From contig NZ_CP011267.1 of NCBI RefSeq assembly GCF_001006045.1, forward strand, positions 434,001-498,000: 64,000 nucleotides of DNA, read 5' to 3'. The stretch is from Geoglobus ahangari (GTDB lineage: Archaea > Halobacteriota > Archaeoglobi > Archaeoglobales > Archaeoglobaceae). How positions within the stretch are numbered: position 1 is the first letter of the stretch; every line of letters starts with the position of its first letter. Made by a program: the position numbers and the translations under genes. The notes beneath the pieces are model-generated. The model saw only the letters and a list, made by a program, of their open reading frames with translations. It searched no databases and was not told the DNA's origin. Below are positions 1-64,000 of this stretch, piece by piece.

Positions 1-1
1 T

Positions 2-76
2 GAGTATGTGTACGCGTTTTATCTGGCGCTCACTGCATGCGTTGTGGCGATCTTGACACTCAAAGATACGGGTTGA
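2..76 (+). CDS. C-terminal end of an unidentified membrane protein (partial)
   Basis: Only the last 24 codons and the TGA stop lie in the window. They encode a hydrophobic stretch (YVYAFYLALTACVVAILTL) followed by a short charged tail, KDTG. This looks like a final transmembrane helix with a cytoplasmic end, as in many transporters, but the family cannot be told from so little sequence. The reading frame is open to the left edge. Confidence 0.5.
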   Translation, partial: EYVYAFYLALTACVVAILTLKDTG

Positions 77-122
77 AACGAAACTACCCAATATCGTCAG
101 GCTAAGGACTTTTGTAAAATAT

Positions 123-467
123 TTAGTCATCCAATTCTTCAAGGATTTTAATTATTTCAGGTTTAAGTCTTGGAATCTCATATTTTATGGCATCCCACAC
201 TAACTTGTAATCAACTCCAAAATAAGCGTGGATTAATCTATCCCTCATTCCAGCCATTCTTTTCCAAGGAAGCAAAGGATATCTTTCCCTGATGTCATCC
301 GGAATGTTTTTAGCCGCCTCACCAATAATCTCCAATTTCCTCACAACCGCACTCCTGACAAGATCATTTTTAACAAAACCCTCATAGCCCATATCTCCAA
401 CAAAAGATTCTATGGCTTCCATCGCTTCAATTATGTCTTTTAGAAAGAGTCTGTAGTCCCTTCTCAT
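123..467 (-). CDS. hepT: HepT-like HEPN-domain toxin (DUF86)
   Basis: This 114-residue all-helical protein belongs to the HEPN/DUF86 family, the toxin of the HepT-MntA toxin-antitoxin system. HepT toxins are RNases. The catalytic R-x4-H-x-Y signature is visible near residue 77 as RDRLIHAY. The gene overlaps the end of its MntA partner by 4 bp, the usual coupled arrangement, with antitoxin first and toxin second. A second, independent pair of the same kind lies at the right end of the window. Assignment to the family is secure; activity of this copy is inferred. Confidence 0.9.
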   Translation of the reverse strand: MRRDYRLFLKDIIEAMEAIESFVGDMGYEGFVKNDLVRSAVVRKLEIIGEAAKNIPDDIRERYPLLPWKRMAGMRDRLIHAYFGVDYKLVWDAIKYEIPRLKPEIIKILEELDD

Positions 468-757
468 ACAATTACAACCTCTTTCAATATCCTATCTTTC
501 AATTCAGGCCTTAATGCTCTTTCCGAGACGATATCCACCCTAACACCGAGCTTTTCCTCAAGGTACTCAGCAAGACCAACCAGATCGAATACAGTCGCTC
601 CCTCCATGAACCTGACGAGGATATCAATGTCACTATCTGGCTTCCCTTCACCACGCGCATATGAACCAAATACCCCAATTATTTCAGCCTTAAATTCTCT
701 TTTTATTTCATCTCTGTGCTTCTTCAGGATGCTTATTATTTCCTCAAGTGTTTTCAT
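464..757 (-). CDS. mntA: MntA-like minimal nucleotidyltransferase (antitoxin)
   Basis: This is a small protein of the minimal nucleotidyltransferase family. It carries the GSYARGE motif followed by DSDIDILV, the G-S-x10-D-x-D pattern that binds metal and nucleotide. In characterised HepT-MntA systems the MntA partner AMPylates a tyrosine next to the HEPN active site and neutralises the toxin. The start was placed at the ATG at 757 because a GGTGG ribosome-binding site lies just upstream. An in-frame GTG three codons earlier is possible but would sit on top of that site. Confidence 0.88.
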   Translation of the reverse strand: MKTLEEIISILKKHRDEIKREFKAEIIGVFGSYARGEGKPDSDIDILVRFMEGATVFDLVGLAEYLEEKLGVRVDIVSERALRPELKDRILKEVVIV

Positions 758-977
758 AGCTCCCACCTTATTTAAACAGCGTTTCCTTCAGATCACTCAA
801 TTAGACTATAAGTAGAAAGTAGACTAATAATAAACTAACCCCACATCAAGTATTTAAGAGTAACAATCAATTGGCCAAAACACTAAAAAGACAACCCTTT
901 CAACTCTGCAAGCATCTCTGAAAAAACGCACGTCATTCAAAGAACCGCAATACCACAAATAATCGAATTTTTAGAAA

Positions 978-2351
978 CTAATTCCAAGTGACGTTTCCAG
1001 TCGGTTCAGATTCCACATTGAAGGTTATACTTGCTGAATATGTTATTCCGCTTCTAGCGTGGCAGCGATTACAATAATAAATATCCCACCGAGTTCCATA
1101 TCCGCCACTTCCATGACACCATGAACATTGGCCAAAGTCTACATTCGAGTAATGATTCCCAGCCGCATGGCAGCCCATGCAGATGTTACCCACAAACGAA
1201 TTGGGGAGCGTGACAGTCTGATTGAGAAAGTTCATGTGATCAGATGTTGTGACCATTGCACTGGAGACTGGATCCATAATTGCTTCTTTGGTTTTTCCGT
1301 ACCCGTGGCAGGTCAGACACGTCAGTTTTTCAGCCACATGCACTCTCAAGGAGTTCGTGTCAAGTGAGACGTTTTGCAGATCGTAAGTCAGGTCAGCGTC
1401 TGGATTAAGATTGCGATACTCCTCAACATTGTGACACTCGAGGCAGTAAGTGGTGTTCACCCAAGAGCTCCTGTAGGTTCCATTTATGTAGTGGTATCTC
1501 AAATGTCCCCAGTTGTTGTTATCGCCCCAACCATCCCCTCCAGATGAACTACCGTGTTCATAAGGGTCTATCTCCACCGGAGCATGAATGAGATTCTGCC
1601 TTTCAGTCCCAAGAGTCCCGTTTACGAGAGAATCATAGATGTTCTTGTGGCACTTTATGCAGAAGTTCGGATCGTTAAAACTCGCGGCAACCCACTCGTG
1701 CTTACCCCCAGATCTCGGCAGGGATACCTCGTACGTTCTCGTCCCGTTGACGTCTGTGAGGGGATCGAAGACGAGGTTCCATCCCGAGTCCTTCGTGTAC
1801 GTCATGTTCCAGAAGTACCTGTAAGTTATCTGCACGCTGAAGTTCGTGTGGCATGCAAGGCAGGCTTCATTCTCTCCAATAGCTATTCCGCTCTGGTTTG
1901 CCCATTCCACGAAGTTCTTGTGAGCAACATAGTCTGGAATGGGTGTGGTGTTGAACGCTCTTGCAACCGGTGCGGTTTTTGTTTGTCCGAGGTAGTCGAT
2001 GTACTGACCGTTTCCCCCGTGGCAGTCAAGGCATCTTGGCACGTAGGCTGCGTGGGCTTCTTTTCCTGCGACCCAGCTGGTGGAGTCGGCTTCAGCATAC
2101 GTGATTGTCACACCATACGCTGTCTGCTTGATCCTGTGGCATTCCTCGCATGCAAAGTTGGAGTGAATTTGTGATTTTGCGAGTTCATCTGCAATCTGGG
2201 GGTGGCAGGAGGTGCAGTTGATGTCGTTCTGAGAGCCACTGAGATCCACGAAGGTGTGCTGGCTGACGAACAGAGATGGCGTTTCGAGAAGCATGACTAC
2301 GCTGAGGGCGAAGAATGCGATTGTCACCAAGAGAGTCTTAGTCGGGCTCAT
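978..2351 (-). CDS. Decahaem c-type cytochrome, membrane anchored
   Basis: The protein has 457 residues and ten CxxCH haem c-binding motifs (CTSCH, CEECH, CLDCH, CLACH, CIKCH, CLECH, CLTCH, CMGCH, CSWCH, CNRCH). An N-terminal hydrophobic helix (about residues 7-27) acts as an export signal or membrane anchor, and no C-terminal membrane segment is seen. Asn-x-Ser/Thr sequons are frequent, suggesting an exposed, possibly glycosylated protein. It overlaps the preceding cytochrome gene by 4 bp. It is a close paralogue of the nine-haem protein upstream: both end with an ESEP(T/S)G segment. It probably moves electrons across the cell envelope, as in dissimilatory iron reduction; that role is inferred from context. 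Confidence 0.9.
   Translation of the reverse strand: MSPTKTLLVTIAFFALSVVMLLETPSLFVSQHTFVDLSGSQNDINCTSCHPQIADELAKSQIHSNFACEECHRIKQTAYGVTITYAEADSTSWVAGKEAHAAYVPRCLDCHGGNGQYIDYLGQTKTAPVARAFNTTPIPDYVAHKNFVEWANQSGIAIGENEACLACHTNFSVQITYRYFWNMTYTKDSGWNLVFDPLTDVNGTRTYEVSLPRSGGKHEWVAASFNDPNFCIKCHKNIYDSLVNGTLGTERQNLIHAPVEIDPYEHGSSSGGDGWGDNNNWGHLRYHYINGTYRSSWVNTTYCLECHNVEEYRNLNPDADLTYDLQNVSLDTNSLRVHVAEKLTCLTCHGYGKTKEAIMDPVSSAMVTTSDHMNFLNQTVTLPNSFVGNICMGCHAAGNHYSNVDFGQCSWCHGSGGYGTRWDIYYCNRCHARSGITYSASITFNVESEPTGNVTWN
1813..2062. repeat. 250-bp tract identical to 3844-4093
   Basis: Every base in this tract matches the tract at 3844-4093 in the paralogous cytochrome gene, at a constant offset of 2031 bp. 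It encodes the region carrying haem motifs three and four. Sequence on both sides has diverged, so this looks like gene conversion between paralogues rather than a simple recent duplication. Confidence 0.9.
2133..2231. repeat. 99-bp tract identical to 4164-4262
   Basis: This is a second perfectly matching block between the decahaem and nonahaem cytochrome genes, at the same 2031-bp offset. It covers haem motifs one and two. It is separated from the 250-bp block by about 70 bp of diverged sequence. Confidence 0.9.
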
Positions 2352-3094
2352 CTTACCACCTCGTAAGTGCCCTTCACCGTTCTGTCAGTGGAATTGATCC
2401 TGTAGACTGTGGTTGCAACCGAGGAGCTCTCAATCTGCCAGGAGGACTGCGTGGATGTGTAGGTGTTGTTGACGACTATGCTGATCCCGCTTGCGGACGT
2501 GTAGTTGAAGAGCAGCCACACCTGAGTGTGGCAGGCGATGCAGGCCTCGTTTACGTCGAACAGCAGATCTGACTTTTTAGATTCGATGGCAAATTCTCTG
2601 TGGGCCGCATAAATTCCGGTATCGTAGCTTAAGCCAGTTACACCGAGACCTCCTGCTTCGGGAGGGTGAAAGTTGGGAACGGGGGAGTGGCAAACGTCAT
2701 TGCTGCATGCGTACTCATAGTGGGAGTGGTTGTAGGCGACCGCGCTGTCACTCTTGTAGCCGCTGTGACAGATTAAGCAGCTCAATACAGAGGCGGCATG
2801 GGCACCACTCCCGGGATATACATCCCCACCAAAGTCGGAGGCGTAGGACTTCGCTCCTCCCGGCTGGCCTGAGAGGTTCACCCCCCTGTGGCAGTGCTCG
2901 CACGTGAGAGCACTGTGGTGTGGACTGTTTGCCAGCTCATCTCTAACGTCAGCATGACATTTCTCACATGGGATCTGGTTCCCCTGCTCGCTGATGTTGT
3001 ACCAGTAGTGCTGTCCTGCGAAAAAAGAGATGGTAGAAGGTAAGACGAAAACCCCGAGAGTGAATAGGATGATTGTGATGAGGATAACTCTCAT
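2348..3094 (-). CDS. Pentahaem c-type cytochrome with one CX4CH site
   Basis: This is a 248-residue protein with an N-terminal hydrophobic anchor followed by the GQHYWYN segment shared by the small cytochromes of this operon. It has four CxxCH motifs (CEKCH, CEHCH, CLICH, CIACH) and one longer CSNDVCH motif at the place where a paralogue has CSKCH. The start was set at the ATG at 3094. The reading frame is open further upstream, but that extension overlaps the end of the nine-haem gene and lacks the anchor at its N-terminus. The end overlaps the decahaem gene by 4 bp. Its tail (KGTYEVVR) is identical to that of the tetrahaem protein at 4379-5071. Confidence 0.87.
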   Translation of the reverse strand: MRVILITIILFTLGVFVLPSTISFFAGQHYWYNISEQGNQIPCEKCHADVRDELANSPHHSALTCEHCHRGVNLSGQPGGAKSYASDFGGDVYPGSGAHAASVLSCLICHSGYKSDSAVAYNHSHYEYACSNDVCHSPVPNFHPPEAGGLGVTGLSYDTGIYAAHREFAIESKKSDLLFDVNEACIACHTQVWLLFNYTSASGISIVVNNTYTSTQSSWQIESSSVATTVYRINSTDRTVKGTYEVVR

Positions 3095-3185
3095 ATAATA
3101 AAAATTCTGGAAATGATAGTACTTAAAAGTTATGTGACCAAAAACCAATCCCCAATTACCCTGATTTGGAAAATGAAAGTAAAGG

Positions 3186-4382
3186 TCACCATTTTGAATT
3201 GATGCAATATCCACTTGGCTCAGATTCGATATACACAGACCTGGAACCCTTGGAATGGCATGAACCACACTGGCCACTAGAAGGATGAACCGCCGCCTCA
3301 TGACAGCCCATGCAGAGATCTCCTACAAAAACTCGTTTGAGTCCCCAGTTGGTTATGCTGTCAACGAGCGTCCGGTGACCGGTGTGACAGTCAAAACACA
3401 CTATTGCCTCCGCCGCATGTACATTCGCGGAGTTTTGACTTCTCGGATTGGCATTTTGAGACACCAGACTGTACTTGTAATCGTTGTGACACTGAATGCA
3501 ATATGTGGTGTTGACCCACAAGCTTCGTATGTTCTTATCATTGGACAGGGTGTGGTAAAAGGGGTTCCACTCCTCAGTATCAATTATAGCCGGAGCGTGT
3601 GTGATGTAGGGCTCATTGGTATCGTAGGGATTTGGTGTCCCGTTCACAAGAGCATCATAGATATTTTTGTGACATTTTATGCAGAAGCTCTGGTTCCATG
3701 AGTCCTGAGAGGTAAGACTCACAGCCTTCCACTCGTGCTTACCCTGATCACCACTTTTGTTGAAGTCTATCGTGTATTCCCTCGTCCCATTAACACTGAA
3801 ACTCTGGAGATTCCAGTTCGACAGTCTGTAAGAGATGTCGTAAAAGTACCTGTAAGTTATCTGCACGCTGAAGTTCGTGTGGCATGCAAGGCAGGCTTCA
3901 TTCTCTCCAATAGCTATTCCGCTCTGGTTTGCCCATTCCACGAAGTTCTTGTGAGCAACATAGTCTGGAATGGGTGTGGTGTTGAACGCTCTTGCAACCG
4001 GTGCGGTTTTTGTTTGTCCGAGGTAGTCGATGTACTGACCGTTTCCCCCGTGGCAGTCAAGGCATCTTGGCACGTAGGCTGCGTGGGCTTCTTCACCAAT
4101 TGTTCTCGGTCCTGCTTTCTGCTCTGCGTAGGTTATTGTTTTTCCCTCTGCAGTTTGCTTGACCCTGTGGCATTCCTCGCATGCAAAGTTGGAGTGAATT
4201 TGTGATTTTGCGAGTTCATCTGCAATCTGGGGGTGGCAGGAGGTGCAGTTGATGTCGTTCTGGTTGCTGTTGAGGTTAACGAAGTAGTGCTGACCCAAGA
4301 GTATCGAGGGCGTCTGCTGAATGGCTATCGCCATGACAGAGGCTGCAATGATGAGCACGAGTGCCCCTTTCCAGGCTTTCAT
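3186..4382 (-). CDS. Nonahaem c-type cytochrome, membrane anchored
   Basis: The 398-residue protein has nine CxxCH motifs (CTSCH, CEECH, CLDCH, CLACH, CIKCH, CIQCH, CFDCH, CMGCH, CGSCH) and an N-terminal hydrophobic anchor. It is colinear with the decahaem paralogue except that the last haem motif is missing and the middle is shortened. Long stretches of DNA are identical between the two genes. It overlaps the upstream tetrahaem gene by 4 bp, so the two are translationally coupled. It is likely an outer or extracellular electron-carrying partner of that small cytochrome. Confidence 0.9.
   Translation of the reverse strand: MKAWKGALVLIIAASVMAIAIQQTPSILLGQHYFVNLNSNQNDINCTSCHPQIADELAKSQIHSNFACEECHRVKQTAEGKTITYAEQKAGPRTIGEEAHAAYVPRCLDCHGGNGQYIDYLGQTKTAPVARAFNTTPIPDYVAHKNFVEWANQSGIAIGENEACLACHTNFSVQITYRYFYDISYRLSNWNLQSFSVNGTREYTIDFNKSGDQGKHEWKAVSLTSQDSWNQSFCIKCHKNIYDALVNGTPNPYDTNEPYITHAPAIIDTEEWNPFYHTLSNDKNIRSLWVNTTYCIQCHNDYKYSLVSQNANPRSQNSANVHAAEAIVCFDCHTGHRTLVDSITNWGLKRVFVGDLCMGCHEAAVHPSSGQCGSCHSKGSRSVYIESEPSGYCINSKW
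3844..4093. repeat. 250-bp tract identical to 1813-2062
   Basis: This is the partner of the identical tract in the decahaem cytochrome gene. The offset is 2031 bp, with no mismatch found on direct comparison. Confidence 0.9.
4164..4262. repeat. 99-bp tract identical to 2133-2231
   Basis: This is the partner of the second identical tract in the decahaem gene and encodes haem motifs one and two. Confidence 0.9.
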
Positions 4383-5071
4383 CTTACCACCTCATACGTC
4401 CCTTTAGCGGTTCGATCTGCGGAGTTTATGGCGTAGGTTATGTTGCTGGCCGGCGAAAACGTCCAGCTCTGCGTAACACCGGTTCCATCACTCGCATAGC
4501 TCTCTTCGATGGTAACACCCATGCTCCTCACGGTCGTGTAGTTGTAGTTCAGCTCGATCTGCGTGTGGCAGGCGATGCATGCCTCGTTTTCACCGAGAAG
4601 TAGCGTGATGCCTCTGGCCTCGAGCACGAACTCCCTGTGCGCTGCAAGCGCTCCAGTATCGGTTGAGTCGTTAGTCAGACCAAAGCCTCCAGCACGGGGA
4701 GCGCCGTAGAGCGAGGGTGCGTGGCAGTACAGGCACTGGATGTTCGTAGCAGCGTGAGCCTCCTTACCCACCCACGTGCCAGCACCATCACCCTTCGCAT
4801 AGGTTATGCTGCTGTTTACACGGTGACAGAAGGTGCAGTCCTGACCATCTGCAGAGTACGGATCACCTTTCTGCTTTATGTGGTATATCCCCCTGCTCAG
4901 CTCCTCAAGAACATCTGCATGACATTTTTCACACGGAATCTGATTCCCCCCCGGATTCACGTCATACCAGTAGTGCTGCCCCGCAAAGAGCGAGATGGTG
5001 GAGGGTAAGGCTATTAAACCGACTGCAAACACGCCTATGATGATGAGGAAGATTTTTCCCGCGCTTACCAT
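4379..5071 (-). CDS. Tetrahaem c-type cytochrome, membrane anchored
   Basis: The protein has 230 residues, an N-terminal transmembrane helix ending in LPSTISLFAGQHYWY, and four CxxCH motifs (CEKCH, CTFCH, CLYCH, CIACH). It shares its N-terminal anchor and the EACIACHT segment with the other small cytochromes of the operon. Its last codons overlap the start of the nonahaem gene (ATGA). Together the two form a small-plus-large cytochrome module that is repeated immediately downstream. The small membrane-anchored member may pass electrons from the membrane pool to the large one; this is inference from architecture only. Confidence 0.88.
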   Translation of the reverse strand: MVSAGKIFLIIIGVFAVGLIALPSTISLFAGQHYWYDVNPGGNQIPCEKCHADVLEELSRGIYHIKQKGDPYSADGQDCTFCHRVNSSITYAKGDGAGTWVGKEAHAATNIQCLYCHAPSLYGAPRAGGFGLTNDSTDTGALAAHREFVLEARGITLLLGENEACIACHTQIELNYNYTTVRSMGVTIEESYASDGTGVTQSWTFSPASNITYAINSADRTAKGTYEVVR

Positions 5072-5159
5072 CCAGTATTAATTTGTTTTCACCGGCTATA
5101 AACCTTTTCCACGTAAAAGAGCCGCGAAACTGAAAAGCAATGATAAAAAATTAAAATAA

Positions 5160-5417
5160 GGTTTACTTGTAGTTCACGCCAGGAACGTTGCCCGGCCAGT
5201 TCGTTGAATACGTGGTTGATCCGCTGCCGGTCGTGTTGCCCCAGACGACTGCGGTTGCGGTGCCGTTTATCGTCCAGCTAGTTATGGTCCAGTTGTGCGG
5301 TCCGTTAGCAGTGGTTATAGGATTGCCAAATCCAATGTTGAACTCGAGTGCTCTGCTGTGGTTCCAGGTGATCTTGACTGCGACGTGAGTGTGGCAGGCG
5401 ATGCAGGCCTCGTTCGC
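5160..5417. repeat. 258-bp tract identical to 6530-6787
   Basis: The tract matches 6530-6787 base for base at an offset of 1370 bp. It covers the 3' end of this cytochrome gene, including the stop codon and one base beyond. Identity stops abruptly at both ends. It encodes the last haem motif (CIACH) and a Gly/Ser/Thr/Asn-rich tail. Confidence 0.95.
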
Positions 5418-5957
5418 CGACAGAAGCAGGTCTCCACCCTTGGCCTCGAGAACAAACTCCCTGTGCGCTGCAAGCGCTCCAGTATCCCCCGTCTCACCGG
5501 TAAGACCGAATCCTCCGGCTATGGGAGGATACAGCGATGGAGAGTGGCACTTAGAACATAGCGTCGAATCCGATGTGTTGTACTCCGCGTGTGAGTGGTT
5601 TACCTGTTCACTCCACGGAGCAGGCTCGTTTCCGCTGTGGCATATCAGGCAGCTGACAATCGATGCTGCGTGTGCTTCCTTTCCACTGATTATCGTCCCA
5701 CCGCCCCTGTCAGATGCATAGGTAATGTTAACGCCCCTGTGGCAGAGCTCGCACTCGAAATTCTCGTGATAGGGGTTGTTCCTGAGCTCCTCGTAAACGT
5801 CAGCGTGGCACTTCTCGCATGGGATCTGAGAGCCAGCTCCGCTAATGTCGTACCAGTAGTGCTGTCCCGCAAAGAGCGAGACAGTGCTCGGCAGAGCTAT
5901 AAGCCCAACTGCCGTCAGCACCACAAAGGCAAGTATAACTCTCGCTACCAAATTCAT
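5163..5957 (-). CDS. Pentahaem c-type cytochrome, membrane anchored
   Basis: The 264-residue protein begins with a hydrophobic anchor that ends in LPSTVSLFAGQHYWY. It carries five CxxCH motifs: CEKCH, CELCH, CLICH, CSKCH and CIACH. After the last haem motif comes a tail rich in Asn, Thr, Gly and Ser with several N-glycosylation sequons. That tail is identical, at DNA level, to that of the tetrahaem protein at 6533-7309. It is part of the same minus-strand operon. A role in envelope electron transfer is inferred. Confidence 0.9.
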   Translation of the reverse strand: MNLVARVILAFVVLTAVGLIALPSTVSLFAGQHYWYDISGAGSQIPCEKCHADVYEELRNNPYHENFECELCHRGVNITYASDRGGGTIISGKEAHAASIVSCLICHSGNEPAPWSEQVNHSHAEYNTSDSTLCSKCHSPSLYPPIAGGFGLTGETGDTGALAAHREFVLEAKGGDLLLSANEACIACHTHVAVKITWNHSRALEFNIGFGNPITTANGPHNWTITSWTINGTATAVVWGNTTGSGSTTYSTNWPGNVPGVNYK

Positions 5958-6005
5958 CCCCCCGGAAGAAGGTTGTTTTCAGAACATATAACCTTTTTGT
6001 TAAAA

Positions 6006-6458
6006 TTATTTTTCCCATGAAACATTCCATGTGATTCGCTTGCTGTCGGTTGCAACGGTCGCAAATTTGCCATCCTTCTTTTCCACAACATCCACAACCA
6101 CAACCAGCAGATCTCCCTTCTCCGGAACTTCTTCAGGACTCCTGAACCCAACATAAACCTTTATGCTGCCACCCTCCTTGCTCAATGGAACGTAGGTGAC
6201 TGGCGTCACGTCTCTCAGGTTCTTGCCGAGTATGTAGGCATAGACGTGAATACCCGGATACGGCGGTTGTTCGTAAATGTTCCTCACATCTTTCTTGTCG
6301 ACCAGAACTCCCTTGGCCTCATGTATCTCCACAACGTGGTTCCCGGACACATTGTAATGGGAGAAGATCACCTCAATCGCCGGAAGTTTCTCAGGCTGTG
6401 ATCCCACACATGCACTCAAAATTACAGCCGCTGCCAGCAAAATTAAGCGAACACGCAT
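6006..6458 (-). CDS. Putative exported lipoprotein inside the cytochrome operon
   Basis: This 150-residue protein begins with a lipoprotein-type signal, a hydrophobic stretch ending in ILSACVGS, so Cys17 would be the lipidated residue. The rest is a mainly beta, soluble domain with no haem motif or recognisable family. It lies between two cytochrome genes in the same direction, so it is probably co-transcribed. It may be an accessory or assembly factor for the surface cytochromes. It is the only gene without haem motifs in the block. Confidence 0.75.
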   Translation of the reverse strand: MRVRLILLAAAVILSACVGSQPEKLPAIEVIFSHYNVSGNHVVEIHEAKGVLVDKKDVRNIYEQPPYPGIHVYAYILGKNLRDVTPVTYVPLSKEGGSIKVYVGFRSPEEVPEKGDLLVVVVDVVEKKDGKFATVATDSKRITWNVSWEK

Positions 6459-6529
6459 GTATCAACCTCCTAATGCAAAATAGGCAGCATGCACAAAAAA
6501 TTTTCGAAAAAGAGTAAAAAGAAAGGTTG

Positions 6530-6787
6530 GGTTTACTTGTAGTTCACGCCAGGAACGTTGCCCGGCCAGTTCGTTGAATACGTGGTTGATCCGCTGCCGG
6601 TCGTGTTGCCCCAGACGACTGCGGTTGCGGTGCCGTTTATCGTCCAGCTAGTTATGGTCCAGTTGTGCGGTCCGTTAGCAGTGGTTATAGGATTGCCAAA
6701 TCCAATGTTGAACTCGAGTGCTCTGCTGTGGTTCCAGGTGATCTTGACTGCGACGTGAGTGTGGCAGGCGATGCAGGCCTCGTTCGC
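6530..6787. repeat. 258-bp tract identical to 5160-5417
   Basis: This is the partner of the identical tract at the 3' end of the neighbouring pentahaem gene. The upstream parts of the two genes are diverged. Confidence 0.95.
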
Positions 6788-7309
6788 GTCCTGAAGGGTA
6801 CCATCCTGAATCGCCCTCGCTATGAACGCGTTATGTGCCTCATAAGTTCCATTCTTCGTACCATAGTTATATGGTGAAGTTACGCCAAAGTCGGAAACAT
6901 TGAAACCTCCAGCCGGAGGACCATAGTTGTTGGTCTCATCAGGGCTCCACTCGTGGCACAGCATACATGCAACCACGCTCGCTGCGTGTGCCTGCTTTCC
7001 AGAGACCCATCCTCCACCAGCAGTACCATCGTCAGCGGCATAAGTTATGCTCGTATTACCCCTGTGACATGCGGCACAGTCGTTCCTATCAGCATAATTG
7101 TTGCCACCCCAGTTTACGTGGAACTTGCTCTGATTGAGCTCCTCAAACACATCCGCATGGCACTTCTCACAGGGTATGTCATTTCCACTCTGGTTTACAT
7201 TGTACCAGTAGTGCTGTCCTGCGAAAAGAGATACCGTGCTTGGCAGAGCAATTACTCCCACCGCAATGATCACGACGGTGGCCAGCAACAACCTACTACT
7301 ACCTAACAT
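6533..7309 (-). CDS. Tetrahaem c-type cytochrome, first gene of the operon
   Basis: The protein has about 258 residues, an N-terminal membrane anchor (LPSTVSLFAGQHYWY) and four CxxCH motifs: CEKCH, CAACH, CMLCH and CIACH. The start was set at the ATG at 7309 because a GGTGGAT ribosome-binding site precedes it by three bases; an in-frame GTG three codons upstream overlaps that site. A TATA-like element (GATTTTTAAAC in the reverse direction, around 7340-7350) lies upstream, so transcription of the whole cytochrome block probably begins here. Its C-terminal third is shared with the pentahaem protein downstream. Confidence 0.88.
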   Translation of the reverse strand: MLGSSRLLLATVVIIAVGVIALPSTVSLFAGQHYWYNVNQSGNDIPCEKCHADVFEELNQSKFHVNWGGNNYADRNDCAACHRGNTSITYAADDGTAGGGWVSGKQAHAASVVACMLCHEWSPDETNNYGPPAGGFNVSDFGVTSPYNYGTKNGTYEAHNAFIARAIQDGTLQDANEACIACHTHVAVKITWNHSRALEFNIGFGNPITTANGPHNWTITSWTINGTATAVVWGNTTGSGSTTYSTNWPGNVPGVNYK

Positions 7310-7475
7310 TTCATCCACCCCAAATTATACTCTGTTAATCATTGTTTAAAAATCTTTCTTATCCGGTAAAGACGTCATTGCAATGATGAGATTTTACAGT
7401 TCGTCTAACAGCCGGTAACAAAAACCCCAAAAGAGTGTTCACCAGCACGCTGTGAAATCTACATCCAATGAGAAA

Positions 7476-7503
7476 AATAATAATGTTTATAATTGTTATT
7501 ATT
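7476..7503. promoter_or_regulatory. Inverted repeat in the divergent promoter region
   Basis: A perfect 8-bp inverted repeat (AATAATAA, 12-base spacer, TTATTATT) lies in the 246-bp gap between the cytochrome operon and the divergent membrane-protein gene. A TATA-like box for the rightward gene (AGATTTAAAACC, about 7522-7533) lies 20-30 bp downstream. It could be an operator, but in such AT-rich sequence chance is a real alternative. Nothing else was seen in this gap. Confidence 0.35.
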
Positions 7504-7555
7504 ATGAGAAGATTTCGAGGAAAGATTTAAAACCGATAAGGCAAAGAGAGAACCA

Positions 7556-8320
7556 ATGAGGTTTGCAGAGAACCTTTCGACGGCCAGTGCGGTAATTGTC
7601 GGAGGGATTATCCTGCTCGTCTCTCTCTACTCCCTCTACATCGACTATTCTACCGGTAAGGGCATCCTAAACATTGCAATAGACACGGTAATGATCTTCC
7701 TCTCCGCAGTCCTCATAGGTGGTGGCCTCAGCACGAGAAAGAGGCTCAGAAGCTACAAAGTCGCAGCAGACAGGGCGTTTGAGGAGGTAGTCTACTCAAA
7801 GCTCAAGCCAATACTCGATGAGGTGGCCATGGGGATACTCGAGATCAACACAATGAGGAAAAAGCTTGACAGCGTTGAGGAGAAAATGGCCAAGCTCGAG
7901 AACTATGCCACAACGGGCAGGCTGACCCCTGAACACAAGGTCAACTTCTACTTCAAGGCGCTGATAGTCATGCTGTTCTATCTGGGCACGGTGATGTTCA
8001 TGATGCAGTACACCCTGCCCTACAATCACATCCTCGCAATACTGCTCTTCATCTACTGGTGGCTTTTCATCACCGCGGAGTTCGAGATATTCAGCACCGG
8101 TGAGGCTCTCGTCATGCTGATTGCCCCCGTACTGATAGTTCCATCGCTGTACATCCTGTCGAGGGTCTTCCTCGGCGTTGCACTTGCACAGGGAGTCGTC
8201 TTCCTCGCATCGGGAGTGTACGCGTACTACTACTACACCGTCGCAAAAAAGGTGTCCACGGGGCAGGAGGTAAAGATTTCCAGAAAGATAAGAGATTTTG
8301 TTGGAAAGTTCAGGCAGTGA
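7556..8320 (+). CDS. Polytopic membrane protein of unknown function
   Basis: The 254-residue protein has about six predicted transmembrane segments: two at the N-terminus (residues 8-30 and 38-60) and about four between residues 137 and 235. A charged helical, probably coiled-coil region (residues 80-125) connects them. No family was recognised. A TATA box about 22-30 bp upstream and no clear ribosome-binding site suggest a leaderless transcript. Its 3' end overlaps the convergent signal peptidase gene by 11 bp. Confidence 0.75.
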   Translation: MRFAENLSTASAVIVGGIILLVSLYSLYIDYSTGKGILNIAIDTVMIFLSAVLIGGGLSTRKRLRSYKVAADRAFEEVVYSKLKPILDEVAMGILEINTMRKKLDSVEEKMAKLENYATTGRLTPEHKVNFYFKALIVMLFYLGTVMFMMQYTLPYNHILAILLFIYWWLFITAEFEIFSTGEALVMLIAPVLIVPSLYILSRVFLGVALAQGVVFLASGVYAYYYYTVAKKVSTGQEVKISRKIRDFVGKFRQ

Positions 8321-8993
8321 ACTCCCTGACGGTCAGGTACACGTAGGCGGCTATGGATATGACTATTATCGCTATCGCGTACTTCCTGAACAGCTCGATC
8401 AGGTTCTTGTAGAACAGGTACTCCTGCCCGAATGGAGTTATGTCCCTAAGCTGGGTCGCATCGAGTATGAAGTACTTTCCGACACCTTTCACGACCACAG
8501 GACTGCCGAAAATTGTCACCACCTCTCCAATGATCTTGTCCCTTGGCACAGGTCTCGCGTCCGGGCCTGAAGCGTCTCCACCGGTGTAAACAAGGCCGTC
8601 CTCCACCTTCAGAACCCTGTGGGTCACCGGCAGGTTCAGATCGCCCCTCTCGAACATCACGATGTCTCCCTTCTCGGGATTCACGAAAAGCGTTTGCACG
8701 AGAACCATGTCTCCCCTCTCGAAGGTTGGCGCCATGCTGTTGGACACCACGACTGCCCAGAAGATCTTCATCGTGAACGCCAGATATATCAGGGCGAAGA
8801 AGAGCACGAGCTCAACGACGGAGAGTATCGCCTTCCTCCTGCTGTTCCTCCTTCTTTCAAGTAACTTCTTGACGCTGCTCCTCATTTCAAGGAGCTTCGA
8901 ACGGAACAGGATCTCCTCTCTCGAGTTGTACAGCACGAAAGAGGCCACGCAGATTGCTGCAATGGCGATCTGGATCGGGTCTACAAGAGCCAT
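8310..8993 (-). CDS. Signal peptidase I, archaeal SEC11 type
   Basis: This 227-residue membrane protease removes signal peptides from exported proteins. The catalytic serine lies in SNSMAPT, a histidine in VTHRV replaces the bacterial lysine, and the aspartate region GGDASGPDARPVP follows. These are the conserved boxes of the archaeal/eukaryotic S26B type. A transmembrane helix precedes the serine, and there are further hydrophobic segments at both ends. It overlaps the start of the upstream winged-helix gene and probably belongs to a three-gene operon with the large surface protein. It could process that protein or the cytochromes. Confidence 0.88.
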   Translation of the reverse strand: MALVDPIQIAIAAICVASFVLYNSREEILFRSKLLEMRSSVKKLLERRRNSRRKAILSVVELVLFFALIYLAFTMKIFWAVVVSNSMAPTFERGDMVLVQTLFVNPEKGDIVMFERGDLNLPVTHRVLKVEDGLVYTGGDASGPDARPVPRDKIIGEVVTIFGSPVVVKGVGKYFILDATQLRDITPFGQEYLFYKNLIELFRKYAIAIIVISIAAYVYLTVREFTA

Positions 8994-9244
8994 GGTACCA
9001 CCTGCATCGCCAGCAGGATTGCAACGTACACAATCAGTACCTCGACCAGCAGCCTGAGTGTGTCCCGGGTAACGATGCTCCTCCTCTTGCTGCCATAGTG
9101 CTCACTGTAACCTTCACCCTCCACCCTCTCAATCGCAGCCCTGACCACAAGTTCAGGCAGTCCTGTCTTGCGGGAAATCCTCTCAGGGTCTGAATTTCCC
9201 TTCTTCAGCTCCCTCAGGACCAGTATTTCGTAATCGGACATCAT
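8981..9244 (-). CDS. Small winged-helix protein with a C-terminal membrane helix
   Basis: This 87-residue protein has an N-terminal helix-turn-helix-like region (YEILVLRELKKGNSDPERIS...) and a hydrophobic C-terminal segment (LLVEVLIVYVAILLAMQVV) that would anchor it in the membrane. Start codons at 9244 and 9241 are both possible. It overlaps the stop of the upstream surface-protein gene (ATGA) and the start of the signal peptidase gene. A membrane-tethered regulator is one reading, but the function is unknown. Confidence 0.65.
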   Translation of the reverse strand: MMSDYEILVLRELKKGNSDPERISRKTGLPELVVRAAIERVEGEGYSEHYGSKRRSIVTRDTLRLLVEVLIVYVAILLAMQVVPWLL

Positions 9245-11067
9245 TGTCTCAGGTACAGCCTCACAATAATCAGCAGGGCCAGAACTCCCGCGAGACCCGT
9301 TATGAGCGCAGCGTTTCCTCTCCCCTTCTTTTCAGCTTCTGGGGTCTTCGTTGGTGTGACCTGTGGCTTGGTCTCGTTTTTGGCGAAGAACACCTTGGAG
9401 AGCGGGCTGTTGTCCAACACCACCTTATAGCTCCCCTCCACCTCAGGCGTGTAATCGAAGGAGAAGTGCCTGACCTCGTTGGGGTAGAAGTTCACGGTCT
9501 CGTTAAAGACGACCTCACCATTCACGGTGACAAAAACCCTCTCGGTGCCCGCACCACCCACGTTCCTGACGTCGAATGAAATTGTAACCGGCTTGCCGAC
9601 GTCAACTATGAAGTCGCTCACCGAGAAGTTGGAGTAAACGAGCTCCGGAGGTAGCTTCAGTTCAGTCTTCAGCTTTATGGAGACTGTCTTGTTTATGCTC
9701 CTCAGGTCGTAGAAAGTCGACAAGAGCTCCTCTGACTCCTTCAGCCCGTACTCCTTTATGACGTCCGAGCCTGTAAAGTAAAAGTCAGTCACATCAACGA
9801 TGACGCTTCCTCCAGACTCGATGTACTCTGAGAGCTGACCGATGTCTGGAGAGTCGGTGACGTAGAACAGCAGATCGGCCTTTCCAAGCTCGTAGTCCTC
9901 AAGCGTGCCAACATACTCCACCGGTGCCTTGCTCTTCTTCACCACATACTCGAGCAGCTCCGGGAGCACCTGTTCGGCCCTCTCATCGCTCTTGTAATAA
10001 AGACCGACCTTCAAAGAGCTGCCATGCTTGCCGTATTTCCAGACGTAGGCGAGGATGTTCGTGAGCATTTTTGCGGAATTCTCCCTGTTCATCACGTAGT
10101 CCTTCGAGGTGCTGAACTTTGGAGGGTTCTCATCCATGCCTGTGACTCCGCCGCTTCCAAGGACGTAGTTGTTGAGAGAGAGGACAAGAAGGCCGTTCCC
10201 CACGCTGCCAACCATCACCGGCTTTGAGAAGAGGTACGGCTTGACGAATATTGGAAGGGTCTTTAGCTCCCTTTTGTTGCCCCAGTCCACCACCACCTCA
10301 AGCATGTGATCCCCTACCTTGAGCTGAGGTATGCTGAACTCCACCCTATTTGACTCGTAAGGCTCAAGCTCGACCTTCTGCTTTGAGCTCACTTCACCAT
10401 CTATCAGAAGCTTGGCGTAAAATGTTGCTTTTTTGTCCCCGGCATTGAGCATCGAAACCTGCATGGTGTTGTTCATGCCCTCAGGGAGAACCGTGGCCTT
10501 CAGTCCGGAGTCGAAGATGTACACGGGGCTCAGGCTCACGTCAACCAGCTGAAAGCTGACCTCCTCCTTTTCGTAGTCCACCTCGTCCCTCGGCAAGGTG
10601 TGCACACTGACCGCAGCACTGCCTCCGCTTATCAGCCTGTCCAGATAGGAGTCGTACTCCTCTTTTGTCGCTGTGCTGTTCAGCACGTCAAAAACATACA
10701 CTTCCACCCTGTACTTCCCGGTTTTCCAGCTGTCCGGTATTTTCATCTCGAAAACAGCATAAACCTTGTCGGTCCAGTCAGTACCCTCCTTTCGTATAAC
10801 AGTTCCGGCCACCGGGTAATCCTCGGGGTCGTAGATGACGAAGACGAAGTCTACAGCATAAGCTCTGTAGTGGTTGACGTCCTCGGCCTGCGCGTAAACC
10901 CTGAGCATGTCCCCCCTGCCGTAAGGCCCTGTTTTTTCTATAAACCTGCCGTAGCCGTCAACGTGTTCTACGAGTTTTACAGCAAAATTTTCTACGGCAA
11001 GACAGGGAGCAATCATGAATAGAAGGATAATACAGACCAGCAAACCGATTATCCCCTTCACGCTCAT
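9241..11067 (-). CDS. Large secreted or surface protein with CARDB-like domain and C-terminal anchor
   Basis: The protein has about 608 residues, a signal peptide ending around CLA-VENFA, a long beta-rich extracytoplasmic part, and a C-terminal transmembrane helix followed by a short basic end. Around residues 500-560 a CARDB/APHP-like adhesion module is visible (FDVRNVGGAGTERVFVTVNG). A middle region contains segments resembling a class I glutamine amidotransferase-like fold (YIESGGSVIVDVTDFY), as in some archaeal surface proteins. A Pro/Thr/Lys linker precedes the anchor. The start is placed at the ATG at 11067, just downstream of an AT-rich promoter. Function is unknown. Confidence 0.75.
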   Translation of the reverse strand: MSVKGIIGLLVCIILLFMIAPCLAVENFAVKLVEHVDGYGRFIEKTGPYGRGDMLRVYAQAEDVNHYRAYAVDFVFVIYDPEDYPVAGTVIRKEGTDWTDKVYAVFEMKIPDSWKTGKYRVEVYVFDVLNSTATKEEYDSYLDRLISGGSAAVSVHTLPRDEVDYEKEEVSFQLVDVSLSPVYIFDSGLKATVLPEGMNNTMQVSMLNAGDKKATFYAKLLIDGEVSSKQKVELEPYESNRVEFSIPQLKVGDHMLEVVVDWGNKRELKTLPIFVKPYLFSKPVMVGSVGNGLLVLSLNNYVLGSGGVTGMDENPPKFSTSKDYVMNRENSAKMLTNILAYVWKYGKHGSSLKVGLYYKSDERAEQVLPELLEYVVKKSKAPVEYVGTLEDYELGKADLLFYVTDSPDIGQLSEYIESGGSVIVDVTDFYFTGSDVIKEYGLKESEELLSTFYDLRSINKTVSIKLKTELKLPPELVYSNFSVSDFIVDVGKPVTISFDVRNVGGAGTERVFVTVNGEVVFNETVNFYPNEVRHFSFDYTPEVEGSYKVVLDNSPLSKVFFAKNETKPQVTPTKTPEAEKKGRGNAALITGLAGVLALLIIVRLYLRQ

Positions 11068-11113
11068 GCTATCGAACAAAAGAAATAAATAATTTACCTG
11101 AAACAGCTATAGC

Positions 11114-11758
11114 GTGAAAAAGGTGGGGCCCGTTCCGGTAACGGCACTGACTTTAGCCCTCTTGATCGCGTTTATACATCCCGCTCACTCTTCTCAGGTC
11201 ACCAATCCACTCTACGACAAGTATAAAGGACTTCTCGCCTCGTGGCACGAGGCTCAGATATGCATGCCGTGCCACATAAACACCCTCCCGAGCAAGGAGG
11301 TCGACAGATTCGTTTCCTGCACGCCATGCCACAACAAGAACCTGAACCTCAACGATCAGGAGCAGCTGATGAAGATACACGGGGTGAATGTCTGCATAAA
11401 GTGTCACGTCGGGAGCGTGTACAACTCCGAAAACCTTGGCTTGAAGGTGCATGTGCCCCACAGCCACCTGCCCTGCAGCACATGCCACGGCGGCGACGGT
11501 GCGATCGCGAAGCCTGACTCGGACAAGTGCACGGAGTGTCACGGCTCCAATCCACACAGCGTCCACAGCAGGATCCTCGACACAATATGCTTTGACTGCC
11601 ACTCGGAGTACATGAAGGACTACCTCCCAGAGGTGGGAGGGAAGGTTCTCGAGGCCGCAGGACTCCAGCCCACGCCAACACCTCCGCCAGAGAAACAGGA
11701 GGTGTCCTTCAAAAGTCTCTCAGACCTGATACTCTGGATAGTCAACCTGATACTCTGA
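11114..11758 (+). CDS. Hexahaem c-type cytochrome
   Basis: This 214-residue protein has a signal peptide (residues 1-26) and six CxxCH motifs (CMPCH, CTPCH, CIKCH, CSTCH, CTECH, CFDCH). A Pro/Thr-rich linker and a short hydrophobic C-terminus (LILWIVNLIL) that may hold it to the membrane follow. The start is GTG. It is transcribed divergently from the surface-protein operon out of a shared 46-bp AT-rich gap. Its motif spacing is unlike that of the cytochromes at 1-7 kb, so it belongs to a different lineage. It probably carries electrons at the cell surface. Confidence 0.88.
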   Translation: MKKVGPVPVTALTLALLIAFIHPAHSSQVTNPLYDKYKGLLASWHEAQICMPCHINTLPSKEVDRFVSCTPCHNKNLNLNDQEQLMKIHGVNVCIKCHVGSVYNSENLGLKVHVPHSHLPCSTCHGGDGAIAKPDSDKCTECHGSNPHSVHSRILDTICFDCHSEYMKDYLPEVGGKVLEAAGLQPTPTPPPEKQEVSFKSLSDLILWIVNLIL

Positions 11759-11799
11759 TTTTGAAAAACTATTTAACCAAAACCTCCCTGCCATTCTTC

Positions 11800-13233
11800 A
11801 TGCTCTCCCCCTTCGAGATCAAACTCCTCAGGTCACTTGAAGAGGGTAAGGAGTACACAATAGATGCTGCGGCCGAGATTTCCGGGATGAAGAAGGACGC
11901 AGTTATCAAGGCCGCATATCTGCTTGCCGAGAAGGGCTACGTAAAAATCCACGAGAGGGTGTGGAAGGAGTACGAGCTCACCGATGAGGGGCTGAAGTAC
12001 CTCACCGAGGGGCTTCCAGAGGAGAAGATCGTCTCAGAGCTGAGGGATGGAAAGAGGAGCATAAAGGAGCTTGAGGAGAAGTTCGGGAAAAAGCTCGTTG
12101 GCATCGCCCTCGGAAACCTGAGAAAGAAGGGAGCGATAAAGATAGAGGACGGCTACGTTGAGCTCGTTAAGGAGCCGGATTTCCCGGAGAAGGTCGCTCT
12201 GGAGAAGATCTATGCTGACAGGAGTGCGAAGGTGGATGAAAGGCTCTTGAAGGAGCTGAAGAAGAGGAAACTCATAAAGGAGGAGGAGTTCAAGGAGATC
12301 GCATTCACGATCACGTCAAAGCCGGATGTGGTGCTGAAGGAGAAGATCGCCGACATAACCCCCGAGCTGCTGCTCTCGGGAGACTGGAAGGGGAAGGAGT
12401 TTCTTGAATACGATGTCACCATCCCCTCCAAGGAGATTTTCACAGCCAAAGTCCACCCCTACGAGAGGATAATAAGGGAGTGCAGGAAGATATTCCTCGA
12501 GATGGGGTTCACCGAGATAAAGGGCCACTACGTGCAGCCAGCGTTCTGGAACTTTGACGCCCTGTTCCAGCCTCAGGATCATCCGGCAAGAGAGATGCAG
12601 GACACATTCTACCTCGACAGGTACGTGGATCTTGAAGGAGAGGTTGTCGAGAGGGTGAAGCTGACGCACGAGAACGGATGGAGGACAGGATCCAAGGGGT
12701 GGGGAGGAAAGTGGAGCCTCGACAAGGCGAGACAGCTTGTTCTGAGGACTCACACGACAGCAATAACCATTCACTACTTAGCACTCAACCCGGAGCCCCC
12801 TGTCAAGGCCTTCTGCATAGACAGGGTCTACAGGAGGGAAACCATAGACGCAACCCATCTGCCAGAGTTCGACCAACTGGAGGGCGTGGTTCTGGACAGG
12901 GACGTGGGCTTCGCTGACCTCCTCGGCCTGCTGAGGGAGTTCTTCCACAAGATGGGTTTCGAGGATGTGCGCTTCAGGCCGGGCTACTTCCCCTACACAG
13001 AGCCGAGCGTGGAGCCAGAGGTCTACGTCGAGGGGCTGGGATGGGTTGAGCTCGGAGGAGCGGGGATATTCAGGAAAGAGGTCACCGAACCCCTCGGGAT
13101 AAAGGGAAAGGTTCTGGCCTGGGGACTCGGGATTGGAAGGCTTGCGATGCTCAGGCTCGGAATGAAGGACCTGAGGAGGCTTTACCTGCCCGAGCTCGGA
13201 TGGCTCAGGAGTCTGCCAGCAATAAAGAGGTAG
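11800..13233 (+). CDS. pheS: Phenylalanyl-tRNA synthetase alpha subunit
   Basis: This enzyme charges tRNA-Phe, with the beta subunit encoded elsewhere. The protein of about 477 residues has N-terminal winged-helix domains of the archaeal type and then the class II synthetase core. Recognisable parts are the FWNFDALFQPQDHPAREM region and the C-terminal GLGWVELGGAGIFR and GWGLGIGRLAML-like motif 3 (GLGIGRLAMLRLGM). The start is set at the ATG at 11800. An in-frame TTG 13 codons upstream lies in a TATA-like sequence, so the transcript is probably leaderless. Confidence 0.93.
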   Translation: MLSPFEIKLLRSLEEGKEYTIDAAAEISGMKKDAVIKAAYLLAEKGYVKIHERVWKEYELTDEGLKYLTEGLPEEKIVSELRDGKRSIKELEEKFGKKLVGIALGNLRKKGAIKIEDGYVELVKEPDFPEKVALEKIYADRSAKVDERLLKELKKRKLIKEEEFKEIAFTITSKPDVVLKEKIADITPELLLSGDWKGKEFLEYDVTIPSKEIFTAKVHPYERIIRECRKIFLEMGFTEIKGHYVQPAFWNFDALFQPQDHPAREMQDTFYLDRYVDLEGEVVERVKLTHENGWRTGSKGWGGKWSLDKARQLVLRTHTTAITIHYLALNPEPPVKAFCIDRVYRRETIDATHLPEFDQLEGVVLDRDVGFADLLGLLREFFHKMGFEDVRFRPGYFPYTEPSVEPEVYVEGLGWVELGGAGIFRKEVTEPLGIKGKVLAWGLGIGRLAMLRLGMKDLRRLYLPELGWLRSLPAIKR

Positions 13234-14460
13234 TCAGTAAACCCTTCTGTACTTTTCCTTATCTCCCTTTGCCGTCGCATCAATCCCCATTTTGGCCGTG
13301 ATGTTGTCCCTCGCAGAAGGGTCGAGGCTGCTCCCCCTGACGTTCGTTATCACAAGCAGATCGCGATCCGCCTGAAATCTGGTGGCTATCGCGTACTCGA
13401 CATCCTCCGTGCTGTAGATGTCTATGTCGTCGTCAACTACAACCACATGCTTCAGGCTCGGGTGGGCCGAGAAGGCAGCGAGAATCGCGTTCTTCCCATC
13501 ACCATCCGTAACCTTCTCTATCTGCACGACCGCATGCAGGTAGTGCCTTCCTCCAGCGGTGAGAACCACGTTTTTCACCCTGCACACCTTCGCCACAGCC
13601 CTGTATATCTCAGGCTCGTACGGAATCCCCATCAGAATCTGGTGCTCGTAGCCGGCTGGCGTTATGGAGTAGAAGTAGAAGTCCTCTCTCGCGTAAATCG
13701 CATCCACCTCCACGACCGGTGCCTTTCTCACTCTATCGTAGGTGCCGGTAATGTCTATGAACGGCCCCTCGTCCACCATCTCTCCGGTTATCCTCCCCCT
13801 GATCACAACCTCTGATTCTGGGACGTGGAGACCGTCAACCTCAACCACCCCAAGCCTCCCCATAAGTGAGGCAGCATAGGCGTACTCCATGCCCTCCCCA
13901 ACCCTCGTGGCTGCAGCGAACATGAACAGCGGGTGAGGGGCTATGGATATCGCGATTTCCAGATCCTCTCCCCTCTCAACTGCCTCCCTCCACCTCAGGT
14001 ATGTGTGCCTCGGTGGCACGAGCCTCGCGGCCATCCTCTTGCCATCCAGAATTAACATCCTGTGGAAGCTGGCGTTGTAGCTCGAGTAATCGTTACCGTT
14101 TCCAGTAACGACGATGCCTGCGGTGATGTACCTGCCCGCATCGCCCTCGAAGTACTTGGGAACCGGAAGATCGCGGAGGTTGCTAAGTTCCTCATACTCA
14201 GCCCTAACCACCTCGATTCTGCCGGGGCTGCTGAGGCTGGCCAGAAATCTGGCGAGATCGTCGACGCAGATGTTGAGGTAGCTGCACAGAAGCTCTCTCG
14301 TAGCGAGGAAGTTGGTCGCCACCTTCCTGCCCTCAACGTTCAGAATTGCTGGAGTTCTCTCCAGCCCGTTGTCAGAGATGAACCTCACAACGTCATCGTG
14401 AGAGATCTCATCGTCAAAAACCCTGAACTCGACCTTCTCCATCGCGCTCCTGAAGTTCAT
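13234..14460 (-). CDS. UbiD-family decarboxylase, candidate anhydromevalonate phosphate decarboxylase
   Basis: The 408-residue protein has the UbiD fold, including the EGPFIDITGTYD segment with its conserved acidic residues and the C-terminal region that binds prenylated FMN. In archaea, a UbiD homologue decarboxylates trans-anhydromevalonate 5-phosphate to isopentenyl phosphate in the modified mevalonate pathway. Its position back to back with HMG-CoA reductase, sharing a 50-bp promoter region, makes that the likely role here. A generic aromatic-acid decarboxylase remains possible. It ends directly next to the pheS stop codon. Confidence 0.85.
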   Translation of the reverse strand: MNFRSAMEKVEFRVFDDEISHDDVVRFISDNGLERTPAILNVEGRKVATNFLATRELLCSYLNICVDDLARFLASLSSPGRIEVVRAEYEELSNLRDLPVPKYFEGDAGRYITAGIVVTGNGNDYSSYNASFHRMLILDGKRMAARLVPPRHTYLRWREAVERGEDLEIAISIAPHPLFMFAAATRVGEGMEYAYAASLMGRLGVVEVDGLHVPESEVVIRGRITGEMVDEGPFIDITGTYDRVRKAPVVEVDAIYAREDFYFYSITPAGYEHQILMGIPYEPEIYRAVAKVCRVKNVVLTAGGRHYLHAVVQIEKVTDGDGKNAILAAFSAHPSLKHVVVVDDDIDIYSTEDVEYAIATRFQADRDLLVITNVRGSSLDPSARDNITAKMGIDATAKGDKEKYRRVY

Positions 14461-14510
14461 GGGGAAAATTCAAGGAAAATTTATAATAATTTTATTGCCC
14501 ACCATTACCC

Positions 14511-15773
14511 ATGCCATCATCGAGGATACCCGGTTTTTACAAGATGAGCGTTCAGGAGAGGCTTGAAAAGGTCGCCGAATTTGCGGGATTGGGTGAGGAA
14601 GACAAGAGGCTCCTGCTGGAGAAAGGCCTGTCCCTCGACATAGCGGACAGGATGATCGAGAACGTCATAGGTACCTTCGAGCTCCCTCTGGGCATTGCCA
14701 CAAACTTCCTGATTGACGGTAAGGACTACCTCATCCCCATGGCAATAGAGGAGGCGAGTGTCGTTGCGGCTGCAAGCAATGCTGCGAAGATGGCGAGGGA
14801 GGGAGGAGGATTTGTGACAGACTATTCCGGCAACATAATGATCGGGCAGATTCAGGTTGTCAGGCTAAACGATCCATATTCTGCGAAATTCGAGGTCCTC
14901 AGGCACAGGGATGAGATCATCGAGAAGGCCAACGAGCAGGACCCGATCCTCGTGAATCTGGGCGGGGGATGCAAGGATGTCGAGGCGAGGGTGATAGACA
15001 CTATCAGGGGGAAGATGCTCATCGTCCACCTCATCGTCGATGTCAAGGATGCGATGGGAGCGAATGCAGTAAACACGATGGCGGAGGCTGTTGCACCGCT
15101 TATTGAGAGAATCACAGGAGGAAAGGTGTACCTCAGGATCATCTCGAACCTCGCCGTCTATAGAATTGCAAGGGCAAAGGCGGTCTTCAAGAAAGAGGCG
15201 ATTGGCGGAGAGGAGGTCGTCGAGGGAATAATGAACGCCTACGCTTTTGCCGAAGCTGATCCGTTCAGGTGTGCAACCCACAACAAGGGCATAATGAACG
15301 GAATATCCGCGGTTGTCATAGCAACGGGCAACGACTTCAGGGCCGTCGAGGCGGGAGCTCACAGCTACGCGGCAATGAGGGGCTACAAGCCGCTCACAAC
15401 TTACGAGGTGAACGAGAATGGAGATCTTGTCGGGACAATAGAGCTGCCCATAGCTGTCGGCACCATAGGCGGTGCAACGAAGGTCAATCCGCTTGCAAAG
15501 CTCAGCCTGAAGATCCTTGGGGTCAGCACAGCCGAGGAGCTTGCGAGGGTTATGGCCGCTGTTGGCTTGGCCCAAAACTTCGCGGCTCTGAGGGCTCTCG
15601 CGACTGAGGGGATTCAGCGCGGCCACATGGAGCTGCATGCGAGGAACATCGCGATAATGGCTGGGGCGAGTGGGGATGAAGTGGACATGGTTGTTGAGGA
15701 GCTGCTGAAGATAGGAAAGATCAGGATGGATGTTGCGAAGGAGGTTCTCGAGAAGCTGAGAGCAAGAAGTTGA
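14511..15773 (+). CDS. hmgA: HMG-CoA reductase, class II
   Basis: This enzyme reduces HMG-CoA to mevalonate, the committed step of archaeal isoprenoid lipid synthesis. The 420-residue sequence is clearly of the class II (Pseudomonas mevalonii/Archaeoglobus) type. The signatures are [51 protein letters not shown] and [14 protein letters not shown], which contain the catalytic Glu, Lys, Asp and His. The N-terminal SRIPGFYK matches the class II N-terminus, supporting the start at 14511. Position 82, next to catalytic Glu81, is Ala where the Pseudomonas enzyme has Pro. Archaeoglobus is known to have this bacterial-type enzyme. Confidence 0.95.
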
Positions 15774-15814
15774 GAGGCTCAAAAGTTATTACTCCCTTTT
15801 CCCACTTTTATCCC

Positions 15815-16918
15815 GTGAAGGACGTTTTCTACGCAACATGCCCTCCCGGTCTCGAGTTCGTGGCAGCGGGCGAGATTGAGGGAAAAAGGCTTGGAAGAGT
15901 CGTTGAGATAAGGGAAGGCAAGGGAAGGGTCTTTTTCAGATCGAGCTGGCAGAACGTTCCTCGCCTCAACTGCCTGCTGAGGAGCGTGGAGAGAATAGTC
16001 TTTCTGCTCGGGAGGGAGAGAGCAGAGGGGCTTGAGGACATTTACAGGATTGTCAGGAGCATTGACTTCAGCTTCATAAGACCGGAGTGGAGCTTTGCCG
16101 TTAGAGCAACAAGGGTTGGGGAGCACGACTTCACGTCCATAGACATCGGAAGGGTTGCGGGGAAGGCAGTGATAGACAGCTACATAGAGGAGAAGGGCGT
16201 GAGGCTGAGGGTGAACCTCGACGAGCCGGATGTGATCGTGAGGTGCGATCTGATAGACGATGACTTCATGGTCGGGATAGAGACAACAGGAGATGAGGGG
16301 CTGCACAGGAGGAGGTACAGGGTGTACCAGCACCCCGCCCCCCTGAACCCGGTTCTCGCGGCATCTCTGGTCTACCTGTCTGGATGGAGTTCCACAAAAT
16401 CCCTGCTCGACCCATTCTGCGGGAGCGGAACGATTCTGTTCGAGGCGGGAATGATCGCGAGGCAAATTCCGATCTGCAGGTTCAGGAAGGACTTCGCGTT
16501 CACGAGGTTCTTCGACTCTCTGCCAGAGGTTGAGGAGAAAGACGTTGAGCTGAGGCTCTACGGCATCGAGAGGTTCAGGAAGCATCTGGAGGGGGCGAGG
16601 ACCATAGCCGATTACACTGGCATCCACCCCGTGTTCCTCGAGGGGCTTGCGGAGAGGATAGAGGAGCATCTGGAGAGGGTGGACTTCATAATCACCAACC
16701 CACCCTACGGGCTGAGAATAGGGAAAAAGAAGATAATCGAGGATCTGTACTCCGGATTTTTGCACTCAGCATCAAAGGTTCTCGAGGAGAAAGCGGTGGT
16801 GATAACAGCGGAAAGGGAGATCTTCGAGAGGTACGCTGAGGAGTGCTTTCCGGACTTTTTGAGGTACGACGTCAAGTACGGCGGGCTGCTCACAGGGGTT
16901 TACGTTCTGAAGGCTTAG
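15815..16918 (+). CDS. trm14: tRNA (guanine(6)-N2)-methyltransferase, THUMP domain
   Basis: The protein has an N-terminal ferredoxin-like/THUMP RNA-binding region that begins YATCPPGLEF, then a Rossmann-fold methyltransferase domain. That domain has the SAM motif DPFCGSGTILFEA and the catalytic NPPYG motif of N2-guanine methyltransferases. This fits the Trm14/TrmN family that methylates G6 of tRNA. A GTG at 15815 gives an N-terminus of normal length. A TTG at 15770 overlapping the HMG-CoA reductase stop is the alternative. The 3' end overlaps the convergent membrane-protein gene by 29 bp. Confidence 0.85.
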   Translation: MKDVFYATCPPGLEFVAAGEIEGKRLGRVVEIREGKGRVFFRSSWQNVPRLNCLLRSVERIVFLLGRERAEGLEDIYRIVRSIDFSFIRPEWSFAVRATRVGEHDFTSIDIGRVAGKAVIDSYIEEKGVRLRVNLDEPDVIVRCDLIDDDFMVGIETTGDEGLHRRRYRVYQHPAPLNPVLAASLVYLSGWSSTKSLLDPFCGSGTILFEAGMIARQIPICRFRKDFAFTRFFDSLPEVEEKDVELRLYGIERFRKHLEGARTIADYTGIHPVFLEGLAERIEEHLERVDFIITNPPYGLRIGKKKIIEDLYSGFLHSASKVLEEKAVVITAEREIFERYAEECFPDFLRYDVKYGGLLTGVYVLKA

Positions 16919-17540
16919 GAGGGTGGAGCAGAGCCATGAACGGGATGGAGAGCAGCGCCGCTGGAACTGATGGCAGAAACAATCGCACGGCAAACGCCAG
17001 ATCCCTCGCCCACCCATACGGAGAAGAGAAGAGCCAGGAGCTGGCCATGTACACCGGCTGCGTGAGGAGAATGGACGAAACTGCAAGAGAGAGCAAAAGA
17101 GCCACGTTCACAACACTCGGAGTGAACTCAGGCGTTTCAACCCTCAATTCCAGCAAAGCCCTCAGCACAGCAAGCCCGTGAAAGGAGAAGACCGTCAGGA
17201 TTGTGAGAGAGATCAGCTGGGGCTCATTCATGTGTTTAAAGGAGAGGAGAGACGCTATCGAGTAGATGACGTAGAGGAGGGGAAGGCACAGGAGCGCTGA
17301 GAGGAGAACCGGAATGAACCCCCTTCTAACTGCCATGTGCCAGAAGTTAGAGTACTTCCGCCCATACAAAGGGAGCAGGAGCGTGCTCAGCCCGAAGTAA
17401 AGTGTGAAGTTCGTGAGAGGCAGCACAATTACCGAAATGCTCTGAGCGAGCGAAATTCCGAAGAAGATTCCGGCATCCAGTACGAGCTGGAGGGCGAGGA
17501 GGGCAACAGCGAGCCCCCTGAGAATGCTGGACATGTGCAT
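16890..17540 (-). CDS. Polytopic membrane protein of unknown function
   Basis: This is about 216 residues, almost entirely hydrophobic, with six or so predicted transmembrane helices and no family recognised. The frame is open for 57 codons further upstream, but a TATA-like element (CTTATATTTTGC in the reverse direction) lies about 25 bp before the ATG at 17540. The transcript is therefore probably leaderless from there; ATG 17534 is equally possible. It shares the 157-bp gap with the divergent S17e gene. Confidence 0.65.
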   Translation of the reverse strand: MHMSSILRGLAVALLALQLVLDAGIFFGISLAQSISVIVLPLTNFTLYFGLSTLLLPLYGRKYSNFWHMAVRRGFIPVLLSALLCLPLLYVIYSIASLLSFKHMNEPQLISLTILTVFSFHGLAVLRALLELRVETPEFTPSVVNVALLLSLAVSSILLTQPVYMASSWLFSSPYGWARDLAFAVRLFLPSVPAALLSIPFMALLHPPKPSERKPL

Positions 17541-17697
17541 CAAACATGCTAAAATACCTGCAAAATATAAGCTTTCGGTAATTCGATAAAAATTGACATT
17601 CAAACGATTGCCTGAAAGTGCATTCGAAACAGTCCCAGCGGTCTCAACAAAAAAATTAAATATTTTGCGATAATCTCCGAGAGCAGGTGGTGATAGC

Positions 17698-17895
17698 ATG
17701 GGGACGGTCAAGCCAGCTTACATAAAGAACATCGCGATGGAGCTGCTCAGGAAGTATCCCGATGTATTTACGGGTGATTTCGACGAGAACAAGAAGCTCG
17801 TGCAGGAGCTGACCAACATAAAGAGCAAGATCGTCAGGAACAGGGTTGCCGGATACATCACGAGAAAGGTGAACAGGGGCTGGAAGAATGTTTGA
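17698..17895 (+). CDS. rps17e: Small-subunit ribosomal protein S17e
   Basis: The 65-residue basic protein matches archaeal/eukaryotic S17e. It contains [19 protein letters not shown], then [13 protein letters not shown] and [12 protein letters not shown]. It is a component of the 30S subunit with no bacterial counterpart. A TATA box (AAATTAAATATTTT) and a GGTGGTGATAG ribosome-binding site precede the ATG. The 3' end overlaps dapA by 8 bp, an odd but tight operon link between a ribosomal protein and lysine/diaminopimelate-type synthesis. Confidence 0.93.
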
Positions 17896-18754
17896 GGGCA
17901 TAATTCCGGCCCTCGTTACCCCTTTTAAGGAGAACTTCGATGTCGATTTTGAGGGTATTGCGAAGAATCTCGATTATCTTGAAAAACACGTTGACGCCCT
18001 TGTGCCGGCAGGAACGACAGGCGAGGCTGCAACGCTCAGCTACGAGGAGCACATTGAGGTTGTAAGGTACGTCTGCGAGGTCGCGAGCAAGCCGGTGATA
18101 GCAGGAGCCGGTTCAAACTCAACGAGAGAGGCCCTTTACCTCGCCAAAGAGGTTGAGAAGGCGGGAGCAAATGCGGCGATGTTCGTTACACCCTACTACA
18201 ACAAGCCCAACCCTGATGGATTAGTGAAGCACTACAACGAGATAGCGAAGGAGATCTCCATCCCGATACTCGTCTACAACGTTCCGAGCAGGACGGGGAT
18301 AAACGTAACCCCTGAGACGGCCAAGAAGCTCTCGGAGATTGAGGGAGTTGCAGGGCTAAAGGAGGCGAGCGGAAATCTGAAGCAGGTGGCCGAGATCATC
18401 AGGATAACATCCGACGACTTCGCGGTTCTCTCCGGAGACGACTTCCTCACTCTGCCAATTCTCATGCTCGGGGGCAGGGGGGTCATAAGCGTGACAGCAA
18501 ACGTTGCACCGCACATAATGAAGGAGATGTACGAGGCCTTCAAAAGGGGAGACGTCGAGAAGGCCAGAGAGATTCACTACAGGCTCATGCCCCTCTACGA
18601 TGCGCTCTTCATAGACACGAACCCGATCCCGGTCAAAAAGGCGCTTGAGCTAATGGGACTTGCCGCAGGCAAGCCAAGGCTTCCACTCGTGGAGCTCAGT
18701 GAGGAGAAGACTGAGAAGCTTAAGAAGGTTCTTTCTGAGCTCGAGCTAATTTAA
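17888..18754 (+). CDS. dapA: 4-hydroxy-tetrahydrodipicolinate synthase
   Basis: The enzyme condenses pyruvate with aspartate semialdehyde at the start of the diaminopimelate/lysine pathway. The TIM-barrel signatures are [12 protein letters not shown], the catalytic Tyr in [11 protein letters not shown], and the Schiff-base lysine in GLKEASG. Length (288 residues) is normal for the family. It overlaps S17e upstream. dapB follows about 0.8 kb later with a VapBC pair on the opposite strand in between. Confidence 0.95.
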
Positions 18755-18768
18755 AAACCGATAACAAG

Positions 18769-19212
18769 TTATTTCAACCTTTTCAACCTCTTTACTGCGG
18801 CATCAAATTCTTCGATCAAATAATAAGTTTCAACTCCAGCTTTCTTGCCATTGCTTGCCATCGCTCTATCATTCGTAATCAAGATTGAACCCGAGAATTT
18901 GGCTGCCGCGATGAAATAAGCGTCTACAGCCCTGCAGTGAGTCTTAATCGCCACATCTATAGCAATACTGCGAAGAGAGGTTTCACTCACGACCACGACT
19001 TTGCTCTTCACATCTCTCAGTAACTCGCGGGTCTTCTTTTCGGTATACACTCTCCGCAATATTCCTGCAAGTTCGACTTCAAACAAGAACGGCTCGTAAA
19101 TTACGAGGTCGTGTTCGGATAATTCATCAACGAACTTCATAGCTTTTTGATGTCTATTCTCGTTAAATACGACTAAATAATCCGTAAAAACTGACGTGTC
19201 TAAAACTATCAT
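18769..19212 (-). CDS. vapC: VapC-like PIN-domain toxin
   Basis: This 147-residue PIN-domain protein is a predicted Mg-dependent RNase. The acidic active-site residues are seen in [10 protein letters not shown] at the start, VELAGIL in the middle, [11 protein letters not shown] and ITNDRAM near the end. It overlaps its DUF104 antitoxin by 4 bp. The pair is AT-richer than the surrounding dap genes, which suggests later insertion. A degraded pair of the same type is found at 43.7-44.3 kb. Confidence 0.9.
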
Positions 19213-19403
19213 CTTCTTTCCTCTATCAACTCCTTAGTTAAATCTACGTCCGATTTAACAATGTATTTCTTAAGCAGCTTTGATATGCCTCTCGACGTCT
19301 TCTTTCTTATCTCTATCTCCACTATTTCTCCTTCCCTCAGCCCTACATCCTCAAGAGGTTTGAAAATTCCCTTTTCGTATATCGCTTCGATTACTTTTGC
19401 CAT
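19209..19403 (-). CDS. DUF104-family antitoxin
   Basis: The 64-residue protein has the typical DUF104 N-terminus ([21 protein letters not shown]) and the beta-strand EGEIVEIEI. Such proteins pair with PIN-domain toxins in archaea, especially Archaeoglobus. It is the first gene of the pair and is read in the opposite direction to dapA and dapB. The 149-bp gap between it and dapB contains only promoter-like AT-rich sequence. Confidence 0.88.
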
Positions 19404-19552
19404 TGTAGTTAAATTCGATTCGAAAATTCAAATACCTTTTGTCGAGTTCAGCAAAGCTTTCATCCGCGCCTCAATTACGACCGCTGTTTGGGTTTTATCA
19501 GATCCTGAAAGTTGACAAAACATTTTTCTGTTATGCAACCCCATAAAAAATC

Positions 19553-20323
19553 ATGAGGATAGCCGTTCACGGTGCAGCCGGAAGAATGGGCAGGCTTGTG
19601 ATAAAGAATGCAGTTGAGGAAGGTCTGGAGGTTGTTCAGGCATTTGACGTTTCAAGGGTTGGTGAGGACGCGGGAGAGGTTGCCGGGGTTGGAAAGCTCG
19701 ATGTTCCCATCTCAAGCAATGTGGAGGAGCTTTCCTGCGACGTTGTTGTGGACTTCTCCGTACCTTCAGCAACCATGAGGCTCCTCGAGGTGTGCTCTGA
19801 GAAGGGCATTAAGGCCGTCGTCGGCACCACGGGATTTTCTGATGAGCAGCGGGAGAGGATAGGGGAGCTTGCCAGCAGCACTCCAGTCGTGCTCTCACCC
19901 AACTTCAGCGTTGGCGTGAACATATTCTGGAAGGCCCTGGAGATGCTTGCAGAGAAGCTCTCAGACTACGACATGGAGATAGTCGAGATCCACCACCGCT
20001 TCAAAAGGGATGCGCCGAGCGGCACAGCTCTGAAGGCAGGAGAGGTTCTTAAGGACGCAGTCGGGAAGGATCTCAGGTTTGTGTTCGGCAGGGAGGGTGA
20101 GAGCCTGAGGAGCGATGAGGAAATCGGGATCTTCGCGGTGAGGGGAGGAGATGTTGTGGGAGAGCACACGGTATTCTTCATAGGCTTTGGGGAGAGGATT
20201 GAGCTCACCCACAGAGCATGGAACAGGGAGGCTTTCTCGAGAGGAGCAATAAGGGCTGCCAAGTGGATAGCCAAGGTTGACAAACCGGGACTCTACTCCA
20301 TGAACGACGTCCTCGGCATATAA
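19553..20323 (+). CDS. dapB: 4-hydroxy-tetrahydrodipicolinate reductase
   Basis: The enzyme reduces the dapA product using NAD(P)H. The N-terminal Rossmann motif VHGAAGRMGR and the substrate-binding signature EIHHRFKRDAPSGTAL are both present, and the 256-residue length is standard. It was probably once adjacent to dapA; the VapBC pair now lies between them. Confidence 0.95.
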   Translation: MRIAVHGAAGRMGRLVIKNAVEEGLEVVQAFDVSRVGEDAGEVAGVGKLDVPISSNVEELSCDVVVDFSVPSATMRLLEVCSEKGIKAVVGTTGFSDEQRERIGELASSTPVVLSPNFSVGVNIFWKALEMLAEKLSDYDMEIVEIHHRFKRDAPSGTALKAGEVLKDAVGKDLRFVFGREGESLRSDEEIGIFAVRGGDVVGEHTVFFIGFGERIELTHRAWNREAFSRGAIRAAKWIAKVDKPGLYSMNDVLGI

Positions 20324-20373
20324 TTTCGAAGCCTTTATCTTTTCCCCTTCAGACCTTTGAAAGGGGATTGAGC

Positions 20374-21195
20374 ATGGTGTCTTTTGATGATGTAGCCTCG
20401 ACTGTCGTCGAGCTTTTCAGGAAGGCGGAGACAGAGCTGCCAGATGATGTGGTAAGGGCGCTGAAGATGGCGTATGAGAGGGAGGACAACGAGGTGGCAA
20501 AGAACACGCTGAAGGCAATAATCCAGAACGTTGAGGCCGCGAGGAATCTGAGGGTGCCGATGTGTCAGGATACGGGCCTGCCAATAATCTTCGCCGAGGT
20601 TGGCAGGGAGCTGTGCCTAGATTTCAACTTGAAGGAGGCGATAATCGAGGGTGTCAGAAGGGCGACCAAGGAGGTACCGCTGAGGCCCAACGCTGTTCAC
20701 CCGCTGACGAGGGAGAACCCGGGCACGAACGTGGGGATGCACGTGCCTATAATAACCACCGAGATTGTTGATGGAGATGGGCTGAAGCTCACCGTGATGC
20801 CGAAGGGGGCGGGGAGTGAGAACGTCTCTGCCCTGAGAATGCTCCTTCCGAGTCAGGTGAAAGATGTGGAGAAGTTCATCCTCGAGGTTGTGAGGAACGC
20901 GGGTGGAAAGCCCTGCCCACCCATTGTCGTCGGTGTTGGTATAGGCTCAACATTTGACGGTGCTGCAAAGCTCGCCAAGAAGGCATTGCTGAGGGACATA
21001 ACCGAGATGAATGAGCTTGAGATGAATTTGCTTGAGAAGATCAACGGCCTCGGCATAGGGCCGGGAGGGCTTGGTGGGAGAACCACAGCTTTGGCAGTTC
21101 TTGTTGAGGTTGGCTACTGCCACACCGCCTCGTTGCCCGTGGCTGTGAACATACAGTGCTGGGCCAACAGGAGGGCCTCAGCCGTATTGAGGTGA
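20374..21195 (+). CDS. Class I fumarate hydratase, alpha subunit
   Basis: This is the N-terminal half of the iron-sulfur fumarase, which interconverts fumarate and malate. The family signatures are [34 protein letters not shown] and [19 protein letters not shown]. The cysteines that bind the labile 4Fe-4S cluster are expected in CQDTG, KPCPP and [10 protein letters not shown]. The ATG at 20374 was chosen over an upstream in-frame TTG. In this lineage the two halves are separate genes; the beta gene follows with a 5-bp gap. A related tartrate dehydratase activity cannot be excluded. Confidence 0.9.
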
Positions 21196-21200
21196 TGCCT

Positions 21201-21791
21201 ATGGCGGAATACAGGCTCAGAACCCCGATAGGAAAGGAAGACATCTTCAAGCTGAGCGTTGGAGATGTTGTCTACATAAGCGGCACCATGGTCACCGCGA
21301 GAGATGAAGCGCACATGAGGATGCTGGAGTACTTCGAGAGGGGAGAGGAGATCCCCTTCAGAATCGAGGATGTTGTGATCTACCACTGCGGGCCCATAAT
21401 TGTGGAGGAGAACGGAAAGTTCAGGGCGATCTCAGCCGGCCCAACGACTTCAGCGAGAATGAACCCGCTCACACCAAAAGTTCTCGAGAGGGTTGAGAGA
21501 ATGGTGATAGTCGGCAAGGGAGGAATGGATGATCGCGTAGCCAAAGCGCTGAAGGGCAAGGGGGTTTACCTCGCCTACACAGGGGGGGCTGGTGCTTTGG
21601 CCGCGCAGGCAATAAAAGAGGTGAAGGGAGTATACTGGGAGGACCTGGGAATGCCCGAGGCCGCATGGGTATTCGAGGTCGAGAACTTCGGGCCGTGCAT
21701 AGTCGGGATAGACGCGAAGGGGAACAGTTTGTACAGAGAGGTGGAGAAAAAGGTCGAGGAGAACTTCAGACGAGTCCTTTCTCAGCTTTGA
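21201..21791 (+). CDS. Class I fumarate hydratase, beta subunit
   Basis: This is the C-terminal half of the two-subunit fumarase. Motifs are [30 protein letters not shown] and [16 protein letters not shown]. The ATG at 21201 is preceded by GAGGTGAT with a good spacing; an ATG two codons earlier overlaps that site. Its 3' end overlaps the convergent regulator gene by 26 bp. Confidence 0.9.
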
Positions 21792-22578
21792 CCTCCTCAA
21801 CTATTTTCGGGAAGTTCGCGTCCTCGCTCCTCTCCCAGAGGTACCAGAACAGGTACTCGCACCACCTGACGAAGTCCCTGTCGTCCGAGACGTAGAACCT
21901 GTCGAGGGTGTCGTTCAGCTGCAGAAGCGCAAACTCCCCGTCGATGATTCCGAGCTGGATGGGAGTGTCGAACACCCTGACCCGAACCTTGCTCGCGATT
22001 GTGTCGTACTCCTCGGCCGTGAGGTCCATGTCCATGAGCACCTTCTTGAATGTGTTGGCCCTGCCGTGGATCGTTGCGTGGTTGGAGATCGCCCTCTCCT
22101 CCACCCCTGCAAGGTTCCTTTCCGCCATGACCCTGTAGAGGTCGTGGCTTATCACCTTGTCTATGTACAGTCCGTACCTCTTGGAGCTGGCGATCTTCTC
22201 CACCCCTACCTCGAACGCCTCCTCGAGGCTCATGACCTTTGCTTTTCTCAAGTTGTGGAAGCCTGCCACGAATCCGGGTGGGAGGATGGCTATGAAGTCC
22301 TGAAGGGCCATTATGTCCTCCCTGTACTCGTAGAGGTGCTCTATGACAGAGAGAATCTTCTCGATGGCCACACCAAATCCCGTGAGCCTGCACCTGTGGT
22401 CGTCCCTCTCGACGACTCCAAACTCGGAGAGCCTGTTCAGCGCCCTTGAGGCTGTTGATAGTGTGAGGCCATCCATCTTGGAGAGTTCTGAGGGAGATCT
22501 CGGAGAACCGCGAAGGTTTCTCAGAATTTCGATTCTTCCCTGCTGGCTCAACTCACGTATCAGGTCCTTCGCATCCAT
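21766..22578 (-). CDS. Winged-helix transcriptional regulator with FilR1 (DUF1724) domain
   Basis: About 270 residues. The N-terminal winged helix ([34 protein letters not shown]) is followed by a C-terminal FilR1-type domain, ending with [23 protein letters not shown]. This architecture is common in euryarchaeal regulators. The start at 22578 avoids overlap with nth; an extended frame reaches 22656. It is a distant relative of the broken regulator at 51726-52488. The target is unknown. Confidence 0.8.
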
Positions 22579-22603
22579 GACAAGACTCTCTGCTGTTGTA
22601 AAG

Positions 22604-23248
22604 TTAAACCTTTCGAGACTGTTCGGATTTTTCGAAATAGTTGCAGTATTGCGCAACTCTGCATTCCGAGCATCGTGGGTTTACAGGTCTGCAGATGGTC
22701 TGCCCATATCCAACAAACGCCTTGTTAACCCTCCTCCAAAGCCTTTCCGGGACGATTCTCTTCAGCTCTCGCTCCGTTTCTTCCGGAGTCTTCGTGCTCA
22801 CCAGCCCCAGCCTGTTGGATATCCTGTGCACGTGCGTGTCAACGGCGATTGTGTTCACGCCGAAGGCCTCTGAAAGCACAATGTTGGCCACCTTCCTTCC
22901 AACGCCGGGAAGCTCGAGGAGCTCATCCATCGTCGACGGAATTCTCTCCCCATCAAGCTTTTCTGCGAGGGCCTTCAACATCCTCGCCTTGTTTCTGTAA
23001 AACCCGACACCCCTTATCAGCTCCGCAAGCTCTTCCTCAGGGATTCTCCTGAGATCCTCAACACTCTTCACCCTCTCGAAAAGCCTCTTTGCCACCTCCG
23101 CAGTCTGCTCGTCCCTCGTTCTCGTTGAGAGTATTGCAGCTACAAGAACCCTGAACGGATCGGTCGTTCTCTCCTTCAGGGCGTAGATCGGAGCGTTTCT
23201 CCTCTTTGCTTCTTCCTCCATGATGTCCAGAACCCTATCGAGATCCAT
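22604..23248 (-). CDS. nth: Endonuclease III (DNA glycosylase/AP lyase)
   Basis: This base-excision repair enzyme removes oxidised pyrimidines and cleaves the abasic site. The helix-hairpin-helix ELPGVGRKVANIVL carries the catalytic lysine, VDTHVHR has the catalytic aspartate, and a C-terminal Cys-x6-Cys-x2-Cys-x5-Cys set binds a 4Fe-4S cluster. The 214-residue length is normal. It overlaps the upstream HAD phosphatase gene by 14 bp. Confidence 0.95.
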   Translation of the reverse strand: MDLDRVLDIMEEEAKRRNAPIYALKERTTDPFRVLVAAILSTRTRDEQTAEVAKRLFERVKSVEDLRRIPEEELAELIRGVGFYRNKARMLKALAEKLDGERIPSTMDELLELPGVGRKVANIVLSEAFGVNTIAVDTHVHRISNRLGLVSTKTPEETERELKRIVPERLWRRVNKAFVGYGQTICRPVNPRCSECRVAQYCNYFEKSEQSRKV

Positions 23249-23819
23249 TCAGCATCCTCCTCACAATTCCGGAGAGCTCATAAAAGCTCGAGAAGGTGAG
23301 GTCAGGTCTGATCGAGAACCTGTCCAGAAAATCCCTGTTCCTCTCGTTTACATGCATCCAGAACTGGATTCCGGCGTTCCTTGCGGTCTGGTAGTCGAAG
23401 AGGTAGTCGCCAACCATCGCCGTATCATTTCTGCCAGCATTCACCTCCTCCATCAGGTGGAGGACTGGGAGAGGGGAGGGCTTAACGTCATCCTCCCTCG
23501 TGAAAACGTAGTCGAAGGAGAGGCGGTGCTTCTTCAGATTTATCCTTACGCTCTTCCATGAGTTTCTCGTGTAGAGGGCGGTAACCACCCCGTGCTCACC
23601 CAGAAGCTCCAGAAACTCCCTCACACCCGGGTAGAGCCTCGAGTTTCTCGCGCTCTCAACCTCATGCCTCTCGAGAATTTGAAGCATCTCCGGGGCGTTT
23701 TCGCTCCTCATTATCTCCTCGAGGATCGAGCCCCTTATACCGAGCAGGGATTTTATCCTCTCAACCGGAATGTTGAACTCCACGAGGGTGCCGTCAAGGT
23801 CGAAGACTACAAGCCTCAC
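23235..23819 (-). CDS. HAD-superfamily hydrolase
   Basis: The 194-residue protein begins with VFDLDGTLVEF, the HAD motif I with its nucleophilic Asp. Motif II is in ALYTRNSWKSV, a Lys is in DDVKPSPLPVL, and motif IV is AMVGDYLFDYQTA. It is probably a small-molecule phosphatase of the phosphoglycolate phosphatase-like group, possibly clearing phosphoglycolate from DNA repair given its link to nth; the substrate is not shown by sequence. The start codon is GTG. Confidence 0.88.
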   Translation of the reverse strand: MRLVVFDLDGTLVEFNIPVERIKSLLGIRGSILEEIMRSENAPEMLQILERHEVESARNSRLYPGVREFLELLGEHGVVTALYTRNSWKSVRINLKKHRLSFDYVFTREDDVKPSPLPVLHLMEEVNAGRNDTAMVGDYLFDYQTARNAGIQFWMHVNERNRDFLDRFSIRPDLTFSSFYELSGIVRRMLNGSR

Positions 23820-23841
23820 AAAGAAAGGTTTGACGAAGAGG

Positions 23842-24813
23842 TTAAAAAGCTATGTCAAGTGGGTAGTGGCAGGCAAAGCCATGCTTCTCCTCAGATATTT
23901 CCGGCTCCTCCTTCCTGCACTTGTCCCTCGCGAGCGGGCAGCGTGGGTGGAACCTGCATCCCTTCGGAATGTCTATGGGGTTGGCTATATCTCCTCTAAT
24001 CTCAACACTCTCCCTCCTCTTGACGAAGCTGGGGACTGAGGAGAGGAGAGCGGCGGTGTATGGGTGTCGGGGGTGGTGGATGACCTCATCTATGTCTCCA
24101 ATCTCCACTATCCTGCCGAGGTACATCACCGCTATCCTGTCGCTGACTATCTTGCCGACGGAAATGTCGTGGGTTATGAAGATCATGCTGAGGTTGTAGT
24201 CCCTCTTGAACTCCATCAGGAGCTGCAGGATGGATGCTCTGAGGCTGACGTCTATCATCGAAACAGCCTCGTCCGCAACAACGAACTCTGGCTTCAGGAT
24301 CATGGCCCTCGCGATCACCACCCTCTGCCTCTGTCCACCCGAGAGCTGATGGGGCATCCTGCCGTAGAACTCCTCCCCTGGCAGTCCGACCCTGTCGAGC
24401 ATTCTCATCGCGATCTCCTTCGCCTCGTCCTTGTCCGCTATGCCGTGAATGAGCAGCGGGTCTATCAGGTGGTCTCCGATCCTCATCCTCGGGTTGAGGG
24501 AGGCGTAGGGATCCTGAAAGATCATCTGTATCTTTCTCCTCATCTCCCTGAACTCCTCACCACTCAGATTCGAGATGTCCTTGCCATTGTAGAGGATCCT
24601 ACCCTCCGTGGGGTGCTCAAGCCCCACGATCATCCTTCCGGTTGTTGTCTTCCCGCACCCCGACTCGCCGACGAGCGAGAGCACCTCACCCTTCCCGACG
24701 CTGAAAGTCACGCCGTCAACTGCCCTTATGTACTCCCTCTTCCTCGAGATCAGCGCCTCTATGGCGGACTTCTGAACCGGGTAGTATTTCTTCAGCCCCT
24801 CAACCCTGATCAT
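23842..24813 (-). CDS. oppF: Oligopeptide ABC transporter ATP-binding protein, OppF/DppF type
   Basis: This is the second of two ATPases of the transporter. It has the Walker A GESGCGKTT, signature LSGGQRQRV, and C-terminal oligopeptide-transporter extension with its CRFHPRCPLARDKC cysteine cluster. The Walker B region reads VVADEAVSMIDVSL instead of the common DEPVSALD; the catalytic Glu is kept. The start at 24813 overlaps the oppD stop by 4 bp. It is the last gene of a five-gene minus-strand operon. Confidence 0.92.
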   Translation of the reverse strand: MIRVEGLKKYYPVQKSAIEALISRKREYIRAVDGVTFSVGKGEVLSLVGESGCGKTTTGRMIVGLEHPTEGRILYNGKDISNLSGEEFREMRRKIQMIFQDPYASLNPRMRIGDHLIDPLLIHGIADKDEAKEIAMRMLDRVGLPGEEFYGRMPHQLSGGQRQRVVIARAMILKPEFVVADEAVSMIDVSLRASILQLLMEFKRDYNLSMIFITHDISVGKIVSDRIAVMYLGRIVEIGDIDEVIHHPRHPYTAALLSSVPSFVKRRESVEIRGDIANPIDIPKGCRFHPRCPLARDKCRKEEPEISEEKHGFACHYPLDIAF

Positions 24814-25760
24814 TCTCCCACCTCGTAGAGCCAGCACTTCACGATCCTGCCGTCAACCTCCACGCTCGGCGGCTCCTTCCTGCAGATGTCACTTGCTCTA
24901 CTGCACCTCGGCCTGAACCTGCACCCCTCTGGCGGATTTGAGAGGTCGGGGGGTGAGCCGGGTAGGGGTTTGATCTCCCTGTCAATCCAGAGATCCGGGA
25001 CGGACTGGATCAGTCCCTGAGAGTAGGGGTGGAGGGGTTCGTTGACAAGCTTATCCGCTCTGCCATACTCCACAAGCCATCCCGCGTACATCACCGCTAT
25101 CCTGTCGCTCCTCTCAGATGCGAGGGCAAAGTCGTGAGTTATGAGCATTATCGCCTTCCCCTCGCCCCTAAGCTCGTCAAGCAGATCCATGATCTTCTCC
25201 TGAACTATCACGTCCAGAGCTGTGGTTGGCTCATCGGCTATGAGGAGCTTGGGGTTGAGCATCACGGCCATGGCGATCATCACCCTCTGCCTCTGTCCAC
25301 CCGAGAGCTGGTGCGGGTAGTAGTTCAGCCTGTTCCTCGGCAGTCCGACCTTCTCGAGCATGTCTCCCGCGAGCTCCCTCGCCTCTTTTTTATCCACATC
25401 CCTGTGTTCCAGAATCGTCTCGACCATCTGGTCTCCGATCTTCTCGAGGGGGTCGAGGCTCGTCATGGGATCCTGAAACACCATCCCTATCTCCTTCCCC
25501 CTCAGGTCCCTCATCTCCTCCTCGCTCAGCCTGAGGAGGTCTCTGCCGTCAAACCACACCTCTCCTCCAGCCACCTTCCCCGGAGGGGAGATGAGCCTCA
25601 TTATGGAGTACGCGAGGGTTGACTTGCCACATCCCGACTCCCCAACAACCGAGACGAACTCTCCGGAGTCGAAGGACAGGCTAACCCTGTCAACCGCCCT
25701 GACGATCCCTTTCCTCGAGACGAAGTGGGTTTCCAGATTTCTGATGTCGATGAGCATCAT
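24810..25760 (-). CDS. oppD: Oligopeptide ABC transporter ATP-binding protein, OppD/DppD type
   Basis: The 316-residue ATPase has GESGCGKST (Walker A), LSGGQRQRV (signature), IADEPTTALDV (Walker B) and a C-terminal CRFRPRCSRASDIC cluster. It forms a heterodimer with the downstream partner and powers uptake through OppB/OppC. It overlaps oppC by 4 bp. Confidence 0.93.
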   Translation of the reverse strand: MMLIDIRNLETHFVSRKGIVRAVDRVSLSFDSGEFVSVVGESGCGKSTLAYSIMRLISPPGKVAGGEVWFDGRDLLRLSEEEMRDLRGKEIGMVFQDPMTSLDPLEKIGDQMVETILEHRDVDKKEARELAGDMLEKVGLPRNRLNYYPHQLSGGQRQRVMIAMAVMLNPKLLIADEPTTALDVIVQEKIMDLLDELRGEGKAIMLITHDFALASERSDRIAVMYAGWLVEYGRADKLVNEPLHPYSQGLIQSVPDLWIDREIKPLPGSPPDLSNPPEGCRFRPRCSRASDICRKEPPSVEVDGRIVKCWLYEVGE

Positions 25761-26614
25761 CTCTCCCTCCTCGGAGCGTAAACCTCGCTCAGGCCCTCAC
25801 CTATCAGCGCGAAGCCAAGAGAGAGCAGCATGACCATCAGACCCGGGAACGTGATCATCCACCAGTAGCCTGCTGGCAGGTAGGGTCTTCCGGAGCCGAG
25901 CTCAAATCCCCAGTCTGGAGTTGGGGCGCTCACGATGAATCCAAGAAAGCTGAGACCGGCCTCGGTCAGAATCGCATCTGCAATGTTTAAGGAAAAGACG
26001 ACGACGAGGGTTGGAACGACATTCGGAAGTATGTACTTAGCAAGGATCCTCGCGTCGCTCGCCCCGACTGTCCTCGCCGCCTCCACGAACAGCCTCGTCT
26101 TCAGGCTGAGAACCTGCCCCCTGATCATCCTGAAGTATGTCGGAACGTAGACGACTGAGATGGCGATCACGGCGTTTATAACGCTCGGGCCAAGGACAGC
26201 AGCAATTGCGATGGCGAGAATGAGGCTGGGGAAAGCATACATCGAGTCCATGACCATTGAAAGGGCCCTGTCGAGCTTCCCACCGTAATAGCCGGAGATC
26301 AGGCCGAGAGGAACGCCGATGAGCATGGAGAACAGGCCCGCTGTGAACACGACCATCAGCACTATCCTCGAGCCGAAGATTATCCTCGATAGCACGTCCC
26401 TTCCGAGGTTGTCGGTGCCCATGGGGTGCTTGAGGCTCGGAGGCTGCAGCACGTCGTCTGTCATCTCCACAGGGTCGTACGGGGCGATCAGCGGGGCAAA
26501 GATGGCCATGAACACTATTGAGAGGACTATGATCAGCCCGGCTATAACCATGTACCTGCCCTCGTACTTGGGTATGAAGGAGAAGATTGATGTGGCGAGG
26601 TTTCTCACTTCCAT
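25757..26614 (-). CDS. oppC: Oligopeptide ABC transporter permease, OppC/DppC type
   Basis: The 285-residue membrane protein has an N-terminal OppC-type segment, GTDNLGRDVLSRIIFGSRI, several transmembrane helices, and the EAA loop that contacts the ATPases (EAARTVGASDARILAKYILP). It is the second permease of the transporter. Confidence 0.93.
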   Translation of the reverse strand: MEVRNLATSIFSFIPKYEGRYMVIAGLIIVLSIVFMAIFAPLIAPYDPVEMTDDVLQPPSLKHPMGTDNLGRDVLSRIIFGSRIVLMVVFTAGLFSMLIGVPLGLISGYYGGKLDRALSMVMDSMYAFPSLILAIAIAAVLGPSVINAVIAISVVYVPTYFRMIRGQVLSLKTRLFVEAARTVGASDARILAKYILPNVVPTLVVVFSLNIADAILTEAGLSFLGFIVSAPTPDWGFELGSGRPYLPAGYWWMITFPGLMVMLLSLGFALIGEGLSEVYAPRRER

Positions 26615-26623
26615 TCCATCACC

Positions 26624-27634
26624 TCAGTACCTTATCCTCGGGTCGAGCAGCGCGTATATCACGTCCACCACCAGACTTATCAGCGCAACGAAAACCGCGT
26701 AGAAAACTATGGCACCCTGAACGGAGTTGTAGTCCCTGTACTCAATCCTCTCAAGCAGGAACGTTCCCATTCCCGGCCATGAGAACGTGGACTCCGTGAG
26801 CACGGCCCCTGCGAGAAGTATGGCGAACTGCAGGCCCATGAGAGTTACCACAGGAATGAACGCGTTCTTCATCGCGTGCTTTATAACCTTCCTCTCCCTC
26901 ACACCCCTCGCCCTGTAAGCGGTTATGAAGTCCTGATTCAGGACGTCAATCAGGTTGTTCCTGAGGATCCTCGTGTAGGCCCCGGAAAGGACGATGCCGA
27001 GCGTGAGGGAGGGCAGAAGCAGGTGGAGGAGAGAGGCTTTGAGAGACTCGAGGTTCATCGTGAGGATAGAGTCGAGCACGTAAAGGCCCGTGATGTGCTC
27101 CGGAGCAAGCCCAGGAGTTATCCTCCCGCCTATCGGCAGAACCTTCATGTAGACTCCGAAAAGCATCTGGAGAAGCATCCCGAACCATGGTATGAAGAGG
27201 GTGTATGCCACGACGCTGTAGATCCTCATCCCGGCATCAACCTTGCTCCCCCTCCTGAAAGCAGCGATTGAGCCGGTGAGGACTCCGAGAAGAACGCTTA
27301 TGGTGAATCCAAATATCGTGAGCTCGAGCGTGGCCGGGAAACGATCCATTATCTCCTCAACCACTGGCCTTCTGCCCCAGATCATGGAGTTCCCGAGGTC
27401 GCCTGTGAATACGCCCTTCAGGTAGTCGATGTACTGCACAGCGAGGGGCTTGTTCAGCCCCGCCTCTTCCCTCATCCTCTCCAGAACCTCTTCCGGCACC
27501 TTCTGCCCGACCATCGCAGAAATCGGGTCTCCGGGAAGAATTCTCATGATGAAGAAAACGAGGGTCAGGAGAATCAGAACGGTCGGAATGACCATCAGCG
27601 TCCTCGTTATGATGTACGCCTTGAGGGAGGACAT
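26624..27634 (-). CDS. oppB: Oligopeptide ABC transporter permease, OppB/DppB type
   Basis: The 336-residue membrane protein has the typical N-terminus with ILPGDPISAMVG, about six transmembrane helices, and the coupling loop TAYRARGVRERKVIKHAMKN. It sits between the binding-protein gene and oppC in a standard A-B-C-D-F order. Confidence 0.93.
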   Translation of the reverse strand: MSSLKAYIITRTLMVIPTVLILLTLVFFIMRILPGDPISAMVGQKVPEEVLERMREEAGLNKPLAVQYIDYLKGVFTGDLGNSMIWGRRPVVEEIMDRFPATLELTIFGFTISVLLGVLTGSIAAFRRGSKVDAGMRIYSVVAYTLFIPWFGMLLQMLFGVYMKVLPIGGRITPGLAPEHITGLYVLDSILTMNLESLKASLLHLLLPSLTLGIVLSGAYTRILRNNLIDVLNQDFITAYRARGVRERKVIKHAMKNAFIPVVTLMGLQFAILLAGAVLTESTFSWPGMGTFLLERIEYRDYNSVQGAIVFYAVFVALISLVVDVIYALLDPRIRY

Positions 27635-27692
27635 GGTTCTGATTCAAAAAGTCAGAATAAAAAGCTATTTGTTAACAAAAAATAATAAAAAT

Positions 27693-29303
27693 TTAGGATA
27701 TGTCCAGCAGGTAGTACCTGAAGATCATCGTCGGGTCGAGCGTTATGCCCTTGACGTTGTCCTTCGCAACGACCGTGAGCTTGCCCTGCACCAGCGGAAT
27801 TATTGGCGCATCCTCAGCAAGCTTCTGCTGGATCTGCTTGTAGAGCTCCTCCCTCTCCTGCATCGACGTGGCCTTTGATGCGTCCTCGATCAGCTTGTCC
27901 ATCTCCTCATCTGCATACGGATATCCGAGCCAGTTGTTGGCGGTGCTCTTCAGGAACGGTGCGGTGTAGTCATCCGGATCGAGGTAGTCGGGGTACCAGC
28001 CGAAGAGAGATGCCATCATCGCAGACTTCCTCGCGTAGTCAACGTACGTCGACCACTCAGCACTCTTGAGCTCGACCTCGATCATTCCGGTCTTCTCGAG
28101 CTGCGCCTTCAGAACCTGAGCGAGATCCTTCTCGGTGTCACCGTAATGGGTGGGCGTCCACCAGAGTTCGAGCTTGAGCTTGTTGTCCTCGCTGTAGCCA
28201 GCCTGTGTGAGGAGCTGCCTTGCGAGGTCTATGTTGCCGTCGCCGTACTTGTCCTTGAACGCATCAATGTGGCTCCACATTCCGTTTGGAACGAGGGAGT
28301 AGAGCGGCTCCATCGTGCCCATGTAGACCTTGTTGATTATATCCTGCCTGTCTATGGCTGCGGCTATTGCCTGCCTGACGAGCTTGTTCTTGGTCGGGAA
28401 GTCGGTGTTCTCGTTGCCGTTCAGGACGAGGTACCTGATGAAACCACCCGGCGCCTCGATGACCTGCAGTCCCTCCTTGCCCTTCAGCGACTGGATGTCC
28501 ACAGGCGAGAGAGTTCTCCAGGCGATGTCGACCTCTCCCCTCTCGAGCGCGAGCCTCAAAGTCGTGGCGTCCTTGTAGAACTTCACAACGACCCTGTCCA
28601 CCTTGGGCTTCTCACCGAAGAAGTTCTCGTTGGTCTCGAGGATCAGCTCCTGATCCCTCACCCACTCAACGATCTTGTACGGCCCGACCCCTCCGGCAGT
28701 CTGGTCGGGGTCAATTGCGTCGGGCTTGTAGTCCGGATGCACCGGGAAGTAGGGTGGCGTTGCCGTGAGGGCGAGGAAGTACGACACCGGCTTCTTCAGC
28801 GTGAACTTGACCGTGTACTGATCCACAGCCTCCACGTTCTCAACGAAGTCGGTCACGAGCCATGACGGATCTCCCTGAAGCTCCATGACCCTCTTTATGC
28901 TCCTGACAACGTCCTCTGCCGTGCATGGAGTTCCATCAGCAAACTTCAGATCCTTCCTCAGGTGGAAGATGTAGACCTTGCCCCCGTCCTGCACCTCGTA
29001 GCTCTCAGCCAGGAACGGCTCGAGCTCGGTTGTTCCGGGCTTGTACCTCATCAGTCCGCCCATTATGTTGTTCATCACTTCCCACGTGTAGAAGTCGTAA
29101 GCGTTTGCAGGATCGAGGTCGGTGATCTTGTCGGTTACACCTATGGTGATCGTCTTCATCTCAGCCTTCGGAGCCTCTGTGGCCTTTTGCTCTGGAGTGG
29201 GCGTGGCAGTCGCCTTCGGGGCCTCCTGCTTCTCTCCGGCACAGCCCGCAAACAGCAGTACCAGAAGCAGAAGACCCACTACCAAAACCTTGTGCCTTGC
29301 CAT
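27693..29303 (-). CDS. oppA: Oligopeptide ABC transporter substrate-binding lipoprotein
   Basis: The 536-residue extracellular protein has a lipobox (LLLFAGCAGEK), a Thr/Pro/Glu-rich linker of about 30 residues, and the family 5 solute-binding domain. That domain includes FLAESYEVQDGGKVYIFHLRK-like and KFADGTPCTAEDVV segments. It captures peptides or similar ligands for the OppBCDF transporter. It is the first gene of the operon. The 124-bp gap upstream contains an AT-rich promoter-like region. Confidence 0.93.
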   Translation of the reverse strand: MARHKVLVVGLLLLVLLFAGCAGEKQEAPKATATPTPEQKATEAPKAEMKTITIGVTDKITDLDPANAYDFYTWEVMNNIMGGLMRYKPGTTELEPFLAESYEVQDGGKVYIFHLRKDLKFADGTPCTAEDVVRSIKRVMELQGDPSWLVTDFVENVEAVDQYTVKFTLKKPVSYFLALTATPPYFPVHPDYKPDAIDPDQTAGGVGPYKIVEWVRDQELILETNENFFGEKPKVDRVVVKFYKDATTLRLALERGEVDIAWRTLSPVDIQSLKGKEGLQVIEAPGGFIRYLVLNGNENTDFPTKNKLVRQAIAAAIDRQDIINKVYMGTMEPLYSLVPNGMWSHIDAFKDKYGDGNIDLARQLLTQAGYSEDNKLKLELWWTPTHYGDTEKDLAQVLKAQLEKTGMIEVELKSAEWSTYVDYARKSAMMASLFGWYPDYLDPDDYTAPFLKSTANNWLGYPYADEEMDKLIEDASKATSMQEREELYKQIQQKLAEDAPIIPLVQGKLTVVAKDNVKGITLDPTMIFRYYLLDIS

Positions 29304-29427
29304 GTCTTAACGTAAACTGAGGAATATATTTAATTTACCCAATTTCGAACCGGCCATTCAAAGGTCTGAAGGCTTTAAATTAAGCGCTGCTCGAAAACTG
29401 TGCGGCTGCTGGGATAGAAAAGGTGTT

Positions 29428-30597
29428 TCAGAGCCTCTTCTTGAACTCGGATGGCAGCTTCAGGATGCTCGCAAGTCCGATGAGGTTCTCCTTGCTTATC
29501 AATCCGTCGGCCACCTCTTTAAGCGCGTCCTTGGCGTTGAACGCTATCCCCAGACCTGCTCTCTCTATCATTATCCTGTCGTTTGCCCCGTCACCAACAG
29601 CGACTATGTTCTCCCTCCTTATCCCCTCCTTCCTCGCGATCTCCTCGATTATCCTCGCCTTCTCCTCGGCAGTTATGACTTTGCCCTTTATCCTGCCTGT
29701 GAGCTTCCCATCCTTTATCTCCAGCTCGTTTCCGAATGCGTAGTCAAGGCCGAGCTCGTTCTTCAGCTTCTCGGTGAAGTACGTGAACCCCCCGCTCACA
29801 AGGGCGACCTTGTAACCGGCTTTTTTCAGGCTCTCGATGAGCTCCTTCGCTCCCTCGGTTAGCTTTATCTGGTCGTATATTTTCTCCATGACCTCAACGG
29901 GCAGGCCTTCGAGGAGCTTCACCCTCTCCCTCAGCGCTGTCTCAAAGTCTATCTCCCCGTTCATCGCCTTGCTGGTCAGCTCCCTTACCTCGTCCTCCAC
30001 CCCCGCCATTTTCGCCAGCTCGTCAATGATTTCCGCGTCGATGAGAGTGGAGTCCATGTCGAAGACTATCAGCCTCTTCTCCTCCTTCGCTATGCCGTAG
30101 GGCTGGATCACGACGTCAAGCCCTGTCTGCTCGATCTCCTCCTTCAGCCTTCTCTTGACCTCCTCGACGTCTGCATCCCTCATGTCCACCTCGATGGATA
30201 TTGAGATGAGCTGATCTCTCGCAGTCAGGGTGGTTTTCTCGATGTTCACGCCGTGAGAGTAGAGGATTCTCGAGACGTCCCTGACTATCCCGACCCTGTC
30301 CTTGCCTATGACCGTTATGACGTACCTTCTCTTCTCCTTCTGGTCGGTCTTTTCAAAGGGGGAGAGGTGAACGTGAACTCCAATCTCCTCAGCCACCCTC
30401 TCCAGCCTCTCGCGGATCTCGTCAACGCTCAGCGTGCAGCCGGAGATGTCGCCGACTATGAACATCGTGAATATTCCCTGAATCACGTTCTGCTCTATGT
30501 CCACAATGTTTATGTTCGCCTCCGCTAAGACCTCGGTTATCCTGAAAACTATCCCGGGCCTGTCCACGCCGAAGACGGAGACTGCTAACAGCTCCAC
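29428..30597 (-). CDS. serB: Phosphoserine phosphatase with two ACT domains
   Basis: This enzyme makes serine from phosphoserine. Two ACT domains (about residues 1-85 and 90-170) precede a HAD domain with VFDMDSTLID (nucleophile), ALVSGGFTYF and VGDGANDRIMIERAG. ACT domains usually bind amino acids, so feedback control by serine is likely. The start codon is GTG. It is divergent from the hdrA operon, with a 129-bp AT-rich gap between them. Confidence 0.93.
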   Translation of the reverse strand: MELLAVSVFGVDRPGIVFRITEVLAEANINIVDIEQNVIQGIFTMFIVGDISGCTLSVDEIRERLERVAEEIGVHVHLSPFEKTDQKEKRRYVITVIGKDRVGIVRDVSRILYSHGVNIEKTTLTARDQLISISIEVDMRDADVEEVKRRLKEEIEQTGLDVVIQPYGIAKEEKRLIVFDMDSTLIDAEIIDELAKMAGVEDEVRELTSKAMNGEIDFETALRERVKLLEGLPVEVMEKIYDQIKLTEGAKELIESLKKAGYKVALVSGGFTYFTEKLKNELGLDYAFGNELEIKDGKLTGRIKGKVITAEEKARIIEEIARKEGIRRENIVAVGDGANDRIMIERAGLGIAFNAKDALKEVADGLISKENLIGLASILKLPSEFKKRL

Positions 30598-30726
30598 AGC
30601 ATAACTTAAATCCAGGATTTAAGAACGTTTTCTAAGGTCAGCAAGTTTTTGCAGCCAAAATCATAAACAAGAAAGATTAAAAATTCTCGAAATTTAATCT
30701 TGACCAATAGCGATAATGGTGTCACC

Positions 30727-33066
30727 ATGAGGGTGGGTGTATTCGTCTGTCACTGCGGTTTAAACATCGCAAGGGTCGTTGACGTTAATGAGGTAACCGA
30801 GTACGCAAAAACCCTGCCTGACGTCGCCTACGCGACGGACATAAAGTACAGCTGCTCGGACAGCGGGCAGGAGGAGATAATCCAAGCCATAAAGGATCAC
30901 AACCTCGATGCGATTGTTGTCGCAGCCTGCAGTCCGAAGCTGCACGAGGTCACGTTCAGGAAGGCCGCGATGAGGGCTGGCCTAAACCCGTACATGGTCG
31001 TCATGGCCAACATCAGGGAGCAGTGCTCGTGGGTTCATCAGGAGAGGCCGAAGGCAGCCACTGCAAAGGCAAAGGATCTCGTGAGGATGGCTGTGGCGAG
31101 TGCGAGAGCCCTCGAACCCCTCTCGAGAAGGCAGACCGACGTGAAGAGGGCTGTGGCGGTCATAGGAGGAGGAGTTGCAGGAATAGAGGCGGCGCTGAAC
31201 ATAGCCGATGCGGGGATAAAGGTGTACCTCATAGAGAAGGCCCCGACAATCGGCGGGCACATGGCCACCCTGAACGAGGTTTTTCCGACAAACGACTGCT
31301 CCATCTGCATCCTCGCCCCGAAGATGAGCGAGGCCCTGAACCACGAGAACATTGAGGTCATCACAAACGCGGAGCTGAAGGACTTCGAGGGGCATGTGGG
31401 CAACTTCAGGCTGAAGATCATCAAGCACCCGAGGTATGTTGACGAGAGCAAGTGCAAGGGCTGCATTGACGACTGCAGCTCGGTCTGCCCGGTAGAGGTG
31501 CCGAACGAGTTCGACTACACCATAGGCACGAGGAAGGCAATATACCTCCCAATCCCGCAGTCAACCCCGCTCTACGCGGCAATAGACTGGCAGCACTGCA
31601 TAGGCTGCAGGCTCTGCGAGAAGGCCTGCGAGCCAGAGGCAATAGACTTCGAGCAGAAGCCGGAGGAGATCGAGATAGAGGTTGGGGCCGTCATCGTTGC
31701 CACAGGATACAAACCCTTTGACGCGAGAAGGAAGGAGGAGTACGGATACGGGATATACAAGAACGTTATCACGTCTCTCGAGCTTGAAAGGCTACTCTCA
31801 GCCAGCGGGCCTACACTCGGGGAGCTTCTCAGGCCTTCAGACTCGTCCGTGCCAAAGAGGATTGCGTTCATCCAGTGCGTTGGCAGCAGAGATGAGAAGA
31901 CGAACAAGTATTGCTCAAGGGTCTGCTGCATGGCAAGCCTGAAGAACGCGTTTGCGATAAAGGAGAGGTACCCTGATGCGGAGATCACGGTGTTCTACAT
32001 AGACATCAGGGCATACGGGAGGATGTACGAGGAGTTCTACACGAGAACGCAGGAGAAGGGTATCAGGTTCATCAGGGCGAGGGTGGGGGAGATATACGAG
32101 AAGGATGACGGGACGCTTGTTCTGAGCTACGAGAACACCCTCCTCGGAGAGGTGTTTGAGGAGGAGTTCGATCTCGTCGTGCTTTCCATCGGGATGGAGG
32201 GGAACACGGAAGTTGCGAAGAAGCTCGGCATCTCCGTTGGAGAGGACGGTTTCTACGAGGTGGCGCATCCAAAGCTCAGGCCGGCTGAGACGGACGTGAA
32301 GGGAATATTCCTTGCGGGCACTGCGAGTGGGCCCAAGGACATTCAGGACAGCGTGGCTTCAGCAGGCCTTGCCGCGGCGAAGGCAATGGAGCTGATAGTG
32401 AGGGGACAGGCTGAGTTCGACCCTTACAACGCATACGTGGATCAGGACAAGTGCATTGGATGCGGGGTTTGTGTGAGCGTTTGCAACTTCAACGCGGCGT
32501 TCATGGAGGGCAAGAAGGCGAAGATTGATCCAAATGCATGCGTGATGTGTGGTGTCTGCGTAGCCTCATGCCCTGCCGATGCAATAGACATGGGGTTCTT
32601 CAAGGAGGAGGCAATCGTCTCCGCGATAGATGCTCTCGCTGAGGAAAAGAGCATGGAGCCCCTCGTTCTCGCATTCGCCTGTCACTACTGCAGCTACGGC
32701 GCGGCAGATCTTGCAGGTACGACCAAGGTTCAGTACGAACCCAACATCAGGATAATAAGGACCCTCTGCTCCGGGAGGGTTGACCCGGAGTGGATTCTGA
32801 GGGCGCTGAAGAAGGGGATTGATGGCGTCATCGTCTCCGGTTGCAGGCTCGGGGAGTGCCACTTCAAGGTCGGCAACTACCACGCAAAGGACAGGGTGGA
32901 GGCGATAAAGAAGGCTCTGGAGGAGGTCGGCATAAACCCCGAGAGGGTCACGGCGATCTGGCACTCGGCAGGAGAGGCAAGCGGGATTGCAGAGGACTTC
33001 AACAACTTCGTCGAGAAGCTGAGGGAGCTCGGGCCAATAGAGGAAGAGGTGAGGAGAAATGGTTGA
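30727..33066 (+). CDS. hdrA: Heterodisulfide reductase subunit A fused to an MvhD-like domain
   Basis: The protein has about 779 residues. It begins with the N-terminal iron-sulfur domain (FVCHCGLNIARVVD) followed by a thioredoxin-reductase-like FAD domain (AVIGGGVAGIEAAL). Inserted and C-terminal ferredoxin motifs are CIGCRLCEKAC, CIGCGVCVSVC and CVMCGVCVASCP. The last ~140 residues match MvhD (FACHYCSYGAADLAG, GCRLGECHFKVGN), the 2Fe-2S subunit that links hydrogenase to HdrA. HdrA carries out flavin-based electron bifurcation. The ATG at 30727 follows a GGTG site. It overlaps the polyferredoxin gene by 8 bp. Confidence 0.93.
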   Translation: MRVGVFVCHCGLNIARVVDVNEVTEYAKTLPDVAYATDIKYSCSDSGQEEIIQAIKDHNLDAIVVAACSPKLHEVTFRKAAMRAGLNPYMVVMANIREQCSWVHQERPKAATAKAKDLVRMAVASARALEPLSRRQTDVKRAVAVIGGGVAGIEAALNIADAGIKVYLIEKAPTIGGHMATLNEVFPTNDCSICILAPKMSEALNHENIEVITNAELKDFEGHVGNFRLKIIKHPRYVDESKCKGCIDDCSSVCPVEVPNEFDYTIGTRKAIYLPIPQSTPLYAAIDWQHCIGCRLCEKACEPEAIDFEQKPEEIEIEVGAVIVATGYKPFDARRKEEYGYGIYKNVITSLELERLLSASGPTLGELLRPSDSSVPKRIAFIQCVGSRDEKTNKYCSRVCCMASLKNAFAIKERYPDAEITVFYIDIRAYGRMYEEFYTRTQEKGIRFIRARVGEIYEKDDGTLVLSYENTLLGEVFEEEFDLVVLSIGMEGNTEVAKKLGISVGEDGFYEVAHPKLRPAETDVKGIFLAGTASGPKDIQDSVASAGLAAAKAMELIVRGQAEFDPYNAYVDQDKCIGCGVCVSVCNFNAAFMEGKKAKIDPNACVMCGVCVASCPADAIDMGFFKEEAIVSAIDALAEEKSMEPLVLAFACHYCSYGAADLAGTTKVQYEPNIRIIRTLCSGRVDPEWILRALKKGIDGVIVSGCRLGECHFKVGNYHAKDRVEAIKKALEEVGINPERVTAIWHSAGEASGIAEDFNNFVEKLRELGPIEEEVRRNG

Positions 33067-34360
33067 GAGAGACGTCGACATGGTTGACGAGACCAAGTTC
33101 AAGTACATACAGAGGGCTAAGGGGGAGACGAGAGAACTCATATACGACTACAAGGTCTGCAACGGCTGCGGGATATGCGTTTACGCCTGCCCCGTCAATG
33201 CGATAGAGCTCGGGCCAGTGCACGACATAGCTATAGGCCTCGAGATGCCTCCCGTGACGATAGACCACACGAAGTGCGCTTACTGTGGAATCTGCTACGC
33301 TCTCTGCCCATTCAACGCCTACGAGTTCTACATAAACGGTGAAAAGGTTGAGAAGGATCAGCTTCCCCTCTCCCCGGTCGGATTCACCGAAATAGACTAC
33401 GAGAAGTGCACCGACTGTACGCTCTGCTACAAGGCCTGTCCCGAGGATGCGATAACGAGGACCGTGAAGATCACGAGGGATCAGATCCCTGAGAGGAACG
33501 AGGGCGCTGAGGGGAAGGTGATCATAGACAGGGAGAAGTGCAACCTCTGCGGGATATGCGCGGAGTTCTGCGAGGTATTCAAGATGGTCGAGCGCGAGCC
33601 GGGGCCGACGAACCCAATGCCATACGAGGACATTCTGCTCGACGAGAGCACATGCGACTACTGCAAGCTCTGCGAGGACGTGTGCCCGGAGAAGGCAATA
33701 ACTGTCGAGGGCGGGAAGAGGCTCGACTTCAAGCTCGAGAAGCTTGCTGACGTTGTTGTTGACAACGAGAAGTGCTCATACTGCGCTTACTGCGAGGCCG
33801 TCTGCCCATACGATGCGATCAAGACCACGAAGCCGATGGACGGAGAGCTCTTCCTGTACGAGCCCAGGATGTACCGCTGCGACCCCGTTGGTTGTGGGGC
33901 CTGCATAAAGATCTGCAACCACAACAAGGTGTGGTACGTCTCCGAGGATCAGGGGAGGGTGCACTTCAACGCCCAGCACTGCATTTACTGCGGTGCATGC
34001 GAGAACGCCTGCCCGTATGACCTGATAGGCGTGGAGAGAAAGGAGTACTACACGAAGGAGAACGTGTCGTGGGAGCCGTGGGTTGAATCATGGCACGAGG
34101 CGCTGAAAAGGGTCGTGGAGAAGCGGAGAGCTGAGGAGCCGGAGAGGAAGCTGTACAGAGAAGAGCTGAGAGGAGAGGTGGAAGAGGAGGAGCTCACGCC
34201 AAAGAAGGTTGATGCTGAGGCGCTGAGGGAGATAGAGGAGAGGCTGAAGGTTGTGGAGGAGGTTTTGAAGAAGGCCTACGTCAGGAGGGCGATCGAGAAG
34301 GGCAACATAGAAGCATTTATAAAAGGCATCAGGAAGGCAGTGGGCGAGAAGGGCAGGTGA
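33059..34360 (+). CDS. Polyferredoxin with eight 4Fe-4S motifs (FwdF/MvhB-like)
   Basis: This 433-residue protein has eight four-cysteine cluster motifs, beginning with CNGCGICVYACP and ending with CIYCGACENACP. The seventh has a wider first spacing (CDPVGCGACIKIC). A charged, probably coiled C-terminal tail of about 90 residues follows. It resembles FwdF, the electron-distributing subunit of formylmethanofuran dehydrogenase. It is co-transcribed with the HdrA-MvhD fusion and probably wires it to other ferredoxin-dependent enzymes. Confidence 0.9.
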   Translation: MVERDVDMVDETKFKYIQRAKGETRELIYDYKVCNGCGICVYACPVNAIELGPVHDIAIGLEMPPVTIDHTKCAYCGICYALCPFNAYEFYINGEKVEKDQLPLSPVGFTEIDYEKCTDCTLCYKACPEDAITRTVKITRDQIPERNEGAEGKVIIDREKCNLCGICAEFCEVFKMVEREPGPTNPMPYEDILLDESTCDYCKLCEDVCPEKAITVEGGKRLDFKLEKLADVVVDNEKCSYCAYCEAVCPYDAIKTTKPMDGELFLYEPRMYRCDPVGCGACIKICNHNKVWYVSEDQGRVHFNAQHCIYCGACENACPYDLIGVERKEYYTKENVSWEPWVESWHEALKRVVEKRRAEEPERKLYREELRGEVEEEELTPKKVDAEALREIEERLKVVEEVLKKAYVRRAIEKGNIEAFIKGIRKAVGEKGR

Positions 34361-34364
34361 TGCA

Positions 34365-35567
34365 ATGCACCTCACAAGGATAAGGGGCAGCAGGAGCCTG
34401 AAGCTCAGCGGAAAGAAGATTGTTCTCGGAGTTACTGGCAGCATAGCGGCAATCGAAGCCGTGAAGCTTGCGAGAGAGCTTGTGAGGAGAGGGGCTGAAG
34501 TGCACGCGGTTATGAGTGAGGCCGCGCAGAAGATAATCCACCCCTACGCCCTTGAGTTCGCCACGGACAACAGAGTGGTCACCGAGATCACGGGCATGAT
34601 AGAGCACGTGGAGTTTCTCGGCGTTGATGGGAGCGCAGACCTCCTCCTGATCGCCCCGGCAACCGCAAACACCATAGCAAAGATTGCTGCAGGCATAGAC
34701 GACACGCCCGTAACCACCATGGCCACCACAGCCCTCGGCTCCGGGAAGAGCATCATTATCGCTCCAGCGATGCACGAGAGCATGATAAACAACCCCGCAG
34801 TTGTTAAGGCCATTGAAAAGCTGAAGAGGGCGGGAGTGGAGTTCGTTGAGCCGAGGTACGAGGAGGGGAAGGCAAAGTTCCCGGAGATCGAGAAGATCTG
34901 CCTTCAGGTCGAGAGAAGGCTTTACGAAAGGGATCTTGAGGGCAGAAAGGTTGTGGTCACCGCAGGCCCAACGATGGAGTTCCTCGACCCGATCAGGTAC
35001 ATCACCAACAGGAGCAGCGGGAAGATGGGGTACGAGATAGCCCTCGAGTTCTGGAGAAGGGGTGCGAGGGTCACGCTCATCACGTCAAAACCACCTGCCT
35101 TCGATCTGCCGGATTTTGAGGTTGTGAGAGTCATTTCCGTTAAGGACATGCTTGATGCGAGCCTTAATGCTGTGAGAGATGCCGACGTTTTCGTCTCCTC
35201 TGCAGCCGCGGCGGACTTCACCATGGACATGAAGAACAGCAAGATAAAGACCGCCGAAAAGCTTACCCTCGAGCTTGTTGCGGCTCCAAAGGTTCTGAGA
35301 GAGGTGAGAAAGGTCTTCGACGGGAAGGTGATAGCCTTCAAGGCTGAGACTGGCGTTAGCGATGAGGAGCTCGAGAGGATTGCAAGGGAGAAGATGCAGA
35401 CGGACAGGGCGGAGATGATAGTGGCAAACGACGTCCTGAACATTGGGATGGGGACAGAGGATACGAGGGTGCTCATCATCACATCCCAGCGAAAGCTCTG
35501 GATTGAGGGCGGGAAGCAGGAGGTGGCAGAGAGAATAGTGGACTACTTCGTCAGAGACTGCCTATGA
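34365..35567 (+). CDS. coaBC: Phosphopantothenoylcysteine decarboxylase/synthetase
   Basis: This bifunctional enzyme of coenzyme A synthesis has an N-terminal flavoprotein decarboxylase domain (VLGVTGSIAAIEAVKLAREL) and the PxMHExMxxNPA-like segment APAMHESMINNPAV. The C-terminal CTP-dependent synthetase domain has VTAGPTMEFLDPIRYITNRS. The 400-residue length is standard. It starts 4 bp after the polyferredoxin stop and overlaps the pantoate kinase gene by 4 bp. Confidence 0.95.
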   Translation: MHLTRIRGSRSLKLSGKKIVLGVTGSIAAIEAVKLARELVRRGAEVHAVMSEAAQKIIHPYALEFATDNRVVTEITGMIEHVEFLGVDGSADLLLIAPATANTIAKIAAGIDDTPVTTMATTALGSGKSIIIAPAMHESMINNPAVVKAIEKLKRAGVEFVEPRYEEGKAKFPEIEKICLQVERRLYERDLEGRKVVVTAGPTMEFLDPIRYITNRSSGKMGYEIALEFWRRGARVTLITSKPPAFDLPDFEVVRVISVKDMLDASLNAVRDADVFVSSAAAADFTMDMKNSKIKTAEKLTLELVAAPKVLREVRKVFDGKVIAFKAETGVSDEELERIAREKMQTDRAEMIVANDVLNIGMGTEDTRVLIITSQRKLWIEGGKQEVAERIVDYFVRDCL

Positions 35568-36376
35568 CCTTCGTTTCGGCAAGCATAACCGCCATTTTCT
35601 CCACAAAGATCGACAGAGACCCCAAGAAAGCGGGCTCATACGGAGTGGGGTTCACCGTAGACATGGGTGTTGAGGCGAGGGCTTCTGAAAAAAATGGCGT
35701 GTTCCTGAACGGAGAGAGGGTGAGCTTTCCGACTGTCGAGCACGTGCTGGAGAGGCTTGGGGGAAAGGGGGTCGACCTAAGAACGCGCCTGCCAGTTTCC
35801 TGCGGTTTTGGAGTCAGCGGCGCGTCTGCTCTCGCCACGGCTGTGGAGATAAGCCTGCAGAAGGGGCTGAACCTCCCGTTCTTCAGGCTTGCCGATATAG
35901 CTCACGAGGCCGAGGTTGTTAACCGCACGGGGCTTGGAGACGTGGTGACCCAGAGCTTTGGCGGGATTGTGGCGAGGGTCAGACCGGGAAGCCCGTCAAA
36001 ATCGAGGGTGGAGAGGTTTCTGAGCAGGGCTGAGGTGGACTTCCTCGTTCTCGGCCAGATGCCCACCAAGGAGGTTCTCGGAGACGAGGTCAAGAGGAGG
36101 AGCATAAATCAGGCGGGTAAAAAGCGCCTCAAGGAATTCCTCAAAAAGCCGAGCCTCGAAAACCTCTTCGTTCAGGCCAAGAAATTCTCACTCGAGTCGG
36201 GGCTTGCAGATGATGAGATAGTGGACGTAATTGAGGCCGTGGAGAGTAGAGGTGGGCTTGCGAGCATGGTGATGCTCGGCAGAAGCGTGTTTGCACTGAA
36301 CGGAAAGGGGGCCTTCGAGGAGTTTGGTGGAGATTCCTTCAGCGCGAGAATCACAGGCTGCTCCGTCAGGCTCTGA
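35564..36376 (+). CDS. Pantoate kinase (archaeal GHMP kinase)
   Basis: Archaea make phosphopantothenate by phosphorylating pantoate first. This 270-residue protein has the GHMP-type phosphate loop PVSCGFGVSGASALATAV and matches the archaeal pantoate kinase family. Translational coupling to coaBC (ATGA overlap) supports the CoA-pathway role strongly. Phosphopantothenate synthetase, the step between them, is not in this window. Confidence 0.9.
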   Translation: MTFVSASITAIFSTKIDRDPKKAGSYGVGFTVDMGVEARASEKNGVFLNGERVSFPTVEHVLERLGGKGVDLRTRLPVSCGFGVSGASALATAVEISLQKGLNLPFFRLADIAHEAEVVNRTGLGDVVTQSFGGIVARVRPGSPSKSRVERFLSRAEVDFLVLGQMPTKEVLGDEVKRRSINQAGKKRLKEFLKKPSLENLFVQAKKFSLESGLADDEIVDVIEAVESRGGLASMVMLGRSVFALNGKGAFEEFGGDSFSARITGCSVRL

Positions 36377-36417
36377 CGCCGTTTAATTTATATTCTTCGA
36401 ACTTCAAACTTCTGGGT

Positions 36418-37101
36418 GTGAAAATATCCACCGGCATCCTGCTCCTCGACAAGAGGCTTGGCGGGGGAATACCCGCAGGCTCAATGGTTTGCGTTTACGC
36501 TAACCCAGTCAGTATGCCGGAGGTTTTCCTCTATCAGTTCGCCTCGGGTGGAATATCCTATTACTTCACAACCTCGAGGCTTCCCAAGTTCATTAAGGAG
36601 GACATGGAGAGCCTTGGGATAGAAGTTGAGCATGTCGAGTTTGTTGACGTCTTCAGCCGGTACTACATCTCCGAGTCGGGAGGGTTCATAATAGAGGATC
36701 AGTACAGGGACAGAGACATATTCGACTTCATTGACTCGGAGCTCTCGAGGATAGACATGAAGAACGCCGTGATAATATTCGACAACCTCTCGTTCTTCAT
36801 GAACCTGAACGTCCCCATGGGCCTGAAGGAGTGGCTGGTGAACAAGATATACATCACGGCAAAGAACCTTGAAGGCGTTGCGTACTGCTACCTGATCAAG
36901 GGCAGCCACACCAAACAGCTCGAGAACATGGTCATAAACATCTCCGACGTCGTTTTCGACATAGACTCGGAGAAGGCTGGAGACAGGCTCGTCAACAGGC
37001 TGGGGATTCCGAAGATGAGGAAGATGAAGCCGATAGACGAGACCTTCAGATACTACATAAGCGACGGTGTGCAGATAGACACGTCGAAGGACATAGCATA
37101 A
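36418..37101 (+). CDS. KaiC/RAD55-like protein without a Walker A motif
   Basis: The 227-residue protein begins like a RecA-family KaiC domain (STGILLLDKRLGGGIPAGS), but the phosphate-binding loop that should follow is replaced by VYANPVSMPEVF, so the G-x4-GK(T/S) residues are missing. The Walker B-like strand AVIIFDNLSFF is kept. ATP binding is therefore doubtful, and a regulatory or scaffold role is more likely. The start is GTG. It may be co-transcribed with the ACT-domain gene downstream. Confidence 0.75.
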   Translation: MKISTGILLLDKRLGGGIPAGSMVCVYANPVSMPEVFLYQFASGGISYYFTTSRLPKFIKEDMESLGIEVEHVEFVDVFSRYYISESGGFIIEDQYRDRDIFDFIDSELSRIDMKNAVIIFDNLSFFMNLNVPMGLKEWLVNKIYITAKNLEGVAYCYLIKGSHTKQLENMVINISDVVFDIDSEKAGDRLVNRLGIPKMRKMKPIDETFRYYISDGVQIDTSKDIA

Positions 37102-37135
37102 CAAAGCTTTTATTGTTTTGCGAGAACTAAGAGCC

Positions 37136-37564
37136 ATGAAAGAGGAGAGGATTATCAAGCAGCTTTCGGTTTTTGCCGAGAACAAGCCCGGAAGGCTTGC
37201 AAGCGTCACCGAAAAGCTTTACGAGAACGACATCAACATCCGCGCATTCACGATCGCCGAGGCCGGAGACTTCGGCATCATCAGGATGGTGGTCGACAAG
37301 ACCGACCTCGCCTACAAGATCCTCAAGGAGGCTGGTTTTACAGTCTCCATTACAGACGTTCTCGCGGTCGAGGTCTCTGACGAGCCGGGCAGCCTGTACA
37401 GCATCGCTAAGGCTCTCGGAAACGCAGGGATAAACATAGAGTACGTCTACGCGTTCACGTCCGGGAAGCACAAAGCCCTGATAATCCTCAGGGTGGACAA
37501 CATAGATGAGGCGATAAGGGTTCTCGAGAACGAGGGGGTTCTGTTCAAGGGCAAGATTGAGTAG
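37136..37564 (+). CDS. Tandem ACT-domain protein
   Basis: The 142-residue protein consists of two ACT domains (QLSVFAENKPGRLASVTEKL and AVEVSDEPGSLYSIAKALG) with no enzyme domain. Such stand-alone proteins bind amino acids and are thought to regulate amino-acid enzymes. The ligand is not evident. The ATG at 37136 is preceded by a promoter-like AAGCTTTTATTG and fits the domain start. Confidence 0.85.
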   Translation: MKEERIIKQLSVFAENKPGRLASVTEKLYENDINIRAFTIAEAGDFGIIRMVVDKTDLAYKILKEAGFTVSITDVLAVEVSDEPGSLYSIAKALGNAGINIEYVYAFTSGKHKALIILRVDNIDEAIRVLENEGVLFKGKIE

Positions 37565-37614
37565 ACATTACGCTTTCGTTAATTTTATAAATTGCTAAAA
37601 ATCATGATAGATGA

Positions 37615-38958
37615 ATGATCCCCGAGGAGAACGTCAGAGTCGTTGTTATAGGCGGCGGAGCAGGCGGAATGTCTGCAGCCTCAAGAATTAAGAGGCTCAA
37701 GCCCGAGTGGAGCGTTGACGTTTTTGAGAAAACATCTTACGTGAGCCACGCTCCGTGCGGGATCCCCTTCTATCTCTCAGGGGTTGTCAAGTCCGTTTCC
37801 GAGCTTTGCGCTTATGATGTGAACTTCTTCAAGGAGAAGAGGGGGATAAACGTCCACCTCAACTCGGAGGTTGTTGAGGTCGGAGAGGGATACGTGGAGG
37901 TCATCGAGAGGGGAGAGAGGAAGAGGTACGAGTGGGACAGGCTCGTCTTCGCAACCGGAGCCAAGGGAAAGAGGCTCAACGTGAAATGCATGGAGCTCGA
38001 GGGCGTGATGTGCGTGAACAGTATAGAGAAGGCGCCGATGATAAGGGAGATAGCGAGGAAGCACGAGAACGTCGTGATAATAGGGAGCGGGTACATAGGT
38101 GTGGAGGTCGCTGACGCGATATCCAGATTCAAGAGGGTCACGGTGATAGAGCAGAACTCACATCCGCTGCCGGAGTACGACGAGGAGATCTCCGACGTTC
38201 TGCTGGGAGAGATGAGGCAGAAGCTCGACCTCAGGCTGAGCGAGAAGGTTCTGGCGGTTGAGGGAGATGGAAGGGTGAGGAAGGTCATCACCGACAAGGA
38301 AGAGTACAGGGCGGATCTGGTGATTCTGGCAATAGGTGTTGAGCCCAACGTGGAGCTGGCCAGACAGCTCGGAGTGGAGATCGGAGAGACGGGAGCGATC
38401 AGGACGGACGAGCACCTGCGAACGAGCATGGAGAACGTCTACGCGGTAGGAGACTGTGCTGAGACCATTAACGTCGTCACCGGGAAAAGGGACTGGATAC
38501 CCCTTGCAGCCCCGGCGAACAAGATGGGTTACGTGGCTGGCTCAAACATAGCCGGGATGGAGACGGTATTTCCCGGAGCGGTTAAAAGCCAGCTAACCTC
38601 ATTCTACGACCTCGAGATAGGTAAGGCGGGGCTGAGCGAAAAGGAGGCGCTCGAGCTGGGATACGACGCCGTGTCTGTGACAATTTCGTCAAGAAGCAGG
38701 GCGAAGTACATCCCGGACGGAGGGATGATAACCCTGAAGATGGTCGCTGATGCAGAGAGCAAGCAGGTTCTCGGGGTGCAGGCGATAGGCAACGGGGTGG
38801 CAAAGAGAATATACGGCTCTGCAGCACTGCTGTACAAGAGGGCGAGCGTTGAGGACTTCTTCTTCGCAGACTTCCCCTTCTACCCGCCCAAGTCTCCCGT
38901 GTGGGATCCGCTCGTGATTGCGGCGAGAAACATGTTCAGAAAGCTTGGAATCAGCTGA
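37615..38958 (+). CDS. CoA-disulfide reductase / NADH oxidase-like flavoprotein
   Basis: This 447-residue pyridine-nucleotide disulfide oxidoreductase has an FAD motif (VVVIGGGAGGMSAAS), an NAD(P) motif (VVIIGSGYIGVEVADAI) and the second FAD motif (VYAVGDCAE). A single redox cysteine, Cys48, lies in SHAPCGIPFYLSG, as in CoA-disulfide reductases and Nox-type NADH oxidases. Archaeoglobus has several homologues with differing CoA disulfide, polysulfide or oxygen activities, so the exact substrate is open. It overlaps the convergent TFE gene by 8 bp. Confidence 0.9.
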   Translation: MIPEENVRVVVIGGGAGGMSAASRIKRLKPEWSVDVFEKTSYVSHAPCGIPFYLSGVVKSVSELCAYDVNFFKEKRGINVHLNSEVVEVGEGYVEVIERGERKRYEWDRLVFATGAKGKRLNVKCMELEGVMCVNSIEKAPMIREIARKHENVVIIGSGYIGVEVADAISRFKRVTVIEQNSHPLPEYDEEISDVLLGEMRQKLDLRLSEKVLAVEGDGRVRKVITDKEEYRADLVILAIGVEPNVELARQLGVEIGETGAIRTDEHLRTSMENVYAVGDCAETINVVTGKRDWIPLAAPANKMGYVAGSNIAGMETVFPGAVKSQLTSFYDLEIGKAGLSEKEALELGYDAVSVTISSRSRAKYIPDGGMITLKMVADAESKQVLGVQAIGNGVAKRIYGSAALLYKRASVEDFFFADFPFYPPKSPVWDPLVIAARNMFRKLGIS

Positions 38959-39469
38959 TCATCCTGAGCATGTCCTCGATCTTCTCCAGCTCCTCTCTGA
39001 TTCTCGCCACCGCCTCTCTGCTGTCGAGGTACTCGAGCATCCCGCCACACTTGGGGCATGCGAAGCCGTACTCCATGGCCTCCTCGTACTTCACCTTTAC
39101 GCAGCCGTTCATGCAGATGTAGTAGACAGTCTCGTCCTCCATCTGGAGCTTTGCAGACAGCTTGTCCCTCGTCTTCTCGAGCTCCTTCCTCAGCACCTCT
39201 CTCTCCTTTTCATAGTTTATTCGCCAGTAGTACTCCATCCAGCCCGTGTCCTCGTCCTTCTTCCTCCTGTAGCTCGCAAGCCCGATTTCGTAAAGGGCAA
39301 AAAGAACGCGCCTCACGTCGTTTATCTCGACACCAAGCTCCTCAGCAAGCTGCTCGTCTGTGAACTCTCCTTCAATCCCCATCGAATAGATGACAACCCC
39401 AAGCTCACCCGTCACTCTCTCGATCAATTCCACAAGAAGCTCATCTATCTCGCTTACCTCTACCTCCAC
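38951..39469 (-). CDS. tfe: Transcription initiation factor E, alpha subunit
   Basis: The 172-residue factor helps RNA polymerase open promoters. An N-terminal winged helix (FTDEQLAEELGVEINDVRRVL), a charged helical linker and a C-terminal zinc ribbon match archaeal TFE. The first zinc knuckle is spaced Cys-x3-Cys (CMNGC) rather than the usual Cys-x2-Cys, while the second is CPKC. The start is GTG, with a TATA element (AATTAAATAAGG) upstream. Confidence 0.92.
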   Translation of the reverse strand: MEVEVSEIDELLVELIERVTGELGVVIYSMGIEGEFTDEQLAEELGVEINDVRRVLFALYEIGLASYRRKKDEDTGWMEYYWRINYEKEREVLRKELEKTRDKLSAKLQMEDETVYYICMNGCVKVKYEEAMEYGFACPKCGGMLEYLDSREAVARIREELEKIEDMLRMIS

Positions 39470-39908
39470 AAGCTTCTATGTTGTTTTCAACCTTATTTAA
39501 TTTTGCGGTGGAGGATTTGCTCATTTTCATAATGAGGATGTGCTCCTTTCCGCGTTTTACGCCTGCTGAACAAGAGAAAGTACTGAAGAGCGGTCAGAGT
39601 GCTGTTCGGCAACCGCCAGCAAAAACCACACGACCAACACAGAAAAGATCATTCATGGAATATCACAAAAAACAGTGTTGCCATTTGTTGGAATGCCCAT
39701 GTCTCTCTTATTTAGCCTTCAGAGATGCCAGATTTTATCGAACCACATGCTGTCGCAGAACTGATTTCAATCCTCTTTTCATCGAAAAGGGAGTAAAAAG
39801 TCTGTTTTTAAAGTACCCCCGTCAAGGGAACCCCTCCTCATAGCTTGCAAAGCTTCAAAGCTTGGAGGGGCAAGGGCATTATAAACATAGACTCTCGACA
39901 ATAAAAAT
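39470..39908. other. 439-bp gap with no supported gene; a hairpin near its right end
   Basis: No convincing gene was found here. A 121-codon rightward frame has composition unlike neighbouring genes and no recognisable motifs. Near the right end, CCCCTCC (39831-39837) and GGAGGGG (39864-39870) form an inverted repeat around two copies of AAGCTT. This could be an RNA hairpin, a terminator for the ribose-1,5-bisphosphate isomerase gene or a mobile-element remnant. The left end contains the tfe promoter. Confidence 0.5.
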
Positions 39909-40850
39909 TTAATCGTAATGCTCCGGACTCAGGGTAATCTCCTCCCCTCCAAACTCTCTGTAGCCCAGGTGATCCCTTATCACGATGTATGCCATCTCAG
40001 GCGGAATTGCCCCAATCTCAGTTATTATCAGGTCTATGTAGTCCCTCGGCGTCACGTCGAAGGCGGGATTTCTCACGGTAACTTTCGGGTGGTCCAGAAG
40101 CTCCCCGTCAATGACCTCCCTCGCATCCCTCTCCTCTATCACAACAAGCTCTCCGAGCAGAGTCTTGGGGCTGAACTTGTAGGTCTCAGCGGCAACCATG
40201 AACGGCACCCTCGCCTCCTTAGCTGCAAGGGCGATCTGAGAGGTGCCTATCTTGTTTATGAGCGCTCCATTGACTGTGATGGTGTCGGCGCCAACAACAA
40301 CCACATCCACTTCTTTCATGAAGTATCGCACAGCAGAATCAACGATCAGCGTGACGTCTATGCCGTAGTCTGCAAGCTCTTTTGTTGTCAGATAACCCTG
40401 ATGCCTCGGTCTCGACTCCGTTGCGATTACCCTGATGTCCTTTCCCTCGTCGAAGGCGTGCTTTATCACCGACAGAGCTGCCGAGGAGTTGCAGTGGGTC
40501 ATCACCGTCGAGCCGTCCATTATCCTCTTCGCCCCTATCCTGCCTATCTTCTCCCTCGCCGTGTCCACCCACTCGATGAACTCTTCAGCCCTCTTTATCA
40601 GGCTCTCCCTCTTCTCCTCGTCACTCTCGCCAGAATAGCTCATCACGTAGTTTATGGCGTTGAAAAGGCTCACAGCCGTGGGCCTTGTGTTCATCAATCT
40701 CTCGCTCGCCCTCCTCATCTCCTCATCAAAGTTTGTCTTCACGCTCTTTGCGTACTCCTTGAGGGTTTCTGCGGCAAATCTCGCGATCCTCGCAGCCCCC
40801 CTTACCTCCATGCTCTCGATCTTCCTCGCCGCCTCCTCTATCATGTTCAT
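39909..40850 (-). CDS. Ribose-1,5-bisphosphate isomerase
   Basis: The 313-residue protein belongs to the eIF2B-like isomerase family. Conserved points are the catalytic cysteine in MTHCNSSAALSV (Cys120), ESRPRHQGYLTTKEL, and the catalytic Asp in VVVGADTI. In archaea this enzyme makes ribulose 1,5-bisphosphate in the AMP phosphorylase-RuBisCO pathway of nucleotide salvage. The methylthioribose-1-phosphate isomerase and eIF2B subunits are relatives, but these signatures favour R15P isomerase. It overlaps the ROK kinase gene by 4 bp. Confidence 0.9.
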   Translation of the reverse strand: MNMIEEAARKIESMEVRGAARIARFAAETLKEYAKSVKTNFDEEMRRASERLMNTRPTAVSLFNAINYVMSYSGESDEEKRESLIKRAEEFIEWVDTAREKIGRIGAKRIMDGSTVMTHCNSSAALSVIKHAFDEGKDIRVIATESRPRHQGYLTTKELADYGIDVTLIVDSAVRYFMKEVDVVVVGADTITVNGALINKIGTSQIALAAKEARVPFMVAAETYKFSPKTLLGELVVIEERDAREVIDGELLDHPKVTVRNPAFDVTPRDYIDLIITEIGAIPPEMAYIVIRDHLGYREFGGEEITLSPEHYD

Positions 40851-41584
40851 TCTCCACCACCTGCCAGAATCGCCGCTCCTTTAGCAACTGCGAGAGGATC
40901 CTTTATAACCCTTATCTCCGGCCTGAACTCCGGAGGGAGAAAATCGTAGATGAGTCTGAAATCCCCGGGCTCGAGCACGGTCGAGATTCGCCCTCCGAAG
41001 ACGATGGCCTCGGGATCGAGAATTAGGACGGCCTTTGCGACCTCCGCACACAGCACCTTAAAGCCGTCCAGTCTGAGAAGCTCCTCCCTGCTCATCTCCC
41101 TGCCGAACCTCCTCTTTATCGCCCACCCGCTGAAAAAGGTTTCGAGGTGTCCGATGCCACCGCAAACACACCTCTCATCCCCACCAACGAACGCATGTCC
41201 GATCTCTGATGCAAGCCCCTTGCCCCTGTAGAGCTTCGAGTCCGCGATTATCGCCGAGCCTATGCCGGTGCCGAGCGTAACGGCGAAAATGTTACTGAAG
41301 CCAGTAACGTGATGGGCGTAGATTGCAAAGCAGTTGGCATCGTTCTCAACCCTCCTGCCCTCGAAGAGTTTAGCATCGAAGCCGGGGATGTTGGGCGTTC
41401 TGATGACTTTACCCTCTCTAATCCACCCGGCTATCGCGAAGACCGCGTCGCGGTATTTCTCAACCATATCTGGGTTTTTCAGAAACTCCGAGGTTTTAAG
41501 GGTCTGGACGTGGGTGAAATTCTTTCCATCAAACGAGACGATGTCGGTGAATGTGCCTCCAACGTCTATGCCAACGTTCATCAT
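40847..41584 (-). CDS. ROK-family sugar kinase
   Basis: This kinase of about 245 residues starts with the phosphate motif NVGIDVGGTFTDIV and has VENDANCFA with the catalytic Asp. The glycine-rich LGTGIGSAIIADSKLYRG follows. The zinc-binding loop reads CVCGGIGHLETF, with His where ROK proteins usually have a third Cys. It is shorter than typical glucokinases. Two adjacent ATG codons (41584, 41581) could serve as the start; longer frames lack the family N-terminus. The substrate is probably a sugar such as glucose or an N-acyl hexosamine. Confidence 0.85.
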   Translation of the reverse strand: MMNVGIDVGGTFTDIVSFDGKNFTHVQTLKTSEFLKNPDMVEKYRDAVFAIAGWIREGKVIRTPNIPGFDAKLFEGRRVENDANCFAIYAHHVTGFSNIFAVTLGTGIGSAIIADSKLYRGKGLASEIGHAFVGGDERCVCGGIGHLETFFSGWAIKRRFGREMSREELLRLDGFKVLCAEVAKAVLILDPEAIVFGGRISTVLEPGDFRLIYDFLPPEFRPEIRVIKDPLAVAKGAAILAGGGE

Positions 41585-41746
41585 TCTGCATCCTGCAGGA
41601 AGGAGTATTAATGTTTCCACATTCTAGAAGTGCATCGGTTGTTTTCAGGAGATGGCTTTGCCTCTGCACAATCTTGATACCGCGATTTATCACACGCAAA
41701 AGCAATCCGGCAGGACTGCAGGGATTTTCAGCATGGGAATGGTAAA

Positions 41747-42397
41747 TTACAACAGCTTTAAAATGTTCCACACCTGATAAACTCCAAACAACGCGGTTGG
41801 AATCAGAGCGCAGATGAAAGCTTTGCTAAACCCCACTCCCCTCGCGTGTTTTACCGCCAAACTCCAGATCGCAAGGCTCCACACCGTAACGGCAGCGTTA
41901 ATTATCAGGTTCGAATACACGAGGCTTTCTGGCAGCAGTGAAACCACCACAGCTTTCACCACGTCTGGATTCTGCTGCAGTTGAGCTAAGCTGATTTTTG
42001 GGGTTTCGGCTTTCGAAATGTAATAAGCTGACATCGAAATAGTTATCGCAGATCCAATTAGCGAAGGTAAAAATCCGTAACCAACAAACTCAAAAGTTCT
42101 TCTGAAAGAACCTTCCCCGCCGAAGAAAGCTGACAAACCGTGCATGATTGTGGCCAAAATCAACCACACTGCGAAGATCCCAATGAAAGAGCCGATTATT
42201 CCGACGTAAGCTCCGACGACGAAAAACTTGGCGAGGTCTTCGGGGAATGCCTGAGACAGCTTCGTGACAAGCAGGTACTGATATGCAGAGATCAGGATTG
42301 CTAATGGAATAGCTATTGTCAGTAACGGAATCCTTATTCTTATATCTTTTTGCTTCAGTTCTTCGAAGAAAGCGTTCGGGTTCGCTACCAGTTTCAT
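41747..42397 (-). CDS. Yip1-family membrane protein, cassette 1
   Basis: This 216-residue protein has an N-terminal KLVANPNAFFEELKQKD segment typical of archaeal Yip1-family proteins and about five transmembrane helices. It is closely similar along its whole length to the protein at 50953-51600, and their aligned N-termini fix the start at 42397. It is transcribed away from a putative precursor-peptide gene 126 bp upstream. The same pairing occurs in the second cassette, so it is probably a working part of this system. A role in export or self-protection is only a guess. Confidence 0.82.
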   Translation of the reverse strand: MKLVANPNAFFEELKQKDIRIRIPLLTIAIPLAILISAYQYLLVTKLSQAFPEDLAKFFVVGAYVGIIGSFIGIFAVWLILATIMHGLSAFFGGEGSFRRTFEFVGYGFLPSLIGSAITISMSAYYISKAETPKISLAQLQQNPDVVKAVVVSLLPESLVYSNLIINAAVTVWSLAIWSLAVKHARGVGFSKAFICALIPTALFGVYQVWNILKLL

Positions 42398-42461
42398 GTC
42401 TCCCGATTTCAACTACATCTAATAAATTTTACTTTTTTGTCAAGAAAAAAAAATATGAAGA

Positions 42462-42517
42462 GAAAAAGTTATATAGAAGAATGAGTGAGAAATAAATAGG
42501 GTTGAGTTGAGGAGGTG
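42462..42517 (+). promoter_or_regulatory. Promoter and ribosome-binding site of precursor-peptide gene 1
   Basis: The sequence GAAAAAGTTATATA (42462-42475) is a BRE-TATA type element. A strong GGAGGTG ribosome-binding site lies at 42511-42517, six bases before the ATG. The second cassette has an almost identical GAAAAAATTATATA element and GGAGGTGAT site. No palindromic operators like those of cassette 2 were found here. Confidence 0.65.
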
Positions 42518-42523
42518 GATAGA

Positions 42524-42787
42524 ATGTATGCTGTGAAGAACTGGAATGAGGAAGTAATAAAATGGATGGCTGTGGGGATGGTGTTGGCGATGGTGGGGAT
42601 GGCTGTGATGCCGGCTGTGAGTATTGCTGAATCCAATGCCAGCTGGTACTTAAGTGAAGTTGGTCTTTTGTACGGAGTGGCCAAACAAGATTGGGTCAGT
42701 GTTGGCTTGAGCGCAGCAGGAATGGCTCTAGCTCTAGCAGGCTTGGCTACAGCTACAGGAGGAGTTGGTGTAGCAATTGCCCTCTAA
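42524..42787 (+). CDS. Putative bacteriocin-like precursor peptide, cassette 1
   Basis: The 87-residue peptide has an N-terminal block of 30 residues (MYAVKNWNEEVIKW then a hydrophobic stretch ending in VMP). That block matches the peptide of cassette 2 at 23 of 30 positions. The rest is unlike its counterpart and is rich in Ala, Gly, Val and Leu, ending in TATGGVGVAIAL. A constant leader with a variable hydrophobic core, next to a SpoIIM/DUF95 membrane protein, recalls circular bacteriocin precursors such as AS-48. A pilin-like or holin-like small membrane protein is an alternative. No cleavage site can be assigned with certainty. Confidence 0.65.
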   Translation: MYAVKNWNEEVIKWMAVGMVLAMVGMAVMPAVSIAESNASWYLSEVGLLYGVAKQDWVSVGLSAAGMALALAGLATATGGVGVAIAL

Positions 42788-42826
42788 CTTCGTAATGAAT
42801 ATAGTATTTTTATTTTGGTGATGTTT

Positions 42827-43144
42827 ATGGAATCGCACAATGTACCTCCAACGAAGCAAAACATCCGGGGGGAAAATATAGTGTATATCGTAATCCTGCT
42901 GACTGTGCACTGGACATTGTTTTTCATTTTAACGAATCTTGGTTACATCGACTACAATTGGAGTCGATGGGTCATGTATCCTGCAGTAATCATGGTTCCT
43001 CTCTTGTCTTTATTGTATTCTATTGGCACCAAAAAAAGATTCGTAGCAGAGATACCAAAAAACAAAGAAAAAAAGTACGCTCTCTCAGTGATATTAACAA
43101 TAACAATATCAGCGATGCTGTCTATAGTATCTCTTTTGCTATAG
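42827..43144 (+). CDS. Small three-helix membrane protein, cassette 1
   Basis: This protein of about 105 residues has three predicted transmembrane segments and a basic loop (GTKKRFVAEIPKNKEKKYA). A GGTGAT site four bases upstream supports the ATG at 42827. Its position and topology, though not clearly its sequence, match the 89-residue protein of cassette 2. In circular bacteriocin clusters a small basic membrane protein of this kind often confers immunity; that is the inference here. Confidence 0.65.
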   Translation: MESHNVPPTKQNIRGENIVYIVILLTVHWTLFFILTNLGYIDYNWSRWVMYPAVIMVPLLSLLYSIGTKKRFVAEIPKNKEKKYALSVILTITISAMLSIVSLLL

Positions 43145-43162
43145 GCTTTTTAGGGGGTTCTG

Positions 43163-43726
43163 ATGAAAAATAAGCTGGTTTTTACCTCAGCGGCAATATA
43201 TCTGTTCCTATTTATTTTTGGCTTTACTATTACCAATTTTACATCTACTGAAATCAAACCAAAAAATATCTTAGGGGCACCTTTAAGCAATTTACAGCCA
43301 CCAGAATTTTTATCAATCTTAAATTCTAACCTATTGGTGTGGATATATTTGCATCTAGGCATAGTAACCTTTGGGTCCTCCACGCTGATAAACCTAAGTT
43401 ACAATGGATTTACTTTTGGATCAATTATAAGCAAATCTTTGCAGATAGGATTAAGAACAAAAGAGATATTATTGTTAACCCTCCCCCACGGCATCTTCGA
43501 AATTCCCGCAATAATCATAGCCGGAGCAGCTGGCTTCAAAATCCCCTACGAAATCACAAGGTACTTAGCTGGCAAGAAAGAGCAAATACTTACGAAAGAA
43601 GACATCAAAGAATATCTAACGCTTGCATTAATTTCAATCGTCTTGATCGTAATAGCGGCATGGATAGAGGCGAACGTAACACTGAAAATAGCCAAAACAA
43701 TGTTAAATTCGACAAAAAGTATTTGA
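43163..43726 (+). CDS. SpoIIM/DUF95-family membrane protein, cassette 1
   Basis: The 187-residue protein has about five transmembrane helices and the family core LPHGIFEIPAIIIAGAAGFK. Its C-terminal half is nearly the same as that of the protein at 53260-53784, whereas the N-terminal half differs strongly. DUF95 proteins are regular members of circular bacteriocin gene clusters in Firmicutes, where they are needed for maturation or export. It follows the small membrane protein by 18 bp in the same direction. Confidence 0.82.
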   Translation: MKNKLVFTSAAIYLFLFIFGFTITNFTSTEIKPKNILGAPLSNLQPPEFLSILNSNLLVWIYLHLGIVTFGSSTLINLSYNGFTFGSIISKSLQIGLRTKEILLLTLPHGIFEIPAIIIAGAAGFKIPYEITRYLAGKKEQILTKEDIKEYLTLALISIVLIVIAAWIEANVTLKIAKTMLNSTKSI

Positions 43727-43747
43727 TTTCGAGTAGAATTCAGCAAC

Positions 43748-43917
43748 ATGGCAGAAGTTATCGAAACAATATAACGAAAAGGGGGTTTCAAACTTTTTGG
43801 GAAGGTTGATTTAAAGGAAGGACAAATTGAAGATGGAGATCAAGGAGAGCTTGGTAGGTGAATTTAGAGAAAGTAGATACTGATGCTCTGAAAGAATTCT
43901 TGGAGGAGGGGAGATAA
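43748..43917 (+). pseudogene. Decayed DUF104 antitoxin gene
   Basis: The sequence starts with ATG and MAEVIETI, then runs into a stop. Shifting frame recovers FKLFGKVDLKEGQI and, further on, NLEKVDTDALKEFLEEGR, which fits the end of an antitoxin. The intact DUF104 protein at 19209-19403 has the same start pattern, [21 protein letters not shown]. Several frameshifts make it a pseudogene. It overlaps the remnant of a PIN toxin gene directly downstream. Confidence 0.75.
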
Positions 43918-44265
43918 ATGTTTGTGGTGTAAATACATCAATCCTTGTAGATTCGATATTTGAACACGACAAATAAAGAACGAAGATGACTGATGAATTC
44001 TTTGAAATCATTCAAAACATATCACTTGAGATTGTAAATCCTGTTTGTTTAAAGTGGAATTAGCCAGAGTTCTTTCGAGGAGATTGTCAAGCACTCAGAT
44101 GAGGTCGGTAGTTGAAGACCTTTTAGAGGACATAAGACGATGCCAAATTCAGACGATCTGAGTTCGAAGTAGCAATAAAAACAGGTTAAAGAGCTGCTGA
44201 TGCTTACTTCATAGCCCATGGTCAGACTGCAGTTATGAGATCCGGCTTATCGCTGGCACTGAGAT
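43918..44265 (+). pseudogene. Decayed VapC-type PIN-domain toxin gene
   Basis: Pieces in shifting frames translate to NTSILVDSIFEHDK, then DEFFEIIQNISLEIVNPVCLK, VELARVLSRRLSSTQMRSVVEDLLEDI and AIKTG-stop-RAADAYFIAHGQTAV. These follow the order of PIN-domain motifs in the intact VapC at 18769-19212 (for example [15 protein letters not shown]). Stops and frameshifts show it cannot make a full protein. Together with the antitoxin remnant it accounts for most of the 605-bp gap between SpoIIM and the AMMECR1 gene. Confidence 0.75.
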
Positions 44266-44331
44266 TTTTGTTTCCGGAAAGCTGAAAAGTAAGAAAAACA
44301 ATAAATCCCATCACCCGGATACTATATTCCA

Positions 44332-44940
44332 ATGAAACTGCTTACTCCCGAAGAGGGTGAGAAAGCCGTCAGACTTGCAAGAAAAGCGATAGAAACCTAC
44401 CTCTCGAAAAAAGAGGTTATTAAGGATAGGCTTGAAGGTGTCTTCTCTGAGAAGAGGGGAGTTTTCACAACCCTGACGAAGCATGGAGAGCTGAGGGGGT
44501 GCATAGGCTTCCCCTACCCGATTAAGAGGCTTGACGAGGCCATAATAGACTCAGCCATCTCTGCAGCTACTCAGGATCCACGCTTTCCCCCCGTGAGGCT
44601 TGAGGAGATGGACGAGATCGAGGTTGAGGTCACCGTGCTTACACCTCCTGAGAAGCTCAGCGTTCCGCCAGAGGAGAGGGCAAAGGCGATAGAGGTGGGA
44701 AGGCACGGGCTGATGGTCGTCTACGGCCCGTACAGCGGTCTGCTCTTGCCTCAGGTGGCGGTCGAGTACGGGATGGACGAGGAGGAGTTTCTGACGCACA
44801 CGTGCCTGAAGGCTGGCTTACCTCCGGACTGCTGGCTGATGGAGGGTGTGGAGGTTTACACCTTCGAGGGGCAGATTTTCAAGGAGGTTGAGCCTCGAGG
44901 GAAAGTTGTCGAGGTTGACATGAGGTCGTGCAGCATTTAG
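44332..44940 (+). CDS. AMMECR1-domain protein
   Basis: This 202-residue protein of the universally distributed AMMECR1 family has the invariant LRGCIGF motif near residue 57. The family's biochemical function is not established; in many archaea it occurs with MEMO or radical SAM proteins, which are not seen here. The ATG at 44332 follows a promoter-like region after the decayed VapBC genes. It overlaps the convergent Cas4-like gene by 4 bp. Confidence 0.92.
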
Positions 44941-45569
44941 AAGAATCTGGAGAGGAAGGTTGATGGCTTGGTTTCACAAGATTCCCTGTACTCGCAGAAC
45001 TCGCACCTCTCGCTCTCCTTCCTCTCTGGAAGAAAGCCCTTCTCAATTCGCCTGAGCTTTTCGAGGAGTCTCAGCAGGTTGTACCTGTCCCTTCTGCTCG
45101 CGCTGTAAAACATCAGCTTCCCGTCGTAGGCGTAGTAGGCATAGCCCCCATCCATGCCGGAGATCGCACAAAGAGCAGCGAGCCTCATCCTCTCCCTGAA
45201 CGTGAATTCCTCGCTGTTCTTGGTCAACATGACCACGAGAAACCTGTCACCCTCAAGAACCTCGTCCACCACGCCCCTGAGGCCAAGCCTTTCCGATTCG
45301 AAGTGCACCTCCCATGCAACGGGCTGCAGACCTTCAAGCTCGTCGGACATCCTGAACTTGGATGCTGCCGCTCGAAAAACGTCTTCGGATTCGGGAAACA
45401 GTGTGGAGAACCTCTCAAACGCCCACTCATATCCGTACCCTTTCCTGAGGCTCAGGTAGATCTCCCTCGCCGCGTGGTACTCCGTTGCCCTTTCAACCCA
45501 GTGGTGGATCCTGAAGTAAGCCAGCCTCGGGCATGTGATGAAGCTCGTGACGTCGCTGACCCTGAGCAC
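44937..45569 (-). CDS. Cas4/RecB-like PD-(D/E)XK protein with iron-sulfur cysteines
   Basis: The 210-residue protein has the Cas4 layout. A Cys lies near the N-terminus ([12 protein letters not shown]) and three Cys near the C-terminus ([10 protein letters not shown]); together these would hold a 4Fe-4S cluster. The nuclease core has Asp in GVVDEV, but the expected E-x-K reads MLTKN, so the second acidic residue is absent and the Q-motif is not obvious. It may be an inactive or altered nuclease. No CRISPR array or other cas gene is in the window. Confidence 0.75.
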
Positions 45570-45693
45570 AACATGAGATTACTTTTCATGTAAAATGCTT
45601 TTCGATTTTCTGGCAGTCGCACGAGGGAGGAAGGTATAAATACATGTTGTTGCATAAGTAATATTATGATTACATATGGTGAGGTGATGAGAC

Positions 45694-46125
45694 ATGAGAA
45701 AGATATTGGTGGCGGCCTTGCTGGTGCTCGTGGCTGCGATAGGCACGGCATCGGCACTCGGCTTTGGGTATGGCGCAAGTGAGCCCAAGATGGGCGCGGC
45801 TGCGGGAGAGTGTGCCGGATACGGGCACGGATACGGAAAGCAGAACATGGGCCTGAGGATGGTCGAAAGAGAGGGAGTCAGTCAGGTAGAGGTCAGCGAG
45901 GAGGATGTCAAAGCGGTGCTTGAGAGTGCGAGCTTTGAGACGTTCGTCAACCCGAGAGGGCTGACCATTCAGAGGATAATCGTGGATGGAGAGCCGGCTG
46001 GAAAGATAGTGGGCGACTACACGATCGACCAGCTGGAGATCCTGAAGGCCTACGAAACGCTGAACGGCATAAAGGTGTTCCTCGGCGTTGACGGAGAGCC
46101 TGTTGGCTTCGTCCTGCTGAGATAA
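45694..46125 (+). CDS. Small exported protein of unknown function
   Basis: The 143-residue protein has a signal peptide ending around ASA-LGFGYG, then a Gly/Tyr-rich stretch with one Cys (AGECAGYGHGYG). A compact alpha/beta domain containing two GEP turns (VDGEPAGKIVG, VDGEPVGFVLL) follows. No family was recognised. The promoter is clear: a TATA box (GGTATAAATA) about 60 bp upstream and a GAGGTGATGAG ribosome-binding site. It may form a unit with the ArsR-type regulator that follows. Confidence 0.7.
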   Translation: MRKILVAALLVLVAAIGTASALGFGYGASEPKMGAAAGECAGYGHGYGKQNMGLRMVEREGVSQVEVSEEDVKAVLESASFETFVNPRGLTIQRIIVDGEPAGKIVGDYTIDQLEILKAYETLNGIKVFLGVDGEPVGFVLLR

Positions 46126-46181
46126 TTCCCCTTTATTTTTTGTTTTACGGAAATTTTATATTTTCCCGTGTCACAATTTTA

Positions 46182-46490
46182 ATGCATATGGATGACCGGA
46201 GTAGCATCAGCGAACTCGCTACAGTTTGCGAGGCCCTCGGAAACTCTGTGAGGCTTAGAATACTGAAGAAGCTCTGCGAGAGAGAGTGGTACGTGTACGA
46301 GCTCGCTAAAGAGCTCGGTATTTCGAGACAGCTCATTTACCTGCACATAAGAAAGCTTGAGAAGGCGGGGCTTGTTGAGGGTGAGATCAGGTTCGATCCC
46401 AGCGACCCGAGGGCGAAGAAGTTTTACAGGGCGAGAAAATTCAGAATTGTTGTGGATAACGAAACTCTGAGGAGGATTGAGGAGGAATGA
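46182..46490 (+). CDS. ArsR-type winged-helix regulator
   Basis: The 102-residue protein is a single winged-helix domain (CEALGNSVRLRILKKLCER, then YELAKELGISRQLIYLHIRKLEKAGLV). It has no obvious metal-binding cysteines apart from those in the first helices. A TATA box 20-30 bp upstream of the ATG at 46182 suggests a leaderless transcript; ATG 46188 is an alternative. It overlaps the small membrane protein gene by 4 bp. Confidence 0.85.
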   Translation: MHMDDRSSISELATVCEALGNSVRLRILKKLCEREWYVYELAKELGISRQLIYLHIRKLEKAGLVEGEIRFDPSDPRAKKFYRARKFRIVVDNETLRRIEEE

Positions 46491-46696
46491 GTATGCCGTA
46501 CGGGAGTGGTATGACCATAGGGGGCTGGATCTCCGTAATAATGGGGCTCGTGATACTCGCCATAATGGTTTTCGGGTTCTTTCAGGGCGTGAAGCTTTTG
46601 AACTCCATCAAGATGGAGGTCGCAGAGCTCAGGCGAGAGGTTGACGAGATCAGGGACGGGGTGGAAGAGGTCAGAAAGAAGCTCGAGGAGGTCTGA
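46487..46696 (+). CDS. Small membrane protein with a coiled coil
   Basis: This 69-residue protein has one transmembrane helix (WISVIMGLVILAIMVFGFF) followed by a charged coiled coil (VAELRREVDEIRDGVEEVRK). It starts within the stop codon of the ArsR-type regulator, so the two are translationally coupled and probably act together. It might tether or sense for the regulator. No family was recognised. Confidence 0.7.
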   Translation: MSMPYGSGMTIGGWISVIMGLVILAIMVFGFFQGVKLLNSIKMEVAELRREVDEIRDGVEEVRKKLEEV

Positions 46697-46703
46697 GGGA
46701 GAG

Positions 46704-47408
46704 TTGAACATCATACTCCTCGGACCTGCGGGCAGCGGAAAGAGCACAATCGCTGAGAGCTTCTCCAAGTACCTTGAGGATGAAGGATACTCCGCAGGGG
46801 TGGTCAACCTCGACTCTGCGTCTCCACCAAGATACAGCCCCATCTCGGACGTCAGGGAGTTTGTCAGGGCAGAGGAGGTGATGGAGAAAGAGGGGCTCGG
46901 TATAAACGGGGCGCTGCTGAGGAGCATGGAGCTTGCAGCAGAGCACCTCGACGACCTGATCCCGAAAGACGGCTGGGACTTCGTGATATACGACACCCCC
47001 GGCCAGCTCGAACTCTTCATGTACACGAGCTTTGGCAGGGAGCTTGTAAGCAGGCTCGAGTCGTTCACGGTGGGCGTGTTTCTGGCAGACTCGACGAGAG
47101 TCACCTCTCCCTCCACATACTCCGCCATGATTGCCCAGTCCGCGATAGTGACCCTGATGCTCGAGATACCGTCGATAACGGCCTTCAACAAGTCCGACAG
47201 GGCGAGAGTGAAAGAGTTCGAGCACTACGCGAGGGAGCTCGAAGGGGAGGGCGTGCTGGGGGAGTTCTTCGAAAAGCTTCTGAAGTTCGTAGAGGCAACG
47301 AGCGTGATCTACAGGCCGGTGCTCGTCTCCGCTAAGACCGGAGAGGGTTTCGACGAGCTGTTCTCAGCCGTCAACGAGGTCTTCTGTGCCTGCGGAGACC
47401 TCAGCTGA
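46704..47408 (+). CDS. GPN-loop-type GTPase
   Basis: The protein of about 235 residues is a P-loop GTPase of the GPN/XAB1 family. It has the GPAGSGKST P-loop, YDTPGQLELF (G3), TAFNKSDRA (G4) and VSAKTGEG (G5). The family's defining Gly-Pro-Asn loop reads GLGINGALL, with Ile in place of Pro. Eukaryotic GPN proteins help assemble RNA polymerase; the archaeal role is unclear. The start is placed at a TTG (46704) after a GAGGGAGAG site because the upstream frame overlaps the previous gene. Confidence 0.85.
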   Translation: MNIILLGPAGSGKSTIAESFSKYLEDEGYSAGVVNLDSASPPRYSPISDVREFVRAEEVMEKEGLGINGALLRSMELAAEHLDDLIPKDGWDFVIYDTPGQLELFMYTSFGRELVSRLESFTVGVFLADSTRVTSPSTYSAMIAQSAIVTLMLEIPSITAFNKSDRARVKEFEHYARELEGEGVLGEFFEKLLKFVEATSVIYRPVLVSAKTGEGFDELFSAVNEVFCACGDLS

Positions 47409-47450
47409 TGGGCGCAAATGTTTAATAGTTCCGGAGCCATTCAATACCTG

Positions 47451-48287
47451 ATGAAGCTTATTCCCGGCACAAACGGGGAGATTGCGGTAAAAATCGGCAG
47501 GTTTCTCGGTGAAAGTCCGGACTTCATACAGATAGAGAAGCTGCCCTACGGGGAGAAGTACGTTCGAATCCCCTTCGACGTTGGTCGCGAGGTTGCCGTG
47601 GTCAACACCTTTTTCCCAAATCCTGACGAGATTCTGTTCGAGTCGAGGCTCATAGGGGAGATACTCAGGGAGCGCGGTGCCGAGGAGATTGTGCTCGTAG
47701 CACCCTATCTCGCCTACTCGAGGAGAAGGACGGCGATTTATGGAGAAGCCAAATCACTCGAGACCGTGATGGACATTCTGGGTGTCTTCGACAGAATAGT
47801 GGCCGTGGACTTTTACGGGCACGTCAGCTCGGTGGAGTGCATATCCGCCATGCCCCTTCTGGCTGAATACATCGAGGAGGAATTCGATCTCAAAGATCCG
47901 GTTGTCCTCGGGCCTGATGAGTTCTCCACCAACTGGCTCGACGCATTCTCCGAGAAACTGGGGGCTGAGACAGCGGTGATAAAGAAGATCAGGATCGACG
48001 CCAAGAATGTCGTGGTCTCGAAAATAGAGGCGGATGTTAGAGGGAGGGACGTGGTCATAGCGGACGACATAATCGCTACCGGCGCGACTGTAATCCAGTC
48101 GGCAAAGAAGCTGAGGAGCATGGGGGCTAAGAGAATATTCGTGGCCGTGACTCATGCTCTGCTCGACAAGGAGGTTTACGCGTCCATCCTCAAGTCCGGG
48201 ATAGAGGAGGTCATCGCCACAGACACCGTACTGAGCCCAGTTTCAAGGGTGAGCGTCGCGGAGATGATAGCAGGCCTGCTGCGGTGA
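47451..48287 (+). CDS. prs: Ribose-phosphate pyrophosphokinase (PRPP synthetase)
   Basis: The enzyme makes PRPP from ribose 5-phosphate and ATP for nucleotide and amino-acid synthesis. The archaeal-length protein (278 residues) has the PYLAYSRRRT ATP-binding flexible region, the VDFYGHVSS segment and the PRPP loop VVIADDIIATGATV. A TATA-like sequence (TTTAATAGTT) about 25 bp before the ATG at 47451 supports that start over an upstream in-frame codon. Confidence 0.93.
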   Translation: MKLIPGTNGEIAVKIGRFLGESPDFIQIEKLPYGEKYVRIPFDVGREVAVVNTFFPNPDEILFESRLIGEILRERGAEEIVLVAPYLAYSRRRTAIYGEAKSLETVMDILGVFDRIVAVDFYGHVSSVECISAMPLLAEYIEEEFDLKDPVVLGPDEFSTNWLDAFSEKLGAETAVIKKIRIDAKNVVVSKIEADVRGRDVVIADDIIATGATVIQSAKKLRSMGAKRIFVAVTHALLDKEVYASILKSGIEEVIATDTVLSPVSRVSVAEMIAGLLR

Positions 48288-48352
48288 CCCCTTTATTTCC
48301 TGTGGAGTAGTAGAATAAAAATCATCAGCGCTTTTTGCTCGCGTAAACCTGA

Positions 48353-48775
48353 TTACTTCATCTTTTCAAGGACTATCGCTGGACAGACTCTCTTAACGCC
48401 CTCCATCTTCCCTATGACGTCCGAGATTATCCGGGTGAGCTCGTCCCCGTCCTTCGCCCAGATCTCCACCATGATCATGTGGTCTCCGCTCGTGATGTAG
48501 ACGCTCCTTGCGAAGTCGTACTCGCAGACCTTTCTCGCCACGTCGAGGAACTTGTCCGGCTCGGTGTCTATTCCCGTGAGCGAAACGCTCCCGTAGCCAA
48601 GCATTGTTGGGTTAACAACGGTCGTGTATCCCAGAATTATCCCCTTCTCCTCGAGGTTCTTGAGCCTCTTCCTGACAGCCGCCTCGGTTATCCCGAGTTT
48701 CTTAGCTATCTTCGTTAGCGGGGTTCTCGCGTCCTTTGTGAGCATCTCGATGATTACCCTGTCCTTATCGTCCAT
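48353..48775 (-). CDS. Lrp/AsnC-family transcriptional regulator
   Basis: The 140-residue protein has an N-terminal helix-turn-helix ([21 protein letters not shown]) and a C-terminal RAM ligand-binding domain ending in [14 protein letters not shown]. Such proteins regulate amino-acid metabolism as octamers. The ATG at 48775 gives the canonical start ([12 protein letters not shown]). Its divergent promoter is shared with rubrerythrin. Confidence 0.9.
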
Positions 48776-48877
48776 GTCCCTAATTCTGCACGGGATAGTA
48801 TAAAATCTTTTCCCAGAAATACAATTCATGCAAAAGTTTTTTTATGCTTTCGAACCAAAGTAATGTGTGGTGGTAAC

Positions 48878-49378
48878 ATGGGTGAGATGTCGAGGAGGTT
48901 TCTGTCCGAGGCCTTCGCCGGGGAAAGCCAGGCCCACATGAAATATCTAATTTTCGCATCGAGGGCGAGGGAGGAGGGCTTCGAGAACGTTGCGAGGCTC
49001 TTCGAGGCGATTGCGTTTGCAGAGCTTGTGCATGCGAGAAATCACCTTGAGGCGCTTGGTGAGGTTGGAGAGACGAAGGAGAACCTTGTCACCGCGATAA
49101 ACGGGGAGAACTGGGAGGTCGAGGAGATGTACCCTGCATACAACGCTGTTGCAGAGCTTCAGAACGACAACAGGGCCAAGAGGAGCATAAGGTTCGCGAT
49201 TGAGGCTGAGAAGATACATTCCGCAATGTACACCAAGGCGAAGCAGGCGGTGGAAAACGGAAAGGACATCGAGATTGGCGAGATTTACATCTGCGAGGTT
49301 TGCGGATACACGACAGACACAAAGATAGACAGGTGCCCGGTCTGCGGAGCCGGCTTCGACAGGTTCAGAAAGTTCTGA
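48878..49378 (+). CDS. Rubrerythrin
   Basis: This peroxide-scavenging protein has an N-terminal diiron four-helix bundle and a C-terminal rubredoxin-type iron site. EAFAGESQAHMKY and IAFAELVHARNH carry iron ligands, followed by EAEKIHSAMY. The rubredoxin site is ICEVCGY with CPVCGAG. At 166 residues it is the standard compact form. A GGTGG site precedes the ATG at 48878. It protects this anaerobe against oxidative stress. Confidence 0.93.
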   Translation: MGEMSRRFLSEAFAGESQAHMKYLIFASRAREEGFENVARLFEAIAFAELVHARNHLEALGEVGETKENLVTAINGENWEVEEMYPAYNAVAELQNDNRAKRSIRFAIEAEKIHSAMYTKAKQAVENGKDIEIGEIYICEVCGYTTDTKIDRCPVCGAGFDRFRKF

Positions 49379-49436
49379 ATCACTATTTTTTCTGCATCCC
49401 GAAAACTGTTTTAATCAGCAACGGCTCAGATAGGCT

Positions 49437-50168
49437 ATGCTTCACCTGGCGATCATCAGCACCATCATCGTCAGCCTCGTCTCCCTCGTGGGGATCTTCA
49501 CTCTCGCGATGAGAAGGGAGATGCTCTGGAAGACGATATTCATCCTCGTGAGCTTTGCAGCCGGAGTTCTGCTGGGAGCGTCTTTCTTCCACCTCCTGCC
49601 GGAGTCCATAAACGAGGCAGGCATTGAGCTGGCGTTTCAGTTTTTCATAGCTGGCTTCACGTCATTCTACCTTCTCGAGCGAATCATGAGGTGGAGGCAC
49701 TGCCACGAGAGCGACTGCGAGGTGCACCCGGTCTCCCAGCTCGCCCTCATAGGGGACAGCATCCACAACTTCATTGACGGTGTGGTCATAGCTGTAGCCT
49801 ACATAACAGACGTCAACCTCGGGATACTCACAACATTTGCGGTCATAACCCACGAAATCCCCCAGGAGCTCGGGGACTTCGGAGTTCTCGTGTACGGCGG
49901 GTACTCGGTCAGAAAGGCCCTGCTCTACAACTTCCTAACCGCCCTGACGGCAGTGGCTGGGGCGATTGCTGGATATTTCCTCGTTGCGGAGAGGTTTCTT
50001 CCAGTCGTCGTGGCGTTTGCAGCCGGGAACTTCACCTACATAGCGACGAGCGATCTGATCCCCGAACTGCACAAGGAGACGGACTTTGGCAGGTCGCTAA
50101 TCAGCTTCGTCGTCTTCATCGCCGGCCTTCTGCTCATCTACCACATGGGACACTTCCACGCCCACTGA
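49437..50168 (+). CDS. ZIP-family metal transporter
   Basis: The 243-residue membrane protein has about eight hydrophobic segments. The ZIP metal-site motifs are SIHNFIDGVVIAVAY (helix IV) and THEIPQELGDFGVLV (helix V). A His/Cys-rich loop (RWRHCHESDCEVHP) precedes helix IV. It likely imports Zn or Fe. The 3' end overlaps the convergent ModE-type gene by 72 bp, which is unusually long. Confidence 0.92.
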   Translation: MLHLAIISTIIVSLVSLVGIFTLAMRREMLWKTIFILVSFAAGVLLGASFFHLLPESINEAGIELAFQFFIAGFTSFYLLERIMRWRHCHESDCEVHPVSQLALIGDSIHNFIDGVVIAVAYITDVNLGILTTFAVITHEIPQELGDFGVLVYGGYSVRKALLYNFLTALTAVAGAIAGYFLVAERFLPVVVAFAAGNFTYIATSDLIPELHKETDFGRSLISFVVFIAGLLLIYHMGHFHAH

Positions 50169-50732
50169 CTCGGGCTTTTTCGCCACCATTATGTCCGTGG
50201 CCTTGATTATCGCGAATACCTCATCTCCCTCCTTCAGCCCCATCTCCCTCACAGCCTCCGCGGTAATCAGCGCCTTTATCGTCACCGGCACCTCCACAAC
50301 CATCTCCACCTTCCCTGCAACACCCTCGACCTCCACCTTCCTGATTCTGGCCTTTATCCTGTTTCTGGCAGATATCTTGACACCCAGCAGCCCCCACTCA
50401 TCCTCATATGCCATCTCAGCCCTCTCGAGGAACTCACTCATCCTCTCGAACTCCCTGAGAAGCTCCTTCCCGAACTCGGTAAGCCTCGCCTCCCCACCAC
50501 CCTTCCCACCCTTTCTCGCCTCCACGATTTTTCTTCCCGTGGCCTCCTCCATCCTCTTTATGTATCCCCACACATATCTGTAGGACATTCCAAGGTGCCT
50601 AGATGCTGCTGAAATGGAACGATACCTGTCAATGGCCTCGAGTATTTCTGCACCACCTTTCCCGAGTATGTGCATACCATCCTTTTCCAGCCAGACCCTC
50701 AGCTTTGGGCTCAGCTCCTCAGTTTCCCTCAC
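50097..50732 (-). CDS. ModE-type regulator with TOBE (Mop) domain
   Basis: The protein has an N-terminal ModE-type winged helix (RSISAASRHLGMSYRYVWGYIKRM) and a C-terminal molybdate-binding-like TOBE domain (ARNRIKARIRKVEVEGVAGK). An acidic tail (VDEQKAGDEDDEAD) ends it. ModE proteins repress molybdate or tungstate transport genes; no such genes are in the window. The GTG at 50732 gives an N-terminus of family length; an ATG at 50786 is the alternative. The acidic tail is encoded within the 72-bp overlap with the ZIP gene. Confidence 0.85.
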   Translation of the reverse strand: MRETEELSPKLRVWLEKDGMHILGKGGAEILEAIDRYRSISAASRHLGMSYRYVWGYIKRMEEATGRKIVEARKGGKGGGEARLTEFGKELLREFERMSEFLERAEMAYEDEWGLLGVKISARNRIKARIRKVEVEGVAGKVEMVVEVPVTIKALITAEAVREMGLKEGDEVFAIIKATDIMVAKKPESVGVEVSHVVDEQKAGDEDDEAD

Positions 50733-50952
50733 AAAATAGATTTTTAGAATGGCAATTGATAAAGGTTGTTTCCTACCCAAATTCATCCACAGATGCCAAA
50801 GATTGAAGGTACGCTCCAATATTCGTGGAGACTTAGTCTCACCATCAAAAGAGACTGGGAACTGAATTATTACACAAATGGAAGTTTACGCAGCATACTT
50901 TTCTGATAAACCATAACCTCAAAAAATATGGGACAGGCCTAAAAAATCTGAA

Positions 50953-51600
50953 TCAGAGCAGCTTCAAAATACTCCAGACCTGATATGCTCCGAAAATCGC
51001 AGTCGGGATCAGAGCACATAAAAAAGCTTCTCTCAACCCAACATCCCTTGCATGCCTTACGGCAAAACTCCAGATCGTCAACGACCATAGCGTGACCGCG
51101 AAGTTTACCACAAGGTTCGAGTAAATAGCCTCTTTTGGAATTAAGGAAAGTGCCACCGTTTTCATCACGTCTGGATTTTGTTGCAGAGTAATCAAGCCGA
51201 TTTCAGGCACTTCTGCATTTGCAATGTAGTAAGCTACCATGGGAACCGTTATTGCTGAACCGATTAGTGAGGGAAAGAACCCGTAACCGACGAACTCGAA
51301 GGTTCTTCTGAAAATGCCCCTACCACCGAAGAAGGTAGACAGTCCGTGCATGATTACAGCCAATATCAGCCAGACTGCAAAAATTCCAATAAAGCTGCCT
51401 ACCATTCCGATGTAAGCTCCGATGACGAAGAACTTATTCAGCTCTTCGGGGAGAGCCTGAGATACTTTCGTTGCGAGTGTGTATTGATATGCTGTCAAGA
51501 GTGTCGCCAAAGACGTTAATATTACCACTGGGTACCTCAACCTCACGTCTTTGTATTTCAGTTCCTCGAAAAATCTGTTCGGATCTGTAATTAACTTCAT
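50953..51600 (-). CDS. Yip1-family membrane protein, cassette 2
   Basis: The 215-residue protein has about five transmembrane helices. It is a close paralogue of the cassette 1 protein: KLITDPNRFFEEL versus KLVANPNAFFEEL at the start, and a shared GAYQVW-NILKLL-type end. It is divergent from the regulator gene, and the palindrome pair at 51649-51684 lies in the shared promoter region. A TATA element (AAAATTTAAATACC, reverse direction) lies about 25 bp upstream of the start. Confidence 0.82.
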   Translation of the reverse strand: MKLITDPNRFFEELKYKDVRLRYPVVILTSLATLLTAYQYTLATKVSQALPEELNKFFVIGAYIGMVGSFIGIFAVWLILAVIMHGLSTFFGGRGIFRRTFEFVGYGFFPSLIGSAITVPMVAYYIANAEVPEIGLITLQQNPDVMKTVALSLIPKEAIYSNLVVNFAVTLWSLTIWSFAVRHARDVGLREAFLCALIPTAIFGAYQVWSILKLL

Positions 51601-51648
51601 ACGAAAAGAGCCATAAAGTCGGTATTTAAATTTTCTATTTTTAAAAAA

Positions 51649-51684
51649 GTCTAAAATTTTTGGACTAATCCAACATCTTTGGAC
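51649..51684. promoter_or_regulatory. Tandem palindromic operator pair before the cassette 2 regulator
   Basis: Two palindromes lie 19 bp apart, start to start: GTCTAA-N5-TTGGAC (51649-51665) and ATCCAA-N5-TTGGAC (51668-51684). A TATA-like AATAAAATATAA follows within a few bases. The same pattern, with the same 19-bp spacing, occurs before the peptide gene at 52510-52545. This strongly suggests binding sites of one dimeric regulator, most simply the FilR1-type protein encoded here. Confidence 0.7.
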
Positions 51685-51725
51685 AACAATAAAATATAAA
51701 TTCTGCCGACAGTTTTTACCGAGAG

Positions 51726-52488
51726 ATGATGTATTCAGAGGTCTTTAGAGTTCTCGATTTCGCATCAAATGACAGGGTTTTGGAGATTCTCGAAGCAATT
51801 GAGAGGGAAGAAATCTCGGACCTGAAAAAATGCTACCCGAAATCGACTCTGCATTATTCAATTCAGAAGCTAAAAAGAGCAAATCTAATTGAAAGAAGAG
51901 CAAATAAGTACGAACTCACCCAATTAGGCATAACATACCTGAAAATGATTAGAAAATTTCACAGAAGCCTCGACAAATTACACCATCTTCTGAGCAAATT
52001 TCCCGACCACAGAATAGAAATCCCGGAGGATTTCGTTCTCAGGTTAGACGAACTTGGTGAATTCGAGGTTGTAGAGTCGCAAAGTACGGATGTTTTGAGG
52101 CCCCACAAAATTGTCATGGGCCAGATCCTGCGCTCGAAGGAGGTCAGGGGAATAGTCTCCATATTTTATCCAGACTATCCAACTGTCTTCAAAGAGGTCA
52201 TAAAGAAGGTCAACATTCTTGAGATCGTCGTAACGGAGGATGTGTGGGGGCTTGTAGAAGCATATACTCACATCGAAAAAATATTCCGGTAAATTTCGCG
52301 TGTATATGGCTGACAAACACCCCCATATAGCTTTCACAGTCACAGACCATTTCTTTTCAGCTGGATTTTATCGAAAATCGGGAGACTACGATTTTTGGAG
52401 GTTGTTGATCTCAAAGGACAAATCCGCGATCAGATTCGGGAGGGACCTGTTCGAGTACTACAAGAGTATATCTGAGAAGGTCTTTTAA
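51726..52488 (+). pseudogene. HTH-FilR1 (DUF1724) regulator split by a frameshift
   Basis: The first frame (51726-52292) gives a 188-residue protein with a winged helix (STLHYSIQKLKRANLIERR) and most of a FilR1 domain (VLRPHKIVMGQILRSKEVRG, FYPDYPTVFKEV). It then stops. The missing end of the domain (HIAFTVTDHFFSAGFYRKSGDYDFW and FGRDLFEYYKS) follows in another frame up to 52488. The break lies at a run of six A (52276-52281). It could be a true mutation, a sequencing error or programmed slippage. It is a likely regulator of the adjacent peptide cassette. Confidence 0.8.
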
Positions 52489-52509
52489 CGGTTCAATATT
52501 TCTGGTCTT

Positions 52510-52545
52510 GTCCAAAATCATTGGAAAAATCCAAATCAATTGAAT
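52510..52545. promoter_or_regulatory. Tandem palindromic operator pair before peptide gene 2
   Basis: GTCCAA-N5-TTGGAA (52510-52526) and ATCCAA-N5-TTGAAT (52529-52545) are again 19 bp apart, start to start. They end five bases before the BRE-TATA element. The arrangement matches the pair before the regulator gene. Being directly upstream of the TATA box, they could serve repression or activation. Confidence 0.7.
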
Positions 52546-52549
52546 AAAA

Positions 52550-52610
52550 GAAAAAATTATATAATAGAAGACTAAAGTATAAGTAGGACTTTAGGAGTTA
52601 AGGAGGTGAT
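52550..52610 (+). promoter_or_regulatory. Promoter and ribosome-binding site of precursor-peptide gene 2
   Basis: GAAAAAATTATATA (52550-52563) is a BRE-TATA type element, and GGAGGTGAT (52602-52610) is a strong ribosome-binding site three bases before the ATG. Both elements are shared with cassette 1, where the corresponding TATA box differs by a single base. Confidence 0.65.
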
Positions 52611-52613
52611 GGG

Positions 52614-52940
52614 ATGCATGCGGTGAAGAACGGGAATGAGGAAGTAATAAAGTGGCTGGCTGTGGGGATGGTTCTGGCAATGATGGGATTTGCGATGGTG
52701 CCGATGACACTTTCGGAATACTACTTGGTCTCCAAATACGCGTTATCAAATAATCCAGACACAAACATCAGAGATGACGGAGTTGCGTCAGCGACAGTAG
52801 GTTCTGCACTTTTTGGCGTGGGAGTATATGTGCTTGGCACAGAAGTGGCTAAGACAAGTACACTAATTTACCTTGCTGGTGCAGGTGCGGCCACAGCAGG
52901 GGCAGCCTTTATAGCGGTAGGTGTGGGACTACTTGCTTAG
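52614..52940 (+). CDS. Putative bacteriocin-like precursor peptide, cassette 2
   Basis: The 108-residue peptide starts with MHAVKNGNEEVIKW and a hydrophobic stretch ending in MVP, matching the cassette 1 leader at 23 of 30 residues. The following 78 residues are different from cassette 1. They include a polar part (SNNPDTNIRDDG) and end in an Ala/Gly/Val-rich hydrophobic region (AGAGAATAGAAFIAVGVGLL). The strong promoter, paired operators and neighbouring SpoIIM/DUF95 gene support a secreted, processed peptide. Circularisation is a hypothesis from gene context only. Confidence 0.65.
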   Translation: MHAVKNGNEEVIKWLAVGMVLAMMGFAMVPMTLSEYYLVSKYALSNNPDTNIRDDGVASATVGSALFGVGVYVLGTEVAKTSTLIYLAGAGAATAGAAFIAVGVGLLA

Positions 52941-52993
52941 ATTATAATAAAAAAGTTTGATAAATTCTTTATATTTTTGTTGGAGAGGGTAAT

Positions 52994-53263
52994 ATGAAAC
53001 AAAAAATTATGCTCAGACTAACAATCTCAGGAATACTTGCCACTATTTATGCGCTCATTGCAAAAATTACGGGGCACGGAATGCTCGATGCGTTTGCAAG
53101 TGGTACGGCTGCATTTATCGCTTGTTACGTAATGCTCATGCCAAAGCCAAGGAAAGAGAGTGATAGCCAGTACAAGATGGGTACGTTATTTTCTAAACAA
53201 AAAATTATTGAAATTATCCTGTTCATTGGACTGACATCTATGCTACTGGGGCTGATAGTTTGA
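52994..53263 (+). CDS. Small three-helix membrane protein, cassette 2
   Basis: The 89-residue protein has about three transmembrane segments (residues 8-25, 32-50 and 70-88) separated by a basic loop (MPKPRKESDSQYK). It sits in the same place as the 105-residue protein of cassette 1. Its last bases overlap the SpoIIM start (TTGA). An immunity or export-helper role is inferred from context. Confidence 0.65.
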   Translation: MKQKIMLRLTISGILATIYALIAKITGHGMLDAFASGTAAFIACYVMLMPKPRKESDSQYKMGTLFSKQKIIEIILFIGLTSMLLGLIV

Positions 53264-53784
53264 TAAACAGAATGTTGGTGTTAACTTCTATAGTATTTTT
53301 TGCGAGTGGTGTGATTATTGGGTCTTGCAATTTATTTGAATTTGAAAATAAAATAGAACCTGTACAAGACTTCAACATAAATAATTTTAAATTAAGTTTT
53401 TCTAATATTCTGAGAAATAACCTACATGTTTTGCTATTACTTATTGGAGGGTCATTTTTCGCAGGAGTTCCGACATTTTTCGGATTGCTGATCAATGGCA
53501 TACCCTTAGGTATAATCATACGTCTCGGTAGGGTGGCACTTTTTCTAACCCTCCCCCACAGCATTCTCGAAATTCCCGCAATAATCACGGCGGGAGCAGC
53601 AGGATTCAAAATTCCTTACGAGATAATCAGATACTTGGTTGGCAGAAAGGAGCAAGTTCTAACAAGAGAAGATGTAAAGGAATACCTGACCTTAGCTTTA
53701 ATTTCAGTAGTTTTAATCGTAATTGCAGCGTGGATAGAAGCGAACGTAACGCTAAAAATAGCTGAGCACTTTTTAAGCAAATAA
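53260..53784 (+). CDS. SpoIIM/DUF95-family membrane protein, cassette 2
   Basis: The 174-residue membrane protein has the family core LPHSILEIPAIITAGAAGFK. The TTG at 53260 was taken as start because (L)INRMLVLTS aligns with MKNKLVFTS of the cassette 1 protein; the ATG at 53272 is the alternative. From the core to the C-terminus the two paralogues are almost the same, but the N-terminal halves have diverged. It is coupled to the upstream small membrane protein by a 4-bp overlap. Confidence 0.82.
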   Translation: MINRMLVLTSIVFFASGVIIGSCNLFEFENKIEPVQDFNINNFKLSFSNILRNNLHVLLLLIGGSFFAGVPTFFGLLINGIPLGIIIRLGRVALFLTLPHSILEIPAIITAGAAGFKIPYEIIRYLVGRKEQVLTREDVKEYLTLALISVVLIVIAAWIEANVTLKIAEHFLSK

Positions 53785-53886
53785 CCGCCAAAACATGGGC
53801 TGGATTAGAGGGGCAAAGAAAAATGTTGGTCTTCTATGCCCTGAAAATCTGAATACAAGTATATAATGTAGGCCAAAAACGCAACA

Positions 53887-53957
53887 TGCGCGGGCCGGGA
53901 TTTGAACCCGGGCTAACGCCTCGGAAGGGCGTTGTCCTACCACTAGACTACCCGCGC
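53887..53957 (-). tRNA. tRNA-Gly (anticodon UCC)
   Basis: The 71-base gene folds into a full cloverleaf. Acceptor arms are GCGCGGG and CCCGCGC, the D-stem is GUC/GAC, and the anticodon stem is ACGCC/GGCGU with loop CUUCCGA (anticodon UCC). The T-arm is CCGGG-UUCAAAU-CCCGG. The 3' CCA is not encoded. A TATA-like TTTTTTTAAGC lies about 25-35 bp upstream of the 5' end. No intron is present. It lies between cassette 2 and the HTH_10 regulator gene. Confidence 0.95.
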
Positions 53958-54119
53958 TGCTGCAAAACCCTTTCTGCGATTTGCTTAAAAAAAGTTTCGG
54001 TCTCAGACTCTGCTTTTTGAACACCATAGACCATGGTCGAGAGCTGCTATATATCCTTCATCAAATAACGATTAATAGTGGCAAAAACATAGTTACTGGT
54101 TGAAGGCAGTGGGGATGTG

Positions 54120-54857
54120 ATGATGAGCCTAAAGAAGGTAACCCTGAGGCTCTGGCACCCGGAGTGCTGGTCCATCGAGTCCACCAAGGATCATCCCGGC
54201 GTGTGCCTCGTAACCAAGGGCGTTTTCAAGCTCGAAAAGGAGGTCAGGGCAAACTTCCACCTGATTGCGGAGAGCTACGACGCTCTTAAGGAGTACATGG
54301 ACGACATCAGGAACTACGACAGGTATGCAAAGGAGGTGTACATCATAGGGAAGAGTGACCTCGAAGCAGACATACATGCCCGCTTCCCCTCTCACGCCAC
54401 GTTCTACGACAAGGTATTCTCACTCGAGTTCATGCCCATGCGCGTCTCAATCTCAGGCGGTTACGAGTACTGGACGATCCTGATTGATGAGGAGAAGCTG
54501 AGCGACACGCTTAACAGGCTTCTGGAGATTGATGGAATAGACGTGGAGGTTCTCAGCATAGCGAACCTGAAGTCGTTCGAGGATGAGGAGGAAGAGGACG
54601 TGGTGAGCCAGATATCGCGGAAGCTCTCGATGAAGCAGAAGAGAGTGCTCATCGAGGCCTACAGGAGGGGATACTTTGAGTGGCCGAGAAAAACGAGCGT
54701 GGACGAGCTGGCGAGGAGCTTCGGGATTGCGAAGTCCACATGCCTCCACCACCTCAGAATCGCAGAGTCAAAGATAATGAAGAAGATCATAGAGGAGCTC
54801 AAGGACAAGGAACCGCACCTCATGGATATAAAAACCTCCGCGAAATATCTTTTTTAA
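54120..54857 (+). CDS. Bat-like regulator with C-terminal HTH_10 domain
   Basis: This protein of about 245 residues has an N-terminal alpha/beta region of unknown ligand and an acidic linker (EDEEEEDVVSQ). A C-terminal HTH_10 (bacterio-opsin activator-type) domain follows: MKQKRVLIEAYRRGYFEWPR and LARSFGIAKSTCLHHLRIAE. This architecture is typical of many euryarchaeal regulators. Three consecutive start codons (GTG 54117, ATG 54120, ATG 54123) are possible. It precedes the oxidoreductase operon and may regulate it. Confidence 0.82.
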   Translation: MMSLKKVTLRLWHPECWSIESTKDHPGVCLVTKGVFKLEKEVRANFHLIAESYDALKEYMDDIRNYDRYAKEVYIIGKSDLEADIHARFPSHATFYDKVFSLEFMPMRVSISGGYEYWTILIDEEKLSDTLNRLLEIDGIDVEVLSIANLKSFEDEEEEDVVSQISRKLSMKQKRVLIEAYRRGYFEWPRKTSVDELARSFGIAKSTCLHHLRIAESKIMKKIIEELKDKEPHLMDIKTSAKYLF

Positions 54858-54951
54858 TACAATTTTTAAATAAAATCGAATATTAAAAACTATCATGATT
54901 TATTGTTACGTTATATAGGGGGTGGGACATAGTGGTATTTAGTGATGCGAG

Positions 54952-55842
54952 ATGAAGGCCGAAGAGGATGAGGTAGTAGATGGTGTAAGGTGGGAGATCA
55001 GGCTTCACGGCAGGGGTGGTCAGGGCACTGTAACCGCTTCCCTCCTGCTGGCCGAGGCCGCGTTTGTCCATGGCTACTATGCCCAGTCCATTCCGTTCTT
55101 CGGCGCTGAGAGAAGGGGAGCTCCAGTGCTGGCGTTTACGAGGATATCGAAGAGGGAGATACTCGAGAGAAGCCAGATATACAGCCCTGACTGCGTTATC
55201 GTTCTCGATCCCGTTCTTCCGGAGGTCGTGAACATTTTCAGCGGAGTGAGGAGTGGAGGGGCTGTCGTCGTGAACACGGCCAAATCTCCGAGCTCGTTCA
55301 CGTTCCCGCAGGAGAGGCTGACAGTCGGAACCGTGGACGCGGTGGAGATTGCGATCCAGAACGACCTCGTGATCTCGGGCACTCCGGTAGTTAACGCGGC
55401 CATGCTCGGAGCTTTTCTGAAGGTGTTCTCCAGAATACCCCCTGAGGCACTTGAGAGCGTTATCAGGAAAAGGTTCGGGGATGGCTGGAAGGCCAACGTG
55501 AGGGCAATGTGGGACGGGTATGAGAGCGTAAGGGTTCAGGAGGTGAGGGGCTCCGGGAGAGGCGAGGAGGCAGGGAGGAAAGAGGTGAAAGTCAGGTTTC
55601 CGGTGTCGAGACCCAAGAGGGGCGTGGCTGGGAAAACATGGGTCTGGAGGGACTTCGTGCCGGAGATAGACTACAGCAAGTGCACCGCATGCCTGAGCTG
55701 CTGGCTGTACTGTCCCGAGAGCGCGATCATCAGAAACGGGGACGGCGTCGCGATAGACTACGAGTATTGCAAGGGCTGCCTCGTCTGCCATTCTGTGTGC
55801 CCGAGAGCTGCGGTGAGGGTTTCGAGGGAGGTGATAGCATGA
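54952..55842 (+). CDS. 2-oxoacid:ferredoxin oxidoreductase, fused gamma-delta subunit
   Basis: The 296-residue protein joins a gamma domain (RLHGRGGQGTVTASLLLAEAA, IPFFGAERRGAP) to a C-terminal two-cluster ferredoxin-like delta domain (CTACLSCWLYCP and CKGCLVCHSVCP). These enzymes oxidise pyruvate or branched-chain 2-oxoacids to acyl-CoA and reduce ferredoxin. Gamma and delta are separate genes in many archaea, so the fusion is worth noting. It overlaps the alpha gene by 4 bp. Confidence 0.9.
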   Translation: MKAEEDEVVDGVRWEIRLHGRGGQGTVTASLLLAEAAFVHGYYAQSIPFFGAERRGAPVLAFTRISKREILERSQIYSPDCVIVLDPVLPEVVNIFSGVRSGGAVVVNTAKSPSSFTFPQERLTVGTVDAVEIAIQNDLVISGTPVVNAAMLGAFLKVFSRIPPEALESVIRKRFGDGWKANVRAMWDGYESVRVQEVRGSGRGEEAGRKEVKVRFPVSRPKRGVAGKTWVWRDFVPEIDYSKCTACLSCWLYCPESAIIRNGDGVAIDYEYCKGCLVCHSVCPRAAVRVSREVIA

Positions 55843-56972
55843 AGGCCATGATCACCGGAAATCAGGCCGCGGCGATGGCTGCGAGAGATGCGAGGGTCGA
55901 CGTTGTGGCGGCATATCCAATCACCCCATCCACACCTGTGGTCGAGGAGATTGCCAGAATGGTGGAGACTGGGGAGATGGACGCGAAGCTCATCCTCGTC
56001 GAGTCGGAGCACTCCGCCATGGCGGCATGCATAGGTGCCTCAGCATCTGGCTCGCGCACGTTCACCGCCACGTCGAGCCACGGACTCGCGTACATGCACG
56101 AGCTGCTGCACTACGCCGTGAACGCGAGAACGCCTGTGGTGATGGCCGTCGCAAACCGCGCAATAGGGCCAGGGTGGAACATATGGGCCGATCTGAGCGA
56201 TGCAATGTCCCAGAGGGACACGGGCTGGATCCAGCTCTACTGCAGCAGCAATCAGGAGATATATGACACGATACTGATGGCGTATAGAGTTGCGGAAAAC
56301 AGGGGCGTGATGCTTCCGGCGATGGTGTGCTACGACGGCTTCGTCCTCTCACACACGGCCATGCCCGTGGAAACTGGCGTCGAGGGATTTCTGGACGGCT
56401 ACGAGTCTCCCTGGAACCTGAACTTCGACGAGCCCGAGACGTTCGGAAACATCCTCCCCCCTGACTACTACATGGAGCTCAGGAAGGACATTGTCGAGTC
56501 GCACAGGAGGGCCGTGAAGATCATGAGGGAGGTGGAGGAGGAGTTCGAGGAGCTTACGGGAAGAAGGACGCCCCTTCTGGTCGAGGAGTACAGGACTGAC
56601 GGGGCAAGTACGGTGCTGGTCACCCTCGGCGCAATCGCATCGGAGGCGAAGATTGTCGTTGATGAGATGAGGAGGAACGGTGAGAGAGCAGGGCTTCTGA
56701 GGATCAAGTCCTTCAGACCCTTCCCATACGACGAGGTCACAAGAGCGCTTGAAGGTGCTGAGAGGGTGGTTGTGATCGACAGGTCTGTGAGCCCCGGAGC
56801 TGAGGGACAGCTGTTCTCCGAGGTCAAGTCAGCCCTTTACAGCTCGAAAAGTCATCCTGATGTTCTCGGCAGAGTTGCAGGGCTTGGGGGCAGAGATGTG
56901 ACCTCGAAGGCGATTGAGAGGGCTGTGAGGTTGGGTGGGAGAGAGGAGTGGATTATGGAGGTGATATCATGA
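55839..56972 (+). CDS. 2-oxoacid:ferredoxin oxidoreductase, alpha subunit
   Basis: The 377-residue subunit has the substrate-binding segment AAYPITPSTPVVEEIARM, the ESEHSAMAACIGASASGSRTFTATSS-type region (in two parts) and a C-terminal transketolase-like domain with VVIDRSVSPGAEGQLF. The start at 55839 lies in the gamma-delta stop (ATGA); a longer upstream frame is an artefact. Likely substrates are branched-chain 2-oxoacids, given the leucine dehydrogenase-like gene in the same operon. Confidence 0.9.
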   Translation: MKAMITGNQAAAMAARDARVDVVAAYPITPSTPVVEEIARMVETGEMDAKLILVESEHSAMAACIGASASGSRTFTATSSHGLAYMHELLHYAVNARTPVVMAVANRAIGPGWNIWADLSDAMSQRDTGWIQLYCSSNQEIYDTILMAYRVAENRGVMLPAMVCYDGFVLSHTAMPVETGVEGFLDGYESPWNLNFDEPETFGNILPPDYYMELRKDIVESHRRAVKIMREVEEEFEELTGRRTPLLVEEYRTDGASTVLVTLGAIASEAKIVVDEMRRNGERAGLLRIKSFRPFPYDEVTRALEGAERVVVIDRSVSPGAEGQLFSEVKSALYSSKSHPDVLGRVAGLGGRDVTSKAIERAVRLGGREEWIMEVIS

Positions 56973-57889
56973 AGATTTCGGCCATTCCGGACAGGGAGTT
57001 TCTGCTTCCCGGTAATGCAGCATGTCATGGATGTGGCTCGTCCATGTGCCTGCGCACAGTCCTCAAAGCGCTCGGTAAAAATACTGTGCTCGTTGTTCCG
57101 GCGAGCTGCACCTCAGTTTATCAGGGGATGTTTCCCGGTTCCGCGATAGACGTGCCCGTCTTCAACACGGTCTTCGCGGCATCCGCCTCAACGGCCTCCG
57201 GAATAGCGGCAAGCCTTGAAAGGAAAGGAATTGACGCGACTGTCGTTGTCTGGGCGGGAGACGGGGGGACGTACGACATAGGGCTGCAGGCCCTCTCAGC
57301 TGCGGCGGAGAGGAATAAGGACATGATATACATCTGCTACAACAACGAGATGTACTCCAACACGGGAGTTCAGAAGAGCGGCGCCACCCCGTACGGGGCG
57401 TGGACAACGACGACGTGGAGCGGGAAGAAGGAGCACAGAAAGGACGTTGCAGAGCTGATGGTGGCTCAGGACGTTGCCTACGTCGCCACAGCTTCGGCAG
57501 GCTACCTCACTGACCTCTACAGGAAGGTCAGAAAGGCAAGGAAAAAGGAGGGCTTCAGGTACATCGAGATTCTGACCCCCTGCCCCCCGGGCTGGAAGTA
57601 CCCGATGGATAGGACGGTCGAGATGGGGAGGCTTGTGGTTGAGACGGGGATGTGGATCCTCTACGAGTATGAAAATGGGGAGATCAGGCTCACCGGAATG
57701 AGCAGAGCCATAGCAGGTGGAAGGAGAAAGCTGAGGGATGTTGAGGAGTACCTGCTCCCGCAGGGTAGGTTTGCCCACCTCAGCCGGGAGGACATCGACG
57801 TGATCAGGAGCTACGTTGAGAAGAGGTGGGAGAAGCTCGTGAAGCTGGCAGGTGGTGTTCATGCAGCTCCAGCAGAGTTCTACGTTTGA
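56969..57889 (+). CDS. 2-oxoacid:ferredoxin oxidoreductase, beta subunit
   Basis: The 306-residue subunit binds thiamine pyrophosphate and an iron-sulfur cluster. It begins with the cysteine motif PGNAACHGCGSSMCLR and has the TPP motif WAGDGGTYDIG followed by YNNEMYSNTGVQKSGATP. It completes the enzyme core in gamma-delta, alpha, beta order. The start is in the alpha stop codon (ATGA). Confidence 0.9.
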   Translation: MKISAIPDREFLLPGNAACHGCGSSMCLRTVLKALGKNTVLVVPASCTSVYQGMFPGSAIDVPVFNTVFAASASTASGIAASLERKGIDATVVVWAGDGGTYDIGLQALSAAAERNKDMIYICYNNEMYSNTGVQKSGATPYGAWTTTTWSGKKEHRKDVAELMVAQDVAYVATASAGYLTDLYRKVRKARKKEGFRYIEILTPCPPGWKYPMDRTVEMGRLVVETGMWILYEYENGEIRLTGMSRAIAGGRRKLRDVEEYLLPQGRFAHLSREDIDVIRSYVEKRWEKLVKLAGGVHAAPAEFYV

Positions 57890-58958
57890 GATGATGGAGA
57901 GGGAGGAGTTCGAGGAGATCGTGTTCTTCCACGACTCCTCCACGGGGCTGAAGGCGATAGTTGCCATCCATGATACCACCCTCGGCCCCGCCCTTGGAGG
58001 CACGAGGATGTGGAGCTACAGGAGCGAGCTGGACGCTCTGAGAGACGTCATGAGACTCGCGAAGGCCATGACCTACAAGGCCGCCGCTGCCGGGCTCAGC
58101 TTCGGTGGTGGCAAGGGAGTGATAATCGGAGACCCGAAGAGGGACAAGAGCGAGGTTTTGCTTAGGAGCTACGGCAGGTACGTGCAGTCCCTTGGCGGGA
58201 GGTTCATCACCGCCGAGGACGTGGGAACGACCCTCGAGGACATGAGGGTGCTGATGTCAGAGACACGGCATGTTGCTGGCACGTCCATAGACCCCTCGCC
58301 CTTCACGGCCTACGGGGTTTACTGCGGAATAAAGGCGTGTCTTGAGTACGTGTTTGGAGACGAGAGCCTCGATGGTGTGCACGTGGCCGTGCAGGGGGTT
58401 GGGAAGGTTGGAGGGGAGCTGGTCAGGCTGCTTCTGGAATCGGGTGCGAGGGTTACGGTAACGGATGTGGACGCGAGCAGGGTGAGGAGGTTTATCGAGC
58501 TCGGAGCCAGCTACGTGGAGCCCGGGAAGATCTACTCCGTGCAGTGCGACGTTTTCTCTCCCTGCGCCCTTGGAGGTGTGCTAAACGACAGCACTGTCAA
58601 GCGGCTCAGGTGCAGCATAGTGGCAGGAGCCGCGAACAACCAGCTCGAGAGCGAGAGTGTGGCGGAGAGGCTCTCAAACCTCGGAATACTCTACGCCCCG
58701 GACTACATAATAAACGCTGGAGGGCTGATAGCCGTGGCCAAGGAGTACGAGTGCGCCAGAAGGGGGAGGGAGCCGAGCACTGAGGAGATCATGAGAGATG
58801 TCGAGAGAATCCGTGACAGGCTCGAGGAGGTATTCAGGATGAGCGAGAGCTCGATGGGTGAAGAGATGGTGATCACAACGAGCAGGGCTGCGGAGATGCT
58901 GGCAAGGAGGAGGATAGAGGAGGCAAGGAGGCTGAAGGGAATATACCTCCCGGACTGA
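57861..58958 (+). CDS. Leucine/valine dehydrogenase-like amino-acid dehydrogenase
   Basis: The protein of about 365 residues matches leucine/phenylalanine dehydrogenases: GPALGGTRMW, the catalytic lysine region MTYKAAAAGLSFGGGKGVI, ITAEDVGT, and the NAD motif VQGVGKVGGELVRLL. These enzymes interconvert branched-chain amino acids and 2-oxoacids. The ATG at 57861 (after GGTGGTG) lets the N-terminus align with known leucine dehydrogenases and makes a 29-bp overlap with the beta gene. Starts at 57891/57894 are alternatives. It would feed 2-oxoacids to the upstream oxidoreductase. Confidence 0.87.
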   Translation: MQLQQSSTFEMMEREEFEEIVFFHDSSTGLKAIVAIHDTTLGPALGGTRMWSYRSELDALRDVMRLAKAMTYKAAAAGLSFGGGKGVIIGDPKRDKSEVLLRSYGRYVQSLGGRFITAEDVGTTLEDMRVLMSETRHVAGTSIDPSPFTAYGVYCGIKACLEYVFGDESLDGVHVAVQGVGKVGGELVRLLLESGARVTVTDVDASRVRRFIELGASYVEPGKIYSVQCDVFSPCALGGVLNDSTVKRLRCSIVAGAANNQLESESVAERLSNLGILYAPDYIINAGGLIAVAKEYECARRGREPSTEEIMRDVERIRDRLEEVFRMSESSMGEEMVITTSRAAEMLARRRIEEARRLKGIYLPD

Positions 58959-59079
58959 TTGAAGAGACATTTAAAGTTCTCTTCTCACCACTTTTTCGCC
59001 GATGCGGGGAGAATTTTCCACGAGTTCGGGCATACTTTTTTAAACTTTGGAAGGATAAAGAGGAGTGGGAGGTGATGAG

Positions 59080-60255
59080 ATGGACAGGGAACAGCTCGAG
59101 AGCCTCATAAGGTTCGATTACGAGGTTGTGAATGCTGATGACACCATATCCAAGGTGTTTCCTCTTCTCGACAAGCTCGATCCGGACAAGGCGAGCGCCC
59201 TTGTCGTCAAGGAGAACGGAAAGATCATCGGGGTGATCAGGGAGAGAGATTTGATAAGGGGCAGCGCGATGACCAACCCCCACGAGACGAAGGTCAAGAA
59301 CTTCGTGATAAGGACGGGCATCGTGGACTACTCGGATCTCGACGTCGAGAGGGTCGTCAGGAGGTTCATCGAGGACTCCACGCCCTTCGTCATAGTCAGG
59401 AAGGACGGAAACTATGGGGTCATCTACATAAACGACTTCCTGCTCTCACTCAAGCCCGAGCTTGAGGACGTTAGAGTCAGGGAGGTCATGAACCCGGATG
59501 TTGTGACGATAAACGCCCACGACTCAGCCGGAAAGGCGCTCTCGCTGATGAGGACTCACGGAGTCGACAGGCTCGTGGTCGTGGACGAGAGGCACAGGGT
59601 CGTTGGAGTCATAACGGGCAAGGACATAGTCGACAGGATCATAGCACCAAGGAAGAGGGCAAGGATGGGCGACAGCAAGGGAGAGAAGGAGAAGACCCTC
59701 GCGATAATGGTGGAGAGCATCATGAGCTACCCGCCCGTGACATGCGAGAAGGACGACAGAGTCTCGGACGTCATAGACCAGATGGTCGAGCACATGGTCT
59801 CGAGCGTTGTTGTTGTGGCTGCTGATGAGACTCCCGAGGGAATAGTGACAAAGAAGGACATTCTGGAGAAGTTCCTTGCTGAGAGGAAGCCGGAGGGTCA
59901 GCTCAGGATAGAGCTCATAGTCAGGGGGATGGAGATCGACGAGTTCGATCAGGTGGCAATTCAGAGCGATGTGGAGAAGTTCATGAGGAAGTTCAGCAGC
60001 TTCATAAGGGATGCCGTGATGTTCATTTACATCAAGCAGCACAAGGAGAGGTTCAGGGGGCTGCCACTCATACATGTGAGGATAAAGCTCTCATCCGACA
60101 GGGGCACGTTCTTTGCAACCGGTGAGGGATGGGGAGTGGAGTTCGCCATACACGCGACCCTCAAGAAGCTCGAGAGGGAGATACTCAAGGAGAAGGAGCT
60201 GCTCACCGACGCGAAGATGGTGAAGAGGTTCTACGAGGAGGTTTTCGAGTTTTAA
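59080..60255 (+). CDS. Four-CBS-domain protein with an HPF-like C-terminal domain
   Basis: The 391-residue protein has four CBS repeats (about residues 10-70, 72-130, 132-190 and 208-270), which commonly bind adenine nucleotides. A roughly 110-residue C-terminal domain follows. It includes LPLIHVRIKLSSDRGTFFAT and EFAIHATLKKLEREIL, resembling ribosome hibernation-promoting factors (HPF/RaiA). A nucleotide-sensing ribosome-hibernation role is proposed. The ATG at 59080 follows GGTGATGAG. It stands alone upstream of the fae-hps gene. Confidence 0.8.
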   Translation: MDREQLESLIRFDYEVVNADDTISKVFPLLDKLDPDKASALVVKENGKIIGVIRERDLIRGSAMTNPHETKVKNFVIRTGIVDYSDLDVERVVRRFIEDSTPFVIVRKDGNYGVIYINDFLLSLKPELEDVRVREVMNPDVVTINAHDSAGKALSLMRTHGVDRLVVVDERHRVVGVITGKDIVDRIIAPRKRARMGDSKGEKEKTLAIMVESIMSYPPVTCEKDDRVSDVIDQMVEHMVSSVVVVAADETPEGIVTKKDILEKFLAERKPEGQLRIELIVRGMEIDEFDQVAIQSDVEKFMRKFSSFIRDAVMFIYIKQHKERFRGLPLIHVRIKLSSDRGTFFATGEGWGVEFAIHATLKKLEREILKEKELLTDAKMVKRFYEEVFEF

Positions 60256-60273
60256 TTTTTTGAGGTGGAGTTT

Positions 60274-61458
60274 ATGGAGTACAGGATCGGAGAGGCTCTG
60301 GTCGGAACGGGAGATGAGGTCGCCCACATAGACCTCATGATCGGGACGAAGGACAGCCCCGTGGGCGAGGCATTTGCCAACGCCCTTTCCCAGCTCTCTG
60401 CAGGCCACACACCCCTGCTCGCGGTTCTGAGGCCAAACCTGATCACCAAGCCTCCCGCCGTGATAATCCCGAAGGTCACGGTCAAGGACATGTTCCAGGC
60501 CGAGCTCATCTTCGGGCCGGCACAGATGGCTGTTGCGAAGGCGATAGCTGATGCGGTTGAGGACGGGATAATCCCGAAGGAGAAAGCTGAGGACTACGTC
60601 ATCGTCGTGAGCGTCTTCATTCACCCCAAGGCTAAGAACAAGGAGAAGGTGTTCTACTACAACTACAGCGCCACCAAGCTCGCAATCAAGAGGGCAATGC
60701 AGAGCTTCCCTGACGTAGACACGGTGCTCTACGAGAAGGACAGAAGCTTCCACCCGTTCGCGGGAAGAAAGCTCACCAGACTCTGGGATCCACCCTACCT
60801 GCAGGTGGCAATAGACATTCCGAGCCTCGAGGAGGTGCTCAGGGTTCTCAGGTACATCCCGGACAGCGACCACATAATTTACGAGGTCGGCACACCGCTG
60901 GCCAAGAGGTATGGGGCCGAGGTGATCCTGAAGCTCAGGGAGGAGAAGCCCGACGCGTTCTTCGTGCTCGATCTCAAGACCCTCGACACGGGCAACCTCG
61001 AGGCGAGGATGGCGGTGGATGCAACTGCCAACGCGGTCGTGATCTCCGGACTCGCGCCGATAAACACGATAAAGAAGGCCGTGAACGAGGCTCAGAAGCT
61101 CGGGATATACTGCGTCGTGGACATGCTGAACGTCGAGGACCCCGTAAGCAGGCTGGACAAGATCGTCGAGGCTGGTGTGAAGCCCGATGTCGTCGAATTG
61201 CACAGGGCCATAGACTCGGAGCATGAAGAGCCTCCGTGGAAGTTCGCAAGGCCGATAAAGGAGAAGCACGACGTCCTTGTGGCCGTGGCAGGAGGAATAA
61301 GGCCGGAGAACGTTGAGGACGCAATTTCCGGAGGTGCGGACATGCTCGTGGTTGGAAGGGCGATAACGAGGGCAAGGGACATAGAGGGGGCGGCGAGGAG
61401 ATTTCTGGCGAATATGAAGCCCGACACGGATCAGTTCCGTGTCATGACAGATTTCTGA
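60274..61458 (+). CDS. Bifunctional formaldehyde-activating enzyme / 3-hexulose-6-phosphate synthase
   Basis: Residues 1-160 are Fae (GEALVGTGDEVAHIDLMIG, NALSQLSAGHTPLLAV), which joins formaldehyde to tetrahydromethanopterin. Residues 170-394 are the Hps TIM barrel (QVAIDIPSLEEVLRV, DLKTLDTG, VAVAGGIRPENVEDAI). In archaea lacking the oxidative pentose phosphate pathway, Hps works in reverse to form ribulose 5-phosphate from hexose phosphate, and Fae captures the released formaldehyde. The ATG at 60274 follows GAGGTGGAG. Triosephosphate isomerase follows 10 bp downstream. Confidence 0.95.
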   Translation: MEYRIGEALVGTGDEVAHIDLMIGTKDSPVGEAFANALSQLSAGHTPLLAVLRPNLITKPPAVIIPKVTVKDMFQAELIFGPAQMAVAKAIADAVEDGIIPKEKAEDYVIVVSVFIHPKAKNKEKVFYYNYSATKLAIKRAMQSFPDVDTVLYEKDRSFHPFAGRKLTRLWDPPYLQVAIDIPSLEEVLRVLRYIPDSDHIIYEVGTPLAKRYGAEVILKLREEKPDAFFVLDLKTLDTGNLEARMAVDATANAVVISGLAPINTIKKAVNEAQKLGIYCVVDMLNVEDPVSRLDKIVEAGVKPDVVELHRAIDSEHEEPPWKFARPIKEKHDVLVAVAGGIRPENVEDAISGGADMLVVGRAITRARDIEGAARRFLANMKPDTDQFRVMTDF

Positions 61459-61468
61459 GGTGGTTTGT

Positions 61469-62131
61469 GTGAAGGCCGTAATCATAAACTTTAAGGCGTA
61501 TGGGGAGGGGAGTGGAGAGAGGGCCTTGGCCCTCGCTAAGGCCGTGAAGGAGATTTCCGAGAAGGTGGACTTCTACATGGCCATCGCCCCGAACTTCCTC
61601 GACATTCCCGAGATAGTGAAAAGCGTGGACATAGACGTTTTCGCACAGCACGCAGATGCTGTCAGCTACGGGAGCCACACGGGGAGGATCACCCCTGAGA
61701 TGCTGAAGGAGAAGGGAGTTAAGGGGAGCCTGATAAACCACAGCGAGAGGAGGCTCAGGCTTGCGGACATAGACTATCTGGTCTCGAAGTTTAAGGAACT
61801 CGGGCTCACCTCGGTCGTCTGCACCAACAACGTCTCCACCACAAGGGCTGCTGCCGCGCTTTCTCCAGACTACGTGGCGATAGAGCCTCCTGAGCTGATA
61901 GGAAGCGGAATCCCCGTGAGCAAAGCTGAACCAGAGGTGGTCGAGAACTCCGTCAAGGCGGCAAAGGGAATCAACCCGGAGGTAAAGGTGCTCTGCGGCG
62001 CAGGAATTGCCACGTATGAGGACGTTGTCGCTGCGATAGACCTCGGAGCAGATGGTGTTCTGCTGGCGAGCGGAGTTGTGAAGGCCAGCGACCAGAAGAG
62101 GGCACTTGAGGAACTCGTCGGACTGAGATAG
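61469..62131 (+). CDS. tpiA: Triosephosphate isomerase, archaeal type
   Basis: This 220-residue glycolytic enzyme is shorter than bacterial forms, as is usual in archaea. It has INFKAYGEG (catalytic Asn/Lys), catalytic His in INHSERRLRL, Glu in AIEPPELIGSG and the phosphate-binding GAGIATYEDVVAAI. The GTG at 61469 follows a GAGGTGG site. It is linked to fae-hps, consistent with central sugar-phosphate metabolism. Confidence 0.95.
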   Translation: MKAVIINFKAYGEGSGERALALAKAVKEISEKVDFYMAIAPNFLDIPEIVKSVDIDVFAQHADAVSYGSHTGRITPEMLKEKGVKGSLINHSERRLRLADIDYLVSKFKELGLTSVVCTNNVSTTRAAAALSPDYVAIEPPELIGSGIPVSKAEPEVVENSVKAAKGINPEVKVLCGAGIATYEDVVAAIDLGADGVLLASGVVKASDQKRALEELVGLR

Positions 62132-62172
62132 TTATTCAGAAAACTTTATATTTTATCAAACTTACTTGATTC

Positions 62173-62334
62173 ATGGGATGCGTTGAGTGCAAGTTTTACG
62201 AGTACGATGGAGTGTACAGGTGTAGGTGGTTTGAGGCGAGAATCTCGAGGGTCTTTCCGAGGTGGGTTGACGACTTCAAGAGGGGAGAGCTGAGGTTCAA
62301 GAAGTGTGGGTATTACAGGAGCAAGAGAGAGTAA
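62173..62334 (+). CDS. Small cysteine-containing protein of unknown function
   Basis: This 53-residue basic protein has CVEC near the start, a third Cys (YRCRWF) and a fourth (FKKCGYY), a pattern that could bind zinc or an iron-sulfur cluster. A TATA-like CTTTATATTTTA about 20-30 bp upstream suggests a leaderless transcript. Coding is supported by the promoter, the motif spacing and archaeal codon use, but no family was recognised. Confidence 0.6.
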   Translation: MGCVECKFYEYDGVYRCRWFEARISRVFPRWVDDFKRGELRFKKCGYYRSKRE

Positions 62335-62502
62335 ATAAGGACACATAACAACTTTTTGCAATTTAAAATTGCCCCTTGCAGGAATCGGCTCATGGCCAGT
62401 TTCGGAGCATTATTTAAAATCATGGGGTTAACTGCTCACAGGAAAGGTCAGGATCAAATAACTTTTTAAAATTTCATAAAAAATAAAATTGAGGATAGAG
62501 CC

Positions 62503-62805
62503 ATGCTCTCCAGAACTGAAATCATGGAAATGATAATCAAACACTGGAACGAAATCGAGAGATTTGGAGTTAAAAGACTCTGGCTTTTCGGCTCCTATGC
62601 AAAAGGAGAACAGAGCGAGAAGAGCGATATCGACATTCTCGTGGAATTCGAGAAAGGAAAGAAAACTTTCGACAATTACATGGACCTTAAATTCTTCCTT
62701 GAAGACCTGCTTGGAGTAGAAGTTGATCTTATCACAGTTGAGGCTCTGAAGCCAGGAATTAAAGACGCAGTCTGGAAGGAGGCTGTCCCGATTGAGGGAT
62801 TATAG
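62503..62805 (+). CDS. mntA: MntA-like minimal nucleotidyltransferase (antitoxin), second pair
   Basis: The 100-residue protein has LFGSYAKGEQSEKSDIDILV, the nucleotidyltransferase G-S-x10-D-x-D motif, followed by a helical C-terminus. It precedes and overlaps its HepT partner by 14 bp. A GAGGAT site and a TATA-like sequence (CTTTTTAAAATTTC) lie upstream. It is clearly related to, but not a recent copy of, the pair at the left end of the window. Confidence 0.9.
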   Translation: MLSRTEIMEMIIKHWNEIERFGVKRLWLFGSYAKGEQSEKSDIDILVEFEKGKKTFDNYMDLKFFLEDLLGVEVDLITVEALKPGIKDAVWKEAVPIEGL

Positions 62806-63142
62806 ACTGTATATCGACGACATACTTGAAGCAATACAGAGAATAGAAGAATACACTGCAGGTATGGATTTTGAAGATTTTGCAGAAAACAGGCTTGTGG
62901 TTGATGCCGTGGTCAGGAATCTCGAAATAATAGGTGAGTCATGCAGAGCATTGCCACGAGAGATCAGGGAAAAGTATCCGGATATCGAATGGCGTAAAAT
63001 TGTAGGACTCAGGAACATTCTGATCCATCAGTATTTTGGAGTAGATCTGGAACTTGTGTGGGATATCGTGAAAAACAAACTCCCAGAACTTGAAATAAAG
63101 ATTAAAGAGATAAAGAGGGATTTGAATGCCTCTTCAGCCTGA
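62792..63142 (+). CDS. hepT: HepT-like HEPN-domain toxin, second pair
   Basis: The 116-residue HEPN/DUF86 protein has the R-x4-H-x-Y active-site motif in RNILIHQYFGVD. The start is TTG within the mntA gene. It is a predicted RNase silenced by the upstream MntA. The roughly 190 bp that follow contain AT-rich sequence with no supported gene. Confidence 0.9.
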   Translation: MRDYRLYIDDILEAIQRIEEYTAGMDFEDFAENRLVVDAVVRNLEIIGESCRALPREIREKYPDIEWRKIVGLRNILIHQYFGVDLELVWDIVKNKLPELEIKIKEIKRDLNASSA

Positions 63143-63336
63143 GGATCAGGTTCACCGGAACAACATTAAAATTAAAAAATTAAAAACCAAAAATACAAAT
63201 TATGCTGCTCCAATAACCTAGCTAATGGAAGAAATCAAAGCTAAGAAATCTCTTGGAGAATCATCTGGATTGCGATTGACGCGGATGAAAAAGGAGTTTA
63301 CCTTATATGGGCTACTGAAAGAAGGTAAAAAGAGAT

Positions 63337-64000
63337 TCAGACCGAATCCAACACAAATTTTTTCATGTGCTCGGGAACAAAGCTCTCAGCATCAACCCCA
63401 CACGCCTTGCTGAACTGGTAGACCATGACGTAGCCCGCGAGGTGGAATGGAGCCTCCCTGATCTCAGCGTCCCTCTCCATGCTCGCAAGACACGGATAGG
63501 CGCACTGGTGCTGGTGTATGTCCTTCCAGAACTCGCCAACGTCTAGGATTTCGTAGCCCCTCATCCTCCTTGCCACGTAGTAGGCGTTGCCGCAGGGGTC
63601 GCTCCTCACAACCTCGACCTGCTCAACAACGTTCCCGTCCATCTTCACCCTGAACTCGGGTTTTCCAAACCCCAGATCCGCCAGAGGAGTATTTGACGCG
63701 CAAAACGGTTTAGGAGCGTAGAATTCAATCCCTACTTCCTCACATTTTCTCCTCACCTGCTCTCTCAGGCCGACAGAGAGCCATGCCGGATGCTCCACGG
63801 GCACTATCAGGCATTTCACGCCCGCAAATTCGGGAAGCTCGGCGATTATGTCAGGATGGAGGTTTATCGCCACGAGCACCTCGCACTCCACCTCTCCAAC
63901 TATCCTCTCGGGCTCCTCTATGTAAACCCCGTACGTCGAGGGCTCCTCGAGCTCCCTCGCAAAGACGATGGAGGAAGAGAGGTCGTAGCTCTTGCAGTGA
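63337..64000 (-). CDS. DUF166-family protein (N-terminal part outside the window)
   Basis: The frame stays open to the right edge, so at least the last 221 codons are here. The sequence has the archaeal DUF166 pattern: AINLHPDIIAELPEF, VPVEHPAWLSVGLREQV, and RSDPCGNAYYVARRM. The final residues in the window (CKSYDLSSSIVFARELEEP) continue the same family upstream, so the internal Met at 63891 is not the start. The family has no firm function, though it has been annotated as thymidylate synthase-like. Confidence 0.8.
   Translation of the reverse strand, partial: HCKSYDLSSSIVFARELEEPSTYGVYIEEPERIVGEVECEVLVAINLHPDIIAELPEFAGVKCLIVPVEHPAWLSVGLREQVRRKCEEVGIEFYAPKPFCASNTPLADLGFGKPEFRVKMDGNVVEQVEVVRSDPCGNAYYVARRMRGYEILDVGEFWKDIHQHQCAYPCLASMERDAEIREAPFHLAGYVMVYQFSKACGVDAESFVPEHMKKFVLDSV

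Follow-up and report, generated by a model that had tools for sequence, protein, structure and literature searches.

The gene neighbourhood and its frameshifted regulator

We analysed a 64,000-nucleotide stretch of DNA from Geoglobus ahangari (hereafter the window), which corresponds to positions 434001-498000 of a genome made up of a single 1,770,093-bp contig. Here a gene for a FilR1-type winged-helix regulator, split between two frames, lies between a divergently oriented gene for a Yip1-domain membrane protein and an operon that encodes a leader-bearing small hydrophobic peptide and two membrane proteins, one DUF3899-like and one of the SpoIIM (DUF95) family; a paralogous operon occupies another part of the window (table 1). 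FilR1_middle (PF08350, of which we take DUF1724 to be the old name) is recognized in both regulator halves, with 31.7 and 46.7 bits against a curated cut-off of 27, and in intact orthologues with 80.4 and 87.6 bits. An N-terminal winged helix-turn-helix is indicated by weak HMM matches and by the predicted model of the orthologue in the related genome G026 (mean pLDDT 70), in which the winged helix is followed by a second half, the closest solved folds being TrmBL2 and PLD-like domains; a profile sequence search of PDB chains with the regulator gave no match at E 0.01. The Pfam scan found no receiver domain in the window regulator or in the intact orthologues; the protein, though a relative of FilR1, is thus no two-component response regulator.

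The regulator frame is broken near an A-run at ~52280 and is intact in G026, G024, G030 and G023; in G019, also of the Archaeoglobales, the regulator is likewise split. Against G026, dN/dS is 0.17 and 0.21 (the latter for the C-terminal part), placing both parts under purifying selection, so that the break should be recent, bypassed or an error. The published chromosome of Geoglobus ahangari 234T rests on Illumina reads of ~2,000-fold depth, and a second assembly served to check it (PMC4600277). The regulatory circuit described below may have been broken lately in this strain, unless the frame is bypassed or a base is wrong.

The peptide belongs to a family whose alignment (17 members) displays a conserved leader of ~30 residues and a hydrophobic, hypervariable remainder. 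Several copies per genome are found in Archaeoglobales, usually followed by SpoIIM, which adjoins most of the relatives, and often accompanied by a divergent Yip1 gene. The window peptide matched no known family above cut-off, circular bacteriocin families included, and the only circ_ocin_uber hint falls on the neighbouring 89-aa protein, at 15.3 bits with a cut-off of 30.7. No relative of the peptide appeared in the viral contigs scanned, its structure was predicted with low confidence (pLDDT 55), and our literature search yielded nothing on circular bacteriocins from Archaeoglobales. Circular bacteriocin clusters typically include a SpoIIM/DUF95 protein, and the window operon contains one. 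The Yip1 gene recalls another known system: in Bacillus, the Yip1-containing YknW is part of the YknWXYZ transporter that protects the cell from SDP, linking a Yip1-type membrane protein to self-protection from a peptide (PMC4887032). In contrast to both systems, no adjoining ABC transporter genes were noted in the window, and the peptide is unrelated to theirs by sequence. Given that the peptide matches no known bacteriocin family, the bacteriocin label is one of analogy: the operon resembles a bacteriocin system that includes self-protection.

Table 1. Features of the window discussed in the text (positions counted from the first base of the window)
Feature	Position	Strand	Sequence or evidence
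Paralogous operon (Yip1, peptide, SpoIIM)	41747..43726	Yip1 -; peptide +; SpoIIM +	Without palindromes
Yip1-domain membrane protein, divergent from regulator	50953..51600	-	Pfam Yip1 1.3e-26; weak YknW family match
TATA-like box, divergent Yip1 gene	51623..51630	-	TTTAAATA, by eye
Palindrome 1, Yip1/regulator promoter	51649..51665		GTCTAAAATTTTTGGAC, 1 core mismatch
Palindrome 2, Yip1/regulator promoter	51668..51684		ATCCAACATCTTTGGAC, 0 core mismatches; 19 bp from palindrome 1
TATA-like box, regulator promoter	51692..51700	+	AAATATAAA, by eye
FilR1-type winged-helix regulator, N-terminal part, 188 aa	51726..52292	+	Pfam FilR1_middle 1.8e-7, HVO_A0261_N 1.1e-4
Same regulator, C-terminal part, 62 aa, other frame	52300..52488	+	FilR1_middle 4e-12
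Palindrome 0, peptide promoter	52491..52507		GTTCAATATTTCTGGTC, degenerate, in 19-bp register
Palindrome 1, peptide promoter	52510..52526		GTCCAAAATCATTGGAA, 0 core mismatches
Palindrome 2, peptide promoter	52529..52545		ATCCAAATCAATTGAAT, 1 core mismatch
TATA-like box, peptide promoter	52557..52564	+	TTATATAA, by eye
Leader-bearing small hydrophobic peptide, bacteriocin-like	52614..52940	+	17-member family alignment
Small membrane protein, DUF3899-like, peptide operon	52994..53263	+	Slightly below curated cut-off
SpoIIM (DUF95) membrane protein, peptide operon	53260..53784	+	Pfam SpoIIM 3.3e-25

Palindromic arrays at two promoters

An earlier note on this DNA had described four palindromes, in two pairs, before the regulator and the peptide gene. 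All four are present where it placed them, but a fifth, weaker copy at the peptide promoter (52491-52507) had been overlooked. The 19-bp step that it gave is exact in both pairs, and the sites do stop, as it had said, shortly upstream of TATA-like boxes; these, assigned by eye, follow after 7 bp at the regulator and after 11 bp at the peptide gene. The Yip1 box, similarly assigned, lies ~18 bp from the palindromes of the shared promoter. In relatives, the regulator box is kept as ATATAAATTCTG (G026, G030 and G023) or TATAAATTCTG (G024).

Genome-wide counts were obtained by pattern searches, with the reversed pattern as control. The exact core TCCAA-N5-TTGGA occurs twice in 1.77 Mb, once in each window array. 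At one mismatch, single cores are frequent (51 in the genome, 47 in the reversed control), as a chance likeness within AT-rich gaps would have it; with single cores this common, it is the exact cores and the 19-bp tandem that are special. The 34-bp tandem, allowing up to three mismatches, has three genome matches, only at these two promoters, against 0 for the reversed pattern, and the degenerate copy of the peptide promoter belongs to one of the listed pairs (contig coordinates 486492-486525). When the two 125-bp gaps were dinucleotide-shuffled 20,000 times, a 19-bp pair arose in 0 and 1 trials. Finally, a weight matrix built with sites of other genomes only and then scored on the 64-kb window gave ranks 1-3 to single sites of these arrays (51649-51665 first, 52510-52526 second and 51668-51684 third) and rank 6 to the degenerate copy; among tandems, those of the window likewise took ranks 1-3. 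The earlier note had judged the geometry too regular for chance, and the shuffles, the uniqueness of the tandem in the genome and the conservation of the arrays bear this out; the genome-wide count that it proposed found the tandem confined to two promoters rather than common in AT-rich gaps. On the same three grounds the chance reading is already refuted, and we leave it a vanishingly small probability.

Sequences of this kind might act other than as protein-binding sites. Palindromes are able to form short hairpins, as RNA terminators or attenuators do, and one surveyed genome (G254) contains a pure minisatellite whose 19-bp unit is similar in sequence, which would suit mobile or minisatellite repeats. 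However, the window sites lie upstream of TATA boxes, including that of a divergent promoter; their strict 19-bp period holds over unrelated promoters, and the two copies at 51649-51684 are inexact repeats of each other. Across genera it is the palindrome letters TCCAA/TTGGA that are conserved, whereas the spacer bases vary, and we regard hairpins or repeats as very improbable.

No palindromes were found at the Yip1-peptide promoter of the paralogous operon (41747-43726), whose peptide shares its leader with that of the operon beside the regulator (69% over 35 residues). Judged from its promoter, this second operon of the window is outside the control proposed here. Its promoter region (42398-42523) displays another conserved block, ATCTAATAAATTTTACTTTTTTG...AAAAAAAA.ATGAA, common to peptide promoters of G026, G027 and G030; the block represents a putative second promoter class of peptide operons.

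Arrays in Archaeoglobales and methanogens

Intact regulator orthologues are found in G026 (82% identical), G030 (53%), G024 (51%) and G023 (48%), with a more distant one in G032. Palindromes at 19-bp steps lie upstream of the regulator in G024 and G023 (three each), G030 (two) and G032 (four). The window's divergent arrangement of regulator and Yip1 gene recurs in G024, G023 and G032. Although G026 has an intact regulator, the palindromes of that gene have decayed, as has the adjoining peptide gene; two other peptide operons of that genome retain three and four palindrome copies, the three copies being those of an operon far from the regulator. In G023, a peptide operon with four copies lies 1.45 Mb from the regulator. 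A tandem at up to five mismatches was found, among the 24 peptide promoters scanned, only in regulator-bearing genomes. Within the loci of the regulator clade, 18 pairs at up to four mismatches have spacing 19, compared with 0-1 for each of the spacings 15-18 and 20-24; the loci of other FilR1 homologues gave no such pairs. The spacing-19 matches of the control set are the window sites themselves, which its loci L010-L012 overlap. A second 19-bp array of G032 (L076:568-620) lies away from the regulator.

In a survey of 393 genomes of the phylum, the tandem at up to two mismatches occurs in 11 and the regulator clade in 14, and the two are found together in 6, with 0.4 expected (P 2.6e-7), a co-occurrence that is partly circular because regulator-adjacent sites count. 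Five genomes have the tandem without the regulator clade: in two it is upstream of a FilR1-type gene, in two inside an open reading frame, and in one it is a minisatellite. The blind search placed an array directly upstream of another FilR1-type gene in the distant methanogens G320 (E 5.7e-30) and G354. The matches in G078 and G266 were set aside, as they fall inside an open reading frame resembling thiD. In G254, a 19-bp repeat (TCCAAATAGTTTGAATCAA-like) is present six times upstream of a ribosomal protein L21e-like gene (L144:1501-1610) and is probably a minisatellite.

The nearest regulator homologues outside the class (G141, G215, G247 and G271) have a UbiA-like neighbour in place of Yip1 and the peptide. 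In three of them (G215, G247 and G271), 19-bp arrays of degenerate TCCAA palindromes lie upstream of UbiA, and in G215 also upstream of the regulator; G019 has a palindrome pair upstream of a UbiA-like gene. These patterns bear on whether the arrays belong to a different transcription factor, such as another winged-helix protein or an Lrp, that controls the peptide operon and the FilR1-type gene alike. These genomes contain several paralogues of the FilR1 and ArsR types, and the operators are well kept in G. ahangari despite the frameshifted regulator, as might be expected if another protein used them. Yet the survey of 393 genomes finds arrays and regulator clade together more often than expected, regulator and arrays remain together in methanogens where the neighbours change to UbiA, and the blind match falls upstream of a distant FilR1-type gene, so that we give such a factor an outside chance. 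The earlier note had suggested that one regulator controls itself, Yip1 and the peptide operon. The arrays beside orthologues and distant peptide operons, together with the co-occurrence, support this proposal at the level of sequence, and for Yip1 we infer control only from the divergent promoter that it shares with the regulator.

Sister FilR1 genes in six genomes of another genus display a different tandem, TTAACC-N5-GGTTAA at 20 bp (single-locus P 0 to 0.1). The geometry thus seems to be shared and the letters subfamily-specific. Likewise, most other FilR1 homologues tested have no TCCAA array, which argues for a subfamily-specific code. The TTAACC-type arrays are located at L051, L054-L057 and L066, upstream of the FilR1-type gene.

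Proposed mode of action and its precedents

The palindromes are real, non-random and conserved, and are probably operators of the FilR1-type regulator. Among the closest known systems is FilR1 itself, from Methanosaeta harundinacea, which has the PF08350 middle domain in common with the window regulator and binds its own promoter, as seen by EMSA and ChIP, as well as target promoters; FilR1 differs in possessing a partner kinase and a receiver domain, the latter not found in the window protein by the Pfam scan, and the words motif and palindrome are absent from the paper that describes it (PMC3991700). The same domain pair, HTH plus DUF1724, occurs in MsrC and MsrX of Methanosarcina acetivorans, but their targets differ, and operators are not described in that work (PMC11784639). 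In the TrmB family (TrmBL1, Tgr and TrmBL2), a winged helix is combined with a PLD-like second half, as the window regulator is modelled to have, and palindromic sites lie upstream of BRE/TATA at activated promoters, as do the window arrays, though with different recognition sequences (PMC4158304). Tar (TK0271) of Thermococcus kodakarensis is likewise an archaeal activator with a palindrome upstream of BRE/TATA; it differs in its site (TGGACA-N8-TGTCCA) and its amino-acid biosynthesis targets, and the available part of the source reports no 19-bp array (PMC6737238). HdrR, a wHTH activator from a methanogen, also has a palindromic site, but was left out of the comparison because the available part of its source names no family for it (PMC11218639). 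In the window, a conserved palindrome lies upstream of BRE/TATA at both the regulator and the target promoters, the position that marks activated promoters for TrmB-type regulators and Tar (PMC4158304, PMC6737238).

In the mechanism that we propose, the regulator, in which a winged helix is joined to a sensor half of TrmB/PLD type, would bind each (R)TCCAA-N5-TTGGA(Y) site as a dimer. Two to four dimers would occupy adjacent sites, one every 19 bp, immediately upstream of BRE/TATA, with neighbours possibly binding cooperatively; as the step is ~1.8 helical turns, successive dimers would wind round the DNA. Bound dimers would recruit TBP/TFB to the promoters of the peptide-DUF3899-SpoIIM operon, the regulator gene and the divergent Yip1 gene and thereby control all three, leading to activation and autoregulation, and Yip1 may provide self-protection. 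The same operators might instead serve a repressor that covers the BRE region, in which case the operon would be constitutively expressed in this strain because of the frameshift. Gaps of 7-11 bp to the TATA box might hinder TFB at BRE, and autoregulated repressors are common. But the sites lie upstream of both the TATA box and the start and overlap neither; in TrmB-type regulators and Tar such an upstream position is associated with activation, repressor sites being downstream (PMC4158304, PMC6737238), and FilR1 is reported to up-regulate (PMC3991700). With the arrays upstream of BRE/TATA, recruitment of TBP/TFB is the most likely outcome and repression less so, a possibility that we consider rather unlikely. 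The precedents of FilR1, the TrmB-type regulators and Tar, together with the 7- and 11-bp gaps, favour dimers in a row recruiting TBP/TFB, and the regulator is probably an activator, a role argued from position only. Taken as a whole, it is highly probable that the arrays are the FilR1-type regulator's operators at its own, the Yip1 and the peptide promoters, with activation and autoregulation likely.

Methanogens and Archaeoglobales possess numerous FilR1/DUF1724 regulators, yet the searchable literature yielded no operator defined for this group. With a motif of such strict geometry, FilR1-type regulons could be predicted from sequence and put to a direct test by footprinting; it would also provide a first regulatory handle on an uncharacterised, bacteriocin-like peptide system of hyperthermophilic archaea. 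A broader generalization has, in our estimate, even chances: that the archaeal FilR1-type family follows a common code of 17-bp 6-N5-6 palindromes at 19-20-bp steps upstream of BRE/TATA, with half-sites particular to each subfamily (TCCAA; TTAACC), and that this code here governs an undescribed, bacteriocin-like Archaeoglobales peptide system of leader type and Yip1, with the regulator decaying in some strains. Further targets are hinted at by the UbiA-like genes of methanogens and by an M50 protease in G023, where a further 19-bp array (L101:5335-5368) lies between the M50/PDZ protease gene and a gene for a small secreted-looking protein. This locus is a candidate member of the regulon, and one may speculate that it is tied to leader processing.
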